64,000 nucleotides of DNA from Thioalkalivibrio sp. ALJT (lineage in GTDB: Bacteria; Pseudomonadota; Gammaproteobacteria; Ectothiorhodospirales; Ectothiorhodospiraceae). The stretch lies in the NCBI RefSeq assembly GCF_000381825.1, contig NZ_KB907125.1, forward strand, positions 1 to 64,000, in the 5' to 3' direction. The notes under the pieces are model-generated. The model was not told where the DNA came from and did no database searches. It was given only the letters and a program-made list of their open reading frames with translations. This document shows, piece after piece, positions 1 through 64,000 of the stretch (position 1 is the stretch's first letter; every line of letters starts with the position of its first letter). Made by a program: the position numbers and the translations under genes.

Positions 1-976
1 TCGCCTGGTCATATACACGTTTTCGAAATAAATCGGGGCGTTCATGGTGCCAGGCCTTGAGGGTTTCCACCGGTGTCCGGTGCCCAAGCGCCTTCTGCCC
101 GATGTGATGGTTGTACAGCCGCTGGTAGTGTCGCAGGGCGTCGTGCAGGTGCTGACCGGAATCGAAGTGATGCGTCCGCAGCAGGTCGGCGATGCGCCCG
201 TTGAAGCGCTCGACCATACCGTTGGTCTGGGGCCGCTTGGGCCGGATCAGGCGATGCTCGATCCCGTGCTCGGCGCACAGCCGGTCGAACGGGTGACGCC
301 CGGTCGGCTCACGCTCCCCGGTCGCGGCCAATCGATCCGTGAACTCCTTGCCGTTGTCGGTGACAAGGTGGGTGATATGGAATGGCGCTTTCTCGAGAAG
401 CTTCTTCAGAAAGCCGCGCGCGGCTTCGGCGCTCTTGGCCCGTCGCACCTCCAGGTAGACCCAGCGGCTGGCACGGTCGATGGCCACGAACAGGTAGCCC
501 CGCGAGGCCTGATCCGCCATCTGCGGCAGGTACTTCACGTCTACATGCACAAAGCCCGGCACGTAGTCCTTGAACGGCTTGTGGGCCGGCTCCTCGGGCT
601 CTCCTTCCCGTTCCCGCTGCAGGGCCCGAAGGTCGCCCACGCCGTGCCGGCGCAGGCAACGCGCCAGCGCCGCCCGGCTCAACTCCGGGTTCACGAACTC
701 GCGCGCCACAATCAGCAGGTCATCCAGCGACAGCAGGGCCACTTCTCGGACCTGGACCACGATCGCTTCCTGCTCCGGCGTCAGGGTCGTGTGCAGCCGC
801 TTCGGGCAATGCGAACGATCCTCGACCTCTCGTCGGTAGCGCCACTTGCGCACGGTCATCCGGGTGATGCCGTAGCGCCGGGCCAGCTCAGGATCGCTCA
901 CGCTCGGCGGCGCTTCCTGCAGCTCTCGCCGGATCTGGGGTGTGGTGCGCGCGTTCGAATGGATCGTACTCGCCAT
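1..976 (-). mobile_element. IS481-family transposase, 3' end outside the window
   Basis: This is a DDE integrase-type transposase that would cut and rejoin the ends of its insertion sequence. Reading starts at the ATG at 976 (protein begins MASTIHSNARTTPQIRREL) and stays open to base 1, so the gene is cut by the window edge and not visibly broken. The N-terminus has a helix-turn-helix (ARRYGITRMTVRKW). The catalytic core shows the first Asp in FVHVDVKYLP, the second in VTDNGKEF and the Glu in QTNGMVERFNGR, which is the IS481/IS3-like D,D,E pattern. The last visible residues (FRKRVYDQA) resemble the usual C-terminus, so only a few codons are probably missing. The left end of the element should lie near 990-1020, but I could not fix the terminal inverted repeat. 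It borders the restriction-modification operon. Confidence 0.85.
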
Positions 977-1130
977 GCTATCCGTCCTGCGTGGGGCTGT
1001 CGTACACGATACTCAGCCACTCCTGGGCACGAAACAGGGGTGCCTTCTCGTGCGGTATAGAATCATCCGTTACCCAACAAATATATCTACTTCTACATTA
1101 TTAACATGATTGCAAGAAAGTTAATACAGA

Positions 1131-1149
1131 AAAAGGTGAGTTAACTTTG
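1131..1149 (+). promoter_or_regulatory. Ribosome binding site and TTG start of the RM operon
   Basis: AGGTGAG (1134-1140) lies six bases before the TTG at 1147-1149 and decides the start of the nuclease-methyltransferase gene. The preceding 70 bases are clearly AT-rich compared with the flanking DNA and probably hold the operon promoter, but I cannot pick confident -35 and -10 boxes. Confidence 0.55.
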
Positions 1150-3177
1150 AAGAATATCGCAAACAAAGAATTTAGCGAGTTCGTTCTTTTTTCCGAAGAC
1201 GAGAACCAAGCCCTAGACCAGCGGAGTTTTGAACGAGAAGTTCGAGGAAAACCTGCTGTCTTCGTCACTTGCCTTGCTCGCAATAAAGACGTCCAGCTCA
1301 AGCCTGAGGAGCGCACTCGGCAACTATGGCTGGCGCGGCTGATTGACCAATATGGCTATCCCTCGTCCAGAATTCAGGTTGAATACCCGATTACCTTCGG
1401 GCGCGACAGTTCCAAGCGCGCCGATATCGTGGTCTTCGACCCTGACCGTCCTACAGTTCCTTACATCATAATCGAAGTAAAGGCGGCCAAACTGCGCGAT
1501 GGCAAGGAACAACTTCGCTCCTATGCGCACGCGACAGGCGCACCGCTGGCGATGTGGAGCAACGGGATTATTGCCGAAGTCTGGCACCGCAAGAACCCCA
1601 ACTACTTCGTCCCTATTCATTACCTGCCACGGGCTGCGCAGACGATTGAAGATATCGTCGATCAACCGTGGACCATTCAGACCCTCATCGACAAAGAGAA
1701 CGAGCGGGAGCGCGAAGGATCAAAAGCACTGTCGCTGCGCGAGTTAATCGTGGACATGGAGAACGAAGTGCTGGCCAACGCTGGCGTCGATGTCTTCGAA
1801 GAAGTGTTCAAGCTGATCTTTACGAAACTCTATGACGAGATGGCCACGCACCGGGGCCAGCACCCGTACCTGCGCTTCCGTAACACCAACACCGCCGCAC
1901 AACTCAAGCGCGCCATGCAAGACCTGTTCGACGAAGCCAAGCGCAAATGGCCCGGCGTCTTCCTCGAAGATGAACGCATCCGCTTGTCGCCCGATCACCT
2001 GCAAGTCTGCGTCGGGTCGCTTGAAGAGTGGAAGCTGTTCAACTCCAATCTCGACGTGATAGACGACGCCTTTGAATACCTCGTGAACAAGTCGTCGAAG
2101 GGCGAGAAGGGGCAGTACTTTACGCCGCGCTGGGTCATCGACATGTGCGTGAAGATGCTCAATCCGCAGGAGCATGAAACCGTTATCGACACGGCGTGCG
2201 GTTCGGCAGGCTTCACAGTGCATACCATGTTCCACGTCTGGCGTCAGATTATGGAGGACTTGGGGCTAGCGGAAAGCCACCTGTTCACGATGGACCAGAA
2301 GCCGCCGCGCTGCGAAGACTACGTGCGCGACAAGGTGTTCGCTATCGACTTCGATGAAAAGTCAGTGCGCGTGTCGCGTTGCCTCAACCTCATTGCGGGC
2401 GATGGCGAAACCAACGTGCTGCACCTCAACACGCTGGATTGGACCAAGTGGGACGAGACAGTAAAGGAGGACGAGTGGTCTGACACTTACGGCGACGGGT
2501 GGCGACGGTTGCGCAAGCAAAGGGCCAACCCGCGTCAGGCCAACTACCGGTCCTTCAGCTATGACGTGTTGATGGCGAACCCGCCCTTCGCGGGCGACAT
2601 CAAGCAGTCCGACATGCTGTCGCCCTATGACCTGGCCCACAAGAAGAACGGCAAGTTGGAACGCGCAGTGGGGCGAGACTTGCTGTTCATCGAACGCAAT
2701 CTGGACTTCCTGAAACCCGGTGGGCGCATTGCCGTGGTGCTGCCGCAGGGCCGGTTCAACAACTCGTCCGACCAGCGTGTGCGCGAGTTCATCATGGAGC
2801 GCTGCCGCATCCTTGCCGTGGTCGGTCTACACCCCAACACCTTCAAACCCCACACGGGGACTAAGACCAGCGTGCTGTTCGTGCAGAAGTGGAATGATGA
2901 TCCCGCAGCCGGGCCGCTTTGTCCGAAGGTGGACGACTACAACATCTTCTTCGCCACGCAGCAGGTGGAAAGCGTGAACAACTCGGGCGAAAAGGTCTAT
3001 GTGCGCCGGGATGACGGAACCCTTATGCGTGACACTCACGGGCACTTCATCGTGGCCCATGATCTCTACAATCACGAAGGGCTGACGCAGGACGGGATAG
3101 CTGAAGCCTTCCAAGAGTTCGCGGCACAGGAGCAGTTCAGTTTTTTTCGTCAAGCCCCTTCGACAGTGAGCGCTTAA
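1147..3177 (+). CDS. Restriction-modification nuclease-N6-adenine methyltransferase fusion (type IIG/BcgI-like)
   Basis: This single chain appears to combine DNA cleavage with adenine-N6 methylation. The N-terminal third looks like the HsdR N-terminal nuclease fold with a PD-(D/E)XK-type site: D93 in RADIVVF, then E110 and K112 in IIIEVKAA. A helical region leads to the type I-style methyltransferase domain, with S-adenosylmethionine motif I DTACGSAGF near residue 348 and catalytic motif IV NPPF near residue 478. No DEAD/helicase translocase is present, so this is not a classical HsdR; the layout resembles type IIG enzymes or the A subunit of BcgI. The start is TTG with a good ribosome binding site. 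The C-terminus ends just after a T7 run, and the specificity gene follows in the -1 frame, so the two could be one polypeptide after a frameshift. Confidence 0.85.
   Translation: MKNIANKEFSEFVLFSEDENQALDQRSFEREVRGKPAVFVTCLARNKDVQLKPEERTRQLWLARLIDQYGYPSSRIQVEYPITFGRDSSKRADIVVFDPDRPTVPYIIIEVKAAKLRDGKEQLRSYAHATGAPLAMWSNGIIAEVWHRKNPNYFVPIHYLPRAAQTIEDIVDQPWTIQTLIDKENEREREGSKALSLRELIVDMENEVLANAGVDVFEEVFKLIFTKLYDEMATHRGQHPYLRFRNTNTAAQLKRAMQDLFDEAKRKWPGVFLEDERIRLSPDHLQVCVGSLEEWKLFNSNLDVIDDAFEYLVNKSSKGEKGQYFTPRWVIDMCVKMLNPQEHETVIDTACGSAGFTVHTMFHVWRQIMEDLGLAESHLFTMDQKPPRCEDYVRDKVFAIDFDEKSVRVSRCLNLIAGDGETNVLHLNTLDWTKWDETVKEDEWSDTYGDGWRRLRKQRANPRQANYRSFSYDVLMANPPFAGDIKQSDMLSPYDLAHKKNGKLERAVGRDLLFIERNLDFLKPGGRIAVVLPQGRFNNSSDQRVREFIMERCRILAVVGLHPNTFKPHTGTKTSVLFVQKWNDDPAAGPLCPKVDDYNIFFATQQVESVNNSGEKVYVRRDDGTLMRDTHGHFIVAHDLYNHEGLTQDGIAEAFQEFAAQEQFSFFRQAPSTVSA
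3141..3147 (+). other. T7 run at the methyltransferase/specificity gene junction (possible frameshift site)
   Basis: Seven consecutive T occur ten codons before the stop of the nuclease-methyltransferase gene. Adding one base here, or a -1 ribosomal slip, would join the two reading frames with no stop, giving SFFSSSPFDSERLSALLEGLEAS across the joint. The specificity frame is open through this region but has no ATG or GTG start there; its first usable start is the TTG at 3186. This could be programmed frameshifting, phase variation, a real mutation or a sequencing error. Confidence 0.5.
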
Positions 3178-3185
3178 GCGCACTG

Positions 3186-4607
3186 TTGGAGGGGCTTGAA
3201 GCCTCTATAGCAAGAGCATCGCAACTGGAACGAACGTCGCGCATAGACGCGGAATACTTCCAAAAGCGTTTTTTGCGGTCTGCGAATTTGATAGCCAAGT
3301 GGCAACGCGAGAGCGTGCAAACACTGGCTCGCGTTTCAGACGGAAATCACTTCACCATAAGTGATGCCTTCGTCGATGACGGCATTCCTTATTATCGTGG
3401 GCAAGACGTTACGGATCGCTTCTTCGCGGAAACGGCATCGCCTATTTGCATCACGCAGGAGGCATATGACCGCAAATACATGCGACGGTCATATCTTGAA
3501 CGTGGCGACGTGCTGCTTTCGATTATCGGAACCATCGGAGAGTTAAGCCTTGTTGCCTCAGACGATCCGGCAACATGCTCGTGCAAACTCGCCATTTTGA
3601 GGCCGCGCAAGATTGCACCTGAGTTCTTGGCCGTTTTCTTGCGCTCTGAGCATGGCCAAAACCAGATCGAGCGGCTTACGCGTGGCGCAGTGCAAAAGGG
3701 TCTGATCCTCGAAGACATGGAGCAACTATGGGTTCCTGATGTTTCAGAGGGCTTCGAGAAGCGTATCGCGAAAGTTGTCCAGTGTGCGCGCAATGCACAG
3801 GAAGCGTCCGGGGGCAAGATCAGTGAAGCTGAAGAAACGCTGCTTGAGGCGCTGGGGTTGGCAGACTGGTCGCCGCCGGAACCGCTCAGCTACTCCGCCC
3901 GCGCCAGCGACGCCTTCGCCGCCGGGCGCTTGGATGCAGAGCATTTTCGTCCGAAGTACGCGAGAGCAATGGCGCACATTGCTGAAGCGGGGGTGACTAT
4001 AACGCCGCTGCACGATCTGATTGAGCCATTGCGAAACGGCGTCGACTTGCGTGAGTTCACCGAAACTGGAACCCCATACATCCGCGTTGGTGACATTAAA
4101 GGTGGACGGATTGAGGTCGAAACCGCGAAGCGGGTTTCAGACAGCCCTGCCTCAGTCAAAAAGAGCATTCACTTGAAACCGGGCGACATACTGTTCACGC
4201 GGAAAGGCTCATTTGGCAACGCGGCTGTGGTCAGTAGCGAGCAGACAGACGCGATATTGAGTACTGAGATCATGCTTCTGCGACTGAACGCGCGCGGGCA
4301 AAGCGAGATCGTCCCAGATTACCTCGCAGCGTTCTTCAACAGTCAGTTGGGCAAATTACAAGCAGAACAATGGGCGCATGGAGTGGCGTTTTACAGTGTC
4401 ACACAAGACGACTTGTACAAGTTCCAAATCCCTCTACCGGACAAAGCCATACAACAGTCGATATCCGCTCAACTCGATGAGGCAGATAGGCTTAGGTATA
4501 GATCACGCGAAACTCTCGAAGCCGCCAAGCGTGCGGTCGAGATCACCATCGAAGACGGCGAAGACGCCGCGATGGCCTTACTTGATGAAGCAGAGGGGGC
4601 AGATTGA
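3186..4607 (+). CDS. Restriction-modification specificity (S-like) protein with two target recognition domains
   Basis: This protein should choose the DNA sequence cut and methylated by its partner. It contains two related half-repeats, each a target recognition domain followed by a helical spacer. GDVLLSIIGTIGELSLV in the first half matches GDILFTRKGSFGNAAVV in the second, and both are followed by a PEFL/PDYL helix and a conserved hydrophobic strand. Two such domains imply a split recognition site. The annotated start is a TTG at 3186 with no convincing ribosome binding site. The frame is open further upstream through FDSERLSALLEGLEAS, which from memory resembles the start of homologous S regions, so the real N-terminus may be supplied by fusion to the upstream gene. 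The stop TGA overlaps the ATG of the next gene by one base (TGATG). Confidence 0.8.
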   Translation: MEGLEASIARASQLERTSRIDAEYFQKRFLRSANLIAKWQRESVQTLARVSDGNHFTISDAFVDDGIPYYRGQDVTDRFFAETASPICITQEAYDRKYMRRSYLERGDVLLSIIGTIGELSLVASDDPATCSCKLAILRPRKIAPEFLAVFLRSEHGQNQIERLTRGAVQKGLILEDMEQLWVPDVSEGFEKRIAKVVQCARNAQEASGGKISEAEETLLEALGLADWSPPEPLSYSARASDAFAAGRLDAEHFRPKYARAMAHIAEAGVTITPLHDLIEPLRNGVDLREFTETGTPYIRVGDIKGGRIEVETAKRVSDSPASVKKSIHLKPGDILFTRKGSFGNAAVVSSEQTDAILSTEIMLLRLNARGQSEIVPDYLAAFFNSQLGKLQAEQWAHGVAFYSVTQDDLYKFQIPLPDKAIQQSISAQLDEADRLRYRSRETLEAAKRAVEITIEDGEDAAMALLDEAEGAD

Positions 4608-5401
4608 TGGCGCTTCCGCCGCACGCTAGGGATTGGCTTGAACGGGCAGAGATCGACTATATCGGCCCGTTCGTAAAAGCATGGGCCGCCTTCAATGCTT
4701 GGTATAGGGATGCCAGTGGGCAGGCGAGAGAGCGGGACATGCTCAACTTCGCTATCCGCAACAACAACAGCCGGTTGCGCCGCCGCGTCCTGCCATTGCT
4801 GCAACATGACAACGAAACCGCAGAAGCGGAGCGGCTCAAACAGGCAATCTGCGATTTGCAGCTTCAGCTGGACGGCATTCAGTGGGAGGTAACGCCCAAA
4901 GGCAATGTCGAGAGAGTATCGCTGCGGGAAGTGTGCATCGCACCCAGGTATCTTCAGAACGAACAAATTGACCGCAACGGGCAACGCTTCACCGCCCGGA
5001 AAATCCAAGGTGGGCAGATTGAAGTTAAGGTTGTCTCCCTCACAACTGGGAACGTGAAGTTTGAATACGTGCAGGAGCGGTATGACCCGGCGACCGTCTA
5101 TGCCCAACCAGAGTTCACAACCGATTTGTCCGCAGCACAGCAACTCAGGCTGCGAGAGTTCTATGACGGATGCAATCCGCGTCCGATGGTGGACCTTGTG
5201 CAAGGTGGCGGCCCACATTTGCAGGTATCGACCATGCACTTCCAATGCACCAACGAGGACTTGTTGGCTGGCCTTGTCGAAACGCTCTACGCGATGCGCA
5301 ATGCCTTGTTGCATGGCGAAGTGGACCCGGACGAGCAAGTGCTTGCCTGCTTCGAACCGGCATATCGAATAGTTATTTCTTTCCTGGAATCAATAAGGTG
5401 A
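4607..5401 (+). CDS. HEPN-like protein coupled to the RM operon
   Basis: This is a 264-residue protein that I do not recognise as a named family. Near the C-terminus, YAMRNALLHGE contains R231-x4-H236, the signature of HEPN domains, many of which are RNases or toxins in defence and toxin-antitoxin systems. The predicted helices around it (LAGLVETLYAMRNALLHG and the final amphipathic helix) suit a HEPN bundle. The N-terminus (WLERAEIDYIGPFVKAWAAFNAWY) also resembles the first helix of Abi/HEPN-like proteins. The ATG at 4607 shares a base with the stop of the specificity gene, so translation is probably coupled; a TTG three bases earlier is less likely. The operon position suggests an accessory defence role or a second layer that acts if restriction fails. 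Enzymatic activity is an inference. Confidence 0.6.
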   Translation: MALPPHARDWLERAEIDYIGPFVKAWAAFNAWYRDASGQARERDMLNFAIRNNNSRLRRRVLPLLQHDNETAEAERLKQAICDLQLQLDGIQWEVTPKGNVERVSLREVCIAPRYLQNEQIDRNGQRFTARKIQGGQIEVKVVSLTTGNVKFEYVQERYDPATVYAQPEFTTDLSAAQQLRLREFYDGCNPRPMVDLVQGGGPHLQVSTMHFQCTNEDLLAGLVETLYAMRNALLHGEVDPDEQVLACFEPAYRIVISFLESIR

Positions 5402-5458
5402 ATGATAAGAAAAAGAGCTTCATGCTGATATCGGCGGGAATAGCGCAACCAGCCTGAA

Positions 5459-5530
5459 ATTTAACAAGTGGGTGAAGCTGACCGATACTACGCTGCGCTC
5501 CGTCCCGGCAGCTTACCCAAGGCGTTATGC
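5459..5530 (+). other. Integron-type attC recombination site
   Basis: The site begins ATTTAAC (5459-5465), matching the inverse core RYYYAAC, and ends GTTATGC (5524-5530), a common variant of the core GTTRRRY. Between them, GGGTGAAGCTG (5470-5480) pairs with CAGCTTACCC (5509-5518) leaving one extra G unpaired, like the extrahelical base that integron integrases read on the folded bottom strand. Total length 72 bases is within the attC range. It sits 57 bases after the HEPN gene, in the usual gene-then-attC order. No integron integrase is visible. Confidence 0.7.
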
Positions 5531-5550
5531 GGCAATTGGGGAGTCACACG

Positions 5551-5652
5551 ATGTCAATAGATTCAATCGTTACTGTTCTTGAGCAATATGGAACCTGCGA
5601 CAGCAGTGGGTCAGACCTTGCCTTTTGCCTCCCTGCCACGGCAGTGACCTAA
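5551..5652 (+). CDS. Small ORF immediately after the attC site, probably truncated cassette gene
   Basis: A 33-codon ORF starts at an ATG with a strong ribosome binding site, GGGGAG at 5538-5543, seven bases upstream, and begins 20 bases after the attC core, exactly where a cassette gene would. The peptide starts MSIDSIVTVLEQYGTCDSS and resembles nothing I know. From codon 20 on it runs into the hairpin repeat at 5608-5668, so the original gene has probably been cut off by that repeat. Confidence 0.4.
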   Translation: MSIDSIVTVLEQYGTCDSSGSDLAFCLPATAVT

Positions 5653-5668
5653 GGCAAGGCCTGACCCC
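5608..5668. repeat. Hairpin (REP-like) element inside the cassette
   Basis: GGGTCAGACCTTGCCTT (5608-5624) pairs with AAGGCAAGGCCTGACCC (5651-5667) with one mismatch, and an inner CTGCC/GGCAG pair strengthens the fold. The same GGTCAGACC/GGTCTGACC theme recurs at 7480-7545 and 8435-8450. It looks like a member of a short palindromic repeat family of the REP type. Confidence 0.6.
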
Positions 5669-5679
5669 TTAGGTGCTCT

Positions 5680-5686
5680 GTTAGGC
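5680..5686 (+). other. Orphan integron core site (GTTAGGC)
   Basis: GTTAGGC matches the attC core consensus exactly and lies directly before the next gene, as a cassette boundary would. The matching RYYYAAC half is not found 60-140 bases upstream; that stretch is occupied by the hairpin repeat. It may be the surviving 3' end of a second, damaged attC, but seven bases can occur by chance. Confidence 0.35.
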
Positions 5687-5709
5687 GCCGAAAATCATGG
5701 GGGGGCAGC

Positions 5710-6834
5710 ATGGTAACTGAGAATAAGCGATACAACAGACTGGAAACGTCCAGTGACCACATCTACCTGAATTACTATGGTGGCAACGGGGTGGGAAACC
5801 ATGAGGTTTTTGGCTACATCAAGTGTAAGCTTGCCCATACAGAAAATGCTTCGGTGATTATCCCCGATCAGATCTTTTTTAACTGGGATGGCGAGCTTAG
5901 GTGGATTCAGCCTTTCAACTTCCTGCCGTGCGTCCTCGTAAAGGACGACGATTTCATTGTTTGTGAGTTGTATTTCGATATCTCATGCGGTTTTGTGGTT
6001 CGAGCACGTTTCTTCGATAACGGATTCGTTAGAACTTTTCAAGACGGCTCACAGTTGTATAAGTGTAAGTTCTATGTTCCTGATAAGTTCGGTGATCACG
6101 CCATCGGCGTTGCGAAACAAGGAGATGATTGTTCTATAGCTGTCCAGCTGTTTCATCACACTAAGCCAGAGACGGTTGATTTGATAAACCGGTCGGGGGC
6201 ACTTATAGGGTCACGATGGAATATTCAGGGCAATAAAGAGTTAAAAGATTCCGATCATGTCTATTTCACGCCTTTGCATGAGCTGAAGGTAAACAACGAC
6301 CTAGAAAAAATTGCGATGTCTAGCGAGGCAAGGATTACCCTGGTAAGAGACGGCTTTGAGCCTCCCGGGTTATTATTTCCTGGTTGGGAAGAGGCCTATA
6401 AAACAGACATTCTGATCATGGAAGTCTACAGGGAGGACGTCTCATGCCGGAGTGCCACGATGGATTTTTGGATTCCTGTTGAACTTATTTCCCCGCATCA
6501 TGTAATTAAGCACTCCCCGCCGAACAGCATGGTCTACTACGAAATTTCGGCGCCGTTCATTCATCGCGTACGAATTTGCAAGGGCTCCCGATTGGGATTT
6601 TCTGGCTCTGAAATAACAGATTCGGAGGCGGTTCGCTTTCATGACAAGGTGATTATAGGTGATGGAAGAACTCTTGAAGGACTGTTAGCCCCTTTTGATG
6701 AAGAGAACACAAGTCAAACATTTGAAATTCAAAAGACCGATCCCCAAAAGACAATCCTGGAGTTCTGGTTCGACCATGCGAATCAAGATCTGTACGGGAA
6801 AGGCAATTGTCATGTTATCCAGCCCCAGAGTTAG
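5710..6834 (+). CDS. Orphan protein of unknown function, cassette-like context
   Basis: This 374-residue protein is not recognised. It is rich in aromatic residues and alternating hydrophobic stretches, with repeated short beta-type segments such as VIIPDQIFFNWDGELRW and DFIVCELYFDISCGFVV, so a mostly beta fold is likely. No signal peptide, membrane segment or catalytic motif is evident. The ATG is preceded by a run of G (5699-5705) that can serve as ribosome binding site. Codon use is visibly AT-richer than the housekeeping genes of the window, a sign of horizontal transfer. The gene follows an attC site and an orphan GTTAGGC core, and no attC is seen after its stop, so it may be a cassette gene stranded by loss of its own site. 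Confidence 0.6.
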   Translation: MVTENKRYNRLETSSDHIYLNYYGGNGVGNHEVFGYIKCKLAHTENASVIIPDQIFFNWDGELRWIQPFNFLPCVLVKDDDFIVCELYFDISCGFVVRARFFDNGFVRTFQDGSQLYKCKFYVPDKFGDHAIGVAKQGDDCSIAVQLFHHTKPETVDLINRSGALIGSRWNIQGNKELKDSDHVYFTPLHELKVNNDLEKIAMSSEARITLVRDGFEPPGLLFPGWEEAYKTDILIMEVYREDVSCRSATMDFWIPVELISPHHVIKHSPPNSMVYYEISAPFIHRVRICKGSRLGFSGSEITDSEAVRFHDKVIIGDGRTLEGLLAPFDEENTSQTFEIQKTDPQKTILEFWFDHANQDLYGKGNCHVIQPQS

Positions 6835-6865
6835 TAAGCGTCATGGGGTCTACCTTGTCAAAATG

Positions 6866-6973
6866 GCGTCGGACCTCGATAGGTCGCTGAATCTAAAGGG
6901 CTACCGCGCCCTCTCTTACCGCTCGACAGGCGCTTCAACGGCCATTTTTGGGTCGAAAAGCCCAAGCGAAGTG
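6866..6973 (+). repeat. Dispersed repeat A, copy 1
   Basis: A roughly 108-base unit starts GTCGGACCTCGATAGG and ends GGGTCGAAAAGCCCAAGCGAAGTG. The last 24 bases (6950-6973) are identical to 7435-7458, and the rest is a diverged match to copy 2. Partial copies start at 7176 and 9724. Confidence 0.65.
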
Positions 6974-6974
6974 G

Positions 6975-7117
6975 ACACCGATGGCCGTTCGCCGGAAAGC
7001 TGGCTGGCCATGCAGCGCCGGCACGACCTCTGGTGTGCACGAAAGCGCGTCAAGCTGGACAGCGTGCGCCCGGTGCGGTTCGATCGGCCTGGCGACGGCG
7101 GGCAACCCGTCGCTTAA
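6975..7117 (+). pseudogene. Remnant of a HigA-type antitoxin (C-terminal end)
   Basis: The reading frame DGRSPESWLAMQRRHDLW, then CARKRVKL and VRPVRF up to the TAA at 7115-7117, closely follows the conserved C-terminal helix of XRE-family HigA antitoxins (SPE.WL.MQ..YDLW.AR). The helix-turn-helix part is missing because repeat A lies directly upstream, and no HigB toxin gene is seen. It is best read as a fossil of a higBA module cut at the repeat. The family assignment comes from a short motif, so it is moderately sure. Confidence 0.5.
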
Positions 7118-7175
7118 CACCGCAGGAAGTACGCCAGGGAAGTGGCGCCCACCTTTCTCCTGACCTGACATTACG

Positions 7176-7240
7176 GGGTCGGACCTCGGTAGGCGACTGA
7201 AACACCAGACGTTAATGCGCTCTCCTTGCCCATATTGAGC
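7176..7240 (+). repeat. Dispersed repeat A, partial copy
   Basis: The segment starts GGGGTCGGACCTCGGTAGG and matches the start of copies at 6866 and 7350, then diverges. The following 110 bases, to 7349, hold no gene that I can recognise. Confidence 0.45.
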
Positions 7241-7349
7241 CTTAGACGTGCAGTTTCATGGGCGAGAATGGCCGACTAACGGGCAAGCTAAGAGGACACG
7301 CATCTTCCTTCACAATTTCGACGGCTACCGTGGGCTGTGAGCTACATCA

Positions 7350-7458
7350 TGGGGTCGGACCGCGATAAGGCGCTAAATCTAAAAGCCTAATTTCCTCTCT
7401 TGGCGCTCCACAAGCGCTTAGACGGCCAATTTTCGGGTCGAAAAGCCCAAGCGAAGTG
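7350..7458 (+). repeat. Dispersed repeat A, copy 2
   Basis: A diverged copy of the unit at 6866-6973, starting GGGGTCGGACCGCGATAAGG. Its final 24 bases (7435-7458) are identical to copy 1. It runs directly into repeat B at 7454. Confidence 0.65.
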
Positions 7459-7545
7459 CGCACCATGGGGTCTACCTTTGGATTTCAGACCTTGGCTTTT
7501 GCCCCTGTGGTGGTACGGAGGGCAAAGGGCAAGGTCTGACGCCTT
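7454..7545 (+). repeat. Dispersed palindromic repeat B, copy 1
   Basis: The copy starts with 24 bases (7454-7477, ending CACCATGGGGTCTACCT) identical to 8374-8397. It then carries GATTTCAGACCTTGG, the reverse complement of which reappears as CAAGGTCTGAAATC at 8436-8449. The second arm here is GGGCAAAGGGCAAGGTCTGACGCC. It is a foldback repeat related to the hairpin at 5608. Confidence 0.6.
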
Positions 7546-7547
7546 CG

Positions 7548-7708
7548 GCGCAACCTACCCACAGCCGCAGCGTCTCCGGCGTGCAGCCGATCTTCGGCGC
7601 AATGGACTACATCTCCGCATGCTGCGACGAATACTCCTCCCGGTGTTCCCACACCAGCCGCACCGCCCGTTCCCGGACCTCCGGGCTATACCGTGTCATC
7701 TCACTCAT
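7548..7708 (-). pseudogene. Remnant of an IS3-type transposase OrfA
   Basis: Reading from the ATG at 7708 gives MSEMTRYSPEVRERAVRLVW, then EHREEYSSQHAEM, an in-frame TAG, and SIAPKIGCTPETLRLWVG. This is the typical N-terminal helix-turn-helix of IS3-family OrfA. The TAG at 7607-7609 and the loss of everything after the helix-turn-helix show that it is dead. No OrfB is present. It sits between repeat B and the HsdR fragment, so it may mark an old insertion that broke that gene. Confidence 0.7.
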
Positions 7709-7762
7709 CGCTCTATCCTCCCCAGGATCAGAGCCTCCGGAAAAGTCGGTACGGTTCAGAAG

Positions 7763-7800
7763 GCAACGGTTTCCATTTTGGAAACAGTTCGAACCGTTGC
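7763..7800. repeat. Short nested inverted repeat
   Basis: GCAACGGTT (7763-7771) and AACCGTTGC (7792-7800) are perfect inverted repeats, with a second pair GTTTCC/GGAAAC nested inside. It lies between the OrfA remnant and the HsdR fragment. It could be an insertion-sequence end or an old operator; there is no T-run for a terminator. Confidence 0.45.
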
Positions 7801-7851
7801 ACTAAGCACCATGGGGGTCAGAGTCCTTCGGCGCTTCCTTCGCCGGCCTGC

Positions 7852-7883
7852 GAAATCCAAAGGTAGACCCCTTCGGCGCTTCC
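7852..7883 (+). repeat. 32-base direct repeat, left copy (flanks the HsdR remnant)
   Basis: The 32 bases beginning GAAATCCAAAGGTAGACCCC are identical to 8444-8475. The two copies bracket the HsdR C-terminal fragment, so recombination between repeats may explain how the rest of the gene was lost. Confidence 0.7.
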
Positions 7884-7919
7884 CAGCGGCTGTTCGGGGA
7901 TCTACCAGTGCTCTTCTAG

Positions 7920-8345
7920 GACGAAGATGAGCTTCGCCGCCTGTGGAGCCGCCCGGATACCCGGAAGCGCCTGCTGGAGGGGCTGGAGGAGAAGGGCTAC
8001 GGCACGCAACAGCTAGCCGAAGTCGGCAAGCTGATCGAGGCCGAAAACAGCGATCTATACGATGTGCTGGCCTACATCGCCTTCAACATGGCGCCGGTCA
8101 CCCGGGCCGAACGAGTGGATGCCCACAAGGACCGCATCTTCCGGGGACACGACTACAGCCAGCAGGAGTTTCTGCGATTCGTGCTCGATCACTATGTCGC
8201 CCAGGGCGTAAGCGAACTGGACACGGCGAAGCTCCCCCAGCTAATCGAATTGAAGTACCACAGCCTCGGTGATGCGGTGCACGAGCTGGGCCCGGTGAGC
8301 AACATCCGAGATGTGTTCGTGGACTTTCAGCAGCATTTGTATTGA
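7920..8345 (+). pseudogene. hsdR: C-terminal remnant of a type I restriction enzyme R subunit
   Basis: The frame opens after a TAG at 7917 and encodes the HsdR C-terminal domain: DELRRLWSRPDTRKRLLEGL, then FNMAPVTRAERVDAHK, FLRFVLDHYVAQGVSELD, LIELKYHSLGDAVHELG and a final RDVFVDFQQHLY before the TGA. These follow the C-terminal region of HsdR proteins that assemble with HsdM/HsdS. The nuclease and helicase parts (about 650-900 residues) are absent and there is no plausible start codon at the left edge, so it is a fragment. It lies 2.5 kb from an apparently intact RM operon, pointing to repeated turnover of restriction systems at this place. Confidence 0.8.
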
Positions 8346-8373
8346 TGCAAGGCCACGAATAAAGCCGCGGAAG

Positions 8374-8475
8374 AAGTGCGCACCATGGGGTCTACCTCTG
8401 AATTTCGCCCTCCATGGCACCACAGGGGCCAAAGGCAAGGTCTGAAATCCAAAGGTAGACCCCTTCGGCGCTTCC
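8374..8475 (+). repeat. Dispersed palindromic repeat B, copy 2, with right 32-base direct repeat
   Basis: GGGGTCTACC (8388-8397) pairs with GGTAGACCCC (8454-8463), making a foldback element. Bases 8374-8397 are identical to 7454-7477 and bases 8444-8475 to 7852-7883. The copy immediately follows the HsdR remnant. Nothing else is seen between 8476 and the prenyltransferase stop at 8546. Confidence 0.65.
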
Positions 8476-8545
8476 AGCACATCGCGAACGTGGAACATGA
8501 GCGGAAGGCCCTGTCGAGCGGCCGTTCAGCGCCCCGTCCAACGCG

Positions 8546-9472
8546 TTACGGGGCCGTCGGGATCCCCATCAGGCCTGCGGCCATCAACCCGATGGTCGTC
8601 AGCACAACCGCCACATTGACGCCCAGCCAGGGCACCAACCTGGGGATGTCCCTGGCGTGCCGTCGAACCCGGATGACCAGCCAAATGGCCACAGGCAGGG
8701 GTAACAACCCCGCCAGGGCACCGGCTGGGAGGGCCCCGAACCCTACTGAAACCATCAAGGCCACGTAGGCGCCCATCACCAGCAACGCGAACACAATAGC
8801 GGCCCGCTCGCGGCCCAAGACAATGGGAAGATGCCTGCGCCGCACCCGGCGATCAGCGTCGGTGTCCGGAATCTGGTTGACCAGCAACAAGGCGCTACAG
8901 AGTAATGCCGGCACCAGTGTCGCTACGAGAGCGACGTTGTCGAAGGTCCCGGTCATCGCGTAATGGGTACCCGGCACCATCAAGCCGATACCTAGCCCCG
9001 GAGCCATCAGACACATCAGCGGCGAGCGCACAATCCAGCCCGAATATCCCGTGACCAGTATCAAGCCCATCGCCCCCAATAGCAGCAAGCCCGGGCCAGC
9101 AATGATCACCAGCCACAGGCCAATCGCCACCACCAGCCCCAGGGCCACCCACGCAGCCACTTGCACCCAACCGAGGGCGGCCGGCTGCGCTGGCAATGTG
9201 CCACTGCCTCCGCTGAATGAGGTCCGGGATGTTTGCAGGTCGAGCCCTGAGCGAAAATCCTCCGCCTCGTTCAACAGATTCACGGCCGCATGGGCCAGCA
9301 GAGCGCCCAGCGTCACCAGGACCAGCCGCCACGGATTCCAGTCGGCCTGCGCCGTCATTGCCGTGCCCAGTCCCAGCGCCACGCATAATGGGGTCAGTAG
9401 CAGAAACGAAGGCCGGGATGCCTGAATCACCTCCCGCCAGAAGGTTCCATTTCGGGCATGCGCCTCAGCCAT
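8546..9472 (-). CDS. UbiA/MenA-like membrane prenyltransferase
   Basis: This is a 308-residue integral membrane protein with about eight to nine hydrophobic helices. UbiA-family enzymes move a prenyl chain from a polyprenyl diphosphate to an aromatic acceptor in quinone or related pathways. The two Mg-diphosphate motifs are present in MenA-like form: N65LLNEAEDFRSGLD78 and NQIPDTDADRRVRRRHLPIV. This arrangement (N..N....D plus D..D.D) is closer to 1,4-dihydroxy-2-naphthoate prenyltransferases than to UbiA. No other menaquinone gene is nearby, so the substrate is unknown. It stands alone between the repeat region and a fossil-rich intergenic region. ATG at 9472. Confidence 0.8.
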   Translation of the reverse strand: MAEAHARNGTFWREVIQASRPSFLLLTPLCVALGLGTAMTAQADWNPWRLVLVTLGALLAHAAVNLLNEAEDFRSGLDLQTSRTSFSGGSGTLPAQPAALGWVQVAAWVALGLVVAIGLWLVIIAGPGLLLLGAMGLILVTGYSGWIVRSPLMCLMAPGLGIGLMVPGTHYAMTGTFDNVALVATLVPALLCSALLLVNQIPDTDADRRVRRRHLPIVLGRERAAIVFALLVMGAYVALMVSVGFGALPAGALAGLLPLPVAIWLVIRVRRHARDIPRLVPWLGVNVAVVLTTIGLMAAGLMGIPTAP

Positions 9473-10311
9473 TCCGAATCCTCGGTGGTGTCAGAAACAG
9501 GCCACGCGCCTGCCGGGTTTTGACGATGTGACAATGGACGGACAATGGGGACAGATTTATTTTCTCACGTCCGTGCCGCTACGGCGGCACACATTGCGAT
9601 GCAGGATGCCCCCATACCCCCCCAAGGCCAGCGCTTGCTACATCAGGCCGCGATGTTCGCGCCAGACGCGCAGCAGGTGCTCGCCCCCGGCCAGCAGCGC
9701 CCGCGGGCATCGGCGGGCATCAAGGTCGGACCTCAGCAAGCCACTGAACGTAATGCGCATGCCGCCCCTTGTGAGGGCCAGTAGCCGTTTGGACAACCCA
9801 TTTTGGCCGCAAATACGGCACCAAAGGCGTCCCCTACGTAAACGGGTTTCCCCTTCTGCCCGTGCCGGCCCTTCAAGGCAGCAAGTGCCTCGACGCGGGC
9901 CGCAGGAAACAGCCACGCCGGGCTGTGGGCCCTCCCTCGAGACCACGTTTGATGGCCGAAATAGCCGATGTAAGGCGGGTTTTCGCACCTGCCGCACCCA
10001 TTTTTTCCGCTCTTTCAAATGGTTAGCGTGGTCCGCCCCCGTGGCTCCCGCGCGTGACTCCGCCGTGACCTCGGGTGGTCTCGACCCCGTGATCTCGGGG
10101 TCGGACCATCAAGCATCTGCTCGGACATGCGGGTAAGCTCGAGCGCGCACGTACCGGATTGCTTCGTGCTCTGGCACAGTGGGGCACCACAGAGGCTATG
10201 CGACCCGCCGCGCCGGTCGGTGCGGGAGCATTCCCTGTGCGCGTGGGTCGATGGGATGGAACAACTCGAAGCGCTGACGATGCGCGAGCTCTCAGGGTGG
10301 AGAGGGATGAA
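9473..10311. other. Long intergenic stretch with repeat fragments and no convincing gene
   Basis: The region contains GGACAATGGGGACAGATTTA (9537-9556), a phrase that I associate with repeats around REP-type transposase genes. It also has a partial repeat A copy (GGTCGGACCTCAGC from 9724) and a diverged foldback ending CTCGGGGTCGGACC (about 10093-10106). ORFs here have no recognisable protein similarity. The promoter of the sugar operon probably lies in the last 200 bases, but I see no clear -35/-10 pair. Confidence 0.5.
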
Positions 10312-11091
10312 ATGAAGACGGTGATTCTGGCGGGCGGCTTCGGCACACGTCTGGCCGAGGAAACACAATTGAAGCCCAAGCCGATGGTGGAGATCGGCGG
10401 CAAGCCATTGCTGTGGCACATCATGAAGCTGTACTCCGCCCATGGCGTCAACGAGTTCGTGATCTGCTGCGGCTACAAGGGCTACCTGATCAAGGAGTAC
10501 TTCGCCAACTATTTCCTGCACATGTCGGACGTCACCTTCGACATGGCCACCAATCGCATGGAAGTCCACCAGCGCTACGCCGAACCCTGGCGCGTCTCGC
10601 TGATCGATACCGGCGAGACGACCGGGACGGGCGGTCGGCTGCGCCAGGTACGCGACTATGTGAAAGATGACGACTTCTGCTTCACCTATGGCGATGTGAT
10701 ATCCGATGTGGATATCACCCGGCTGATTGCCTTCCACCGGCGCGAGGGCCGCCTGGCGACACTGACGACCACCCGCATGCCCGGGCGCTTTGGTGTCCTG
10801 AGCCTGGACGGCGGCCGGGTCAGCAGTTTCGAGGAAAAACCGCACAACGGTGGCGGCTGGATTAACGGCGGCTTCTTCGTCCTCTCTCCGCAGGTGCTGG
10901 ACTACATCACCGACGACACGACCATGTGGGAACAGGAACCCGCCGAGGCCCTCGCCCGCGAAGGCCAGTTCGCGGCCTACACCCACGATGGCTTCTGGCA
11001 CCCCATGGATACCCTGCGGGACAAGAGCCACCTGGAAGAACTCTGGGCCGCGGGCTCCGCCCCGTGGAAGGTCTGGGACACCAGGTGCTGA
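10312..11091 (+). CDS. rfbF: Glucose-1-phosphate cytidylyltransferase
   Basis: It makes CDP-glucose from CTP and glucose-1-phosphate, the first committed step of CDP-deoxysugar synthesis. The protein has 259 residues, close to the family length of about 257. The nucleotide-binding start is VILAGGFGTRLAEET, followed by the conserved KPMVEIGGKPLLWHIMK and later GRFGVL and GGWINGGFFV segments. The ATG at 10312 is preceded by GAGAGGGATG and fits RfbF N-termini exactly, so longer versions of the ORF were discarded. The next gene begins two bases after its stop, so it is the first gene of a sugar operon. Confidence 0.95.
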   Translation: MKTVILAGGFGTRLAEETQLKPKPMVEIGGKPLLWHIMKLYSAHGVNEFVICCGYKGYLIKEYFANYFLHMSDVTFDMATNRMEVHQRYAEPWRVSLIDTGETTGTGGRLRQVRDYVKDDDFCFTYGDVISDVDITRLIAFHRREGRLATLTTTRMPGRFGVLSLDGGRVSSFEEKPHNGGGWINGGFFVLSPQVLDYITDDTTMWEQEPAEALAREGQFAAYTHDGFWHPMDTLRDKSHLEELWAAGSAPWKVWDTRC

Positions 11092-11093
11092 CC

Positions 11094-12206
11094 ATGGCGG
11101 GAAACCCGCTCCTGCGCCGTGCCTATGCAGGCCACACCGTGGTGGTCACCGGACACACGGGGTTCAAGGGCGCGTGGCTCAGCGAATGGCTGCTCATGCT
11201 GGGGGCCCGGGTAGTCGGCATCGCCCAGCCCCCGCGTGAGCGCGCGCTTTTCACCGCGCTCGGCCTGGAACCGCGCCTGCAGCACCACATGATCGACATC
11301 CGCGATGCCGACGCGCTCAAGAGGTGCATCCTCGATGCCGCTCCGGATTACGTATTCCACCTGGCGGCTCAGTCCCTGGTGCGCCCCGCTTTCGGGGACC
11401 CCGTCGCGACACTGTCCACGAACATCATGGGCACGGCGCACGTCCTGGACGCCCTCCGGGCGCTGGACCAGCGTTATGCAGGCACGCATCGCACGTGCGC
11501 GGCCGTTCTTGCCACCAGCGACAAGTGCTATGCGTCGCTCGGCGCCGATCAGCCTTTCCATGAGGACCACCCCCTGGGCGGGCATGACCCCTACAGCGCC
11601 AGCAAGGCCGCGGCGGAGATCGTTATTGATGCTTACCGGGCCTCGTTCCTCCGCCCGGACGGCGGCAAGGTCAGCGTGGCCTCGGTACGCGCAGGCAATG
11701 TCATCGGCGGGGGCGACTGGGCTCCCGAGCGCATCCTGCCGGACTGCATACGCAACCTTGAGCGCGGCGCCACCATCCCGGTGCGCAACCCGGAAGCTAC
11801 CCGCCCCTGGCAGCATGTCCTTGAGCCGCTCGGTGGCTATCTCACGCTGGCTGCGCGACAACACCAGGCGCTGCAGGATGGGGATGCGGACGCGAGTCGC
11901 GCCCTGGCGTCGGCATTCAATTTCGGCCCCGAGGCAGGGGCCAGTCAGCGGGTGCGTGAACTCGTCACGGAGCTGCTGCGCCACTGGCCGGGCGAGTGGG
12001 CACATCAAGCCGAGACGAGTGCCCCGCAAGAGGCCGAAAACCTCGCCATTGACTGGAGCAAGGCGGAGCAGGTCCTGGGGTGGTCGCCTCGCTGGGGGTT
12101 CAGCGAGGCGGTTGCGCGGACGGCGCTGTGGTATCGCAGGCATGTAGTCGAGGGAGCAGACGCGCTGGAACTGACCAGGGGGGATATCAACGCATATGGA
12201 TCTTGA
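11094..12206 (+). CDS. rfbG: CDP-glucose 4,6-dehydratase
   Basis: This SDR-family enzyme converts CDP-glucose to CDP-4-keto-6-deoxyglucose using bound NAD. The protein has 370 residues. It shows the nucleotide-binding glycine motif TGHTGFKGAWL near residue 19, the catalytic YSASKAAAEI (Tyr-x3-Lys) and the family-typical RAGNVIGGGDWA. The ATG at 11094 lies two bases after the rfbF stop. Its 3' end overlaps the epimerase gene by 11 bases, consistent with translational coupling in one operon. Confidence 0.95.
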   Translation: MAGNPLLRRAYAGHTVVVTGHTGFKGAWLSEWLLMLGARVVGIAQPPRERALFTALGLEPRLQHHMIDIRDADALKRCILDAAPDYVFHLAAQSLVRPAFGDPVATLSTNIMGTAHVLDALRALDQRYAGTHRTCAAVLATSDKCYASLGADQPFHEDHPLGGHDPYSASKAAAEIVIDAYRASFLRPDGGKVSVASVRAGNVIGGGDWAPERILPDCIRNLERGATIPVRNPEATRPWQHVLEPLGGYLTLAARQHQALQDGDADASRALASAFNFGPEAGASQRVRELVTELLRHWPGEWAHQAETSAPQEAENLAIDWSKAEQVLGWSPRWGFSEAVARTALWYRRHVVEGADALELTRGDINAYGS

Positions 12207-12774
12207 CGCCCGACCGACAGGCATTCCCGGCTGTCTGGAACTCCGGCCGCGGGAAATCAGCGACCATCGCGGCGCCTTCATCAAGACGTTCCGGGAGGAC
12301 CGGTTCCGGGCGCTGGGGCTGCCGACGGACTGGGCGGAGCAGTACTACTCGGAGTCCAGGCCCGGCGTGCTGCGCGGGCTCCACCTGCAGCTCCCGCCGT
12401 TCGATCACGGCAAGCTCGTCCACTGCATGCGCGGCCATGTGGTGGACGTGGTCGTGGACCTGCGCAAGGGCTCCCCTGCCGAGGGGCAGGCGGCGCGGGT
12501 GGAATTGAGCGCCGAAACGCGCAACATGCTCTACGTGCCGAACGGCCTGGCACATGGGTTCTGCACGACGGATGTGCCGGCCACCGTCCTCTACTGCGCC
12601 ACGACGGTCCATGCACCGGACTTCGAGGCAGGCATTCGCTGGGACTCGCTTGCAGTCGCATGGCCACTCAGTGCGCCCACGCTCTCCGCGCGCGACGCGC
12701 GCCTGCCGCCGCTCTCCGCATTCGAGAGTCCCTTTGTCTTCGATCCCGACGCACAGGCCATTGCAACACCATGA
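12196..12774 (+). CDS. dTDP-4-dehydrorhamnose 3,5-epimerase-like enzyme (RfbC family)
   Basis: This 192-residue cupin enzyme should epimerise a nucleotide-bound 4-keto-6-deoxyhexose at C3 and/or C5. Family features are DHRGAFIKTF near the N-terminus, the SRPGVLRGLHLQ strand, the GKLVHCMRGHVVDVVVDLR core with the active-site His region, and PNGLAHGF. In this operon the substrate is probably the CDP-4-keto-6-deoxyglucose made by the preceding enzyme rather than the dTDP sugar. It overlaps rfbG by 11 bases and ends in an ATGA overlap with the next gene. Confidence 0.85.
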   Translation: MDLDARPTGIPGCLELRPREISDHRGAFIKTFREDRFRALGLPTDWAEQYYSESRPGVLRGLHLQLPPFDHGKLVHCMRGHVVDVVVDLRKGSPAEGQAARVELSAETRNMLYVPNGLAHGFCTTDVPATVLYCATTVHAPDFEAGIRWDSLAVAWPLSAPTLSARDARLPPLSAFESPFVFDPDAQAIATP

Positions 12775-13661
12775 GTCTGCGACACGCCCTGGTCACCGGC
12801 GCCACCGGATTCGTCGGCCGGCACCTTGTCCGCCATCTCCTGGATACCGGCTGGCGGGTCCATGCACTCGTGCGTCCGGGCTCCGAAACCGACGTGCTCC
12901 CGGTGGAGACCGCAGCCATCACGGTGCACACCACCGACGGCTCCTCCGACTCCGTGGAGCAGGCCGTCGCAACCGCCCGCCCGGATGTCGTATTCCACCT
13001 CGCCTCCCGGTTCGTCGCGCAACACGGGCGGGCGGACATCACACCCATGATCGAGTCCAACCTGCGCTTCGGCACCCAGCTCGCCGAGGCGATGGTGCAC
13101 GCCGGCAGCAGCGCCCTGGTCAACACCGGCACCCCCTGGCAGTACCGTGAGGGCAGCGACTACAGCCCGGTCAACCTCTACGCCGCGACCAAGCAGGCCT
13201 TCGAGGATCTACTGCAGTACTACGCGGACGCCGACGGCCTGCGCGTCATCACCCTGGCGCTCGCCGACACCTACGGCCCCGGCGATCCGCGCCCGAAGCT
13301 GCTGCCGAAACTGGCCGCCCACGCGACGGGTCACGCGCCACTCCCGCTCAGCCCCGGAGAACAGCACCTGGACCTGGTACACGTGCGTGACGCCGCCAGG
13401 GCATTCCGCATGGCGGGAGAACACGTCCTCGAGTGCGCACCGGGCCACCGCGCCCGCTACGCAGTCACCTCGGGTAGCACCCTGTCCCTGCGGGAGCTGG
13501 TCGCCACCATCGAATCCGTCGTCGGGCAGCGCCTGCCTGTGGCCTGGGGTGCACGCCCCTATCGGCCGCGCGAGGTCATGCGGCCCACGATCGGCACCCC
13601 ACTGCCCGATTGGGCCCCGGAGATCGCGCTTCGCACGGGACTCAAGGAGCTGTTTCCATGA
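12771..13661 (+). CDS. NAD-dependent epimerase/reductase of the SDR family (sugar nucleotide)
   Basis: This 296-residue extended SDR is likely to be the C4 reductase or a further epimerase that finishes the CDP-6-deoxyhexose. It has the glycine motif TGATGFVGRHL at residues 9-19, a Thr-rich catalytic segment TGTPWQY, and YAATKQAFEDLL with the Tyr-x3-Lys pair. The protein begins MSLRHALVTGATGF at the ATG at 12771, which overlaps the upstream stop as ATGA, and its own stop overlaps the next start in the same way. Exact substrate and product stereochemistry cannot be read from sequence. Confidence 0.85.
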   Translation: MSLRHALVTGATGFVGRHLVRHLLDTGWRVHALVRPGSETDVLPVETAAITVHTTDGSSDSVEQAVATARPDVVFHLASRFVAQHGRADITPMIESNLRFGTQLAEAMVHAGSSALVNTGTPWQYREGSDYSPVNLYAATKQAFEDLLQYYADADGLRVITLALADTYGPGDPRPKLLPKLAAHATGHAPLPLSPGEQHLDLVHVRDAARAFRMAGEHVLECAPGHRARYAVTSGSTLSLRELVATIESVVGQRLPVAWGARPYRPREVMRPTIGTPLPDWAPEIALRTGLKELFP

Positions 13662-15019
13662 TCACCATCCTCGGCGCAGGCCTGGCAGGGCTGAGCTGCT
13701 CGTACTATCTCGGTCACGACAACTGCATCGTGTTCGAGCGCAACGCCCACGCCGGTGGCCACATTCACAGCCAACAGCGCAACGGCGTCGTCTGGGACGA
13801 GGGGCCGCACATCTCGTTCACCCGGAACCCGTACGTCCGCGAGCTGTTCGAGCAAAGCGTCCAGGGCGATGTCCGCGAGATCCCGGTCCGGGTGGGCAAC
13901 TACTACCATGGCCACTGGATACCCCATCCCGCGCAGTCCAACCTCTGCGCCGTCCCCGAGCCCCTGCGCACCGAGTGCCTTGACGCGTTTCTCGCCACTC
14001 GGCGCAGCGCCGAGGAGCCGCACGCGCCCGCGAACTACCAGCAGTGGCTGGATCAGGCATTCGGCCCCACCTTTGCCGCGCGCTTCCCCCGCGCGTACAC
14101 CGAGAAATACTGGACCGTCCCGCCCGAGGCACTGGCCACCGACTGGGTCGGCCAACGCGTCTATTACCCGGACGAGGACACCGTAATCCAGGGCTATCAC
14201 GGCCCCCAGGATCGCTCCACGCACTACATCCGTACCGCGCGCTACCCCAGCCGCGGCGGCTATCGGGCGTTCGCGAGCGCACTGCTCGAGGGCGCACCCG
14301 TCCGCTTGCAGACCGCCGTCATCGGGATCGATCTGCGCCGGCGCGAGATCCAGCTCGCGGATGGCACCGTTCACCCGTATCAGCAGCTCATCAACACCCT
14401 GCCGCTGCCGGAATTCGTCCGCATGATCCCCACGGCCCCGCCCAGGGTGCAGGAAGCCGCCGACGCACTGCAGTGCTCCTCGCTGCTGCTGGTAAACATC
14501 ACCGCCAGGAACGTCGCCACACATCCGTTCCACTGGTTTTACGTCTACGACCGCGACAAGTTCGCCACCCGGGTGCACCATGTGGACCGCCTGTCACCGC
14601 ACAATGCACCGGCCGGGACAACGGGCGTCCAGGTGGAAGTCTACGCCTCCCGCGCCCGGCCCTTCACGCGCAGCCATGAGGCGATCGCCGCAACGGTCGT
14701 CCGGGAGCTGATCGAAATGGGCGTGATCGAGCACTGCGATAGCGTCCACACCCAGTTCATCCCCTGGGCCAACGTCATCTTCGACCACGCCCGGCGCGAG
14801 GCCCAGGATACGATCCTGTCCTGGCTCGCCGACCAGGGCCTGGCTCGCGAACCCGACGACCTGGAACCGATGACGGACTGGGATCAGGCCCTGCCCTCGC
14901 CCCGGGGGTCCATCGCGCTGGCCGGGCGCTTCGCGCAATGGAAATACTTCTGGACGGACGACTGTGTGCTGCGCGGGCGGCAGCTCGCCGGTCTGCCCAC
15001 CCGCACAGCCGGGGGCTGA
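13658..15019 (+). CDS. FAD-dependent amine oxidase/UDP-galactopyranose-mutase-like protein
   Basis: This 453-residue flavoprotein starts MITILGAGLAGLSCSYYLG, the dinucleotide-binding GxGxxG motif, followed by the Glu that binds the FAD ribose in VFERNAHAGGH. Other family features are DEGPHISF and the C-terminal SIALAGRFAQWKYFW segment, where the FAD pyrophosphate usually binds. Proteins of this type occur in polysaccharide clusters, either as UDP-galactopyranose mutase relatives or as protoporphyrinogen-oxidase-like enzymes whose exact reaction is unknown. The operon position suggests action on a sugar or lipid-linked sugar. The start overlaps the previous stop (ATGA). Confidence 0.8.
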   Translation: MITILGAGLAGLSCSYYLGHDNCIVFERNAHAGGHIHSQQRNGVVWDEGPHISFTRNPYVRELFEQSVQGDVREIPVRVGNYYHGHWIPHPAQSNLCAVPEPLRTECLDAFLATRRSAEEPHAPANYQQWLDQAFGPTFAARFPRAYTEKYWTVPPEALATDWVGQRVYYPDEDTVIQGYHGPQDRSTHYIRTARYPSRGGYRAFASALLEGAPVRLQTAVIGIDLRRREIQLADGTVHPYQQLINTLPLPEFVRMIPTAPPRVQEAADALQCSSLLLVNITARNVATHPFHWFYVYDRDKFATRVHHVDRLSPHNAPAGTTGVQVEVYASRARPFTRSHEAIAATVVRELIEMGVIEHCDSVHTQFIPWANVIFDHARREAQDTILSWLADQGLAREPDDLEPMTDWDQALPSPRGSIALAGRFAQWKYFWTDDCVLRGRQLAGLPTRTAGG

Positions 15020-15023
15020 CAAC

Positions 15024-15992
15024 ATGGCCACCCGAAACCCCGCGCCCGCCCATCCGGACGCGACGCCCGCGCTGCCCGATAAGCGCCCTCTGCTCACGAT
15101 CGCCATCCCGTCCTATAACAACGCCGAGACCGTCGGGACGGCGGTCACAAGCGCCCTGGAGCAATCCGATCTGGAGTCCTGCGAGATCCTGGTGGTAAAC
15201 AACGCCTCCACGGACGGAACGGCGGACGTGCTCCGCCGCCATGTGCACAACCCGGTTCTGCGCGTCGCCAACAACCCCGAGACCGTCGGCCTCTGGGAGA
15301 ACCACAACGTCTGCCTGCGGAAGGCGCGAGGCGACTACGTGCTCTTCTGCCATGCCGATGACCACCTCGACCGGCACGCCGTGCACGCAATCAAGCGCAA
15401 GCTGGAGCAGCGCGACTACCCCGAGCGCTACATCCTCTGGGGCCACAGCCTGTTCCGCGACTATTACGCCCCGCTTGCCAACGCAGGGCTGACCACGGGC
15501 AAGCTGTTCGCCGGCCTGGCCGCAGTGCGGCCGTTCATCAATGTCGGCCTGACACCCTCGGGCACTTGCTACGCCCGCGAACTCATCGACCACGGCGGCT
15601 TCTTCCCCGTGGACAATCTGGCCCCTTCCGACTCCTCGTCGATGGTCTGGGCTGCCCTGCAGGGCTTTCGCTTCGAGATGATGGAAGACATCCTGTTCCA
15701 CCGCCGGGACGCCTCGACGGCCCTGAGCACTTGCAAACGCAGCGAATACATCCCGCGCTTCAAGGCTGCCTGGACGCCCCTGCTTGAGCGCATCGACGAC
15801 AACACGGCGGTCGATCTCGTCCGTGCCAGCCAGGCTGTACGCTGGGTCAATCCGGGCTTCTACGCCTGCCTGGCCGACCGCATCCCGCGGGAAGTCCGCG
15901 AACGCATGCTCATCAAACTCCTGGAAAGCCCCCTCCACGCGATACGGCCACCGTTCTGGACAACACTGATGCGCTGCGCCTTCAAAAACTAG
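15024..15992 (+). CDS. Family 2 glycosyltransferase
   Basis: This is a 322-residue GT-A enzyme that should transfer a sugar, perhaps the CDP-sugar-derived residue of this operon, to a lipid or glycan acceptor on the inner face of the membrane. The N-terminal nucleotide-binding fold is clear: LLTIAIPSYNNAETVGTAV, then ILVVNNASTDGTADVL, and the metal-binding region VLFCHADDHLDRHAV replaces the usual DxD. A short Pro/Ala-rich head precedes the domain. No membrane helix is obvious. It starts four bases after the FAD gene and is the last gene of the operon on this strand. Confidence 0.9.
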   Translation: MATRNPAPAHPDATPALPDKRPLLTIAIPSYNNAETVGTAVTSALEQSDLESCEILVVNNASTDGTADVLRRHVHNPVLRVANNPETVGLWENHNVCLRKARGDYVLFCHADDHLDRHAVHAIKRKLEQRDYPERYILWGHSLFRDYYAPLANAGLTTGKLFAGLAAVRPFINVGLTPSGTCYARELIDHGGFFPVDNLAPSDSSSMVWAALQGFRFEMMEDILFHRRDASTALSTCKRSEYIPRFKAAWTPLLERIDDNTAVDLVRASQAVRWVNPGFYACLADRIPREVRERMLIKLLESPLHAIRPPFWTTLMRCAFKN

Positions 15993-16344
15993 CTCCGGTC
16001 GCCGGGAGAATACGCGCACACTCCATCCTCCTGGTGAGCCGTGCAGGCGCCTGGTAATGACGGATCACCGCCAGAAGAATCGCAGATGCGAACGCTCTTG
16101 CGGCGGACCGCAGCGATGATCAGCCCGGCCAGCGGCATGCGTCCTTCAATGACTCGCGCTACGAAGAGACCGTCGATAACCGGAAGTCCGCGCACTCGTC
16201 GGAACACCATTTCCGCCCGCCCGGGCGGCCATCGTGGCATGGAAGCGCCGGGGCTTTGACAATCCCACTGGCGGCAGGGATATTGCCTCGAAGGCCGCTC
16301 GATTTCACAGGCCTGAGCTTTGCCCTTGAACACGGAGGTGAGAA
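15993..16344. other. Intergenic stretch without recognised features
   Basis: About 350 bases between the glycosyltransferase and the lipase-like gene. I see no gene with a credible product, no RNA gene and no strong terminator. The end of the stretch carries CGGAGGTGAGAA, the ribosome binding site of the next gene. Confidence 0.5.
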
Positions 16345-17802
16345 ATGTCCGGCGACAAGTTTCTTCCCATCATTTATGTGCGCGGCTATGCCGGCAGACA
16401 GGGCGCTGTCGAAAACACCGTGAATCTGCCGTATTACGGCTTCAACCTGGGCAGCACCCAGACCCGCACCGGCCCCGAAGGTGACCCGGAATTCAGCATC
16501 TTCGAGAGCCCACTCGTCCGCCTGATGAAGGATTTCGGCTATACGGATTTCTTTGCTCGCGTCACGCCGAACGGCGATGTGGAACTGCTGAATAACGAAG
16601 CCGATCAATATGAGGAATCGGGTTTTCCTCAAAAGGGCCTCTGGATCTACCGATATTATGACGAGACCTCAAACTGGGCCGGCAGAGGGGAGCGCGAAAC
16701 CATCGAGACCATTGCAGATGGACTGCACACCCTGGTCGACTTCGTGCTCGACAAGACAGGGGCACCCGCCGTCCACCTCGTCGCCCATTCCATGGGGGGG
16801 CTGATCTGTCGCAGTCTGATCCAGCGCACACTGCGTGAAGAGGCACAAGAAAAGATCGCGAAGCTCTTCACCTATGCGACACCGCATCGCGGCATTCATT
16901 TCCGCAAGGGGCTGGGTGCGTTGACCATGATCCGCGACCTGACCGGAATCAACGAAGCGGATACCTTTGGCCTCCGCCGCATGCGGGAGTTTCTTGCAAC
17001 ACCGGATGCAACGCTGGACGACGTTCATCGCATAACCCATTTCCCGACCGACCGCGTGTTCTCCCTGATCGGGACGAACCACTCGGATTACACCGTGACC
17101 CCTTCTAGAATCGCGGTGGGCCCGGCAAGCGACGGGCTGGTGATGAACAAGCATGCTTATGTCAAAGGCAGCCGGCGCGCCTACGTGTATCGCAGCCATA
17201 GCGGGCCGCAGGGCATCGTGAATTCCGAAGAGGGCTATCAGAACCTGCATCGGTTTCTGTTCGGTGACACCAGCGTGCGCATCCGGCTGGAGAACTTGCG
17301 TCTCGCCCCGAAATATCGGGACGACGAAACGCTGCGTTATCTGATGATCGAAAATCAGGTACTGATCCGTGGTGGCGAAGTCATGATGACCGACCAGCGT
17401 GAGGAACGCGGTTCGGCCTTGACGATCGGCGCACGGGACGGCGAGCAAGAACCCCTTACGTTGTTTCGCGTCTACCTCTCCAGCGCATGCCGGCCGGAGG
17501 GAGAACGCCACTATTCCAGCTTCCAGATCCGCCTGGGCATCCTGCCCCATCATGTCAGAGGCCGGCGCGTCCTCAGCGACAGACACTTCTTTGGTGAGCG
17601 CCTGTTCCACAAGGCGCTGACGGTCGCGATTCGCGATGACGACAAACGTGGCGGGCGTCTGGTCAAGACCGCATGGACCGAAATCGACGACGACATGCCA
17701 CGCAGCGGAACCCGTTACGACAACGCACAGGACATTCGCATCCCGCTCGCAAGCAAGGCGTTCGTCAGCGGTGAAATCGTGCTGTCGGTGACCGACGAGT
17801 AG
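16345..17802 (+). CDS. PGAP1-like alpha/beta hydrolase (lipase/esterase)
   Basis: This 485-residue protein has an N-terminal alpha/beta hydrolase domain. PIIYVRGYAGRQG at the start is the oxyanion-strand region, and VHLVAHSMGGLICRSL (near residues 148-163) carries the nucleophile Ser in the G/A-x-S-x-G elbow. The acid and His are probably in the GTNHSDYTV and YRSHSGPQGIV regions, but I cannot assign them firmly. The C-terminal 170 residues form a separate, probably beta-rich domain. No signal peptide is seen, so it is likely cytoplasmic. The start is supported by a strong ribosome binding site. It stands alone; the neighbouring haemoglobin pseudogene is on the other strand. Confidence 0.75.
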   Translation: MSGDKFLPIIYVRGYAGRQGAVENTVNLPYYGFNLGSTQTRTGPEGDPEFSIFESPLVRLMKDFGYTDFFARVTPNGDVELLNNEADQYEESGFPQKGLWIYRYYDETSNWAGRGERETIETIADGLHTLVDFVLDKTGAPAVHLVAHSMGGLICRSLIQRTLREEAQEKIAKLFTYATPHRGIHFRKGLGALTMIRDLTGINEADTFGLRRMREFLATPDATLDDVHRITHFPTDRVFSLIGTNHSDYTVTPSRIAVGPASDGLVMNKHAYVKGSRRAYVYRSHSGPQGIVNSEEGYQNLHRFLFGDTSVRIRLENLRLAPKYRDDETLRYLMIENQVLIRGGEVMMTDQREERGSALTIGARDGEQEPLTLFRVYLSSACRPEGERHYSSFQIRLGILPHHVRGRRVLSDRHFFGERLFHKALTVAIRDDDKRGGRLVKTAWTEIDDDMPRSGTRYDNAQDIRIPLASKAFVSGEIVLSVTDE

Positions 17803-18030
17803 CATGCTGGCCGGCCGCGCTCGGGGGCGACCCTTCCGAGCCGGTCGGAAAGGTCTCGATGATGACAGTTCCGGGCCTCCCGCTGGCTCAGGGGGACGCT
17901 CGCTTACAAGCCCGTTTGATAGCGCGAATGCCCTGCATGAGCACGCGTTGCGCGCCTGTTGGCGCTCGTTTCCACCTTGTTCTTTCCGTGGGTTACCGTT
18001 GCCCGGCCTCGTAATGGGCAACCGTCATAT

Positions 18031-18849
18031 TCATGGGCGCATTGGAAGACGGGCCGAATAAAACGCCAAATCCGGCCCCGTTTCCATTCTTGCTGCGGGC
18101 GAACAGGGCCGCCCGGAGCCGTCCTGCTTATGGACGGTCTCCCCCTTCAAGGAGTACGAAATACCGAGAACCTCGTCGCAGACTGAACGCGGGTAATTCA
18201 TCTCCTGCATGGCCTGCACGATGTCGTCGAGTACCGCCACGAATTCGTCCACGCATGACGTTCATGCCGGTATGCGTCTCCAGCATGGATCGCCCGGTAT
18301 ATTCCACCGGTCCTCCCGGTCCGGCGCCGAGGAACTCCTTGACTAGTTCCCGGGCGTGGTCGACCTGGTCGTCGGTCAACGCCCAGTACCAAGGGCCAAT
18401 GGTCGGATTCTTAAGGAGACGCTGATTGAATCGCACGTCCGCGCTCGAGTCGCTTTTGCGTGCGTTTAATGCGCAGTGACGGCCGTGCAGTCATTCTGCT
18501 ACAGGTGAACCGCAACGCTGTGCGCACACCCGTTTTTGATCAGCAACGGGCGGCCGAGCCCCTTCTTTCAATGACTTGCGGGGTTGGCGCCCCCCCCCCC
18601 GATTCTGAATATATACGGCCCGATCCTGCGTTGCACCCCGAATCCATCAGAAACGGGCGGGTAGAACCACCACCCGCTGTTTGAGGCGCCTTGTCTCGGA
18701 ACGTTTGTCTCGAACAACTGGGGGGCACCAACGCGGACGTGTGATTCAATCAGCGTCTCCTTAAGGTGAAGTTCGACAAGGCGGTTCACCAGCTTGTCGA
18801 TACCGGCCTGACCGCCGAGCCGGTCGTAGAGTACTTCGGTTTCGGACAT
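18031..18849 (-). pseudogene. Truncated haemoglobin gene, disrupted by a MITE and a frameshift
   Basis: The pieces together spell a group 1-type truncated haemoglobin: MSETEVLYDRLGGQAGIDKL and VNRLVELHLK from the ATG at 18849, then NPTIGPWYWALTDDQVDHAR and SMLETHTGMNV, then in another frame DEFVAVLDDIVQAMQEMNYP and GISYSLKGETVH. Two lesions are visible. A 350-base inverted-repeat element sits inside the Lys codon region after VELHL. Near 18250 the frame changes between GMNV and DEFVAV with a few residues missing. The ATG has a good ribosome binding site (AGGGGGTG). Such globins bind O2 or NO. The coding sequence is still easy to read, so inactivation appears recent. Confidence 0.85.
18410..18765. 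mobile_element. MITE-like element with 36-bp terminal inverted repeats
   Basis: Bases 18410-18445 and 18730-18765 are inverted repeats with two mismatches; the ends read CTTAAGGAGACGCTGATTGA. CTTAAG (or TTAA) is present at both ends and is probably the target duplication. Deleting one copy plus the 350 bases between restores the globin frame (VELHLKNPTIGPW). The interior has no transposase gene and contains an uninterrupted run of 11 C at 18590-18600, so it is a non-autonomous element moved by a transposase encoded elsewhere. Confidence 0.85.
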
Positions 18850-18951
18850 GACAATCACCCCCTATGCTCTGGTTAATCGGAACGATGCATCGAGCACCTA
18901 CAGGGAAGACGTGACATTTGCTGTCACGATACGGACCAGGAGACGTGAGAG

Positions 18952-20997
18952 ATGGCGGAGCCAGACCTGACACCGGTACGCGCGGCCCTCGACGCCGGCG
19001 ACTTTGCCCGAGCACGCGACCTGATCAACAACCTCGACATCCCGCCTTCGGCGGAGCTGCTGGAGCTACGGGCCATGGCGGCGTATGGAGGTGGAGACCT
19101 GGAAGGGACTCTGGCCACATATGGCGACCTGTACCGCCTTCATCTCGAGAACGAGGCGCCCTGCGAGGCAGCCCAGGCCGCCGTAAACGTGGCCATGTAT
19201 CTGATGATGGATTCAGGCCTGATGGCACCCGTACGCGCCTGGCTGTCACGGGCCGAGCACCTGCTCTCCGATGCACCGGACAATCCGGTGTGGGCCTGGG
19301 TCGCTGCGGTAAGAACCTACGAACGCCTGATGTGCGGCGACATGCCGGGGACCGGGCACTGGGCGCAGAAGGCGATGGAAGGGGGACACAGGCATGACCT
19401 GAAGGCACCGGCGATCATCGGACAGGTGGCTCACGCCAGGGTCCGTATCCATGACGGCGCGATCAACGAAGGACTGAATGCGCTGGACGATGTAGCCGTG
19501 GAGCTGAGCGCCGGCAATCTCGACCCCCTGACCTCCGGGCAGATGTGGTGCGAGGTCATTTGCGCGATGCAGTGGATCGGTCAACACGACCGTGCCGAAC
19601 AGTGGACCGAAGCCATGGAACGCTGGCGCCAGGGTGCCGCGTTCGGGGGCCTTGGCGGCCGCTGCCGAGTCCACCAGGCAGAGATCAAGCGCCTGCGGGG
19701 ACCCTGCGATGCGGCCGAGCAGGAGGCATTGCTGGCGTGCGAGGAACTGCGCCCCTGGATGCGCCGCGAGTACGGCTGGCCACTCACTGAACTGGGCAAC
19801 GCACGCCTGCGCAAGGGCGATTTCGCCGGGGCCGAAGAGGCGTTTCTGGCTGCCCATCAGCATGCCTGGCTTCCCCAGCCGGGCTTCGCCTGGCTGCGGC
19901 TGGCCCAGGGGCACATTGAAGAAGCCTATGCGATGATCGAGAACGCACTCGAACATCCGTTCGACATCCCCTCGAAGGAGCGCCCACCTACCGGGGCCCT
20001 GCGCAGGGCCCCGTTGCGCGATGCCGAGGTGGTGATCGCACTGGCCGCCGGGCACACGGATGTGGCGCACGCCGCCGCGGTGGATCTGGAGGCCACCGCG
20101 GAGACCTATCAGAGCCAGACACTGCGCAACGCAGCCGTCGCGGCCCGGGGACGTCTGGCGCTCCATGACGGACAAACCGCAGAGGCGATCCGTCTGTTGA
20201 GTACTGCCGTCACGGCATGGGTCTCGCTGCGCATGCCCTTCGATGCAGCGACCCTGCGCATCGACCTGGCCGAAGCCTATCGTGCGGCGGGCGACAGCCG
20301 GACGGCCGAGCAGGAACTCGAGGCAGCCTGTAGCGCGTTCCGGGAGCTCAACGCCGCTCCCTGGGCGGAACTCGCCCGCGAACGGGCACCAGAGAAACTG
20401 GCGCAGGCAACAGCCGAACCCGAACGCTGCGTCTTCCGCCGGGAGGCGGACATGCGGACGGTGGCTTACGCCGGTTCCACCGTGCGCGTCAAGGACCTCA
20501 AGGGCATGCGCTACCTGGAGCGTCTGCTGGCAGAACCCGGTCGCGAATTCCACGTCCTTGACCTGGTGTCGGCCGAACGCGGGGCGTTGCCGGTCACCCG
20601 GCTTACGGAGGACCTCCGGATCGATGCCCAGGTCGGACTGGAGGTCTTCGATTCCAGGGCGCGCGAAGCCTATCGACAACGACTTGCCGAAACGGAAGCG
20701 GATATCGAAGAGGCCGAGGCCGACAACGACCTTCACCGAGCAGAACTGGCACGCGCCGACCGCGAATTTCTGATCAACGAACTGCGCCGCGGCGTAGGCC
20801 TGAACGACCGTGCCCGAACCGTGGGGGACGGCGTAGAACGGGCACGCACCAGTGCAACCCGGTCACTGCGTTATGCCCTCGACCGGATCGCCCGGCACCA
20901 TGCGGGTCTCGGCGAGCACCTCGAACGGACCGTACGCACCGGCACCTACTTCACTTACGAGCCCGACCCTCGGGCACCCGTCGAGTGGCAAATCTGA
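18952..20997 (+). CDS. Large TPR protein with a conserved regulator-type C-terminal domain
   Basis: This 681-residue cytoplasmic protein is built from helical repeats. Residues 1-470 contain many TPR-like pairs (for example ARDLINNLDIPPSAELLELRA, LRKGDFAGAEEAFLAAHQHA, YRAAGDSRTAEQELEAA). The last 190 residues hold MRTVAYAGSTVRVKDLKGMRY, LERLLAEPGREFHVLDLV, a coiled-coil stretch (YRQRLAETEADIEEAEAD) and a final FTYEPDPRAPVEW. From memory, that C-terminal block normally follows AAA/NB-ARC ATPase plus TPR regions in large signalling proteins; here the ATPase is absent. A scaffold or sensor role is inferred. It is transcribed divergently from the haemoglobin pseudogene, with ribosome binding site GGAGACGTGAG. 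Confidence 0.65.
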   Translation: MAEPDLTPVRAALDAGDFARARDLINNLDIPPSAELLELRAMAAYGGGDLEGTLATYGDLYRLHLENEAPCEAAQAAVNVAMYLMMDSGLMAPVRAWLSRAEHLLSDAPDNPVWAWVAAVRTYERLMCGDMPGTGHWAQKAMEGGHRHDLKAPAIIGQVAHARVRIHDGAINEGLNALDDVAVELSAGNLDPLTSGQMWCEVICAMQWIGQHDRAEQWTEAMERWRQGAAFGGLGGRCRVHQAEIKRLRGPCDAAEQEALLACEELRPWMRREYGWPLTELGNARLRKGDFAGAEEAFLAAHQHAWLPQPGFAWLRLAQGHIEEAYAMIENALEHPFDIPSKERPPTGALRRAPLRDAEVVIALAAGHTDVAHAAAVDLEATAETYQSQTLRNAAVAARGRLALHDGQTAEAIRLLSTAVTAWVSLRMPFDAATLRIDLAEAYRAAGDSRTAEQELEAACSAFRELNAAPWAELARERAPEKLAQATAEPERCVFRREADMRTVAYAGSTVRVKDLKGMRYLERLLAEPGREFHVLDLVSAERGALPVTRLTEDLRIDAQVGLEVFDSRAREAYRQRLAETEADIEEAEADNDLHRAELARADREFLINELRRGVGLNDRARTVGDGVERARTSATRSLRYALDRIARHHAGLGEHLERTVRTGTYFTYEPDPRAPVEWQI

Positions 20998-21208
20998 CCG
21001 CATCGCGTTCGCATTGCCATCCGGCCAGTACAGGGCCGGAATTCGATCCCCCTGCAAGCCCATGATTTCGATCAGGCGGACCGAAAACAGGACACGCGTG
21101 CTCCAGGGGTCAAGGAAACACGGATCCTCGAAACGCACACTGTTCAGCGGCGACAAGCATGCGCGGACGTTTTACCCTCAAGCTCAGTGATCGAGTAAGG
21201 GGCTGATC

Positions 21209-22702
21209 ATGCCGTTTCCCGCACAGAAGACGAAGATCGTGGCCACCGTGGGACCAGCGTCCGACTCACCGGAGACGCTGCGACGAATGATTCTGGCCGG
21301 GCTGAACGTGGTGCGACTGAATTTCTCGCACGGGGATGCTGCGTACCACGGCGAGGTAATCGGCCGCATCCGTGAAGCCGCGCGTACGACGGGCAGACGC
21401 GTTGCGATCCTCGGGGATCTGCCAGGCCCGAAGATGCGGATCGGCGCGCTGCGCGAAGAACCGATCGAACTGGAAGCCGGTCGGGCCATTACGCTGACCA
21501 CGGAGGATGGCCCTGGCGATGCCTCGCGCATCAGCGTATCGGTTCCCGGACTGTCGGAGGCGGTGCGCCCGGGCGATGCGCTCTTTCTGAACGATGGGTA
21601 CATCGAGCTGGAGGTGGCATCGGTCGAGGGCGAAGATGTCATCTGCCGCGTGCAGAGCGGTGGCGAACTGCGCTCGCGCAAGGGCCTGAACCTGCCGGGC
21701 ATTGATCTCGGCATTCGCGCCTTTACCCTCGACGACCACGAGTGGCTGCGATTCGCGGCGGAGCATCGCGTCGATGCCGTCAGCCAGAGCTTCGTGGTCG
21801 ACGGTGACGACATCCTGGCCGTGCGCAAGGCGGCGGAGGCGCTGGACTACAACCCGTTCATCATCGCCAAGATTGAGCGGGCCGCGGCGCTGGAACAACT
21901 CGACAGTATCCTGGAAGCGGCGGACGGCATCATGGTGGCACGCGGCGACCTGGGGGTGGAGATCCCGATCGCGAGCATCGCCCGCGCCCAGCGCCGGATC
22001 ACTCGACGCGCGAACCAGTATCACCGCCCGGTCATTACTGCGACCCAGATGCTGGAGTCGATGGTCACCTCGCGCCGCCCGACCCGCGCGGAGGCCACCG
22101 ACGTGGCCAATGCGATCCTCGGCGGCACCGATTGCGTGATGCTCTCCGGCGAATCCGCGATGGGGCGCTATCCGGTAGAGTCCGTCGCGATGCTCGCGTC
22201 CATTGCCCGCTCCATCGAGCCGGAGCGCGACACGGGCATACCCCCCGATGGGCCCGATGGCCCCGATGGCCCCGACGGCCTCGATAACCTCGATGACCAC
22301 AACGCAGGCGGGCATGACCGCGCCGTCGATCTGATCGTACGCAGCGTGTTTCACACCGCCCAGCGATGCCAGCCACGTGTGATCCTCGCGCCCACTCTCA
22401 GCGGCGCCACCGCCCGGCGCATTGCACGCCTGCGCCTGCCCTGCTGGACCGCGGCGTTCACCCCGGATCCTGCAACCGCGCAGGGCCTGCAGTTCTCCTA
22501 CGGCGTCCAGCCGCTGCAGGTCGCCGAGGACCGCAGCGACTGGAACGCGTTTGTCCGCACCTGGCTCGCCGAGAACGCCATCAACGACGGCATCGCCCTC
22601 CTCGTCCAGGGCCCCTCGGTCCCCAACCCGGCCGGCAACCACCGTCTGGAACTGCTCGAACTCGACGACTCCGAAAGCAGAGCGCCGTCATCGGATCAGT
22701 AG
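21209..22702 (+). CDS. pyk: Pyruvate kinase
   Basis: It catalyses phosphoenolpyruvate + ADP to pyruvate + ATP, the last step of glycolysis. The protein has 497 residues. Signatures are TKIVATVGPASDSPETL, VVRLNFSHGD, GDLPGPKMRIG, the active-site Lys region PFIIAKIERAAALE, MVARGDLGVE and ITATQMLESM. A run of Gly-Pro-Asp units encoded by a nine-base tandem repeat (22247-22291) sits before the C-terminal allosteric domain, which is otherwise intact. The ATG at 21209 has AAGGGG upstream. The gene stands alone. Confidence 0.95.
   Translation: MPFPAQKTKIVATVGPASDSPETLRRMILAGLNVVRLNFSHGDAAYHGEVIGRIREAARTTGRRVAILGDLPGPKMRIGALREEPIELEAGRAITLTTEDGPGDASRISVSVPGLSEAVRPGDALFLNDGYIELEVASVEGEDVICRVQSGGELRSRKGLNLPGIDLGIRAFTLDDHEWLRFAAEHRVDAVSQSFVVDGDDILAVRKAAEALDYNPFIIAKIERAAALEQLDSILEAADGIMVARGDLGVEIPIASIARAQRRITRRANQYHRPVITATQMLESMVTSRRPTRAEATDVANAILGGTDCVMLSGESAMGRYPVESVAMLASIARSIEPERDTGIPPDGPDGPDGPDGLDNLDDHNAGGHDRAVDLIVRSVFHTAQRCQPRVILAPTLSGATARRIARLRLPCWTAAFTPDPATAQGLQFSYGVQPLQVAEDRSDWNAFVRTWLAENAINDGIALLVQGPSVPNPAGNHRLELLELDDSESRAPSSDQ
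22247..22291 (+). repeat. Nine-base tandem repeat inside pyk
   Basis: Five consecutive nonamers (GATGGGCCC, GATGGCCCC twice, GACGGCCTC, GATAACCTC) encode repeated Asp-Gly-Pro units. The repeat keeps the frame, so copy-number change would lengthen or shorten the linker before the C-terminal domain without breaking the enzyme. Confidence 0.8.
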
Positions 22703-22974
22703 CCAGTCGGGCCAGCCCACGCAACGGTCGGGCCCCGGAAACTTTTCGAACCTTTAAATCAAGGACTTGCCTCCTTCTTCTGAAAGGCGACGGGAAAGGT
22801 CGGGGAATCGCGTGAGGTAAAACCAGGACAAGACGCAAGGTCCGGCCCGCCATTGGTTGATCCGGGTTATCGCGCATACGGGTTCATGCGCTTGCAACCC
22901 GCCGAATACAGCTACACTATCGGATGTATATTGCTTTGGTAATGCCTGTCTGCGGAGGTCAAAGGGGTACCGGC

Positions 22975-23856
22975 ATGCTCGGATGGTTATGGCGCGTTAT
23001 GGGTGTCGTGGTGGTCAGTGCAGCTTTTTCGAGCTCGGGCATGGCGGCTGGCGGCAAAGAGACCCGCGTAATGGTGGAAATGCCAGGTGGCCTTTTGGCG
23101 CAGGGCAGTTACTGGGCGGGTGCCCCCGATATGCCCGCGGTCATGATTCAGCACGGGTTCCTGCAAACGCACGAGTTTCATACCGTCCGCAACCTGGCGC
23201 TGGCACTCGCCACGACTGGCTTCCATGTCCTCACTCCTACCCTCACGCTGGGCGTCGACCGGCGCGCATCCAGCCTGCCCTGCGAAGCCGTGCATGCCCA
23301 CAATCTCGATCAGACCCGAGAGGAGGTCAGGGTCTGGACGGACTGGCTGCACGCCGCAGCAGGTCGATCACCCGTGCTAATCGGCCACAGCGCAGGCAAC
23401 ATGAACCTGCTGGCTTACCTGGAGGACGCCCCGGCGGACCATGTCGCGCACGCCATCTTCATCAGCGTGACCTTTTTCGGAAGCGGCGAGGTCGCCTTCG
23501 AATCCCCGAAACATGCGGAACGCGCACGAGTCGCTCTCGACCGAGGCGAACAGGGGCTGAAAGAGTTGGCGCTCGGTTTCTGCCGCCAGTACACCACCAC
23601 ACCCGCGGCGTATCTCTCCTACTACGACTGGGACCGTCCTCGCACCGAACAGGCTTTGCGAACGGCCAACGTGCCCTCAACCCTCATTGCGGGCGGCGCC
23701 GACAACCGGATCGACCTGGACTGGATCGAGACCATACAACGTCATGGCGCCGAGGTTCGCGTCATTGACGGCGCCAATCACTTCTACGATGAGTTGCACG
23801 AATTCGAGTTGATGGAGGAAATCGAGCAGGTCCTGCGGAAACACGTCGCGCAATGA
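22975..23856 (+). CDS. Exported alpha/beta hydrolase-like protein
   Basis: This 293-residue protein has an N-terminal signal sequence (MLGWLWRVMGVVVVSAAF, likely cleaved after a GMAAG-type site) and a hydrolase fold. HGFLQTHEFHTVRNLA resembles the oxyanion loop, PVLIGHSAGNMNLL carries the nucleophile Ser, PSTLIAGGADNRIDLD the likely acid, and VIDGANHFYDE the likely His. Substrate is unknown. I chose the ATG at 22975 (AAAGGGG eight bases upstream) over the one at 22924, because it places the signal peptide at the N-terminus. Its stop overlaps the start of the following GGDEF/EAL gene (ATGA), so the pair is probably co-expressed. Confidence 0.7.
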   Translation: MLGWLWRVMGVVVVSAAFSSSGMAAGGKETRVMVEMPGGLLAQGSYWAGAPDMPAVMIQHGFLQTHEFHTVRNLALALATTGFHVLTPTLTLGVDRRASSLPCEAVHAHNLDQTREEVRVWTDWLHAAAGRSPVLIGHSAGNMNLLAYLEDAPADHVAHAIFISVTFFGSGEVAFESPKHAERARVALDRGEQGLKELALGFCRQYTTTPAAYLSYYDWDRPRTEQALRTANVPSTLIAGGADNRIDLDWIETIQRHGAEVRVIDGANHFYDELHEFELMEEIEQVLRKHVAQ

Positions 23857-26111
23857 TCGCCAGGCACCCCCCGTCAATCATTCACTATGCCCTGCTGCTG
23901 GCCGCGATCACCCTGATCATCATCTTCGTCTTCGGCCTGTACACCTGGTACAAGGTCGATCAGTTACGCGGCGAGATCCACGCAGGCAGCCAGGCCGCAG
24001 GCCAGCAGGAACTCGCGACTGCCCTCGAGCGCGTGCAAACACAATCGATCCAGCAGGCCCTCCGTTTTGCAGAGTGGGAGGAGGTGCGCCAGCAACTGCG
24101 TACCCCGGAGTTCTACGGTCACTGGAAGAATCACCGCATGCATCAAGCCAGCATCCTGAGCAAACGGGTGCAAGATGCTCATATCTACGATGCCCGGGGC
24201 GTCGCCCTGTCCGGTGGCGGCACCCGCCAATTACCTCCCGACGTCGCGGTTCCCCCGCCCTCCGCACACGCGACCCAGGGCGAAAATGAACCGTCCCTGA
24301 TTATTTTCAAACCTATTCCGGCCGCAGAGCCGGACCAGGCACCAATCGGCTTTGTGGGCATTCAAAGCCGATTTGTAAATGCGCTGCGCGAGGGCCACAC
24401 CTATCATCATGTGGACCTCGAATCGATCCGTTTCGATTTTCAGGACAGGACCACCATCCCGGCCGAAGATCTGTTGAGCCATGCCCGGTTCGACCTGCGA
24501 GCCAACCCCCTGGCCGACCAGGTCAAAGACCGTCTCTCGGTTGCGGCCCTCAATCTTGGCACTCTGCTCAGTGCGACGACCCTCGCGCTGTTCGCCAGCC
24601 TCGCCTATCTCATCGTACGCCCGCTGCGAGCAATCGCCTCACATGTCGACCACCTGCGTGAGAGTTCCGGCGAGATAGAGCTCAAACGCCCGGGCGGGCT
24701 GCTGCCTGTCGCCGAGACCGAGAAGATCCGTGAATCGCTGAACTCCTACCAGGCCCGCCTGCAGGACGTCCATTCCAACCTGGAGGCCCGGAACCGCGAA
24801 TTCTGGCGCATGGCCCACCATGATGCGCTGACCGGCGTGCACAACCGCCGGGCATTTGAAGAGCAATGGGAAACCCTGCCGAACCTGGCCGCCCGACAAG
24901 GCGTCCCCGTGTGCTTTGTCCTGTTCGATATCAACCAGTTCAAGGCCATCAACGACAGCTACGGACATCAGGTGGGCGATGCGGTCCTGCAAACGGTGGC
25001 CCGCAGCATCGACGAGGTCTTGCGAGACGGAGAACACCTCTTTCGCCTTGGAGGCGACGAGTTCGCCACGATCCTCATGGACTGCGACGAGGCGGGGGCA
25101 CTCCGCCTGGCCGAACGCTGCCAGGAGAAAATCCGGGACACCGACTTCACCACATGCGGGGTCCACGAACCGGTCAAGGTCAGCATCGGGTTGGCGGTCA
25201 CACACGGTACGGATCGGGAGGCTTTACGTTCACTGCAGTGGCAAGCCGACGTGGCGATGTACAAGGCGAAGCGCCCAAGCACCCCGCAAGTGGTCCTGTT
25301 TTCCCGGGAACAGTTAAAGGATACCCGGGGCCTCTACTCGAACTGGATCAACAATGCAGTCATCGAGGCCATCACCCACGAGCGCGGTGTGCAGATGGTC
25401 TATCAGCCGGTGGTCAGCCTCAACCACCGACATACGCCCTATTTCGAGGCCTTGTTGCGCATCCAGCACCGGGACGAGATTATCGGTCCTGCCGATATCT
25501 TCCCCCTGGTGACCGCGCGCCGTCTGGAACTCGATCTCGACAAAGCCATACTTCACTGCATCCTTCACGATCTACACGCGCACCGTATCCCACCCGGGGC
25601 CGGCGTCTCCATCAACGTTTCAGGTCCGACCATCGTACATGCCCAACTGACCGAATGGCTGGCCCCCTTCGTGCCCTTCCTGCAGGACCGGGACATCATC
25701 CTCGAAGTGACCGAGACCGCTCTGATCACCGAAATCACTCGAGCCACGGAAAATCTGCGGACATTGCGCCAACAGGGGTTCCTCATCGCACTGGACGATT
25801 TCGGTAGTGGTTATTCCTCGTTCCGCTACATTGCCTCCATGCCTGTCGATACTGTGAAGTTCGACATCAGCCTGATCCGCAGTCTGGAGACCCCGGGCCA
25901 GCATCACATCGTCGAAGGCCTGGTCAAAATACTAGGAGAGGCCGGCTATTCAACGGTCGCCGAAGGGATTGAGACCCCGGAACTACTGGAACGTGTGCGC
26001 GATCTGCAGTTCGACTTCGCGCAGGGCTATCATTTCGGACACCCGACCCGGCAACCCCAAGGATTCCCGCCCCTGCCGTCGTCTCACCGGCCCGATATCT
26101 CCCCGGTCTGA
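23853..26111 (+). CDS. Membrane-bound GGDEF-EAL protein (c-di-GMP turnover)
   Basis: This 752-residue protein has two membrane helices (around residues 10-32 and 232-252) flanking a periplasmic sensor domain, then a HAMP-like linker, a GGDEF domain and an EAL domain. The cyclase motif is intact (RLGGDEFATI), as is the upstream DALTGVHNRRAFEE signature. The phosphodiesterase motif is intact too (YFEALLRI), with DDFGSGYSS, the metal-binding VTETA and a late AEGIE. Both activities are therefore possible, so the net direction cannot be told from sequence. Translation is coupled to the exported hydrolase upstream, which suggests that the sensor domain may respond to something that hydrolase handles. 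Confidence 0.9.
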   Translation: MIARHPPSIIHYALLLAAITLIIIFVFGLYTWYKVDQLRGEIHAGSQAAGQQELATALERVQTQSIQQALRFAEWEEVRQQLRTPEFYGHWKNHRMHQASILSKRVQDAHIYDARGVALSGGGTRQLPPDVAVPPPSAHATQGENEPSLIIFKPIPAAEPDQAPIGFVGIQSRFVNALREGHTYHHVDLESIRFDFQDRTTIPAEDLLSHARFDLRANPLADQVKDRLSVAALNLGTLLSATTLALFASLAYLIVRPLRAIASHVDHLRESSGEIELKRPGGLLPVAETEKIRESLNSYQARLQDVHSNLEARNREFWRMAHHDALTGVHNRRAFEEQWETLPNLAARQGVPVCFVLFDINQFKAINDSYGHQVGDAVLQTVARSIDEVLRDGEHLFRLGGDEFATILMDCDEAGALRLAERCQEKIRDTDFTTCGVHEPVKVSIGLAVTHGTDREALRSLQWQADVAMYKAKRPSTPQVVLFSREQLKDTRGLYSNWINNAVIEAITHERGVQMVYQPVVSLNHRHTPYFEALLRIQHRDEIIGPADIFPLVTARRLELDLDKAILHCILHDLHAHRIPPGAGVSINVSGPTIVHAQLTEWLAPFVPFLQDRDIILEVTETALITEITRATENLRTLRQQGFLIALDDFGSGYSSFRYIASMPVDTVKFDISLIRSLETPGQHHIVEGLVKILGEAGYSTVAEGIETPELLERVRDLQFDFAQGYHFGHPTRQPQGFPPLPSSHRPDISPV

Positions 26112-26198
26112 ACAACCCCGGCATGCAAGCGATCGGTCAAGGCCGCGTACGGCCCGTTCGCGGACCACGGGGACAGACTTCGGCGGATCCGGAAAGAA

Positions 26199-26621
26199 TT
26201 ACGGTGGAGTATTCGGGGTGATCCAGCCGCGGAAGCCTTCGCGCACGGAGAGGCTGCGGGCATAGCCCAGGTCGCGCAGGAGTTGTGCAGCACGCAGGCT
26301 GCGACGGCCGCTGTTGCAAAGGCACAGCAGGATCTGGTCCTGAGTGACGTGGTGGCGGTTGATCAGGGACAGAAAGTGCTGGAAGTCGCGTTCGTCCGGC
26401 TCGTCGGCGTCCAGCAGTTCCTGTTCTTCCTCCGTCAGCGTGCGCCCGAGCAGTTGTTTCAGACGAAACAGCGGGACCGAGACCGCATTTTCCACGACAC
26501 CCTCCAGTTCCAGCTCGAAGGGCTGGCGGATATCCAGCAGCACGGCCAGCCCGATATCCACCAGCTCACGGGCAGCACCTGCGCTGATCTCCAGCTTTGC
26601 ATCGTTGCTTGCTGCGGCCAT
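26199..26621 (-). CDS. Rhodanese-like domain protein
   Basis: This 140-residue single-domain rhodanese lacks a signal peptide and is probably cytoplasmic. The fold is shown by ELVDIGLAVLLDIRQPFELE at the start and the active-site loop LCLCNSGRRSLRAAQLL, in which the second Cys (CNSGRRS) is the sulfur-carrying residue. A final GFRGWITP matches the family end. An insertion of about 30 residues (LTEEEQELLDADEPDERDF) separates the halves. It likely handles persulfide sulfur. The ATG at 26621 follows a GGAGCC site. Confidence 0.85.
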   Translation of the reverse strand: MAAASNDAKLEISAGAARELVDIGLAVLLDIRQPFELELEGVVENAVSVPLFRLKQLLGRTLTEEEQELLDADEPDERDFQHFLSLINRHHVTQDQILLCLCNSGRRSLRAAQLLRDLGYARSLSVREGFRGWITPNTPP

Positions 26622-26790
26622 ACGGGCTCCTTCCGGTTCGGACTTCGGTGGGCGGTTTCATGTTTCGGGAAACCTCGGCCGATTGCAAAAGACACGGCCG
26701 CTGCCATGTCTCCGCCCGCGTGTCGCGGATAACGGGGCCGGGCCGGCGCTGCGCGGATGGACAGGTTCGCGGGGCTTGGCTATCATGCGT

Positions 26791-26934
26791 GCGCCCTCAG
26801 GGGAGTAGTCGCTTCGGCCGCCCTGGTCGAAGGCACACGTCAACATACTTGGCCGCATGGCCATGGCGTGTGCAGCCCGTGCAAAGGCGCTCTGGCGCCT
26901 GTCCAGCGCCGGGCCTGACAAGACCTGTGGCACC
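26791..26934 (+). ncRNA. yybP-ykoY (Mn2+-sensing) riboswitch
   Basis: The stretch has the conserved parts of the yybP-ykoY leader: CAGGGGAGTAG at 26798-26808, TCAACATACT at 26840-26849, and the distal ACAAGACCTGTGGCAC at 26919-26934 closing the structure. The gene that follows about 95 bases later encodes a GDT1/UPF0016 transporter, a known target class of this riboswitch. High Mn2+ would be expected to switch the gene on. Confidence 0.8.
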
Positions 26935-27029
26935 GATATCCGGCCTGCCTTGTGGCGGGCCCGGCCCGTGGGCGGGCGGCGATGTCGGTGTCACCGGTTT
27001 TGTCGTGCCGCTCGCCCCGGATGATCTTC

Positions 27030-27656
27030 ATGGAACTCTTCCTGCTTTCTATTGTGGCTGTTGCGATCGCGGAGGTCGGCGACCGCTCAATGTTCCTGGC
27101 TGCCCTGTTCGGGATGCGCTGCCGCAGCGCCTGGGCCGTGTTCTGGGGTATGGCCACGGGTCTGTTTCTCAATCAACTGCTGTCCGCGGTGGCCGGGATC
27201 TGGCTGTTCGCGGTGATCGCGACCGACTGGCATCTGTGGGTGGTGGGGGCCGCGTTCCTGGCGATGGCGGTCTGGGTACTGATCCCCGAGGACGAGGAGA
27301 TCGAGAAGGACACCCGCGCCCGCAGCGCCTTTTTCGCCGCGGCGATCGCCTTCTTCGTGTTCGAGATGCTGGACAAGACCCAGCTCGCGGTGGTCACCCT
27401 GGCCGGGGCCTCCGGAGCGCTGCTGCCGGTGGTGCTGGGCGCGACGGTCGGGATTCTCCTGATCACTACCCCTGCGCTGATCCTCGGCAAGCGCTTTGCC
27501 AACAGCATCCCGGCCGCGCCCCTGCGGTTTGTGGCCTCCGGCCTGTTCCTGCTGGTGGGCCTGTGGACGTGGGCCGAGGCCGGCGGCTGGATGCCCGATC
27601 TGGGTCTGCCCGATTTCTCGGGGATGCTGCTCCGGGCGATGGAGAACCACCCGTGA
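27030..27656 (+). CDS. TMEM165/GDT1 (UPF0016) family cation transporter, probable Mn2+ exporter
   Basis: This 208-residue membrane protein has about six helices in two homologous halves. The family's acidic motifs are E15VGDRS20 in the first half and E112MLDKT117 in the second, where the canonical Gly is Leu. Bacterial members export Mn2+; eukaryotic ones move Mn2+/Ca2+. The upstream yybP-ykoY riboswitch supports a Mn2+ role. The start is uncertain between ATG 27021 and ATG 27030, neither with a strong ribosome binding site; I used the second because it matches family N-termini. Confidence 0.85.
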   Translation: MELFLLSIVAVAIAEVGDRSMFLAALFGMRCRSAWAVFWGMATGLFLNQLLSAVAGIWLFAVIATDWHLWVVGAAFLAMAVWVLIPEDEEIEKDTRARSAFFAAAIAFFVFEMLDKTQLAVVTLAGASGALLPVVLGATVGILLITTPALILGKRFANSIPAAPLRFVASGLFLLVGLWTWAEAGGWMPDLGLPDFSGMLLRAMENHP

Positions 27657-27936
27657 CCCAATCGGATGCGGCCGTTCGGAGTGACCCGTGAGATGGCGCC
27701 AGCAGGCGCCGCTTGCGGGGTTGGTGATCAGTACTCCACACGGGAAGTGCGAATGAAGGCATGCGCACGGATGCAAGCGGTGCAGCGGACCCTGACACCA
27801 CGGGGCATTGCGATGGGTTCACCTGCCGGATGACCCGGTTCCGGGCGTGACCGCTGTGCACCTGTGTGCGCTTGCCTGATGTATTCGTGTATGCGTATCT
27901 TCTGATGTTCTTTCATCGCAACTCCAAGGAGATCCC

Positions 27937-28368
27937 ATGCGAACCATCAAGACGCTTGCCGCTTCCGCCATCCTCGCCATCGCCGGTGCCAGCGGCGCGC
28001 AGGCCGGCGAACCGGACAAGCTGTTCGTCAGCCTGACCTCGGGCGATGATCACACCCAGTTCATGTCCATGGTGCTGGCCAACCAGGGCATGCGCCAGGG
28101 TCAGGAAATCCGGGTGCTGCTGTGCGGACCGGCCGCGACGATGGCGACCGAGGACTTCGACGGCGCCACCATGCAGCCGGCGGACCGGAATGCTCAGCAG
28201 CTGCTGATGAACCTGGTCAACAACGGCGCGACCGTCGAGACCTGCGCCATCTTCCTGCCGAACACCGACTACACCGCAGCCGACCTGCTGGACGGCATCA
28301 CCCCGGCCAACCCGGAAGAAGTCGGCGCCTACATGGCGGACCCGAGCGTGCGCTTCTTCTCCAACTGA
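27937..28368 (+). CDS. Periplasmic DsrE-type sulfur-relay protein
   Basis: This 143-residue protein has a clear signal peptide (MRTIKTLAASAILAIAGASG, cleavage after AQA) and a DsrE/F-like domain: KLFVSLTSGDDHTQFMSMVL, then GQEIRVLLCGPAAT and NGATVETCAIFLPN. Cys in the VLLCGP and VETCAI strands are candidates for persulfide carriage. DsrE proteins are usually cytoplasmic, so export is notable, but two more exported relatives occur at 36904 and 37475. The start has AAGGAG upstream, and a strong terminator follows, so it is transcribed alone. Role in sulfur oxidation is inferred. Confidence 0.8.
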   Translation: MRTIKTLAASAILAIAGASGAQAGEPDKLFVSLTSGDDHTQFMSMVLANQGMRQGQEIRVLLCGPAATMATEDFDGATMQPADRNAQQLLMNLVNNGATVETCAIFLPNTDYTAADLLDGITPANPEEVGAYMADPSVRFFSN

Positions 28369-28388
28369 TCCCCGCGCAGGATCACCGC

Positions 28389-28417
28389 AAGGCCCTCTTC
28401 GGAGGGCCTTGTTGTTT
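28389..28417 (+). terminator. Rho-independent terminator after the DsrE gene
   Basis: AAGGCCCTCTTCGGAGGGCCTT forms a perfect nine-base stem with a four-base TTCG-type loop and is followed by GTTGTTT. It lies 21 bases after the stop at 28368. Confidence 0.85.
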
Positions 28418-28555
28418 GCGGGTACGGCCACCCACAGGGACACGGGCCCATCGCGGGTCCGAGTCCCGGCTTCGGACCTCGGGGGCCAGCGCCGTGCCTG
28501 CCCCTCCTCGTAGAAGCGCACAGCCTCAAGTTGTGTGCGTCCATTCGTGTTGCCG

Positions 28556-30658
28556 TTACGGGGCCTGCACCGCATCGACGTCCTGGCGGAGCTGCTGCAG
28601 TCGCTCCCGTACCGCTTCGGAGTAGTCCGCCTGCTGGCGGCCACCACCCACGTGTGCGGCCAGGAAGGTTTCCAGCCCGGCGAAGAAGGCGAGGCGGTTG
28701 GTCTGGTCCACCAGACCGTGGCCTTCGTCCAGGGCCAGCAGGTATTCGACCGGGTGTCCGGCGTCACGCAGGGCCGCCACGATCTGGTCGGACTCCTGCT
28801 GCTTCACGCGCGGGTCATTCGCGCCCTGCGCGACCATCAGCGGGGCCTGGATATTCTCGACGTGGAACAGCGGTGACTGGGCCTCGAGACGCTCGCGGTC
28901 GTTCGGGTCTTCGGGATCACCGACACGGCCATGCATACGCCGGATGCCGGCCTCCCAGTACGGCGGGATGGATTCCATCAGCGTGATCAGGTTGGACGGC
29001 CCCACCATGGAGATACCGGCGGTGTACAGTTCGGGCGTCCAGGTCAGCCCGGCCAATGCCGCATAGCCGCCATAGGAAGCGCCGAAGATTGCGATCCGGT
29101 CGGGATCGGCAATGCCCCGGTCGATCAGATATTTCACACCGTCGGTGACATCGTGCTGCATGACACCCGTGCCCCATTCCTGGTTACCCGCGTTCAGGAA
29201 CGCCTTGCCGAAACCGGAGGAGCCGCGAAAGTTGGGCTGAAAGACCGCGTAGCCGCGGTTGGCGAGAAACTGCACGGTCCCGCTGTAACCCCAGGTGTCG
29301 CGAATCCATGGGCCGCCATGCGGCATCACCACCAGCGGCAGACCTTTCGGCTGCGCGCCGTGGGGTAGCGTGAGGTAGCCGGGGATTTCCTGGCCGTCAC
29401 GCGCGGTGTAGCGAATGGGCTCCATCGGCGCGAGATACGCACGCGGCAGTTCCGGGCGCCCCTCGTAAAGCCGTTCGATCGCCCGCGCCTCGACATCCGC
29501 GAGATACACGCTGCCCGGGTCGGTATCCCGGATCACCGCGACGGTCCAAAGAGTCTCGTCCCGCGTGCGCGAGGTGATCTCCAGCTCGCCTTCGCCCAGC
29601 GCCTCGCGCAGCCATTCCAGGTGCGACGCGAAGTCCTCGTCGTGGGCGTAGATGCGCTGACGATCCCCGGTGTACACCGTGGCCAGCAGGCGATGGTCCT
29701 GATCGGAGAATCGGGCGCGACCAAGATCCACCTCGCCTTCCGGATCGCGGTGTATCCACTCCTCCGTGCCAGTCGCCGGGTCGAACAGGACAAGCTCGAT
29801 CAGATCGCGCTCATCCCCCGCGTTCGTGCGCAGATAAAGCCGCTCGCCGTCGGGATGGAAGTTCGCGATCGCGCAGGTCTCGCCGAACGCACAGGTATAG
29901 ACGGGTTCGAACGTGTCCTGCGATTGCACGCGCAGGATCTCGGTGCCCGCATCCTGCGTGGTGCGCACGGCCTTGCGCAGCTCGCCCTCGTGGAAGCCCC
30001 AGCGCTCGATCGCGGCCGTATTCTTCGCTACGCGGGTCTTTTCGCCCGTCGCCAGCGCCACGCGATAGACATCGTGCAGGCGCGGATCGCGTGCGTTCAG
30101 CCCGATAAAAATGTATTCCGGCGCCGTACGCGGGACGTGCTGCACCCGCGCCTGCACCCCCTCGCCCCCGGCAAGCCGGCGCGACTCGGGGAGGCCGTCC
30201 GACGCGGCCGCATCCTCCAGCGCGATCACGCGCAGCTCCATATTTTCGTCGCCGTCACGATCCCGCGCGAAGATCAGATACTGCCCGTCACGGGACCAGA
30301 AAAACCCCATGATCGAACGCGGCTCGGCGGTCAGCGGGCGTGCCGACTCCAGGGATTCGCCCCGCGCCATCAGGTGCAGGTTCATCGCGCCCTCGTGGGC
30401 GCTCAACAGGGCCACGTAATCCCCATCCGGCGAGATGCGTCCGGAGGCATGCTGCGGATCGCGGAAGAACTGTTCCAGCTCGATCAGCGGGGGCGCCTCG
30501 CCCTGCACCCAGGGGCCTGCGCCCTCTTGTGCGGGTTCGGCAGCGCCGACAATCGGCCCCGCGAACCATGTCAGGAGCACACTCACCCCGATGGCCACGA
30601 GACACCTGCGCCGCTGCGCAACCCCGGGCTTCACCGAACACATCCCCATGAACTGCAT
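28556..30658 (-). CDS. Exported prolyl-oligopeptidase family (S9) peptidase
   Basis: This 700-residue secreted serine peptidase has a signal sequence (LVAIGVSVLLTWFAG) and a beta-propeller of WD/PD40-like blades in residues about 50-430 (SPDGDYVALLS, SRDGQYLIFARD, HPDGERLYLRT). A C-terminal alpha/beta hydrolase domain follows. The catalytic triad is visible: Ser in FGASYGGYAAL, Asp in VAQGANDPRV and His in LDEGHGLVDQ, with the HGGPW oxyanion region. It would cut small peptides in the periplasm. I prefer the ATG at 30658 because GGGAG lies eight bases upstream; an ATG at 30673 would add five residues. The gene is convergent with the DsrE gene. Confidence 0.9.
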   Translation of the reverse strand: MQFMGMCSVKPGVAQRRRCLVAIGVSVLLTWFAGPIVGAAEPAQEGAGPWVQGEAPPLIELEQFFRDPQHASGRISPDGDYVALLSAHEGAMNLHLMARGESLESARPLTAEPRSIMGFFWSRDGQYLIFARDRDGDENMELRVIALEDAAASDGLPESRRLAGGEGVQARVQHVPRTAPEYIFIGLNARDPRLHDVYRVALATGEKTRVAKNTAAIERWGFHEGELRKAVRTTQDAGTEILRVQSQDTFEPVYTCAFGETCAIANFHPDGERLYLRTNAGDERDLIELVLFDPATGTEEWIHRDPEGEVDLGRARFSDQDHRLLATVYTGDRQRIYAHDEDFASHLEWLREALGEGELEITSRTRDETLWTVAVIRDTDPGSVYLADVEARAIERLYEGRPELPRAYLAPMEPIRYTARDGQEIPGYLTLPHGAQPKGLPLVVMPHGGPWIRDTWGYSGTVQFLANRGYAVFQPNFRGSSGFGKAFLNAGNQEWGTGVMQHDVTDGVKYLIDRGIADPDRIAIFGASYGGYAALAGLTWTPELYTAGISMVGPSNLITLMESIPPYWEAGIRRMHGRVGDPEDPNDRERLEAQSPLFHVENIQAPLMVAQGANDPRVKQQESDQIVAALRDAGHPVEYLLALDEGHGLVDQTNRLAFFAGLETFLAAHVGGGRQQADYSEAVRERLQQLRQDVDAVQAP

Positions 30659-30673
30659 CAACCTGTCTCCCAT

Positions 30674-31201
30674 TACATGTTGGATCAGCGACCTCCGAAC
30701 GCAGCCTCAGGTTCCCGACGGCGCCGGTGCAGAAGGCCTGCAAATCCATCGCCCGACACCGGCCCCGGACACAGCTGATCGCCTGCTATCGGATGGGCTG
30801 GAGCGTCTGGAGCGGGATACAGGTCCTGTTCCTCCGAGTCGTACCATTCGGGTTCCTCCATGTGGATCACATGATCCGCCACGCTGCCGCCCCCACCGGC
30901 AAGGCCGAAGCGGCCTGACACCCCCGCCGGGACCCAGGCTCGACACGCCCACCACCAACTTGTCGCACATCCACTGTCACGCCGACCGCAGCGCAGCGAA
31001 GAGCCGGGATCTTCCGGCCAGCCCCTCCGGCAGGCCCGCACCACATCCGACATCCCCCCTCCATTCGCTATGCGACGCCGGGCCTGCCACCACTGGGACG
31101 GCGTCCGCGAACCGCCTCTGGCGCGGTCGCGGCATCATCCGCCAGCCGCTCGGCCCGCGCCCCTCATAACCGTCGCGGACGTGGTGGTATCGTCCGCGGG
31201 G
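30674..31201. other. Intergenic stretch holding a gene remnant and otherwise no gene
   Basis: Apart from the DUF3817 remnant at 30784-30918, I see no gene. The segment around 30990-31030 encodes HADRSAAKSRDLPAS, a phrase that appears as a spurious translation of common intergenic repeats in many proteobacteria; I treat it as non-coding. Confidence 0.45.
30784..30918 (+). pseudogene. Remnant of a second DUF3817 gene (C-terminal end)
   Basis: The frame encodes YRMGWSVWSGIQVLFLRVVP and then FGFLHVDHMIRHAAAP, followed by a TGA. It aligns with the C-terminal half of the intact DUF3817 gene at 31856 (RGWSV, then [15 protein letters not shown]). The first two thirds are missing or unrecognisable, so this appears to be the decayed product of a local duplication about 1 kb away. 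Confidence 0.6.
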
Positions 31202-31588
31202 TTAACTGTCGAGTTGCTGCTTCAGGTGGTTCAGGGTCTCGCAGTGCTCATGCTGAGGGCTGAAGAGGATGATCTCGGCGTCCTCCTCCACCCGGAGGGT
31301 GTGTCCGGGAGGCCAGTAGAAGAGATCCCCGGCCGCGACGGCCTCCTCGCTGCCGTCGCGGTAAGTCATGATCAGGCGGCCCTGAATCATGTAACCCCAG
31401 TGGGGTGACTGACACAGATCCTCCTTCAAACCATGGAGCAGCGGGGTGATGTCGGTGCCCGCATCCAGCGAGAAATACTCCCCCGTCATCTGCGTGTAAC
31501 CGGACGCGTCGCCAAACTCCAGCGCCTGGCGGGCAACCGCCCCCGGTGCGCTGAATACCTCGGGTACTTCGGATTTCGCAATGCGCAT
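31202..31588 (-). CDS. Small cupin-domain protein
   Basis: This 128-residue single-cupin protein is probably cytoplasmic. The conserved barrel is seen in CQSPHWGYMIQGRLIMTYRDG (first motif, with His) and GDLFYWPPGHTLRVEEDAEI (second motif with PPGH). A metal ion and a small ligand may bind there; the reaction or ligand cannot be read from sequence. The ATG at 31588 is preceded by AAGGAGG, which settles the start. Confidence 0.75.
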   Translation of the reverse strand: MRIAKSEVPEVFSAPGAVARQALEFGDASGYTQMTGEYFSLDAGTDITPLLHGLKEDLCQSPHWGYMIQGRLIMTYRDGSEEAVAAGDLFYWPPGHTLRVEEDAEIILFSPQHEHCETLNHLKQQLDS

Positions 31589-31855
31589 GACTGCCTCCTT
31601 CCGAGCGGTTAGGACACAACAGGTGCACCCGGCACCTACCCAATAGGCGTGAGATTCCTTGTCACAACTGGAACAACTCCAGGCCGCCCTGAATCCGCTG
31701 CCAGCACCGAGCGCCGGGCCCGTGCATTCCCGCCGACTGCCCGAGCCTGTCGGATGTGGCACCGGGGAGATTCTGGTCACCCGCCGGGCAATGGCGCCGG
31801 CACTCGGGCCCCGTGCTACCCTGCGCGGCCGTTTTACCAAGGGTTCCGGCAATCC

Positions 31856-32152
31856 ATGAAATACTTCCGCGCGATCAGCGTGATCGAGGGCATCTCACTG
31901 ATCACCCTGCTGTTTGTCGCCATGCCACTGCGCACCTACGCGGACATGCACATGGCGGTCACCTGGGTCGGCTGGATCCATGGCATCCTGTTCCTGATCT
32001 ATGCGACCGCCACGGTGGTGGCCAGCCACCTGCGCGGCTGGTCGGTTCTGAAGTGGCTGCTGGTGCTGATCATGGGCGTGGTGCCCTTCGGATTCCTGTA
32101 TGTGGACTGGATGATCCGGCGCGAGCTGACGCGCGAGCTGCAGCACGCCTGA
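31856..32152 (+). CDS. DUF3817 small membrane protein
   Basis: This 98-residue membrane protein has three helices ([54 protein letters not shown]). The conserved EGISL, HG and PFG signatures mark the DUF3817 (YdzA-like) family, whose function is unknown. It precedes an ABC exporter by 22 bases and may be co-transcribed with it. A decayed paralogue lies upstream at 30784. Confidence 0.8.
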
Positions 32153-32174
32153 CCGTCCGCGAACGGAGGCAAGC

Positions 32175-33155
32175 GTGGACAACACCATCGAGGTGGAAGG
32201 CCTGGTCCGGGATTTCGCCGGCACCCGCGCAGTAGACGAGGTCAGCCTGCAGGTCCCGGCCGGCCATGTACTCGGGCTGCTGGGCCCGAACGGCGCCGGC
32301 AAGACCACCACCGTACGCATGCTGGCGACCCTGCTGTCCCCCACCGCCGGTCGCGCGCGGGTCGGCGGCCTCGATGTCGTCGACGAGGCGGCGCGGGTGC
32401 GCGAGATCATCGGCCTGACCGGCCAGTACGCCTCGGTGGACGAGAAGCTGACCGGGCGCGAGAACCTGATCCTGATCGCCCGCCTGCTGGGCATGAAGCG
32501 CGCCGCGGCCCGGGCCCGTGCCGACGAGCTGCTGGCCGACTTCTCCCTGCGGGAGGCCGGGAACCGCCCGGTGCAGACCTATTCCGGCGGCATGCGCCGG
32601 CGCCTGGATCTGGCCGCCAGTCTGGTCGGGCGCCCGCGCATCCTGTTCCTCGACGAACCCTCCACCGGTCTGGACCCGCGCGCCCGCCGCGACCTGTGGG
32701 CGCGGGTGCGCCGGCTGCAGGACGCCGGCACCACGGTGCTGCTGACCACCCAGTACCTCGAGGAGGCCGACGCGCTGGCCGATTCCATCGTGGTGCTGGA
32801 TCAGGGCCGCGTGATCGCCGAGGGCACGGCCGCGGAGCTGAAGGCCCGGGTCGGCACACGCACGCTGTTCCTGCGCCTGGCGCGGGCGGATCAGGCAGAT
32901 GCGGCCGCCCGCCGGGTGGCCACGCTCACCGGCAGCGAACCGCATGTAGAAGGCGAGACCGTCAGCGCACCGGTGGCCGAGGCCTCGCTGCTCCCGGCGG
33001 TGCTGCGCGCGCTGGATGCCGCCGGGATCGAGGTCGCTGAACTGGGCCTGCGCAGCGCCAGCCTGGACGACGTATTCCTGTCACTCACCGGACAGACCGG
33101 CAGCGCCGACGCCCCGGCCGATGCCGCCGGGGACAGCGGGGAGGATGCCGCATGA
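32175..33155 (+). CDS. ABC exporter ATP-binding protein (DrrA-like)
   Basis: This 326-residue ATPase powers the permease encoded next. It has Walker [15 protein letters not shown], signature [13 protein letters not shown], Walker [14 protein letters not shown] and the H-loop position replaced by TTQYLEEAD, as in DrrA drug-resistance ATPases. The C-terminal extension (about 90 residues, with [20 protein letters not shown]) is also DrrA-like. The start is GTG with GGAGG upstream. Its stop overlaps the permease start as ATGA. Substrate may be a drug, lipid or polysaccharide; nothing nearby decides it. Confidence 0.92.
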
Positions 33156-33919
33156 ACGCCCTCGACCAGACCCTCGCGCTGGCCTGGCGAAGCCTGGTGC
33201 AGGTGCGCCGCAACCCCTGGGAGCTGGGGGATTACTCCATCCAGCCGATCCTGTTCCTGGTGCTGTTCCTGTTCGTGTTCGGCGGGGCCATCGCCGGTTC
33301 ACCGGATGACTACCTCGCCTTCGTGCTGCCGGGCGTGATCGTGATGAACATGCTGTTCGTCACGGTGTATGTGGGCCACGGCCTCAACACCGACCTGACC
33401 CGTGGGGTGTTCGACCGCTTCCGAGCCCTGCCCATCCCGCGCTGGGCGCCGCTGGCCGGGCGCATCCTCGCGGACGTGGTAAAGCAGGTGCTGTGCATCG
33501 CCCTGCTGCTGATCGTGGGCTACCTGCTGGGCTTCCGCCTGGCCACCTCCTTCGGCCATCTGCTGGTCATGGTGCTGCTGGTGCTGACCTTCGCGGCGGC
33601 GTTCTCCTGGGTGATGGTGCTGGTCGGCGTGCTCGCGCGCGACCCGGAACACGTGCAGCTGTTCGGTTTCACCGCGCTGTTCCCGGTCACGTTCGTCAGC
33701 TCGGCGTTTGTTCCGGTGGAGACCATGCCCGAGTGGCTGCAGGGCTTCGTCCAGGCCAACCCGGTGTCGCTCCTGACCGAGGCCGCGCGCGGCCTGTTGA
33801 ATGCCGACGGCTCGGTCCTGGAGCCCGCTTTGTGGTCCATGGCCTGGGCCCTGGGCATTGCGGCGGTCTTCGCGCCGCTGTCGGTCTACGCCCTCAACCG
33901 CCGCCTGGCACGCAGTTGA
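33152..33919 (+). CDS. ABC-2 type exporter permease (DrrB-like)
   Basis: This 255-residue inner-membrane protein has six predicted helices and the ABC-2 permease layout: an N-terminal amphipathic coupling helix (LAWRSLVQVRRNPWEL), helix-rich core, and the conserved late FPVTFVSSAFVPVETMPEWL segment, which gives the family signature before the last helix. It forms a two-gene exporter with the overlapping ATPase gene. After the stop a CCCCGTTGCGACGGGG hairpin without a clear T-run may contribute to termination. Confidence 0.9.
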   Translation: MNALDQTLALAWRSLVQVRRNPWELGDYSIQPILFLVLFLFVFGGAIAGSPDDYLAFVLPGVIVMNMLFVTVYVGHGLNTDLTRGVFDRFRALPIPRWAPLAGRILADVVKQVLCIALLLIVGYLLGFRLATSFGHLLVMVLLVLTFAAAFSWVMVLVGVLARDPEHVQLFGFTALFPVTFVSSAFVPVETMPEWLQGFVQANPVSLLTEAARGLLNADGSVLEPALWSMAWALGIAAVFAPLSVYALNRRLARS

Positions 33920-34014
33920 ACCCCCGGGACCTGCCCCGTTGCGACGGGGGAAAAACCGGTTTACTGTGAATCTGCGCTGACGGGTCCGAGAATCCGATCA
34001 AGGAGCACCCTCTA

Positions 34015-35130
34015 ATGCAAATCGGGGCGACGCCTGACCTGAGGCCAGAAAGCCTTGAAGAGATGCTGCAGCATCTGGAGGCCAATCCGTCCGTCGGCAG
34101 CATTCTCTTGATGGTTGCCCACGACCCTTCCCGATCCGAATCCGCGGACTGGACCGACTTACTTCGCGAACGGCGTTGCACCGTATTCGGCGGCGAGTTT
34201 CCCGGCCTGCTGACATGCAACGGCGTTATGGAACACGGCGCGCTTGCCGTGGGGCTTCCACAACCAGCACAGACGACCCGCATTGACGAGCTGTCGAATC
34301 CCGCGTGCGACCCTGCCGAATCACTCGAAAAAGCCTTTCCGGATCCACCCGGGCACGGCCTGCTGTTCGTCTTCGTCGACGGCCTTGCGGCTGGTATCGA
34401 TCGCCTGGTCAATGCGCTTTACGACCATTTCGGACTGGAAACCGGCTACATCGGTGGCGGTTGCGGCAACGCGCGTTTTCAACCGATCCCGGCGGTACTC
34501 GATCCTGAGGGACTGCATGCCGACAGTGCGGTCGTGGCCTGGCTGGACCTGCCGGCAAGCATCGGCGTGGCGCACGGCTGGGAGCCGGTGTCCGCTCCAC
34601 TCAAGGTGACATCCGCCTCCAGGAACGTCATCTACAGCCTGGACTGGAAACCAGCGGCCGACGTATGGGGACACATTGTGCAGGAACATGGCGGAGAGCC
34701 CCCGACTCCGGCTTCGTTCGACCGCCTTGCTCCCGCCTACCCCTTCGGCATCGGCCGCATCGGAGGCGAGTTGGTTGTGCGCGATCCCATTCAGCTCCAG
34801 GGAGATGCGCTGGTCTGTGTTGGCGAAGTACCGGAGGGGGCCTTCGTACGAGTCCTGACCGGCGACCACAACACCCTGCTCAACGCAGCCCGCAAGGCAA
34901 GGGACCGCAGCCGGGAACGCGCGCAAGATTTCACTCCGACGCTTCGCCTCACCATGGACTGCATCTCGCGGGCCAATTTTCTAGGGAACGCTTACGACCA
35001 GGAGCTTGCCATCCTTTGCGAGGGCGATGCGATACCACTTGCAGGCGCACTGTCGCTGGGGGAGATCGCAAACTGTGGAGATGAATCGCTGGAGTTCTAC
35101 AACAAGACCGTGACGGCAGGACTTCTTTGA
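34015..35130 (+). CDS. FIST-domain sensor protein
   Basis: This 371-residue protein combines FIST N and FIST C domains, which bind small ligands such as amino acids and occur beside signalling proteins. Recognisable segments are LLFVFVDGLAAGIDRLVNAL and YIGGGCGNARF (the GG.. turn of FIST N), and the FIST C stretch AYPFGIGRIGGELVVRDP with CISRANFLG near the end. It has no membrane helix. The following c-di-GMP gene overlaps its stop (TTGA), so sensing is probably passed to c-di-GMP metabolism. The ligand is unknown. Confidence 0.8.
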   Translation: MQIGATPDLRPESLEEMLQHLEANPSVGSILLMVAHDPSRSESADWTDLLRERRCTVFGGEFPGLLTCNGVMEHGALAVGLPQPAQTTRIDELSNPACDPAESLEKAFPDPPGHGLLFVFVDGLAAGIDRLVNALYDHFGLETGYIGGGCGNARFQPIPAVLDPEGLHADSAVVAWLDLPASIGVAHGWEPVSAPLKVTSASRNVIYSLDWKPAADVWGHIVQEHGGEPPTPASFDRLAPAYPFGIGRIGGELVVRDPIQLQGDALVCVGEVPEGAFVRVLTGDHNTLLNAARKARDRSRERAQDFTPTLRLTMDCISRANFLGNAYDQELAILCEGDAIPLAGALSLGEIANCGDESLEFYNKTVTAGLL

Positions 35131-36875
35131 ACCACGATCGCCTGTACGAATTCGAAGTGCTGCACGAGATCGCAATGGCGATCGGCGTCAGTCTCGATCG
35201 TGATGCGATGCTCAAGCAGTGCCTGCCACTGTTCCTGCGCCGCCTCCGCTGCACCCTGGTCACGGTGGTGGCCGATGGGCCACACATCGTGACATCGGTC
35301 CCCCGTAGCGCGGATGTGCAATCGCTGCTGCCGCAGATTGACGAGACGCTGCGCGCGGGCGAACCGCTACCGGTCCTGGTCGAGAACGGACGCCACCTCT
35401 ATATGTGGCGGCTGGAAGACTTTGGCGCCCTCGTTCTGGGGCGCGCTCGGCCCTTCAGCCAGGATCTGGTACAGGAGATTGGCCAGCTGGCCGGACGCCT
35501 CGCCGTCGCCTTGCACGCCTGCGACAAACACGCTCGATTGAAGGACCTGGCCCGTGAGGCCACCTGGCTGGCTCACCACGATGACCTGACTGGTCTGTAT
35601 GGCCGGCGCTTCTTCCTTGAACGGCTGGACACCCTCAGTTCCACGGCCCCGGATGCCCCGGATGGATTTCATGGTCTGATCTATCTCGATCTCGATCAAT
35701 TCAAGATCGTCAACGACACCGCCGGCCATATGGCCGGCGATCGCTTGTTGCAGGAGCTCGGCGCCCTTCTGCGTTCCGCCGATTGCGGGGCGGACACAAT
35801 CGCCCGGCTGGGCGGTGACGAATTCGGCATCCTGATCGCCAATACAACCGAGGAGCTCGCTCAACGCACCGCCGAAACACTGCTCCGGGTCGTCCGCACC
35901 TTTCTTTTCAACTGGCAAGAGCGTGAGTTCCGCCTCAGCGCCAGCGCCGGTGTCGCACTATTCGAGGATAGCGACAACCACTCGCGCGACATCCTGGCCG
36001 CAGCGGATACCGCCTGCTACATGGCCAAGGAACGGGGCGGTGATCGGATACAGACCTACAGCATCGACGACGGCGAGCTGTCGCGCCGCCATAGTGAGAT
36101 GCACCTGGCCGCACATCTCAGTAGTGTAATCGAGCACGGTGGCTTCGTCCTTCACGCGCAACGCATCCAGCCACTGGTAGAAGGTGTCGCGGAGCGCATC
36201 GAGATCCTTGTGCGCATGCAGAGCAGGCCCAACGAGGCACTCGTTACGCCCGGACACTTCATACCCGCCGCGGAACGCTTCGGTCTGATGGGCGCCATTG
36301 ACCGCTGGGTGGTCAGCAACACGTTTGCCCTGCGCAACACACTGGCACGCAGCAGCGACCGTGTGTCATGGAACATCAATCTCTCCGGGAACTCTCTCAG
36401 CGATCCAGCCTTCTTGCGCTTCGTGACCGGGAAGATCCGCGAACACGCGCCGGCACCGGGGGCAATCTGCTTCGAAATCACCGAGACGGCGGTCGTAAGC
36501 AACCTGGAAGCCGTGTCCGCATTCATCCTTGAGCTGCGGGAACTGGGCTGTGAATTCGCTCTGGATGATTTCGGCAGCGGCCTTTCATCCTTCGCCTACC
36601 TGCAGCAACTGCCGGTGGATTATCTGAAAATCGATGGTCGGTTCGTGCGTGACCTTGCCTCCAGCCCCACCGATCGGGCGATCGTGGAATCCATCCACCA
36701 CATCGGCGGAACCCTGGGAATACGTACCATTGCCGAATACGTTGAGGACGCCACGACCATGGAGATCCTGCGGAACATGGGGATCGAATTGGGCCAGGGC
36801 TTCCACATCCATACACCCGAGCCGTTAGAAGACCTTCTGGCGACCGGGGAGGACGACACGGTGCGCCGCGCATAG
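35127..36875 (+). CDS. Cytoplasmic GAF-GGDEF-EAL protein
   Basis: This 582-residue signalling enzyme has an N-terminal GAF-like domain (residues about 5-135), a GGDEF domain with intact motif RLGGDEFGIL, and an EAL domain. The EAL signature itself reads EILVRM instead of EALLRM, but the other residues needed for phosphodiesterase activity look present (NINLSGN, EITETA, ALDDFGSGLSS, YLKIDG). The start is a TTG overlapping the FIST gene stop as TTGA, giving MNHDRLYEFEVLHEI. It likely converts the FIST signal into changes of c-di-GMP; whether synthesis or breakdown dominates is unclear. Confidence 0.88.
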   Translation: MNHDRLYEFEVLHEIAMAIGVSLDRDAMLKQCLPLFLRRLRCTLVTVVADGPHIVTSVPRSADVQSLLPQIDETLRAGEPLPVLVENGRHLYMWRLEDFGALVLGRARPFSQDLVQEIGQLAGRLAVALHACDKHARLKDLAREATWLAHHDDLTGLYGRRFFLERLDTLSSTAPDAPDGFHGLIYLDLDQFKIVNDTAGHMAGDRLLQELGALLRSADCGADTIARLGGDEFGILIANTTEELAQRTAETLLRVVRTFLFNWQEREFRLSASAGVALFEDSDNHSRDILAAADTACYMAKERGGDRIQTYSIDDGELSRRHSEMHLAAHLSSVIEHGGFVLHAQRIQPLVEGVAERIEILVRMQSRPNEALVTPGHFIPAAERFGLMGAIDRWVVSNTFALRNTLARSSDRVSWNINLSGNSLSDPAFLRFVTGKIREHAPAPGAICFEITETAVVSNLEAVSAFILELRELGCEFALDDFGSGLSSFAYLQQLPVDYLKIDGRFVRDLASSPTDRAIVESIHHIGGTLGIRTIAEYVEDATTMEILRNMGIELGQGFHIHTPEPLEDLLATGEDDTVRRA

Positions 36876-36903
36876 CCCCGGTGCCCGCTGCCGTCCGCCG
36901 GAC

Positions 36904-37404
36904 TCAGTAAACGGGCACCAGTGCGTACCCCTGGTTCTGGTAGCCCATCACGGCAATGAAGCCGCTGCGCACGACATTGATCGGCTCCAGGATGGTGTCG
37001 TTGTTCACGCCATAGGCGCGTGTCGCCGCGGCGCAAACCTCCATCTTCACACCCAGTTCGCCCAGGCGGTCAACGGCCTGTGCGATCTCCTCCAGCGTGT
37101 CACCGTGGTCGATCGCGACCTCGGGTTGCGGATCCGTGGTGATGAACTTGACCGCTGCGGCGATGAACACCATGCGCAGGTCCGGCTCCACCCCCTCCTT
37201 GAGCAGGTTTTCGTGGTTGCTGGCGATACCGCGCAGGTAGGCCAGCATCACGTCAGGGTCGGACTGGCGCACATCGTAGACCGCACGCATGGTCTCGATG
37301 CCCTGGGTGGCCTCGCGGTTGTCCAGGCCCTCGGCCTGTGCCTTGGCGCTCAGTCCGAGGGGTAACATCAGGGCCAGCAGCAGGATTGTGATTCGGTTTC
37401 GCAT
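36904..37404 (-). CDS. Exported DsrE-type protein (second of a pair)
   Basis: This 166-residue protein has a signal peptide (ITILLLALMLPLGLS, cleavage near AQA) and a DsrE-like domain. LRMVFIAAAVKFITTD resembles the central strand, and VKMEVCAAATRAYGV carries the single conserved Cys. It ends GYQNQGYALVPVY, shared with its neighbour at 37475 (GYQAQGYAVIPIY), showing that the two are paralogues. Its strong ribosome binding site (AAAGGAGGT) settles the start. It is downstream of the TetR gene and its paralogue in one apparent operon. A role in periplasmic sulfur handling is inferred. Confidence 0.75.
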   Translation of the reverse strand: MRNRITILLLALMLPLGLSAKAQAEGLDNREATQGIETMRAVYDVRQSDPDVMLAYLRGIASNHENLLKEGVEPDLRMVFIAAAVKFITTDPQPEVAIDHGDTLEEIAQAVDRLGELGVKMEVCAAATRAYGVNNDTILEPINVVRSGFIAVMGYQNQGYALVPVY

Positions 37405-37474
37405 CGGTGATACCTCCTTTGGAGATGAAGTCCGTTGGTTCCGTGTTCACCCCGGACCGGGGGCGGTACGCCGC

Positions 37475-37963
37475 TCAGTAGATCGGGATCACCGCGTAGC
37501 CCTGGGCCTGGTAGCCGGTCAGCGAGACGAACGTGTTGCGCACCGGCTCGATGCCTGGCAACAACTCGCCGTGATCGACACCGAACAGGCGGGTGGCCAC
37601 GGCGCAGGATTCCATGTGCACGCCCTTTTCCTTCAGTGCAGCCACGTGTTCCTCGATCGCATCCAGATGATCAAACTCGGTCAGCTCGAAGCGCTCGCGG
37701 TCCGTACTGACCATGGTCACCGCGCGCCCGCGAAAGGCCAGGATCATGTCCGGCTCCACGCCCTGCGCGGTGAGGTCCTCGTGCGTCTCCCGGATCACCG
37801 TCAGGTACAGCGCCAGCAGCTCGGGGTCATTGTTGTTGAGGTCAAACACGACCCGGCCTTGATCAACGCCCTCCAGGGCACGGGCATCGGTGGGTTCGGC
37901 ATACGCGGCCAGAGAGGCGAAGGACAGCGCAAGGAAAAGGGAAATAACGGCCAGCATTCTCAT
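37475..37963 (-). CDS. Exported DsrE-type protein (first of a pair)
   Basis: This 162-residue protein has a signal peptide (MRMLAVISLFLALSFASLAA, cleavage after AYA) and the same fold as its neighbour. MILAFRGRAVTMVSTDRE is the central strand, and VHMESCAVATRLFGVDH holds the conserved Cys. The start ATG overlaps the TetR stop as ATGA, so it is translated with the regulator. Duplication followed by divergence best explains the pair. Function beyond DsrE family membership is not known. Confidence 0.75.
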   Translation of the reverse strand: MRMLAVISLFLALSFASLAAYAEPTDARALEGVDQGRVVFDLNNNDPELLALYLTVIRETHEDLTAQGVEPDMILAFRGRAVTMVSTDRERFELTEFDHLDAIEEHVAALKEKGVHMESCAVATRLFGVDHGELLPGIEPVRNTFVSLTGYQAQGYAVIPIY

Positions 37964-38604
37964 TTTTCAGTCTCCCGGGTAATGGTGTCTGTCGGGTTGA
38001 ACGGTTCGCGGGCGATCGCCCGCCAGGCGGCTTCCTGCATCGACATCAGGTAGCGCGAAAGGGGGGCTTCCAGGGCCCCGTCCAGATGCAGCTGCAGCAG
38101 GCGGATCGTCCCGCCAAAGGCTGCGGTGGCGGCGACCGGGACCTCGATGGGGCGCAGTTCGCCGGTGGCGATGCCCTGCTCGATGCACTCGCGCATGCGC
38201 AGAAAGGGCTGCGAGGAACACACCGGCGGTTCCTGCGGCAGAAATTCACGGTGGCGCGCCTCGAGTACGAAACGCATAGTGCGAGGGTCCTCCTGCGCTA
38301 CCCGGAACAGAAAGGCGATGATGCCGTCGCAGCGCGCGCGGCAACCGGACTCCCGCTCCATCACCTCGGCCAGGCCGGCGTCCATACGTTGCAACAGGTC
38401 GTCGTACAACGCCTTGGCCAGTGCCTCCTTGTTGCCGAAATGATGATAGATCGAGCCAATCGAGACCCCGGCCTGACGGCGGATGTCGTGGATGGAGGTA
38501 TTGAAATAGCCATCGCGGCTGAAGCGCTCAAGCGCGGTATCCAGCACCAGCTTGCGCAGCGCCACACCGCGTACCGATGGCTTCGGGTTCTCTGTCATGG
38601 GCAT
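37960..38604 (-). CDS. TetR-family transcriptional regulator
   Basis: This repressor-type protein has about 214 residues. The helix-turn-helix is typical: VLDTALERFSRDGYFNTSIH, then DIRRQAGVSIGSIYHHFGNK. The C-terminal ligand-binding region is helical and ends RAIAREPFNPTD. Two in-frame ATG codons, 38604 and 38598, are possible starts. A perfect palindrome (CGAACGTTCG) nine bases before the first ATG is a likely self-binding operator. It leads an operon with two exported DsrE-type proteins, which are its probable targets. Confidence 0.88.
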   Translation of the reverse strand: MPMTENPKPSVRGVALRKLVLDTALERFSRDGYFNTSIHDIRRQAGVSIGSIYHHFGNKEALAKALYDDLLQRMDAGLAEVMERESGCRARCDGIIAFLFRVAQEDPRTMRFVLEARHREFLPQEPPVCSSQPFLRMRECIEQGIATGELRPIEVPVAATAAFGGTIRLLQLHLDGALEAPLSRYLMSMQEAAWRAIAREPFNPTDTITRETEK

Positions 38605-38979
38605 CACCGAACCGAACGTTCGTTCTAATATAGACCGGAAGAGCAAATCACGCCACCCGTCCGGCTTTCTGTTCGGCACCATCGAATGCACCGACCCCGA
38701 CGTGATCGAGCCGATCCGCGAACACCTCCAGGAATCGACACGAGGCGGAACCGGCAGGCATTCCCAATACCCACGCCCGATGTGACCCCGGGGAGAGCGA
38801 GGCCCCTTTTTGCGGTCTCTCGAGGCGCATCGTGGGGACGGTGTAAAGAGAGAGAGCGGGACAAGGGGCCGCTCCCCCTGCCCGCGCGCAGCCGATCAGT
38901 CCAAAATCCGGCAGCCCCCGGGGAAATCATCCGCGTTGGGGACTACGCTCAAGACACCATCAAGACAAAGGAGCATCCG
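38605..38979. other. Divergent regulatory region between the TetR operon and the rhodanese gene
   Basis: About 375 bases without a credible gene. It contains the TetR operator at 38613-38622 and, next to it, TATATT on the minus strand (38626-38631), a plausible -10 box. The rhodanese promoter must be at the right end, but no clear boxes were found. Confidence 0.45.
38613..38622. promoter_or_regulatory. Candidate TetR-type operator
   Basis: CGAACGTTCG is a perfect ten-base palindrome within ACCGAACGTTCGTTCT, between a minus-strand TATATT box and the regulator's start. Position and symmetry fit autorepression by the adjacent TetR protein. Confidence 0.55.
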
Positions 38980-39654
38980 ATGAAAAACACCGCACCCGCC
39001 TCAGTCCTGATCCGGAGCCTGTTCGCGAGTCTGCCGCTGCTGCTGGCTGCGCCAGCCTTCGCGGAGGTGGAGGTGGGCATCACCGCCGACCTGGCCGAGT
39101 TCGAAGTGCTCCATGACGCCGAACGCATGACGGTGACCCGCGACCAGGACACCTTCGCGACCATCGATCTCGACTACGCCCAGATTGCCAGGCCCTGCCC
39201 GCCATTCTGTGTTCAGCCGATGAATCTCGGTCGCGGGGTGGAGACACTGGGCGAACTCGAGTTTATCGACTACCTGAAGCAGACCCCGGAACGCGACGAT
39301 CTGATCATCATTGATTCGCGCACCCCGCGAGAATACAGCCGCGGCACCATCCCCGGTGCCATCAACATCCCGTGGGACGAACTGCATTTCGGCTCCGGCG
39401 CCGACCCGGACGACGTGCGCGAGGTGTTGACCGAACGCTTCGGCGTGGTCTACGACGGCGACTTCTACGATTTCAGCCAGGCAAAGACCCTGGTGCTGTT
39501 CTGCAACGGTCCCTGGTGCGGGCAATCCCCCACCAATATCCGCACCCTGACCAATCTCGGCTACCCGGGCGAGCACATCAAGTGGTACCGCGGCGGCATG
39601 CAGATGTGGCACTCCTTCGGCCTGACCACGGTCGAAGGCCAAAGTGCAGACTAG
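38980..39654 (+). CDS. Exported rhodanese-like protein
   Basis: This 224-residue protein has a signal peptide (LIRSLFASLPLLLAAPAFA) and a C-terminal rhodanese domain. DLIIIDSRTPREYSRGTIPG is the first part of the fold, and LVLFCNGPWCGQSPTNIRTL holds the active-site Cys. The last part, KWYRGGMQMWHSFGL, is the family end. The N-terminal 90 residues are a separate small domain with two Cys (ARPCPPFCVQP). The ATG at 38980 follows AAAGGAG. The stop TAG is the first part of a repeat element (39651). It probably works in periplasmic sulfur chemistry with the DsrE proteins nearby. Confidence 0.88.
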   Translation: MKNTAPASVLIRSLFASLPLLLAAPAFAEVEVGITADLAEFEVLHDAERMTVTRDQDTFATIDLDYAQIARPCPPFCVQPMNLGRGVETLGELEFIDYLKQTPERDDLIIIDSRTPREYSRGTIPGAINIPWDELHFGSGADPDDVREVLTERFGVVYDGDFYDFSQAKTLVLFCNGPWCGQSPTNIRTLTNLGYPGEHIKWYRGGMQMWHSFGLTTVEGQSAD

Positions 39655-39812
39655 TGGGCCATGCGGGAAGTGTGGTGACGATGGAGCACAGCCAGAAGTG
39701 TCGGAGCCAGGCGGGCAAGTGCTGGAATAGCCACCCTGTTTCAAACGGGCCCAACGCAGCGCCGGCGCTTCTGGCGAAGCGATCGGTTACCAAACTTTCC
39801 GCGTGGTCCACC
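39651..39812 (+). repeat. Stop-codon-linked foldback repeat, copy 1
   Basis: The element starts CTAGTGGGCCATGCGGG and ends CTTTCCGCGTGGTCCACC, which pair as imperfect inverted repeats. An inner pair, CCAGAAGTG and CGCTTCTGG, extends the fold. Its TAG is the stop of the rhodanese gene. Copies are at 43386 and, inverted, at 48257. Confidence 0.8.
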
Positions 39813-39901
39813 AGGCGCCTGTCGGGTTCGGGACGGGTCCGCTGCGCATGCGCGAGAGCATCTTCCTCGCCCGGCTGCTCCAGCCGGGCGGAACCCGGGA
39901 A

Positions 39902-40474
39902 TCAGCGCGGGTGGGTGTGGCGATAGGTCCGCAGACGCCGGGTCTTCTCCACCATGCGCCAGAGGGAACGGCTGTTGTTGTAGCGCGAGACGTGCTGCAG
40001 GGGGACCCACAGGACCTCGTGTGACTCGTCGCTGCCGGGCACCGGCAGACGGTCGTCGATCTCCAGCAGGAAGCGCACGTCGATATGCTCGTGCATCGGG
40101 AAATGCGGGCTGGCCGGAATGGTGTGGATATCCAGGTCGAACACATCCTCCGCGACAAGTCGGATGTGTTCCGGGGCCAGCCCGGTCTCCTCGTGCGTTT
40201 CGCGCAGGGCCACCTGCAGGATATCGGCCTGGCCATCGGCGTGCCCGCCAGGCTGGAACCAGCGATGATGCTTGCCATGCAGCAGCAGCAATGCCTGTTC
40301 GCGATCCGGGCTGACCACCCAGGCCGAACCGGTCACGTGCGCCGGAGTCAGGTCACAGTGGAAGCAGTCCGGGTGCGCCTGGACGAAATCCAGCGCACGG
40401 CGGACAAAACCGGCCTCCTCCATGAAGGTCGTCTGGTGGCGGGCAAGAAGGTCCAGCAGCTGCGCGCGATGCAT
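39902..40474 (-). CDS. NUDIX hydrolase
   Basis: This 190-residue NUDIX-fold enzyme hydrolyses a nucleoside diphosphate linked to another group. The box is GGHADGQADILQVALRETHE followed by ETGL; the catalytic REThEEtG part is complete while the first Glu position is replaced. Flanking segments LLLLHGKHHRWFQPGG and VDVRFLLEI-type strands fit the fold. It starts one base after the stop of the CsoS1D-like gene, so they are co-translated. The physiological substrate is unknown. Confidence 0.85.
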   Translation of the reverse strand: MHRAQLLDLLARHQTTFMEEAGFVRRALDFVQAHPDCFHCDLTPAHVTGSAWVVSPDREQALLLLHGKHHRWFQPGGHADGQADILQVALRETHEETGLAPEHIRLVAEDVFDLDIHTIPASPHFPMHEHIDVRFLLEIDDRLPVPGSDESHEVLWVPLQHVSRYNNSRSLWRMVEKTRRLRTYRHTHPR

Positions 40475-40475
40475 C

Positions 40476-41090
40476 TCAGGTGCCAGCCGGGTTGTGCAGC
40501 GCGTAGATCGCGGCACGCGCCGCCTCGTCCACGTCGCCCTCGCGGCCGGCCAGGGTCAGGCGGCCAAAGGCCCCCACCGCGCGCACGTCGATCAACGACA
40601 CGCTCGCGGCCTTCAGGGCCTGGTTGGCCGCGTAGATAATATAGCCGGCCGGCTCCGCCTCCAGGATAAACATGCTCTGATCCGGCAGGATCATGTTGCC
40701 GCGGCGATTCTGGCGGTTAATCAGCACGGTGTGGTCCGGGGTCATCCCGCGGATGGTCTCCTGCCACGGGATGCGACAAGGCTGACGATCTTCCTGACTG
40801 GCGCCCAGACGCGACAGCAGCACGCGGCCGGCCTCCTGCACTTCGCTCTGGTCACGGTGGTGGATCACCATGGAGCCGAATTCGCGCTCCACCACCTGCT
40901 GCGCGAGATGCACGTTGGTCGCCTTCAGCGCCACATCGGTCAGGCGATGCACCGCCATCCCCGGCGAAACCTCCACCCACAGGCAGGAATCCCCCGGAAC
41001 GGGCAGAAAGCCCTGGGAGACCGTGGCCATGTATTCCGCCAGCTGCGGCTGGAGGGAATCCATGTAGACATAGGTTCGCAGCTGGATCAT
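40476..41090 (-). CDS. csoS1D: CsoS1D-like tandem BMC-domain shell protein
   Basis: This 204-residue protein contains two bacterial microcompartment domains in one chain. It matches the carboxysome shell protein CsoS1D, whose trimers stack and form large, gateable pores. Distinctive segments are [58 protein letters not shown] and [16 protein letters not shown] carboxysome implies CO2 fixation, but no other cso or Rubisco gene is in this window. It forms a two-gene unit with a NUDIX hydrolase. The ATG at 41090 matches family N-termini. Confidence 0.85.
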
Positions 41091-41358
41091 CGATTCACTC
41101 TGGGCCAGGGTCTGTGCCCCCGGACGCCCCGCACGGCGCGGCCCGAACCCGCACGGGGACCCGCACACACCCGAGCGGGCCGCAATCGGATCGCAGGCCC
41201 CGCAACGCGTACACGGAAGAATTTAAGGGGCGTATTGTGAACGCTGCGTGCCCCAAGCTCAACGTCAGCCCGAGGGGACCCGCCCCACAACCGGGCCACG
41301 GCACCCTGAGGCCACCGTATAATGCGGGCGCGATACCCACTGCTCCCAAGGAATCCAC

Positions 41359-43389
41359 ATGTCCAAGCAGGACGCGCCCCAATGGCTCGCACGCCTGGCC
41401 AGCACCGAACTCGATCTGGCGGATACCCTGCGCTGGATCGTGGACTGGCTGCGCCCGGAGGATGCGCGCAACATCGCCCCGGTCATTGCCCGCATCGAGG
41501 CCCTGGTCCTGGCCCTGGACGAGGAACCCGAGCTGCGCGGCCGCCTGCGTCAGCGGCTGGAGAGCGGGCTGGAAGACGCACGCCACCTGACGCTGTATAC
41601 CGGCATCGGCCTGTTTTCGCGCAAGGGCTTCTTCCGTGAGGCCGCGGAGCTGCTCTATGAGCGCATCAACCCGCGCCCGATGGACCGCGAAGACCTGAAA
41701 GACATCCTCTACCATGTCTTTCACGACCCGCAGGACGCGCTCTGGGTCGCCCGACTGCCGGACGATGCCTGGTCGCGGCTGTTGCAGGCGCTGGGCTGCC
41801 TCTCCGGCGACCACCCCGGGGTACTGCATCGCGCCCGCGAGGAGGCCCTGTATGCGCTGGAAATGCTGTCGATCTGGATTGCGGCCGAGGAGCTGGAGCC
41901 CGAATTGCTGCGGCTGGACCCGACCATCGCCGAACGCAACTCGGCCTTTGTCGCCCAGGAACGAGAGATCTCGGCCTATGTGCGCGACTACCGGCGCGCG
42001 CTGGAAGAGCCGGACCATACACGCATGGATGATCGCCACGCGCGAGTGCTGCTGCAGCAATGCAGCGAACAGGTCGAGCGCCTGCGCCAGCGCGCGATCA
42101 CCCAGGGCAACAGCCTGTCCCTGACGCATCTGCTGGAACGCCTGGACCAGACCCTGGCCCGCATCCACAAGCTGCTGGACCTGCTGGAGCCGGACAGCGG
42201 CGAATCGCCCCGCCGCGCCGCCGTCGGCGTGTTCCGCGAGCTGGTCACCATCAGCGCCCGCAGCCACGGGGTCCGCGCGCTGTGGCAGGACAACGTCAAA
42301 CTGGTATCGCGCAGCATTACCCAGCATGTCAGCGACACCGGTGAGCATTACATCACCCAGTCGCGCGGCGAGTACTTTCAGATGCTGCGTTCCGGCGCCG
42401 GCGCCGGATTGATCATCGCGCTGATGGCGCTGATCAAGATCCAGATCGAGGGGCTGGGCCTGTCCGAAGGCTGGAATACCCTGCTGGTCAGCCTGAACTA
42501 CGGCCTCGGCTTCGTACTGATCCACATGCTGCACTTTACGGTCGCGACCAAGCAGCCGGCGATGACCGCCGCCCGCCTGGCGGCCGCCATCGAAGAGAGC
42601 GAACGCGGCACCGCCGACCCACGCAAGATGGCGGACCTGCTCATGCGGGTGGGCCGCTCGCAGTTCGCCGCGGTCCTCGGCAATGTCGGTGTCGCCCTGC
42701 CCACCGCCATCCTGATCGGGCTGGCGACGGCCAGCCTGTTCGGGACCAGCATCCTGTCCAGCGGCGAGGTCGACTACCTGCTGGACGGGCTGCGTCCGAT
42801 CATGGGTCTGGCATTGATGTTCGCGGCAATCGCCGGGGTCTGGCTGTTCGTGTCCGGCCTGATCGCCGGCTACTTCGACAACCGCTGCGCCTACCTGGAC
42901 CTCCCCGGCCGTCTGCGCGAACACCCCCTGCTGCGACGGCTGCTGCCCACTCGCGCACGCCACCGCCTGGCCGACTGGATCGGGTACAACTACGGGGCGG
43001 TGATGGGCAACTTCCTGTTCGGCATGCTCCTGGGGCTCACCGGTTATGTCGGTTATCTGCTGAATCTCCCGCTGGATATCCAGCATGTGGCCTTTGCCTC
43101 GGCCAACCTCGGCTACGTGACCTCCGGCGAGGCCCTGGGGCTGCTGGGCTTCGGGCTGTTCCTTGGCTTTGTGCTGCTGATCGGGGCAGTCAACCTGTGG
43201 GTCAGCTTCGGGCTGGCATTGTACGTCGCCCTGCGCGCCCGCGGCGTCCGCATCGGGGCCTTCGGCCGCGTATTCCGGGCCTACGGCCAGCACCTGCGCG
43301 AACGCCCGCGCGAGTTCCTGTTCCCGCCGCGCCCCGAGACCGGCAACGGCCCCGACCACTCCGATTCCAACCCCAACGGCTCGAACTAG
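41359..43389 (+). CDS. Gcr-family 'site-specific recombinase' membrane protein
   Basis: This 676-residue protein matches the family annotated as site-specific recombinase Gcr. The N-terminal half is soluble and helical (for example LARLASTELDLADTLRWIVD, GIGLFSRKGFFREAAELLYE). The C-terminal half has about six membrane helices (ILIGLATASLFGTSIL, IMGLALMFAAIAGVWLF, LGFGLFLGFVLLIGAVNLW). No recombinase catalytic motif is visible, so the historic name should not be read as a proven activity. The ATG at 41359 fits. Its stop TAG belongs to repeat copy 2. Confidence 0.75.
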   Translation: MSKQDAPQWLARLASTELDLADTLRWIVDWLRPEDARNIAPVIARIEALVLALDEEPELRGRLRQRLESGLEDARHLTLYTGIGLFSRKGFFREAAELLYERINPRPMDREDLKDILYHVFHDPQDALWVARLPDDAWSRLLQALGCLSGDHPGVLHRAREEALYALEMLSIWIAAEELEPELLRLDPTIAERNSAFVAQEREISAYVRDYRRALEEPDHTRMDDRHARVLLQQCSEQVERLRQRAITQGNSLSLTHLLERLDQTLARIHKLLDLLEPDSGESPRRAAVGVFRELVTISARSHGVRALWQDNVKLVSRSITQHVSDTGEHYITQSRGEYFQMLRSGAGAGLIIALMALIKIQIEGLGLSEGWNTLLVSLNYGLGFVLIHMLHFTVATKQPAMTAARLAAAIEESERGTADPRKMADLLMRVGRSQFAAVLGNVGVALPTAILIGLATASLFGTSILSSGEVDYLLDGLRPIMGLALMFAAIAGVWLFVSGLIAGYFDNRCAYLDLPGRLREHPLLRRLLPTRARHRLADWIGYNYGAVMGNFLFGMLLGLTGYVGYLLNLPLDIQHVAFASANLGYVTSGEALGLLGFGLFLGFVLLIGAVNLWVSFGLALYVALRARGVRIGAFGRVFRAYGQHLRERPREFLFPPRPETGNGPDHSDSNPNGSN

Positions 43390-43530
43390 TGGGCCATGCG
43401 GGAAGTGCGGTGACGATGGAGTGCAGCCAGAAGTGCCGGAGTAGCCACCCTGTTTTCAACTGGCCCAACGCAGCGCCGGCGCTTCTGGCGAAGCGATCGG
43501 TTACCGAACTTTCCGCGTGGCCCACCCGGG
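43386..43530 (+). repeat. Stop-codon-linked foldback repeat, copy 2
   Basis: The copy starts CTAGTGGGCCATGCGGGAAG and ends TTCCGCGTGGCCCACCCGGG. It is shorter than copy 1 because 18-20 bases in the first arm are missing. Its TAG is the stop of the Gcr-family gene, and the next gene begins 15 bases after the repeat. Confidence 0.8.
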
Positions 43531-43544
43531 AAACACTGTCTGCA

Positions 43545-44636
43545 TTGAGCGATCTTCGCGAGCATGGCGGGACGCCGACCCTCGCCCTGGTGCTGATACT
43601 GGTGCTGGTGCTCGCCGGCTGCGCCGGGACGATACCCAGCCCCTCGGGAGACAGCCGCGGCACGCCGGAGTTGACGCCGGACAGCATCCGGGTCGCCGAT
43701 GGCGACCACCTGCCACTGCACCGCTGGGGCCCGGAAGACCCGGAACGGGTCGTACTGGCCCTGCACGGGTTCAACGACCACGGCGGCAGCATGCAGGCCC
43801 TGGGCGAGGCACTGGCGGCAGACGCCATCGCAGTCTACGCCTATGACCAGCGCGGCTTCGGGGCCACGCGCAACGCCGGCTACTGGTCAGGACACCGACT
43901 GATGGCCGCCGATGCCCGCACCGTGCTGCGGCTGCTGGATGCCCGCTACCCGGAGCAGACGCCCTTCCTGGTCGGCAAGAGCATGGGGGGCGGAGTAGCG
44001 CTGCTGGCCGCTGCCACCCACGCCGACGACGAAACCCCCGCCCCGGTCGCAGGTACGGTCCTGATCGCCCCTGCCGTCTGGAGTCGGGGCGACATGCCCT
44101 GGTACCAGCGCTTCGGCCTCTGGCTCGGGGCGCGCCTGGCACCCGGCTGGCGCCTGGACGGCGAGCTCGTGGCCGACCTGGAGATCCACCCCACCGATGA
44201 CCCGGAAGTGCTGCAGCAGATGCGGGCAGACCCGCTGGTCCTGCACGACGCCCGCATTGATGCCCTGGACGGGCTGACAACCCTGATGACCCATGCGCTG
44301 GAGGCGGCCCCCAACCTGCCGGCGCCAACCCTGACCCTGTACGGCGACCGCGACGACCTCGTCCCGCCAGGGCCCCTGACCCGCCTGCTGGAGACCCTGG
44401 CAGACAGTGATGACCCGGGACACCGCGCCGTGCTGTACCCCGAGGGCTATCACATGCTGACGCGCTACACCCGCGCCCGGACCACCTTCGACGACATCGT
44501 GGCTTGGCTGCACCATCCGCAGGACCCGCTCCCGTCCGGGCACGACGGTACTGCGGGCGCCCTGGCAGCGACGCTCGCGGAACGCTGGGGAGACACGGAT
44601 GACGCTGGCCCCCGGCCCGCTGCATCAGTACCGTAG
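43545..44636 (+). CDS. Lipoprotein alpha/beta hydrolase (lysophospholipase-like)
   Basis: This 363-residue protein has a lipoprotein signal ending in the lipobox LVLAGC, so it is anchored in the periplasm by its N-terminal Cys. The hydrolase fold follows: VVLALHGFNDHGGS (oxyanion), VGKSMGGGVALLAA (nucleophile Ser), LYGDRDDLVP (Asp) and YPEGYHMLTR (His), as in monoglyceride lipases and lysophospholipases. The start is probably the TTG at 43545, because the frame upstream runs into repeat copy 2, whose translation should not belong to the protein. The ribosome binding site is weak. Confidence 0.75.
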   Translation: MSDLREHGGTPTLALVLILVLVLAGCAGTIPSPSGDSRGTPELTPDSIRVADGDHLPLHRWGPEDPERVVLALHGFNDHGGSMQALGEALAADAIAVYAYDQRGFGATRNAGYWSGHRLMAADARTVLRLLDARYPEQTPFLVGKSMGGGVALLAAATHADDETPAPVAGTVLIAPAVWSRGDMPWYQRFGLWLGARLAPGWRLDGELVADLEIHPTDDPEVLQQMRADPLVLHDARIDALDGLTTLMTHALEAAPNLPAPTLTLYGDRDDLVPPGPLTRLLETLADSDDPGHRAVLYPEGYHMLTRYTRARTTFDDIVAWLHHPQDPLPSGHDGTAGALAATLAERWGDTDDAGPRPAASVP

Positions 44637-44665
44637 GAACGAGCACGCCGCAGGAGGATCGCCGC

Positions 44666-45052
44666 ATGAGTGAATCGAAATCCAGCCGCCTCGACGACCT
44701 GGTCGCACGCAGCCGCCAGGATCAGGCGGCTCGCGAACGCGGCTACCGCGAACAGGCCTTGAAGATGTACCCCTGGGTCTGCGGACGTTGCGGGCGCGAG
44801 TTCACGCGCGCCAACCTGCGCGAGCTGACGGTGCACCACCGCGATCACAACCACGACAACAATCCGCCGGACGGCAGTAACTGGGAGCTGCTGTGCCTGT
44901 ATTGCCACGATAACGAACACCAGCGCTTCACCGATGCTGCGCCCGGTCGCGGCACCACACACGGAAGCACAGCGACGCACAGCCCCTTCGCCGGCCTGGC
45001 CGGGCTGCTCAAGGGCGACCGGGACGCAGGCGACGACTCCTCGTCCTCATAG
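44666..45052 (+). CDS. YajD-like HNH nuclease family protein
   Basis: This 128-residue protein has an HNH zinc-finger nuclease domain: WVCGRCGREFTRANLREL (first Cys pair), TVHHRDHNHDNNPPDGSNW (the H-N-H core) and LLCLYCHDNEHQR (second Cys pair and final His). YajD relatives have this size and layout. The C-terminal 35 residues are low complexity. The start has AGGAGG upstream. It lies after the lipoprotein hydrolase gene and may share its transcript; no function is known. Confidence 0.85.
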   Translation: MSESKSSRLDDLVARSRQDQAARERGYREQALKMYPWVCGRCGREFTRANLRELTVHHRDHNHDNNPPDGSNWELLCLYCHDNEHQRFTDAAPGRGTTHGSTATHSPFAGLAGLLKGDRDAGDDSSSS

Positions 45053-45072
45053 CGCAGGCGACCGCCCGCAGC

Positions 45073-45654
45073 TCAGAGGCGACGCCACCAGAACTGCAGC
45101 GGTTTGTACGTCTCCTGCGCCGCGCCAGTATCCGGCCACGAAAACTCGCATACCAGCCCTTCCGCCCGGGCATAGCCACGGCGCGACCAGAATCCGTCCA
45201 GCGGGCGGTAATCCGCCGGCCGCCGCGGGTCATCCGGTGGCCGCACCACCGCACAGAAAGCCGCGTGCTCAAATCCCAGCTGGCGTGCTACAGCCTCGCG
45301 CGCATCGAAAAACCGATGGCCGGCCCCGTACCCGCGATACGCCGGTTGCAGCACCGATTCCGCGAGATAGTAATAGCGCGCCGTGTCCAGCCCGCGGGCA
45401 TGAAACGGGGCCTGGAACTCGGGCTCGGCCGCCGCCAGCGGCAGCGCGGTGGACGCTCCCACCACCCGCTCGTCATCCAGCGCCAGCACCAGGGTGCTGT
45501 CCGGGCACTCCGCGTAATGGCGCAGGTAGCCCTGCTCGTATTCCGCCGACCCGGCGTACAGGTAGGGCCACTCGCGAAACACCGCGATGCGCAGACGCGC
45601 CACAGCCTCCAGATACCGCTTGATCGCCGCCCCGCGCACCGTCTGAAATTGCAT
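45073..45654 (-). CDS. GNAT-family N-acetyltransferase
   Basis: This 193-residue acetyltransferase uses acetyl-CoA. The fold is seen in ARLRIAVFREWPYLYAGS, STLVLALDDERVVGASTALP and the CoA-binding segment VLQPAYRGYGAGHRFFDARE, where RGYGAG is the pyrophosphate loop. The C-terminus (PDDPRRPADYRPLDGFWSRR) gives the acceptor-specific part. Acceptor is unknown. It is convergent with the HNH gene, with only 20 bases between stops. ATG at 45654. Confidence 0.85.
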   Translation of the reverse strand: MQFQTVRGAAIKRYLEAVARLRIAVFREWPYLYAGSAEYEQGYLRHYAECPDSTLVLALDDERVVGASTALPLAAAEPEFQAPFHARGLDTARYYYLAESVLQPAYRGYGAGHRFFDAREAVARQLGFEHAAFCAVVRPPDDPRRPADYRPLDGFWSRRGYARAEGLVCEFSWPDTGAAQETYKPLQFWWRRL

Positions 45655-45927
45655 AGTGGTCGGCCTCCGGTGAGGTCAGTGCAGGGGGACCTGTGGGATC
45701 TGGAGGATCATCACGAGCGAGACAGGGGATCCGTCCCCGATCCGCCTGGCCCCGGTCAGCATAACGTGCGGTACCGCGGGGCTCGAACCCCTTGTTGCCG
45801 CGCAAACGATCTACACTCGGAACTGGGGCCGGCCCTGTCCGGGCCGACCTGCGGGCGGCCCCGCCAACCGACGTACCGGTCCGGTGCGTCCGGCACCGCC
45901 CCACCAGCCCACCACAGGAGGAACTGC

Positions 45928-46377
45928 ATGGATACTGTCTGGATCGTTGTTGCCGATGCCGCGCGCGCCCGCATCTTTACCTGCGAGGGCCGCGCCTGTC
46001 AGGGAATGCACGAGAGCGAGACGCTCTCGCACAGCGAATCCCGCGCCCATAACCAGGACCTGGTGTCCGACCGTCCCGGGCGCAGCTGGGCCAGCGCCAG
46101 CGGGGATGCCCGACACGCCATGCAGGAAAGCACTGACCCCGCCGCCAACGAGCGCAATCGTTTTGCGCGCCAGGTCGCCGAACATCTCAAATCCGCCTGT
46201 CACGCAGGCAGCTTCAAGCACCTGGTCATCGTGGCCGCACCTACCTTCCTGGGGGCACTGCGCGACGCCCTGGACCCGACCGTAGCCCAGAGCGTCACCG
46301 CCGAGGTCGCCAAGAACGTGACCAAATCCGTCGACGCCAGCACCTTGCGCAAACACCTGCCCGACTTCCTCTATTAG
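45928..46377 (+). CDS. Host attachment family protein
   Basis: This 149-residue protein belongs to the family named after a protein required for attachment to host cells. The pattern TVWIVVADAARARIF at the N-terminus, the FARQVAEHLKSACHAG helix, HLVIVAAPTFLGALRDAL and the end VDASTLRKHLPDFLY are typical. The fold resembles the eRF1 domain 3 type. In free-living bacteria the role is unknown, so the name should not be read literally. AGGAGG precedes the ATG at 45928. Confidence 0.85.
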   Translation: MDTVWIVVADAARARIFTCEGRACQGMHESETLSHSESRAHNQDLVSDRPGRSWASASGDARHAMQESTDPAANERNRFARQVAEHLKSACHAGSFKHLVIVAAPTFLGALRDALDPTVAQSVTAEVAKNVTKSVDASTLRKHLPDFLY

Positions 46378-46668
46378 GGCTGAGCGCATTGATCGATGTT
46401 TCCCTTCGGCACCGGGACGTGCCGCCGGAATCGACCACGGCAAGGGCGATTGCGTCCGGAACAAGCGGCAAGCCCCTTGGCCAGGGCAACGCATTACCAG
46501 GCCCTGCAGGCCCGCGGGCGCTGAAAAGGCCCGCATGGCTTTGTTCAGCGCTTCCCTGATCTTCCCGCGGGCCCAACTCTGCAGGTCGGTTCCGGCCCGC
46601 TCGATTCCCGCCACGCCATGGCATCCGCCGGCCCCGGAGAGACCCCGGGGCGGGCTCGCCTGCGGCGT

Positions 46669-47271
46669 TCAGAGCGGCCCCAGGTCCTCCGGATGCAACG
46701 TCCCCAGCAGGCGCGGTGCCTCCGCATCCGGGTCGAACACCGCGATCTCGCCCTCCTCGATCAGCACCCGGGCCGCACGCTGCAGATTGATGTTGTGGCC
46801 CACGATCACCACGTTGCGCGTCGCGTCCTCGGGTGCAGTGACCAGATAGTCCTGCAGCGCAGCCACCAGGGCCTGCTGTTGCTGGCGATTGCGCACCGGC
46901 GGGAGGTTGAACAGATCATCGCGGGTTTCGTAGCGACCTTCCCCAAAGGCGATGCGGGCGCTCTCGGTATTGCGGCAGAACGCCGAACTGAGGATGCGCT
47001 CAACGGGGATGGCGTGACGCTCGAAACCCGCGCCCACCTGCCGCGCCTGCTCGCGCCCCGCGTCATTGAGGTTGCGCTGGTGCTCGCAGCGGCTCATGTC
47101 GGAAAGATCCGTATCGCGCTGCCCATGATCCGTGGCGGCATGACGCCAGTAGATCACCAGCCCGCCTCCCTGCATGCGCTCCAGCAGGGCCTCGCGGTCC
47201 AGGGTATCGGCATTGACCGTGAGCAGGGGCACAAACAGCATCAGAACTACCGCCAACCAGCGATGGCGCAT
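46669..47271 (-). CDS. Exported histidine phosphatase family protein
   Basis: This 200-residue protein has a signal peptide (WLAVVLMLFVPLLTVNA) and a histidine phosphatase fold. The catalytic loop is unusual: IYWRHAATDHGQRD keeps the RHA of the canonical RHG motif. VERILSSAFCRNTESARIAF is the second signature and VVIVGHNINLQRA carries the second His. Substrate is not known. I start at the ATG 47271, which has GAGG nearby and puts the signal peptide at the N-terminus. Confidence 0.8.
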   Translation of the reverse strand: MRHRWLAVVLMLFVPLLTVNADTLDREALLERMQGGGLVIYWRHAATDHGQRDTDLSDMSRCEHQRNLNDAGREQARQVGAGFERHAIPVERILSSAFCRNTESARIAFGEGRYETRDDLFNLPPVRNRQQQQALVAALQDYLVTAPEDATRNVVIVGHNINLQRAARVLIEEGEIAVFDPDAEAPRLLGTLHPEDLGPL

Positions 47272-47430
47272 CGGGACCTCCGGAATCATGGTTTGCACTA
47301 TTCAGCTGACCACCCCGGACCGGGTCGGGTTCAGCCGCCGCCACGCGGTGCTCGCCACCGCTTCGCGTTGACGCCCCCCGAAGCCAGCCCTAGTATGCCG
47401 ATTCCCCCTTGCCCGGAATTCCGCGCCCCC

Positions 47431-48219
47431 ATGACCTACTGTGTCGCCATCGACCTGGACGACGGCCTCGTCTTCGCCTCCGACTCCCGCACCAATGCCG
47501 GGGTCGATCAGGTCAGCACCTACAGCAAGATGCACACCTTCGAGATCGAGGGCCAGCGGGTATTCGTGGTGCTCGCGGCGGGCAACCTGGCCACCACGCA
47601 GTCCGTGGTGCACCAGCTCAAACGCGACATGGAAGAAGGTGCCGACGAGAGCCTGGCGACAGTGGAACGCATGTCGGACGCGGCCGAGTACCTCGGCCGG
47701 ATCAACCGCCAGGAGGCGGAGAAGCACTCCGAAGCGCTATCACGGTCCGGCATCAAGGCGGAGGCGACACTGATCATCGGGGGCCAGATCGGCGAAGACG
47801 CCCCGGCCATCTATCTCATCTACCCGCAGGGCAACTACATCACCACTTCGCAGCAGACCCGGTTTCTGCAGCTGGGCGAGAGCAAATACGGCAAGCCGAT
47901 CCTGGATCGAATCATTGATCACACCACCCCACTGGGAGATGCGGCACGCTGCGCCCTGGTCTCCATCGATTCGACCATCCGTTCGAATCTCACCGTCGGT
48001 CCTCCGGTCGAGGTGATGGTCTACGAGCGCGGCACCCTGACCTTTGACCACTACCTGTGTCTGGAGGCGGACGACGGCTATCTGCGCTCACTGAACCAGG
48101 CCTGGGACAAGAACATCAAGAAGGCCTTTACTGACCTGCCACGGTTCGACTGGGAGTCCGCGCACGCCCACAAGCAGCGCGGTACGCGGGTCAGCCGCGG
48201 CTCCGGCAGCGCCTCCTGA
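47431..48219 (+). CDS. Anbu (ancestral beta-subunit) proteasome-like peptidase
   Basis: This 262-residue protein matches Anbu, a bacterial relative of the 20S proteasome beta subunit. Removal of the initiator Met would expose Thr1 of MTYCVAIDLDDGLVFASDSR, the N-terminal nucleophile position. GVDQVSTYSKMHTFEIEGQR and IYLIYPQGNYITTSQQ fit the family. Anbu genes usually sit beside an alpha-E protein, a circularly permuted ATP-grasp protein and a transglutaminase-like protein; the first two are here, convergently encoded (48418-50824), but no transglutaminase gene is seen. The cluster is thought to modify and recognise a small peptide or protein, as yet unclear. Confidence 0.88.
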   Translation: MTYCVAIDLDDGLVFASDSRTNAGVDQVSTYSKMHTFEIEGQRVFVVLAAGNLATTQSVVHQLKRDMEEGADESLATVERMSDAAEYLGRINRQEAEKHSEALSRSGIKAEATLIIGGQIGEDAPAIYLIYPQGNYITTSQQTRFLQLGESKYGKPILDRIIDHTTPLGDAARCALVSIDSTIRSNLTVGPPVEVMVYERGTLTFDHYLCLEADDGYLRSLNQAWDKNIKKAFTDLPRFDWESAHAHKQRGTRVSRGSGSAS

Positions 48220-48256
48220 CCAATCCGGCAAGCCTGACCGCTGCCCCGACAGGCCC

Positions 48257-48421
48257 CGGGTGGGCCACGCGGAAAATTCGGTAACCGATCGCATCGCCAG
48301 AAGCGCCGGCACTGCCGTTGCGCAAACTTGAAAGAAGGGGGCTATTCCAGCACTTGCCCGCCAGGCTCCCGCACTTCTGGCTGTGCTCCATCGTCACCGC
48401 ACTTCCCGCATGGCCCACTAG
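48257..48421 (-). repeat. Stop-codon-linked foldback repeat, copy 3 (inverted)
   Basis: On the minus strand the copy begins CTAGTGGGCCATGCGGGAAG and ends CCGCGTGGCCCACCCGGGG, closely matching copies 1 and 2. Its first TAG is the stop codon of the alpha-E gene on that strand. It fills the gap between the convergent Anbu and alpha-E genes. Confidence 0.85.
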
Positions 48422-49374
48422 GCCACCGCCTGTCCCTGCGCCGGGACGGCCAGGAACCAGGTCGTGGCGTTGGCACCATGAATCTCTCCGATATCCCTCT
48501 GCAGCACGTCGATAAAGGCGTGCAGGCCATCTTCCTTGATCAGTTCGTGCACCTGGGCGCTGGTCGCATGACGGCGTGCCTGTATCACCAGACGCAGCGG
48601 CAGTTCGTTGTTCGGCAGCTTCTCCAGGGCATCCTGCACCTGATTGAGGGTATGGGTGACCGCACGCGGGAAGGCATTATCTTGAAGCAGGAAGCGCACG
48701 ACATCGACCCCGTTGATGCGGCGCTTCACATGCTGGCGATACATCTGGAACCCGCTCTGCGAACGCAGGATGCTGGTCCACAACAGACCCTCATAGGGCT
48801 CCGGGTCCTCTCCATCCTTCTTCAAATGCCGCAGGGCGCCAACGTCGATCTGTCGCGTCCCCATGTCGGCGCGTTCCAGATTGCGCCCCAGGCGGATAAA
48901 GTCGTAGGCGGCGTCGTGACTCATGGTCCCGGCCAGCAACCCGGTCAGGGTCTGGCAGCGCTGGATTACCTCGGACAGGAAGTCGAAACGCCCCCGCTTG
49001 CCGATGCCCTGATCAATGCGGTCACGAGCGAACAGGTACAGCTCGTTCATTACCTCCCAGGCCTCGGACGGCACCAGGTCACGCGTGGTACGTACGTTCT
49101 CGCGGGCCGCCCGCAGGGAGTTCAGTACCGAGCTCGGGTTGTCGTCATCCGCGAGCAGGAATTTCACACAGTTGCGTTCATCATCACGCTGGTAATGGTT
49201 GTCGAACTGCCCCTCGTTACCGGTAACCTCCACCAGTCCCTTCCAGGACAGCTGCACCGACTTCGGCATATCCAGCGCCAGCAGGTTAAAGGCCATGACC
49301 ATGCGCGCGGTGTTTTCGGCGCGTTCAACATAACGCGCCATCCAGTACACACGTTCGGCGACTCTCGAGAGCAT
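48418..49374 (-). CDS. Alpha-E domain protein (DUF403)
   Basis: This 318-residue all-helical protein begins MLSRVAERVYWMARYVERAE, the signature of the alpha-E family, and continues with typical segments such as LAGTMSHDAAYDFIRLGRNL and ERADMGTRQIDV. Members accompany circularly permuted ATP-grasp enzymes in predicted peptide-synthesis clusters, often with Anbu. It starts one base after the stop of the ATP-grasp gene, indicating an operon. Its stop codon is provided by repeat copy 3. Confidence 0.88.
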   Translation of the reverse strand: MLSRVAERVYWMARYVERAENTARMVMAFNLLALDMPKSVQLSWKGLVEVTGNEGQFDNHYQRDDERNCVKFLLADDDNPSSVLNSLRAARENVRTTRDLVPSEAWEVMNELYLFARDRIDQGIGKRGRFDFLSEVIQRCQTLTGLLAGTMSHDAAYDFIRLGRNLERADMGTRQIDVGALRHLKKDGEDPEPYEGLLWTSILRSQSGFQMYRQHVKRRINGVDVVRFLLQDNAFPRAVTHTLNQVQDALEKLPNNELPLRLVIQARRHATSAQVHELIKEDGLHAFIDVLQRDIGEIHGANATTWFLAVPAQGQAVA

Positions 49375-49375
49375 C

Positions 49376-50824
49376 TCAGTTCTCCTCGTCCACGATCCAG
49401 GTGTCCTTGCTGCCCCCGCCCTGCGAGGAGTTCACCACCAGCGAACCCCTGCGCATGGCCACCCGGGTCAGACCCCCGGCCGTCACATCCGTGCGCACCC
49501 CCTGCAGGATGAACGGACGCAGGTCCAGGTGCCGCGGCTCGATCTCGTCGCCGCAAAGGGTGGGTGCCACGGACAGGTCCAGGGTGGGCTGGGCGATATA
49601 GTTGCGCGGGTTTTTCTTGATCAGCTGCGCAAACTCGGCACGCTGCTTCTTGCTCGCGTGTGGCCCCACCAGCATGCCGTAGCCCCCGGACTCGTTAGCC
49701 GGCTTCACCACCAGCTCGTCGAGGTGGTCGAGCACGTAGGCGCGATCCTTCTCGTTCACGCAGAGATAGGTCGGCACGTTGGGGATGATCGGCTCCTGAT
49801 CCAGGTAGTAGCGGATGATGTCCGGCACGTAGGCATACATCACCTTGTCGTCGGCCACGCCGGCACCGGGCGCATTGGCCAGACCGACATTACCCTTGCG
49901 CCAGGCCCGCATCAGGCCGGGCACGCCCAGCATCGAGTCCGGGTTGAAGACCTCCGGATCGAGGAATTCGTCGTCGATGCGACGGTAGATCACGTCGACC
50001 CGCTCCAGCCCGTCAATGGTCCGCATGTACACGCAGTCATCGTCATCGACGACCAGATCCGCCCCCTCGACCAGTTCCGCGCCCATGCGCTGCGCCAGGA
50101 ACGAGTGCTCGAAATAGGCCGAGTTGTAGATCCCCGGCGTCAGGACCACGATCTCGGGGTAGTCCTGCGGCCGCGGCGAGATCGCGGCCAGCATGTCAAA
50201 CAGCTGCGTCGGGTACTCGTCCACCGGCAGGATGCTGGAGTTTTCGAACAGTTCCGGGAACACGCGCTTGGTCACCTGACGGTTTTCCAGCATGTAGGAG
50301 ACCCCCGAGGGCACGCGCAGGTTATCTTCCAGCACGAAGAACTGGCCGTCACCGTCGCGTACGAGGTCACTGCCGCAGATGTGCGCCCACACGCCGTGCG
50401 GCGGCTTGATGCCGACGCACTGCTCGCGGAAATTCTTCGACTGGTTCAGCACATAGCGCGGGATCACCTTGTCCTGAAAGATGCGCTGCTCGTTGTAGAT
50501 ATCGTCAATGAACAGGTTCAGTGCGGTCAGACGCTGTTCCAGCCCGGCCTGGACCTGATCCCACTCCTGGCGCGCAATCACCCGCGGGATGATGTCGAAG
50601 GGCCAGGCGCGGTCGATGTTCTCGCCCTCGGTATACACCGTGAAGCTGATACCCATCTCCAGGATCGCACTGTCGGCCGCCTGCTTGCGGCTGTGGATCT
50701 CGCCGGCATCCAGCGACGCCAGGTATTCCGCCAGCGCGCGCGCGGGGTCGCGGGGGCGGCCGGGGCTCTCGATCAGTTCGTCGTAGAACGGGGTAGAGTC
50801 GTAGCGCTTCCAGTCGATTGCCAT
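49376..50824 (-). CDS. Circularly permuted ATP-grasp protein
   Basis: This 482-residue ligase-like enzyme belongs to the CP-ATP-grasp family (DUF404/407). Typical segments are GVWAHICGSDLVRDGDGQFF, VLEDNLRVPSGVSYMLENR, VVLTPGIYNSAYFEHSFLA, VVKPANESGGYGMLVGP and a late RGSLVVNSSQGGGSKDTW. These proteins are predicted to form amide bonds using ATP, perhaps adding residues to a peptide. Together with the alpha-E protein and Anbu it forms the known cluster, whose product is unknown. The ATG at 50824 was chosen over an upstream extension because it matches MAIDWKRYDSTPFYDEL. Confidence 0.88.
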   Translation of the reverse strand: MAIDWKRYDSTPFYDELIESPGRPRDPARALAEYLASLDAGEIHSRKQAADSAILEMGISFTVYTEGENIDRAWPFDIIPRVIARQEWDQVQAGLEQRLTALNLFIDDIYNEQRIFQDKVIPRYVLNQSKNFREQCVGIKPPHGVWAHICGSDLVRDGDGQFFVLEDNLRVPSGVSYMLENRQVTKRVFPELFENSSILPVDEYPTQLFDMLAAISPRPQDYPEIVVLTPGIYNSAYFEHSFLAQRMGAELVEGADLVVDDDDCVYMRTIDGLERVDVIYRRIDDEFLDPEVFNPDSMLGVPGLMRAWRKGNVGLANAPGAGVADDKVMYAYVPDIIRYYLDQEPIIPNVPTYLCVNEKDRAYVLDHLDELVVKPANESGGYGMLVGPHASKKQRAEFAQLIKKNPRNYIAQPTLDLSVAPTLCGDEIEPRHLDLRPFILQGVRTDVTAGGLTRVAMRRGSLVVNSSQGGGSKDTWIVDEEN

Positions 50825-50959
50825 TCGTCGGGTCCTCTGACGCCGTGGGCAGGGTTCGTCTACAGTAACGCCTTTTGGCACTCACCGGCACGACGGCCGG
50901 GAGACACCAAAGGTGTGTTTCCCTGGGGCTTCGTCCGACCTTTCCCTTTCGAGGTTCCC

Positions 50960-51238
50960 ATGTCCGACCCACTCGACCAACGCCTGCGCGAGCTGTACCA
51001 GCATCCAAAGATCCAGGGCTGCAACTGGCAACCACGACTTTTCTGGCACCCTGACGTCGATGGCAAACCCTTCGGTACGCTGCGGGTGGACGGACGTGAG
51101 CTGGAGGTCTTTCTGGCCACGATCATCGGGGAGGAATCCACCGAGCAGGCGGCCCTGGACCAGGAACAGGAGGGGCGTGGCCGTTTCATCGCGGCCAACG
51201 CGCGGCGCCACGAATTGCCGCTGTTCACGCGGCGTTGA
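50960..51238 (+). CDS. Small protein of unknown function
   Basis: A 92-residue protein (start MSDPLDQRLRELYQHPKIQG) which I do not recognise. It has an amphipathic N-terminal helix, a central WQPRLFWHPDVDGKPFGTL strand region and a charged, Glu/Gln-rich C-terminus. No membrane segment or signal peptide. The ATG at 50960 has GAGG upstream and codon use like its neighbours, so it is probably real. It is divergent from the ATP-grasp operon, 135 bases away, and convergent with the methyltransferase gene. Confidence 0.55.
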   Translation: MSDPLDQRLRELYQHPKIQGCNWQPRLFWHPDVDGKPFGTLRVDGRELEVFLATIIGEESTEQAALDQEQEGRGRFIAANARRHELPLFTRR

Positions 51239-51391
51239 CCCAGCCGGGCAAACACCAGGCGCCGCAGTCTGGTGAGACGCACAACGCCGTGGCGGCCCGT
51301 GCACATCGCCCGGAGAAACACGGACCCATGTTCCCCGGGGCACCACCATCAGGTTACGCCGGGGATGGACCCGCACCGCGCGGAGAGATCT

Positions 51392-52009
51392 TCAGACCGG
51401 CTTGCGAAACTCGACCTGCTTCCAGTAGCCGAACAGGCTGGCCGGGGCGACCATGCAAGGTTCCTGTCCGGTCACCCGCACGAAGTCCTCGAACTCCATG
51501 TCGGGACGGAAGCCCACGGCCTTGGACAGCGGCCGCAGGCAACGCTCGAACCCGCGCAGCAACCATTGCCGCGAGGCAAAGTGATTCACGACCAGCACCC
51601 GACCACCCGGGCGGCAGACCCGCCACATCTCGGCAAACAGGGCATCCGGATTGGGGACGACGGTGGCCACGTACATCGCCACCACCGCATCGAAGCTGTC
51701 ATCGGCAAACCCGAGCTTCTCCGCGTCCATTTCGCAAAGTCCGGCCACCGCCGGCAGCCCACCGTTCAGACGCCCCCGAGCGACTTCCAGCATCTCGCGC
51801 GAGACGTCGATACCGACCACCTGGCAATCGTCCGGGTAGTCCGGCAGCGAGAGTCCCGTACCTACTCCGACCTCCAGGATGCGTTTGCCCGAGAGCGGCG
51901 CCAGGGTCTCCTTCGCACTGGCACGACCGGTCGCGAACACCCGCCCGAAGGTCGCGTCATAGTGACGGGCGTAGCGTCGGTAGCTGTTGCGAATACTGAC
52001 GAGATCCAT
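51392..52009 (-). CDS. SAM-dependent methyltransferase, PmtA-like
   Basis: This 205-residue class I methyltransferase has S-adenosylmethionine motif I ILEVGVGTGLSLPDY, the acidic residue of motif II in VVGIDVSREMLEVA and the motif IV region SFDAVVAMYVATVVPNP. The N-terminus (RNSYRRYARHYDATFG) and overall length fit bacterial phosphatidylethanolamine N-methyltransferases of the PmtA type, which make phosphatidylcholine, but ubiquinone-type enzymes look similar, so the lipid substrate is only suggested. ATG at 52009, next to pnp but with 54 bases between. Confidence 0.75.
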   Translation of the reverse strand: MDLVSIRNSYRRYARHYDATFGRVFATGRASAKETLAPLSGKRILEVGVGTGLSLPDYPDDCQVVGIDVSREMLEVARGRLNGGLPAVAGLCEMDAEKLGFADDSFDAVVAMYVATVVPNPDALFAEMWRVCRPGGRVLVVNHFASRQWLLRGFERCLRPLSKAVGFRPDMEFEDFVRVTGQEPCMVAPASLFGYWKQVEFRKPV

Positions 52010-52063
52010 GCCAAAACATCCTGAAGCGGGATAACAGGGCGCCCGAAAACCACGCGCGGCCGG

Positions 52064-54151
52064 TCAGGCGTCCGATTCCACCGCTTTCATGCTCAGACGA
52101 ATGCGACCTTGCTTGTCCACTTCCAGGACCCGTACGGTCACCGAGTCACCCTCGGCGAGGAAATCGCCGACGTTCTCGACCCGCTCGTCCGAGATCTGCG
52201 AGATGTGAACCAGGCCATCGCGACCCGGCAGGATCGAGACGAACGCCCCGAAGTCCATGATCTTCGCAACCTTGCCGGTGTACTGACGCCCCACTTCGAT
52301 ATCCGCGGTCAGCTCCTCGATGCGGCGCTTGGCCTCGAGGCCGGCCGCCTGATCGGTGGAAGCCACCTTGACGGTTCCGTCGTCCTGGATATCGATGGTC
52401 GCGCCGGTCTCCTCGGTCAGGGCCCGGATGGTCGCGCCGCCCTTGCCGATCACGTCGCGGATCTTGTCCGGGTTGATCTTCATGGTGATGAAACGCGGCG
52501 CGTGCGAGGACATCTCGTCACGGTGACGCGGCAGCACCTCGTTCATGCAGCCAAGGATGTGCATCCGGCCCTCACGGGCCTGCGCCAGCGCCTGCTCCAT
52601 GATCTCGCGGGTAATGCCGTCGATCTTGATGTCCATCTGCAGCGCGGTCACGCCATCAGAGGTACCGGCCACCTTGAAGTCCATGTCGCCGAGATGGTCC
52701 TCGTCACCGAGGATGTCGGACAGCACGGCAAAACGCTCCCCTTCCTTGATCAGGCCCATCGCGATCCCGGCCACCGGCGCCTTCAGCGGCACCCCGGCAT
52801 CCATCAGGGCCAGCGAGGTCCCGCACACCGACGCCATGGAGCTGGAGCCGTTGGATTCGGTGATCTCCGAGACCACGCGGAGCACATAGGGAAAGTCCTC
52901 GTCGGAGGGCATCACCGCAGCAACACCACGCTTGGCCAGGCGCCCGTGACCGATCTCGCGGCGCTTGGGCGAGCCGACGAAGCCCGTCTCCCCCGTGCAA
53001 TAGGGCGGGAAGTTGTAATGCAGCATAAAGCGGTCGCGACGCTCACCCTCGATCGCGTCAATCACCTGGGCGTCGCGATCGGTACCCAGCGTCGCCACCA
53101 CCATCGCCTGGGTCTCGCCGCGGGTAAACACCGCCGAACCGTGAGCACGCGGCAGCATGCCGGTATTCACGGTGATCGGCCGTACGGTGCGCGTATCGCG
53201 GCCGTCGATACGCGGGTTCCCGTCCAGGATGCGGTCCCGAACCAGGCGGTATTCGAGATCATGGAAGGCGGTCTTGACGTCATCCACGGAGGGGCCTTCT
53301 TCATCCTCGCTCACCAGGGCCTCGACAGCCTGGCTGCGCAGCTCCCCGATCCGCTGGGTGCGCGCCTGCTTCTCGGCGATCTGATAGGCAGCGACGAGTT
53401 CGTCACCGACCACGCCCTTGACCTGGTCTTCCAGCGATTCGATGGTCGGCGGTGCGACCCAGTCCCAGGCCGGCTTCCCGGCCTCGGCGGCCAGTTCGTT
53501 GATCGCCTGGATCGCGGCCTGCATCTGTTCGTGACCAAACATCACCGCGCCCAGCATCGTCTCTTCGGACAGCTGGTTGGCCTCCGACTCCACCATCAGC
53601 ACCGCGTTTTCGGTACCGGCCACCACCAGATCGAGATCCGATTCCTCCAGCGCGCTGTAGGTCGGGTTGAGCAGATATTCGCCGGCACGATAACCCACGC
53701 GCGCCGCGCCGATCGGCCCGGCAAACGGGACACCGGACAGCGCCAGCGCGGCCGAGGTGCCGAGCATCGCGGGGATATCGGGATCGACCTCGGGGTTGAT
53801 CGACATCACCGTGGCGACCACCTGGGTCTCGTTCTTGAACCCCTCGGGGAACAGCGGACGGATCGGACGATCGATCAGGCGCGAGGTCAGGGTTTCCTTC
53901 TCGCTCGGACGCCCCTCGCGCTTGAAGAACCCACCGGGGATCTTGCCCGCAGCGTAGGTGCGTTCCTGATAGTTCACGGTCAGCGGGAAGAAGTCGCGGC
54001 CCGGATCGGCTTCCTTGCGGGCCACCACAGTGACCAGCACCACGGTCTCGGCCATGTTGACGAGGACAGCACCGCTGGCCTGGCGGGCGATATCACCGGT
54101 TTCGAAGGTAACGGTATGGTTTCCGTACTGGAACGACTTCTTGTATGCCAC
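52064..54151 (-). CDS. pnp: Polynucleotide phosphorylase
   Basis: This 695-residue exoribonuclease degrades RNA 3' to 5' using phosphate and is part of the RNA degradosome. Two RNase PH domains (RARGSAVF-like [16 protein letters not shown] in the second), a KH domain ([20 protein letters not shown]) and a C-terminal S1 domain ([20 protein letters not shown]) are in the standard order. The start is GTG at 54151 (protein [16 protein letters not shown]), since family members begin here and the upstream extension overlaps the hairpins after rpsO. The rpsO-pnp order is conserved in proteobacteria; pnp expression is normally adjusted through its leader hairpins. Confidence 0.95.
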
Positions 54152-54188
54152 GTTGTATCCCGTATCCGTAATGACGTGCGTCTGATGC

Positions 54189-54221
54189 ATGCAACGGGCC
54201 GGACCCGCTCGCTGCGCGTCC
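54189..54221 (-). terminator. Hairpin upstream of pnp
   Basis: GGGCCGGAC and GTCCGGCCC form a nine-base stem with a 15-base loop. On the minus strand this lies between rpsO and pnp, where E. coli has the RNase III-processed pnp leader. No T-run follows. Confidence 0.65.
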
Positions 54222-54233
54222 GGCCCCGAAACT

Positions 54234-54266
54234 GAACGGGCCCGCACCAGTGGCGCGGGCCCGTTG
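54234..54266 (-). terminator. Hairpin directly after rpsO
   Basis: AACGGGCCCGC and GCGGGCCCGTT form an 11-base perfect stem, nine bases after the rpsO stop on the minus strand. It probably stabilises the rpsO transcript and partly ends it before pnp. Confidence 0.75.
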
Positions 54267-54274
54267 TGCCGGCC

Positions 54275-54544
54275 TTAGCGGCGCAGGCCAAGCTCCTGAA
54301 CCAGGGCCTTGTAGCGATCCTGGTCATTGCGCTTGAGATAGGTCAGCAGCTTGCGGCGCTGGCTGACCATCTTCAGCAGCCCGCGGCGCGAGTGATGATC
54401 CTGCTTGTGCTTTTCGAAATGCCCCATCAGGTGCTGGATGCGGGCCGTCAGCAGCGCGACCTGGACTTCCGGCGAACCGGTGTCGTTGGCATCGCGCTTG
54501 TGCTTTTCGACGATGGCCGATTTTTCTTCGGTAGTGAGCGACAT
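54275..54544 (-). CDS. rpsO: 30S ribosomal protein S15
   Basis: S15 has 89 residues, the family length, and binds the central domain of 16S rRNA early in 30S assembly. [36 protein letters not shown] and the [18 protein letters not shown] segment are diagnostic. AGGAG lies before the ATG at 54544. It precedes pnp, from which it is separated by two hairpins. Confidence 0.98.
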
Positions 54545-54661
54545 TAAAACCTGACTCCTGAAAGTACTGAAACCGTTAACCGACCAGTGGCGCTGGCGAT
54601 AGGCGCGCAATATTAGCACGAGCCATCACGACGTGAACAGAAACGCACGCCCGGCCCGACG

Positions 54662-55621
54662 TCAGGCGGCAGACACAAACAACCGCCGCGCTCGTACCCA
54701 GCCGGCGGGGTCCTCCACCGCGACCGCCAGAAAGCGCCCTTCGGCATCCACCACCTGCACCAGGGGCCAGCCGCTGCCGGCCTCGGCCGGAGCATCATCG
54801 GCTCCCGACGTACGCGCGATAATCGCCGCCGCGGGCGCCGGATTACCATGCCGCATCGCGGCGCTCGCAGCAGCATCAAGCCGCACCGAGGGCCAGTGCG
54901 CCAGGGCCGCTTCTGCCGGCTGCAGCATTGCCTCGATTGCCGCCGCCCCGCCCGCCTCGAAGGCGGTCTCGATCGCGTCCAGCGACACCATGGCGGCGGC
55001 ATTGAAGTGGCCATGACCGACCCGGTGCAGGATATCCACGGCGGCGCCACAACCCAGCTCACGGCCGACATCGGCCACCAGCGAGCGGATGTAGGTCCCC
55101 TTGGAACAGTGCACCTCGAACCGCAACCGATCCGGCGCGGTCTGCTCGATACTCAGCATATGGATGCGCACCGGTCGCGGCGGCCGTTCAACCTCGACCC
55201 CCTGGCGCGCCAGCTCGTACAGGCGCCGGCCGCGGTGCTTGAGCGCCGATACCATCGGCGGCACCTGCTCCTGAGCGCCACTGAACTGCCGCTCCAGCGC
55301 CCGCAGCTGCGCGGGTTCGATCACCGGCACCGGAGACTCGCGGATGACCGTCCCGTCCAGGTCCGCGCTATCGGTCTCGATCCCGAGACGGGCCTCGGCC
55401 AGGTACCGCTTGTCGGCATCCAGCAACCAGCCGGACACCTTGGTCGCCTGCCCGAAGCACAACGGCAAAAGGCCGGTCGCCCGCGGGTCCAGCGCCCCGG
55501 TGTGACCGGCCTTTTTCGCCTGCAGCAGATACTTGACCCGCCCCAGCACTTGGTTGGAACTGCGCCCACGCGGCTTGTCCAGCAACAGGATGCCGTCGAC
55601 TTCGCGCCGCTTGCCCGCCAT
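54662..55621 (-). CDS. truB: tRNA pseudouridine(55) synthase
   Basis: TruB makes pseudouridine at position 55 in the T-loop of tRNAs. The protein has 319 residues. The N-terminus DGILLLDKPRGRSSNQVL and the catalytic AGHTGALDPRATGLLPLCFG with the essential Asp are clear; GTYIRSLVADVGRELG is the later core motif and a PUA-like C-terminal domain follows. It starts 32 bases after the rbfA stop in the nusA-infB operon. Confidence 0.97.
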   Translation of the reverse strand: MAGKRREVDGILLLDKPRGRSSNQVLGRVKYLLQAKKAGHTGALDPRATGLLPLCFGQATKVSGWLLDADKRYLAEARLGIETDSADLDGTVIRESPVPVIEPAQLRALERQFSGAQEQVPPMVSALKHRGRRLYELARQGVEVERPPRPVRIHMLSIEQTAPDRLRFEVHCSKGTYIRSLVADVGRELGCGAAVDILHRVGHGHFNAAAMVSLDAIETAFEAGGAAAIEAMLQPAEAALAHWPSVRLDAAASAAMRHGNPAPAAAIIARTSGADDAPAEAGSGWPLVQVVDAEGRFLAVAVEDPAGWVRARRLFVSAA

Positions 55622-55653
55622 GGATGGGTCGCCCGCCCGGAAACGCCGGGGGC

Positions 55654-56121
55654 TCAGGCCCCGCGTTCCGGTCCTTCGCCCGGGTCACGGGCGGCGTCGG
55701 CATCCCCCTCCGAGGACCCGCCGCTACCGTCCCCGCCATCGGGATCGTCCGCGTGGTGCGCACGATCCTCGGCCAGTGCCTGGTCGATCAGAGACGACAG
55801 GTGCGCACCCCGCTCCGGGGTATCGTCATAGCTGAAACGCAGCTGCGGCACGCTGCGCAGGCGCATGCGCTGCCCCAGGGCATGCCGCAGGAAACCGGCG
55901 GCGTTGTTCAGGCCCTTTTGCGCCTCCAGCCCCTTTTCGGCACCGCCGAGCTGGGTGAAGTACACGCGCGCATGGGCCAGGTCCCGGGACACCTCGACAC
56001 CGGCCAGGGTAATCATGCCCACACGCGGGTCCTTCACCTCCAGGCGGATCAGCTCGGCCAGCTCGCGCTGGATCTGCTCCCCGACCCGGTCCGACCGATG
56101 AAAATCGCGGCTCCCCGGCAT
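55654..56121 (-). CDS. rbfA: Ribosome-binding factor A
   Basis: RbfA helps 30S maturation and cold adaptation. The core (DFHRSDRVGEQIQRELAELI, VKDPRVGMITLAGVEVSRDL, LNNAAGFLRHALGQRMRLR, PQLRFSYDDTPERGAHL) matches the family in about 120 residues; the remaining 35 form a charged, Asp/Gly-rich tail. Its ATG shares a base with the infB stop (TGATG on the minus strand), so translation is coupled. Confidence 0.95.
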   Translation of the reverse strand: MPGSRDFHRSDRVGEQIQRELAELIRLEVKDPRVGMITLAGVEVSRDLAHARVYFTQLGGAEKGLEAQKGLNNAAGFLRHALGQRMRLRSVPQLRFSYDDTPERGAHLSSLIDQALAEDRAHHADDPDGGDGSGGSSEGDADAARDPGEGPERGA

Positions 56122-58925
56122 CAGAGCGTCCGGGCCACCTCGACGCGCTGGAAGACCTCGATCTGGTCACCCGACTTCACGTCGTTGTAGTTCTTCACCG
56201 CGATCCCGCACTCGGTACCCGCCTTCACCTCGTTCACGTCGTCCTTGAAGCGACGCAGGCTCTCCAGCTCGCCTTCGTAGATCACCACGTTGTCACGCAG
56301 CACACGAATCGGGTTGCCCCGCTTCACCGCACCCTCGACCACGAGACAACCGGCAACCTGACCAAAGCCGGAGGCCTTGAACACATCGCGCACCTCGGCA
56401 AGGCCCACGACCTCTTCGCGGATCTCCGCCGACAGCAGTCCGGACAGCGCCTGCTTCACGTCATCGATCGCCTCGTAGATCACCGAGTAGTAGCGCACGT
56501 CGATCTCGTTCTCGGCCGCCAGGCGTTTGGCCCCGGCATCGGCACGCACGTTGAACGCGATCACGATCGCCTCGGAGGCCATCGCCAGGTTGAGGTCGGA
56601 TTCGGAGATCCCCCCGACCCCGGCAGAGACCACCTTCACGCGCACCTCGTCGGTGGACAGCTTGACCAGCGACTCGCGCAGGGCCTCGGCCGAGCCCTGA
56701 ACATCCGCCTTGATCAGGATGTTCACGGTCGCAATCTCGCCTTCCTGCATCTGGTTGAAGATGTTCTCCAGCTTGGCCGCCTGCTGTGCAGCCAGCTTGC
56801 GCTCGCGCTGCTTGGCGTCGCGGTGCTCCGCGACCTCGCGGGCGGTCTTGTCGTCTGCGACCACCAGCACCTCGTCACCCGCCTCCGGCACACCGGACAG
56901 GCCCAGAACCTCGACCGGCATCGACGGACCCACGGCCTTCACCGCGGCACCGGTGTCGTCGAACATGGCCCGCACACGACCGTATTCCTTGCCGGACAGC
57001 AGGATGTCGCCGTGCTTCAGCTTGCCCGACTGCACCAGGATGGTTGCCACCGGGCCACGCCCCTTCTCCAGGCGCGACTCGATAACCACGCCACGCGCCG
57101 GGCCGTCGTCCGGGGCGTTCAGCTCCATCACCTCGGCCTGGAGGCCCAGGGCCTCCAGCAGTTCGTCAATGCCCGCGCCGGTATGCGCGGACACGTTGAT
57201 GAACTGTGTATCGCCCCCCCAGGCCTCGGGGATGACCTCGTGCTGGGCGAGATCATTCATCACCCGCTCCGGTTCGGCCTCCGGCTTGTCGATCTTGTTC
57301 ACCGCCACGACGATCGGCACATTCGCCGCCTTCGCGTGCTGGATGGCCTCCATGGTCTGCGGCATCACACCGTCATCGGCCGCGACTACCAGGATCACGA
57401 TATCAGTGGACTGCGCACCCCGGGCGCGCATCGCCGTAAACGCGGCGTGTCCCGGCGTATCCAGGAAGGTTACGCCATCGTGATTATTCGGCACGTGGTA
57501 GGCGCCGATATGCTGGGTAATGCCACCCGCCTCGCCCGAGGCCACCTTCTCCTTGCGGATATAGTCCAGGAGCGAGGTCTTGCCGTGGTCGACGTGACCC
57601 ATCACGGTCACCACCGGCGGCCGCGGCCTGGCTTCCGCCGTCTGCTCCAACCCGGTGTCGATCTCGTCCTCAACCGAAGTCTCCTTCACGGCAATCGGAT
57701 TGTGGCCCATTTCCTCGACCACCAGCATTGCGGTGTCCTGGTCGATCGACTGGTTGATGGTGGCCATTACGCCCATGCCCATCAGCGCCTTGATCAGCTG
57801 CGGGGCCTTGATCGCCATCGCTTGCGCCAGATCGGCCACGGTGATGGTCTCCGGCACCTCGACATCGCGCACAACCGGTGCCGTCGGCTTGGCAAAACCG
57901 TGCTTGCTGGTCACCGCCTGCGCCGCGGCAGACTGGGCGCGGCGACCGTCGCCCTTCTTGCGCCGGCCGCGACGATCACCGGCCACGTGCAGCTCTTTAC
58001 GATCATCCTTGCGACCGCCCTTGCGGGCACCCTTGCCGGCACGGGTATCGGCCGCGGCCGGCGCGGGGGCGGCCTGACGAGCCGCCGCCTCACGCTCCAG
58101 GCGCGCCTGCTCTTCCTTCTCGCGCTTCGCCTCCTGAGCCTCGAGCTCTTTCTGGCGCCGTTTCTGGCGTTCCTCGCGCTCGGCCGCCTCCTGCTTGCGG
58201 GCCTCGGCCGCCTTGCGTTGGGCGTCACGCTCCGCCTCGACCTGCAGCGCCAGCTGCTCGGTACGGCTGAGCGGACGCTTCGGCCTGGCCGGTGCCGGCT
58301 CGGGTTCAGGCGCCGGCTCGGCTTCGGCGACCGCCGGTTCGGCCGCGGCTTCCTCGCCCTCCGGTTCCGGCGCACTCGCGGTTTCCGGCTCTGCGCCCTC
58401 GGGCTCCGCCATGGCTGCAGCCTCAGGCTCGGCTTCGGGCTCCGCCGGGGTGTCGGCGCTCGCCTCCACCGCGTCGGCCGCGGCCTCGCTAACCGGCTCT
58501 TGCAGGGGCGCCTCCGGTTCCACCGCACGCGGTTCTTCCACGGGCTCCGGGGCCGGCGCGGGCTCTGCGGCTGCAGGCGTCGCCTCCACCGGCGGTTCAG
58601 CTGGCGCCTCGGGCGCTGCCTCGACCGGCTTGCGCTTGATGGTGCGCTTCTTGCGAACCTCGACGTTCACGGTCTTGGCGCGGCCCTGGCCGGAGCTCAC
58701 CTTGAGGGTCTGCGCCTGAGTGCGGCGCTTCAGGGTCACGCGCCCGGCCTCGCCGCCTTCGCCATGAGCCTGGCGGAGGTGATCGAGCAGCTTGCGTTTT
58801 TCGGCATCGGTAATCGCCCCGTCGGGGCCATCCACCTCGACGCCCGCCTCCTTGAGCTGGACCATGAGGCGATCGACCGGCGTTCCCACCGATTCCGCGA
58901 ATTGCTGCACTGTCATTTGCGCCAT
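56121..58925 (-). CDS. infB: Translation initiation factor IF-2
   Basis: IF-2 is the GTPase that places initiator tRNA in the ribosome. The 934-residue protein begins [20 protein letters not shown] (IF2 N-terminal domain). A very long Ala/Glu/Pro-rich linker and a Lys/Arg/Glu-rich coiled stretch occupy residues about 90-330. A second N-type subdomain and the G domain follow: [17 protein letters not shown] near residue 440, [17 protein letters not shown] and [12 protein letters not shown]. Domains II-IV are complete. GGAGGTAGGCGCC precedes the ATG at 58925. The gene order nusA-infB-rbfA is standard. Confidence 0.97.
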
Positions 58926-59003
58926 GGCGCCTACCTCCATTCCAGATTCTTTTCAGGCCCGCCCACAGGCCTGTGACACGGATTCCGATTCGGTTCGCGG
59001 GGA

Positions 59004-60500
59004 TCAGTCCCCGGTTGCGAACCACGGGGCGCGCGCGGTCATGATCAGCGCCGACGCCTCTTCCGCATCCAGTCCGGTCATCTCGACCACGTCGTCGGAT
59101 GCCTGCTCCGCCAGATCCTCCATGGTGCACACCCCGTGTGCCGCCAGCTTGTTCGCCAGTACGGCGGACATGCCATCCATGTTCAGCAGATCCTCTGCGG
59201 GCTGGTAACCCTCGAGCCCTTCTTCGGCCGCGATCGCCCTGGTCAGGAGGGCATCGCTCGCACGGCTGCGCAGTTCCTGGACCATGTCCTCGTCGAATTC
59301 CTCGATCGCCAGCAACTCGGCCTCGTCCACATAGGCGACTTCGTCGAGCGTGGTAAAGCCTTCCTGTACCAGGATGCCCGCGACCTCTTCGTCGACGTCC
59401 AGGGCTTCCATGAAGAAGTTCACCAGCTGCTGCGCCTCGGCCTCGCTCTTCTCGGCCGCCTGTTCCTCGGTCATCACGTTCAGCTCCCAGCCGGTCAACT
59501 GCGACGCCAGACGGATATTCTGACCACCGCGACCGATGGCCAGCGACAACTTGTCTTCCTCGACCGCGATATCCATGGACTGCTTGTCCTCGTCGACCAC
59601 GATCGACTGGACCTCGGCCGGCGACATCGCATTGATCACGAACTGGGCCGGGTTCTCGTCCCAGACGATGATGTCGATGCGTTCCCCCGCCAGTTCGTTG
59701 GAGACCGACTGCACACGCGAGCCGCGCATCCCGACACAGGCCCCCACCGGGTCCAGGCGCGGGTCGTTGGAGCGCACGGCGATCTTGGCACGCATGCCCG
59801 CATCACGGGCCGCACCCATAATGTCGATGATGTTCTGTCCGACTTCCGGCACTTCGAGCTTGAACAGCTCGATCAGGAACTCCGGCGCGGTGCGGCTGAG
59901 GATCAGCTGCGGCCCCCGGGCCTCCGGTCGAATCTCCTTCAGGTAACCACGCAGCCGGTCGTTGGTGCGCACGGTCTCCCGCGGGATCATGTGTTCGCGC
60001 GGGATCAGCGCCTCGGCATTATTGCCCAGGTCCACGTAGGTCCCGTTGCGATCGGTACGCTTGACGATACCCATCACCAGCGTGCCAACGCGGTCCTGGT
60101 ATTCCTCCACAACCTTGGCACGCTCGGCCTCGCGCACCTTCTGCACGATGACCTGCTTGGCGGTCTGGGCGGCGATCCGGCCAAAGTCGACGGCCTCGAC
60201 CGGCTCCTCGATCACATCGCCGACCTGGGCATCCGGGTTCTGCTGCAAGGCATAGGACAGCAGGATCTGATGCTCCGGGGATTCGAACTCCGGATCCTCG
60301 TCGTCGACCACGGTCCAGCGCCGGAAGGCCTCATAGTCACCTTCCTCGCGGTCGATGCTTACGCGGACGTCCATCTTGCCACCGTGGTACTTGCGGGTCG
60401 CCATCGCCAGGGCCGATTCCAGGGCGTCGAAGATGATGTTCTTCTCCACTCCCTTTTCGTTCGCCACGGCGTCGGCGACCAGCAGGATCTCCTTGTTCAT
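59004..60500 (-). CDS. nusA: Transcription termination/antitermination factor NusA
   Basis: NusA binds RNA polymerase and modulates pausing, termination and antitermination. The protein has 498 residues. Order: N-terminal domain (MNKEILLVADAVANEKGVEK), S1 domain (GIVKRTDRNGTYVDLGNNAE), KH domains (GACVGMRGSRVQSVSNEL, LAIGRGGQNIRLASQLTGW) and two acidic C-terminal repeats, as in gammaproteobacteria. The ATG at 60500 has an AGGCAAG-type site upstream. It lies between rimP and infB. Confidence 0.97.
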   Translation of the reverse strand: MNKEILLVADAVANEKGVEKNIIFDALESALAMATRKYHGGKMDVRVSIDREEGDYEAFRRWTVVDDEDPEFESPEHQILLSYALQQNPDAQVGDVIEEPVEAVDFGRIAAQTAKQVIVQKVREAERAKVVEEYQDRVGTLVMGIVKRTDRNGTYVDLGNNAEALIPREHMIPRETVRTNDRLRGYLKEIRPEARGPQLILSRTAPEFLIELFKLEVPEVGQNIIDIMGAARDAGMRAKIAVRSNDPRLDPVGACVGMRGSRVQSVSNELAGERIDIIVWDENPAQFVINAMSPAEVQSIVVDEDKQSMDIAVEEDKLSLAIGRGGQNIRLASQLTGWELNVMTEEQAAEKSEAEAQQLVNFFMEALDVDEEVAGILVQEGFTTLDEVAYVDEAELLAIEEFDEDMVQELRSRASDALLTRAIAAEEGLEGYQPAEDLLNMDGMSAVLANKLAAHGVCTMEDLAEQASDDVVEMTGLDAEEASALIMTARAPWFATGD

Positions 60501-60575
60501 GTACTTGCCTCTCTGCACTCGGCAGTCACCTGCCGATTCAACAAAAGCGTAGCAGCGCCCTGTATCACAGCCGCT

Positions 60576-61031
60576 TTACAGCTGTTCGAGGACCCGCGCG
60601 TTATGGATGGCAGCCAGCGGCAGCTCATAGGCCATACCGTCCACTTCCACTTCGATCATCGGCTCTTCAACCGACAGCAGCACGCCACGAAAATTGCGAC
60701 GATCGTGTTCCGGCCACGCCAGACGCACCTTCACCGGGTGCCCGATGTAGAGCCGGAACTGGTCGGAGGTAAACAAGGGGCGCTCGATCCCGGGGCTGGA
60801 CACCTCCAGGGTGTAATGGCCCTTGAGGACCTGCTCGACATCCAGGACCGCGCCCGCCTGGTCACTGACCCGCGCGCAATCGTCCACGGTGACGCCGTTC
60901 TCGCCATCGATAAAGATACGCAGCACGGGCGGCTTGGAGCCGGCGTGATATTCCAGCCCCCAGAATTGCATGCCCTCCCCCTCGACCACCGGGGTTAACA
61001 GCGTTTTGAGTTGTTCGGCCTTCTGCGACAA
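60576..61031 (-). CDS. rimP: Ribosome maturation factor RimP
   Basis: RimP helps 30S subunit assembly. The protein has about 151 residues, the family length, with VVEGEGMQFWGLEYHAG, PVLRIFIDGENGVTVDDCAR and VLKGHYTLEVSSPGIERPL as signatures. I start at the TTG at 61031 (MSQKAEQLKTLL), which aligns with the E. coli N-terminus; longer versions run into the terminator hairpin at 61072. It follows tRNA-fMet, as in E. coli metY-rimP-nusA-infB. Confidence 0.92.
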   Translation of the reverse strand: MSQKAEQLKTLLTPVVEGEGMQFWGLEYHAGSKPPVLRIFIDGENGVTVDDCARVSDQAGAVLDVEQVLKGHYTLEVSSPGIERPLFTSDQFRLYIGHPVKVRLAWPEHDRRNFRGVLLSVEEPMIEVEVDGMAYELPLAAIHNARVLEQL

Positions 61032-61071
61032 GGGCGTCTCGATCGACTCCGTCCCGTTGCCGGGACCCAGA

Positions 61072-61098
61072 AACAAAAAAAGGGCGCCGAACGCCCCT
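61072..61098 (-). terminator. Terminator between tRNA-fMet and rimP
   Basis: On the minus strand, GGGCGTTCGGCGCCC forms a stem of five with a TTCGG-type loop and is followed by a long T-run (plus-strand A at 61071-61081). It would end or attenuate read-through from the tRNA into rimP. Confidence 0.8.
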
Positions 61099-61211
61099 CG
61101 TACACCGCAACGATGGCTGCGACCCAATCACTGCCGCAAGGCGCGCGGGAGCGCAGCCTTAAGAACCGGCGCCCGGCGGCGAACAGTAACCGCCAGGCCC
61201 GTATTCTTAAC

Positions 61212-61233
61212 AAAAAGGCCCCGTACGGGGCCT
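61212..61233 (-). terminator. Terminator immediately after tRNA-fMet
   Basis: AGGCCCCGTACGGGGCCT is a perfect 18-base palindrome, followed on the minus strand by TTTTTGTT. It is 11 bases from the tRNA 3' end. Confidence 0.85.
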
Positions 61234-61243
61234 CTCTGAAAAT

Positions 61244-61320
61244 TGGTAGCGGGGGCAGGATTTGAACCTGCGACCTTCGGGTTATGAGCCCGACGAGCTG
61301 CCAGACTGCTCCACCCCGCA
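61244..61320 (-). tRNA. Initiator tRNA-Met (fMet), anticodon CAT
   Basis: The 77-base tRNA includes an encoded CCA (61244-61246). It closely follows E. coli tRNA-fMet. The anticodon loop CTCATAA sits on a stem with three consecutive G-C pairs (GGG/CCC), the initiator hallmark. The acceptor has no Watson-Crick pair at 1:72: the first base is T at 61320 and the base opposite is T, where E. coli has C and A. It starts the rimP-nusA-infB transcript. Confidence 0.95.
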
Positions 61321-61333
61321 TCCGAGACGCAGA

Positions 61334-61362
61334 ACTTTAGCAAAGCGGGTGCCCTGCTGCAA
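61334..61362 (-). promoter_or_regulatory. Sigma-70 type promoter for tRNA-fMet
   Basis: On the minus strand TTGCAG (61362-61357) and TAAAGT (61339-61334) are separated by exactly 17 bases and lie 13 bases before the tRNA 5' end. Both boxes match the consensus at four of six bases, and the position is right for a stable-RNA promoter. Confidence 0.6.
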
Positions 61363-61379
61363 GGGCTACACGAAAATAT

Positions 61380-61724
61380 TTATCGGCTACGGCGCACGCC
61401 ACTGCGCAGATGCGGCCGCAGGTCAAATCGCCAGATATAACCCGGCAGCGCGAACATCGCGAACAGCGACAGGGTGATCACGTAGAACTCCCAGCCTTGC
61501 GAATGAATGCCGCCCGTCGCCTGAAACTCCAGCCCCTTGCCAATCAGGCCGACGAGGATGTAGAGCCCGAACCATTCGAAGACCCGGGTCCACGGGCCCT
61601 TCACCCCATTGGCCGGCAGGACGACAAGCCCGACGCGCTCCGTCAGCCACGGCAGATTCGCCGACACAAAGGCGACGACGACAAATCCCCAAACGAGGGC
61701 CTCAAACGGAATCCACTGTGTCAC
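61380..61724 (-). CDS. DUF2818 small membrane protein
   Basis: This 114-residue membrane protein has three to four helices (FEALVWGFVVVAFVSANLPW, FEWFGLYILVGLIGKGLEF, WEFYVITLSLFAMFALPGY). It belongs to the DUF2818 family, found after nuoN in many beta- and gammaproteobacteria. It begins three bases after the nuoN stop and ends close to the tRNA promoter, so it is probably the last gene of the nuo operon. Function is unknown; a role in complex I assembly or stability is a guess from position only. Confidence 0.85.
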   Translation of the reverse strand: MTQWIPFEALVWGFVVVAFVSANLPWLTERVGLVVLPANGVKGPWTRVFEWFGLYILVGLIGKGLEFQATGGIHSQGWEFYVITLSLFAMFALPGYIWRFDLRPHLRSGVRRSR

Positions 61725-61727
61725 GAC

Positions 61728-63176
61728 TTACCCGATGATTGCGTAATGAGTAACGGACAGCAGGAGACCCGGAAAAATTCCCAGCGCCAGCACGGCGAGC
61801 CCGTTGATGCTCAGTGCAGCGGCCAGGGCGCCGGACGGCTGCACGGGTTCGGCGTTGTCCTCCTTCGGCTCGTCGAAGAACATCATCTTGACCACGCGCA
61901 GGTAGTAGAACGCGCCGATGATCGAGAAGATCACTGCCACCACGCCCAGCCACACCAGGCCTGCGCCCACCGCGGCCTGGATCACCGCCAGCTTCGCGTA
62001 GAAACCCACGGTCGGCGGCACACCCGCCATCGAGAACAGCAACAGCAGCATGATGAACGCGAACCACGGGTTGCGCTTGGCCAGTCCCTTGAAGTCATCG
62101 ATGTGGTCGGCCTCGAAGCCCTTGCGCGACAGGAACACGATCATGCCGAAGCCACCGGCCGCCGTCAGCGCGTAGACAATCACATAGAACATCGCCGAGG
62201 CGTAACCGCTTTCCGTCCCCGCGAGGATCCCCATGAACAGGAAACCCACGTGGGCGATCGTCGAATAGGCCAGCATGCGCTTGATACTGGTCTGCGCAAT
62301 CGCGATCACATTACCCACGGCCAGCGACAGCACCGCCAGGATGATCAGCATGCCCTGCCAGTCGGCATGCATCGGGCCCATGCCCTCCACCAGCAGGCGC
62401 ATCAGGAAGGCGAATGCGGCGATCTTCGGCGCGGTGGCAATGAACAGCGTAACCGCCGTCGGCGCACCGTCATAGACGTCCGGCACCCACATGTGGAACG
62501 GCACCGCCCCCAGCTTGAACGCAATGGCCACCACCAGGAACACCAGACCAAATACCAGTGGCACGTTCAGGCTGTCGTCGGCGGCCGTCAGTTCGGCCGC
62601 AATCACCGCGATGTCCAGCGAACCCGTCATGCCGTAGATCATCGACATGCCGTAGAGCAGCAGGCCGGAGGCCAGCGCCCCCAGCACAAAGTATTTCATC
62701 GCTGCCTCGGTGGCGCGGGTGTTGTCGCGCCAGAACGCGACCAGCGCGTACGAGGCCAGTGACAGCAGCTCAAGCCCCAGATAAAGCGTGAGCAGGTTGT
62801 GCCCGGAGATCATGATCATCATCCCGAGCACCGCGAACAGGCCCAGGATGTAGAACTCGCCCTTGTGAATCCCGCGCTCCATCAGGTACGGACGCGCATA
62901 CAGGAACACCAGGAAGCTGGTGACATAGACCGCGATCTTCAGGATGTCCGCCATCGGGTCCTGCACGAAGGTATCCGAGAAGGTCAGCACCGTGTCCGGA
63001 CCCATCAACCACAGGGTCAGGCCAGCGGCGGCGACCAGGGTCGCCTGGACCAGTCCGTAGGTGACATCGCGCCGCGAATCCGGCAGGAACGCGTCGATCA
63101 CCAGGATCAGGCACGCCATCCCGAGCACGAACATCTCGGGCACGGCGGGGAGGAAGTTGGGGATCTCGAAATTCAT
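61728..63176 (-). CDS. nuoN: NADH-quinone oxidoreductase subunit N
   Basis: NuoN is one of three antiporter-like proton-channel subunits of complex I. The 482-residue protein has about 14 helices. Key features are the conserved Glu in the helix with [20 protein letters not shown] and Lys in [20 protein letters not shown] and [20 protein letters not shown]. It follows nuoM by 13 bases and is followed by the DUF2818 gene. ATG at 63176. Confidence 0.97.
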
Positions 63177-63189
63177 GTCAGGCGTCCGT

Positions 63190-64000
63190 TCAGAGCTTCG
63201 ACTGCGCGATATGCGCCACGAGGTGGTCGATGGTCGCGTTCATCACATCCAGCAGCGGCGCCGGCCACACACCCAGCAACAAGGTGAAGAAGGCCAGCAC
63301 GCCCATCAGGAAGAACTCGCGGCGGTTCATGTCCGACAGCCCGGCCACGTTGTCATTGGCCACTGCACCGAAGATCACACGCTTGACCAGCCACAACGTA
63401 TAGCCGGCGGCCAGAATCAGCGTGGTCGCAGCCAGGAAGGCGATCCAGAAGTCCGCCTTGAATGCGGCCAGGATGACCATGAACTCGCCGACAAAGCCGG
63501 AGGTGCCCGGCAGGCCGGTGTTGGCCATCGCAAACAGCACGAAGAAGGCGGCGAACCAGGGCATGGTGTTCACCACGCCGCCGTAGTCGGCGATCTGGCG
63601 GCTGTGCAGACGGTCGTACAGCACGCCCACCGCAAGGAACATGGCCGCGGAGATAAAGCCGTGCGAGATCATCTGCACCATGCCGCCGGCAATACCCAGC
63701 GAGGCCCCTTCCCAGTCACCGGTATTGCGGTAGATGTAGAACGCGAGGAAGAAGCCCAGGGTCACAAAGCCCATGTGCGCGATCGACGAATAGGCGATCA
63801 GCTTCTTCATGTCGCTCTGAATCAGCGCCACCACCCCGATGTAGACGATTGCGATCAGCGACAGCACGATCATCAGCGTATCCAGCACCGCCGAGGCATC
63901 CGGCGTGATCGGCAGCGAGAAACGCAGGAAGCCGTAGCCCCCGATCTTCAGCATAATGGCGGCCAGGATCACCGAGCCGCCGGTGGGCGCTTCCACGTGC
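63190..64000 (-). CDS. nuoM: NADH-quinone oxidoreductase subunit M, N-terminal part outside the window
   Basis: This is the C-terminal 270 residues of NuoM, the proton-channel subunit paired with Nuo[41 protein letters not shown], the [20 protein letters not shown] helix and [20 protein letters not shown] are diagnostic. The reading frame continues past the window end, so the GTG seen at about 63996 is not the start. NuoM is normally about 490-510 residues, so roughly half is missing. Confidence 0.96.

Follow-up and report, generated by a model that had tools for sequence, protein, structure and literature searches.

A CTAG-flanked repeat at gene ends in Thioalkalivibrio is probably a non-autonomous IS630-type MITE

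The YPAL repeat of Yersinia inserts close to stop codons, and it has been argued to act on mRNA from the 3′ end of genes and to be kept there by selection. Other short repeats supply the stop codon themselves: GTAG REPs have been described as frequently contributing the TAG stop (PMC3733652), and 36 of 58 overlapping coding sequences take their stop from a BOX element (PMC3049150). The terminal inverted repeats (TIRs) of RUP resemble those of IS630-Spn1 (PMC3049150). In the window, i.e., the whole 64-kb stretch of Thioalkalivibrio DNA analyzed in this study, three copies of a repeat provide the stop codon of the gene upstream. The sequence-only reading knew of no described family with this rule, which was too strong a statement given the descriptions of GTAG REPs and BOX. 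We propose, with a probability of roughly 0.86, that the repeat is a non-autonomous IS630 (Tc1/mariner-like) MITE that inserts at CTAG, and that its stop codon pattern arises without recognition of stops.

The window copies and the genes they end

All three copies begin with CTAGTGGGCCATGCGGG without a mismatch, at 39651 (+), 43386 (+), and 48421 (−), and the chance expectation for matches to CTAGTGGGCCATGCGGG is 0.36 with up to three mismatches allowed. Copy 1 (39651..39814, + strand) carries its left CTAG at 39651-39654, the TAG of which is the stop of a rhodanese-like ORF (38686..39654, +), and its right flank tetramer now reads CCAG (39811-39814). Copy 2 (43386..43528, +) is a short form in which approximately 20 bp are absent internally; its left CTAG (43386-43389) ends a 676-aa gene (41359..43389, +), and the right tetramer is now CCCG (43525-43528). 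Copy 3 (48257..48421, −) has its left CTAG at 48421-48418, where the TAG ends the alpha-E gene, a 318-aa ORF (48418..49374, −), and the right tetramer is again CCCG (48260-48257). The names rhodanese, Gcr-family (for the 676-aa gene), and alpha-E are those of the sequence-only reading, assigned from the letters alone. Its observation that the copies share a start whose TAG is the upstream stop was confirmed, with the TAG ending a long ORF in 3/3 cases, as was the fold-back of each copy, seen as long hairpins (z = −8.6, −6.9, and −5.3 for copies 1, 2, and 3).

In relatives that carry the same genes without the element, CTAG was found at the homologous rhodanese-like stop in 5/14 of the relatives shown (as GACTAG), at the 676-aa gene stop in 2/14, three relatives of the 676-aa gene not being resolved, and at the alpha-E stop in 1/26 (G009). 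CTAG is absent at the three window stops in most of the relatives shown; the stop of the most similar alpha-E relative (G015) reads GTAG, and some homologous stops are TGA (L155, L091). In all five relatives examined for the 676-aa gene, the next gene begins 8-11 nt upstream of its stop, and, from this comparison of sequences, the insertion of copy 2 is read as having split a gene overlap. One of the five GACTAG relatives (G007) contains a second, different MITE-like element just after the rhodanese stop, suggesting that the same CTAG stop is usable by unrelated elements.

CTAG ends and a candidate IS630-family partner

The element is short and dispersed, with TIRs at both ends and a usual form of ~160 bp (about 140-170 bp overall). 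The host genome contains seven full copies, six with a CTAG start, and matches to the element occur in at least 17 of 30 Thioalkalivibrio genomes. Outside this genus, common ends were found in Microbulbifer and in MAGs labelled Chromatiaceae and Competibacteraceae; plasmids gave no match to the element, and viral contigs gave no exact match to one end pattern. The sample comprised 100 places among the matches listed, mostly full length, and the seven host-genome copies. The profile search kept 110 regions, or 109 after a duplicate (L020) was dropped, and 91 distinct copies from 14 genomes formed the set with both flanks classifiable.

CTAG is the usual tetramer on both sides, present at 74/107 of the 5′ ends and at 54/101 of the 3′ ends, the 5′ CTAG of the family being the better kept overall. 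Where the end tetramer is not CTAG, the outer C and G are retained in 51/80 cases. In copies located at stops, the stop-side CTAG is intact in 35/43 and the far-side CTAG in 20/43 (p = 0.0015).

A complete IS630-family insertion sequence, located via its transposase family, was found in Microbulbifer litoralis (1148 bp including the flanking CTAGs; L419, 861-2008). Its ends, CTAGTGGTCCATGCGGAAA and CTAGTGGGCCATGCGGTTA, are nearly those of the MITE, with 15/16 outer bases in common at the left end and 16/16 at the right end. The single 357-aa ORF, with 272 bits, exceeds the cut-off of 100 for the NCBIfam IS630 model and also matches PF13358; the end pattern of the element has 47 matches in the same genome. 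Against its four best plasmid matches, one of them annotated as ISPpu2 family, the transposase shows 59-61% identity. Related IS630 copies have CTAG on both sides in two cases in G005 and at three of five plasmid loci, and the IS630 copy in G011 has CTAA on one side.

In the 30 Thioalkalivibrio genomes, we saw no insertion sequence carrying these ends, and the IS630 copies inspected there have other ones. A search for an autonomous partner by end pairs (at most one mismatch) in five non-Thioalkalivibrio genomes returned nothing beyond MITE-spaced pairs and lone ends. Among lone ends, L368 and L372 were considered as possible insertion sequence ends; by eye, their listed ORFs include no transposase, and both lie at an ORF end. 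Chance origin of the lone 16-base sites was ruled out, since the reversed pattern gave no match in the 30 genomes. IS481 also has a preference for CTAG. IS5 prefers this under-represented tetramer as well (PMC5493358), and both were set aside as partners when the transposase scored as IS630.

Stop association and competing explanations

Gene calls were made with our own codon model rather than taken from annotation; by this model, 5/7 copies in the host genome end a gene in frame. Among the 91 distinct copies, 47 are in stop frame at one end or both, 39 of these tetramers being still CTAG and 43 any stop codon. The distribution over stop, other, and gene-interior positions is 47/40/4, compared with 50/81/52 for 183 unoccupied CTAGs, a null set of 14 + 57 + 112 sites from the window, the gene-centred relatives, and the MITE loci, whose stop share is possibly inflated (1/14 in the window part). 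The stop share exceeds that of the unoccupied sites both by frame (47/91, p = 0.0001) and with intact CTAG (39/91, p = 0.013), and copies are much rarer within genes (4/91 vs 52/183, p = 9e-7). Among non-interior sites, the residual stop excess is weak: 1.9-fold by frame (p = 0.026) and 1.3-fold with intact CTAG required (p = 0.40). The suggestion that the element is found at gene ends holds to the extent that copies are commoner at stops than CTAG generally; about half of them lie elsewhere.

These data fit a target-site explanation. The TIRs GTGGGCCATGCGGRAAGTTCGGT would be recognized in trans by an IS630-family transposase, and insertion at CTAG would leave CTAG at both ends. CTAG is strongly depleted (17 sites in the window vs about 48 expected from trinucleotides), with about a quarter of the remaining sampled sites being TAG stops, and many copies would lie exactly on stops because CTAG is scarce and often located there. 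Insertions within genes are rare, presumably because they are purged. The far-side CTAG would decay to CTGG, CCAG, and similar tetramers, and the gene-side CTAG would be retained because it is a stop codon. Together, the depletion, the stop share, the rarity of interior insertions, and the stop-side retention would produce an apparent stop-codon element without stop recognition.

The constant orientation relative to the gene noticed in the window holds for the three copies there and persists as a lean in the genus, although either end is usable: in the 47 stop-frame copies, the stop is supplied by the 5′ end in 27, by the 3′ end in 16, and by both in 4 (p = 0.13), and with intact CTAG stops only, the numbers are 25, 11, and 3 (p = 0.029). 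The strict lean of 25:11 is not explained by the palindromic target alone.

This lean, the very stable hairpins of the window copies, and the 1.9-fold excess at non-interior sites would suit a portable 3′-end RNA element, whose hairpin stabilizes or terminates mRNA and is kept by selection. We consider this improbable, since copies at stops (47) and elsewhere (44) show no difference in hairpin energy (p = 0.73), TIR pairing (p = 0.19), and profile score (p = 0.17), and the excess is only 1.3-fold with intact CTAG. The proposed role as a portable terminator found no support, as the five terminator-like sites in 39300-48700 all lie outside the copies, and Rfam gave no match for the element. A consensus structure on the MAFFT alignment of the 91 copies had 12 pairs only and was left unused. 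A related idea, rather unlikely in our judgment, treats CTAG, a tetramer avoided in these bacteria and frequent at stop codons, as a "safe haven" where IS630-type elements may land by genes that remain unbroken, duplicate the stop, and be retained at 3′ ends, with one orientation favored, because the hairpin insulates or stabilizes the transcript.

Alternatively, CTAG could be the outermost repeat of the element itself, which would bring the stop along and truncate or replace gene ends. Of 24 copy pairs, most of them from outside Thioalkalivibrio, 20 have CTAG at both ends and no further duplication evident beyond it, and the window stops lack CTAG in most relatives, as this explanation would have it. 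However, some element-free relatives have CTAG at the homologous stops, and L112 lies within a repeat for which the empty relative has CTTG, as does the right flank of L112, making this explanation quite improbable.

Under the target-site explanation, we infer the transposase as well as a duplication, either of TA or of the 4-bp CTAG; the two are indistinguishable from these ends, and some copies have unlike sides. In a Chromatiaceae MAG, the two tetramers differ in 3/6 copies, contrary to what a clean duplication would give; the copies are alike over the stretches seen. Tenzen and Ohtsubo reportedly found in 1991, going by their title, that TA within 5′-CTAG-3′ is preferred. ISY100 duplicates TA (PMC2170065).

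True stop codon targeting, in which the transposase or a partner recognizes gene ends beyond CTAG, is very improbable: the 47/91 stop-frame copies and the 11/21 exact CTAGTGGGCCATGCGG sites that are in-frame stops (20 lone-end loci fetched) point toward it, but 40/91 copies lie outside gene interiors and out of stop frame, the stop can be supplied by either end, selection of the lone sites by intact CTAG favors stops, and 50/183 unoccupied CTAGs are already stops. The stop-targeted MITE suggested initially is mobile and MITE-like, and the rule it follows concerns CTAG rather than the stop.

Comparison with known systems

Among described repeats, MITEPsy1 of Pseudomonas syringae has a TIR, GGAAGGTCTGAAAAAGCC, that is unrelated to that of the present element, whose candidate partner is IS630. 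GTAG REPs, which Thioalkalivibrio also has, are palindromes of 20-40 bp with GTAG at one end; the element is outside this definition, being about 140-170 bp long with CTAG at both ends. YPAL, about 168 bp long (PMC2267715), is likewise a stem-loop repeat, and the characterization "near stop codons and palindromic" applies to the Thioalkalivibrio element (47/91; hairpins). For the mRNA effect of YPAL, the indirect comparison was negative here, with hairpins no better at stops than elsewhere. IS630 MITEs such as RUP/IS630-Spn1 differ in that the Thioalkalivibrio element has a long nested hairpin and no matching insertion sequence seen in that genus.

CTAG depletion combined with the target preference of a transposon can make repeats seem built to end genes, which offers a testable reading for other stop-supplying repeats, such as GTAG REPs and BOX. 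With the IS630 family and its MITEs, the likeness lies in the ends, nearly those of the M. litoralis insertion sequence, in the CTAG sites, and in the TIRs; the named relatives nearest to the M. litoralis transposase include ISPpu2. The common ends tie the short elements of Thioalkalivibrio, Microbulbifer, and the Chromatiaceae- and Competibacteraceae-labelled MAGs to an IS630-type element, and the Thioalkalivibrio element appears to be a new relative of this known kind of mobile element.

Copies at stop codons in the window and genome

The three window copies of this roughly 160-bp non-coding element, at 39651..39814 (+), 43386..43528 (+) and 48257..48421 (-), follow a rhodanese-like gene, a 676-aa gene and an alpha-E gene, respectively, and share their first 17 bases with 0 mismatches. 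As the sequence-only reading had claimed, each begins with a CTAG whose TAG is the stop codon of a long ORF (3/3), and each folds back on itself (-98.3, -85.7 and -89.7 kcal/mol; z = -8.6, -6.9 and -5.3 for copies 1, 2 and 3). Internal to the end tetramers are TGGGCCATGCGGRAAGTTCGGT and its inverted partner, followed by a further inverted repeat around GCCAGAAG and CTTCTGGC. No terminator-like sites were found within the three copies, and an Rfam search of window positions 39500-48600 gave 0 matches.

Across the 21 contigs (2.66 Mb) of the own genome there are seven full copies of 145-167 bp, six with a 5' CTAG and one with CTAG at the opposite end. The proposed coincidence with stop codons extended to most of these: the codon model, which assigned the right frame in 1402/1446 training windows, placed the 5' end as an in-frame stop in 5/7, the loci L005 and L007 being the exceptions.

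In 5/5 relatives examined, the next gene has a lipoprotein-like start located 8-11 nt before the stop of the 676-aa gene, and the insertion of copy 2 separated this stop/start overlap (window 43386-43570). An ORF passes through copy 2 and continues in the downstream gene; it has a GTG directly at TAGTG, and the candidate in-frame starts after the insertion are GTG 43389, GTG 43410 and ATG 43416, within the element, or TTG 43545.

CTAG as probable insertion site and the excess at stops

The data are best read as an IS630-type MITE that inserts at CTAG, a depleted tetramer often found at TAG stops. In the window, CTAG was observed 17 times, whereas trinucleotides predict 48 and base composition 213. 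CTAG was present at the 5' end in 74/107 and at the 3' end in 54/101 cases; among 91 distinct copies from 14 genomes, 35 carried it at both ends and 70 at one or more, and non-CTAG end tetramers retained the outer C and G in 51/80.

The codon model assigned 183 CTAG sites unbordered by the element to stops (50), gene interiors (52) and elsewhere (81), and the 91 copies to stop frames (47), gene interiors (4) and elsewhere (40); gene-interior insertions are therefore under-represented (p = 9e-7). With interior sites set aside, stops were in excess 1.9-fold by frame (p = 0.026), 1.6-fold for the 43 copies still with a stop codon (p = 0.12) and 1.3-fold for the 39 with intact CTAG (p = 0.40). In copies with one end in stop frame, CTAG was intact on 35/43 stop sides vs 20/43 far sides (p = 0.0015), the former also comparing with 43/88 ends of copies without a stop. 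The constant orientation claimed from the window was reduced to a lean towards the 5' end, 27 copies vs 16 by frame with 4 at both ends (p = 0.13), and 25 vs 11 with 3 at both for intact CTAG stops (p = 0.029); two intact CTAGs occurred in 3/4 copies with both ends in stop frame (L047, L110 and L118; not L053).

If the hairpin served mRNA 3' ends, it should be better retained at stops. Between 47 stop and 44 other copies, however, no difference was found in folding energy (p = 0.73), TIR pairing (p = 0.19) or profile score (p = 0.17).

Lone 16-base CTAGTGGGCCATGCGG sites lacking the remainder of the element (L167-L186; e.g., L173 2394 and L175 2067) were in-frame stops in 11/21, and many diverge from the element directly after the 16 bases; L175, a 24-bp palindrome, resembles a collapsed copy.

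At the homologous stops, CTAG was present in 5/14 relatives shown for the rhodanese gene (G006, G029, G015, G012, G007), 2/14 for the 676-aa gene (G009, G007) and 1/26 for alpha-E (G009), the remaining relatives having GTAG, ATAG, TAA or TGA. In G007, an unrelated 318-bp element follows the rhodanese CTAG, so that 4/5 of these relatives are free. For the L112 copy, within a repeat, the empty relative has CTTG, and the L112 flanks are CTTG (right) and CTCG (left).

The G007 element, after the same rhodanese stop as window copy 1, belongs to a second MITE-like family. Its members are mostly about 270-350 bp long, occur in several genomes and have termini of the form (CTAG or TTAA) GGAGACGCTGATT, with variants; examples lie in the window (from 18411, 354 bp) and at L277 (from 2136, 318 bp). 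The copy at L386 ~3528 (same place as L093) was inserted at the central CTAG of a perfect palindrome, TCGTGACCGACTAGTCGGTCACGA. At L050, L064, L092, L155 and L184, copies or other small palindromes adjoin at a common CTAG, as if every insertion offered new CTAG targets.

IS630 relatives and distribution

The DNA search detected the element in at least 17/30 Thioalkalivibrio genomes and in 0/17 from the family's other genera. Exact matches to the 26-base end pattern came from Microbulbifer taiwanensis, M. litoralis and Chromatiaceae (269-bp elements), Competibacteraceae and Chromatiales MAGs, and a short Ignavibacteriales contig has another match close to its end; outside Thioalkalivibrio, elements have the same ends and unlike or distantly similar interiors.

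A DDE_3 search of 12 genomes placed an M. litoralis transposase ~640 bp from a lone element end. This locus contains a complete IS of 1148 bp including flanking CTAGs, with ends CTAGTGGTCCATGCGGAAAATAGTGTAAC and CTAGTGGGCCATGCGGTTAATTCTGTAAC and a single 357-aa ORF scoring 272 bits against the NCBIfam IS630 model (cut-off 100). CTAG on both sides was also seen for two IS630 copies in G005 and for 3/5 of the examined plasmid loci, those of P. luteola, Pseudomonas MPC6 and Marinobacter, a clear end pair not being found for the ISPpu2 and ISAzs31 loci; the G011 copy has CTAA at one side. No matching partner was seen in Thioalkalivibrio, because the IS630 copies inspected there have different ends, of the GTGTCCTTTAACA type. 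IS630-family transposase fragments lie at own-genome contig ends (L420, L423, L425, L427, L429), which suggests that an IS630 element with different ends is where the assembly breaks; the visible flanks are mostly CTAG, with one TTAG. A 270-bp element in G012 (L174 2119-2388) shares its outer 16 bases with the MITE, followed by TTAATAAGGTAACG, which resembles the Microbulbifer IS right end.

Comparison with known repeats

The literature search, with most subscription journals outside its coverage, found no title on this element. Stop codons supplied by repeats are known for GTAG REPs (PMC3733652) and BOX (PMC3049150). CTAG is known as a target of IS5 (PMC5493358) and MITEPsy1 (PMC3189936), and of IS630 in a title cited in PMC2170065.
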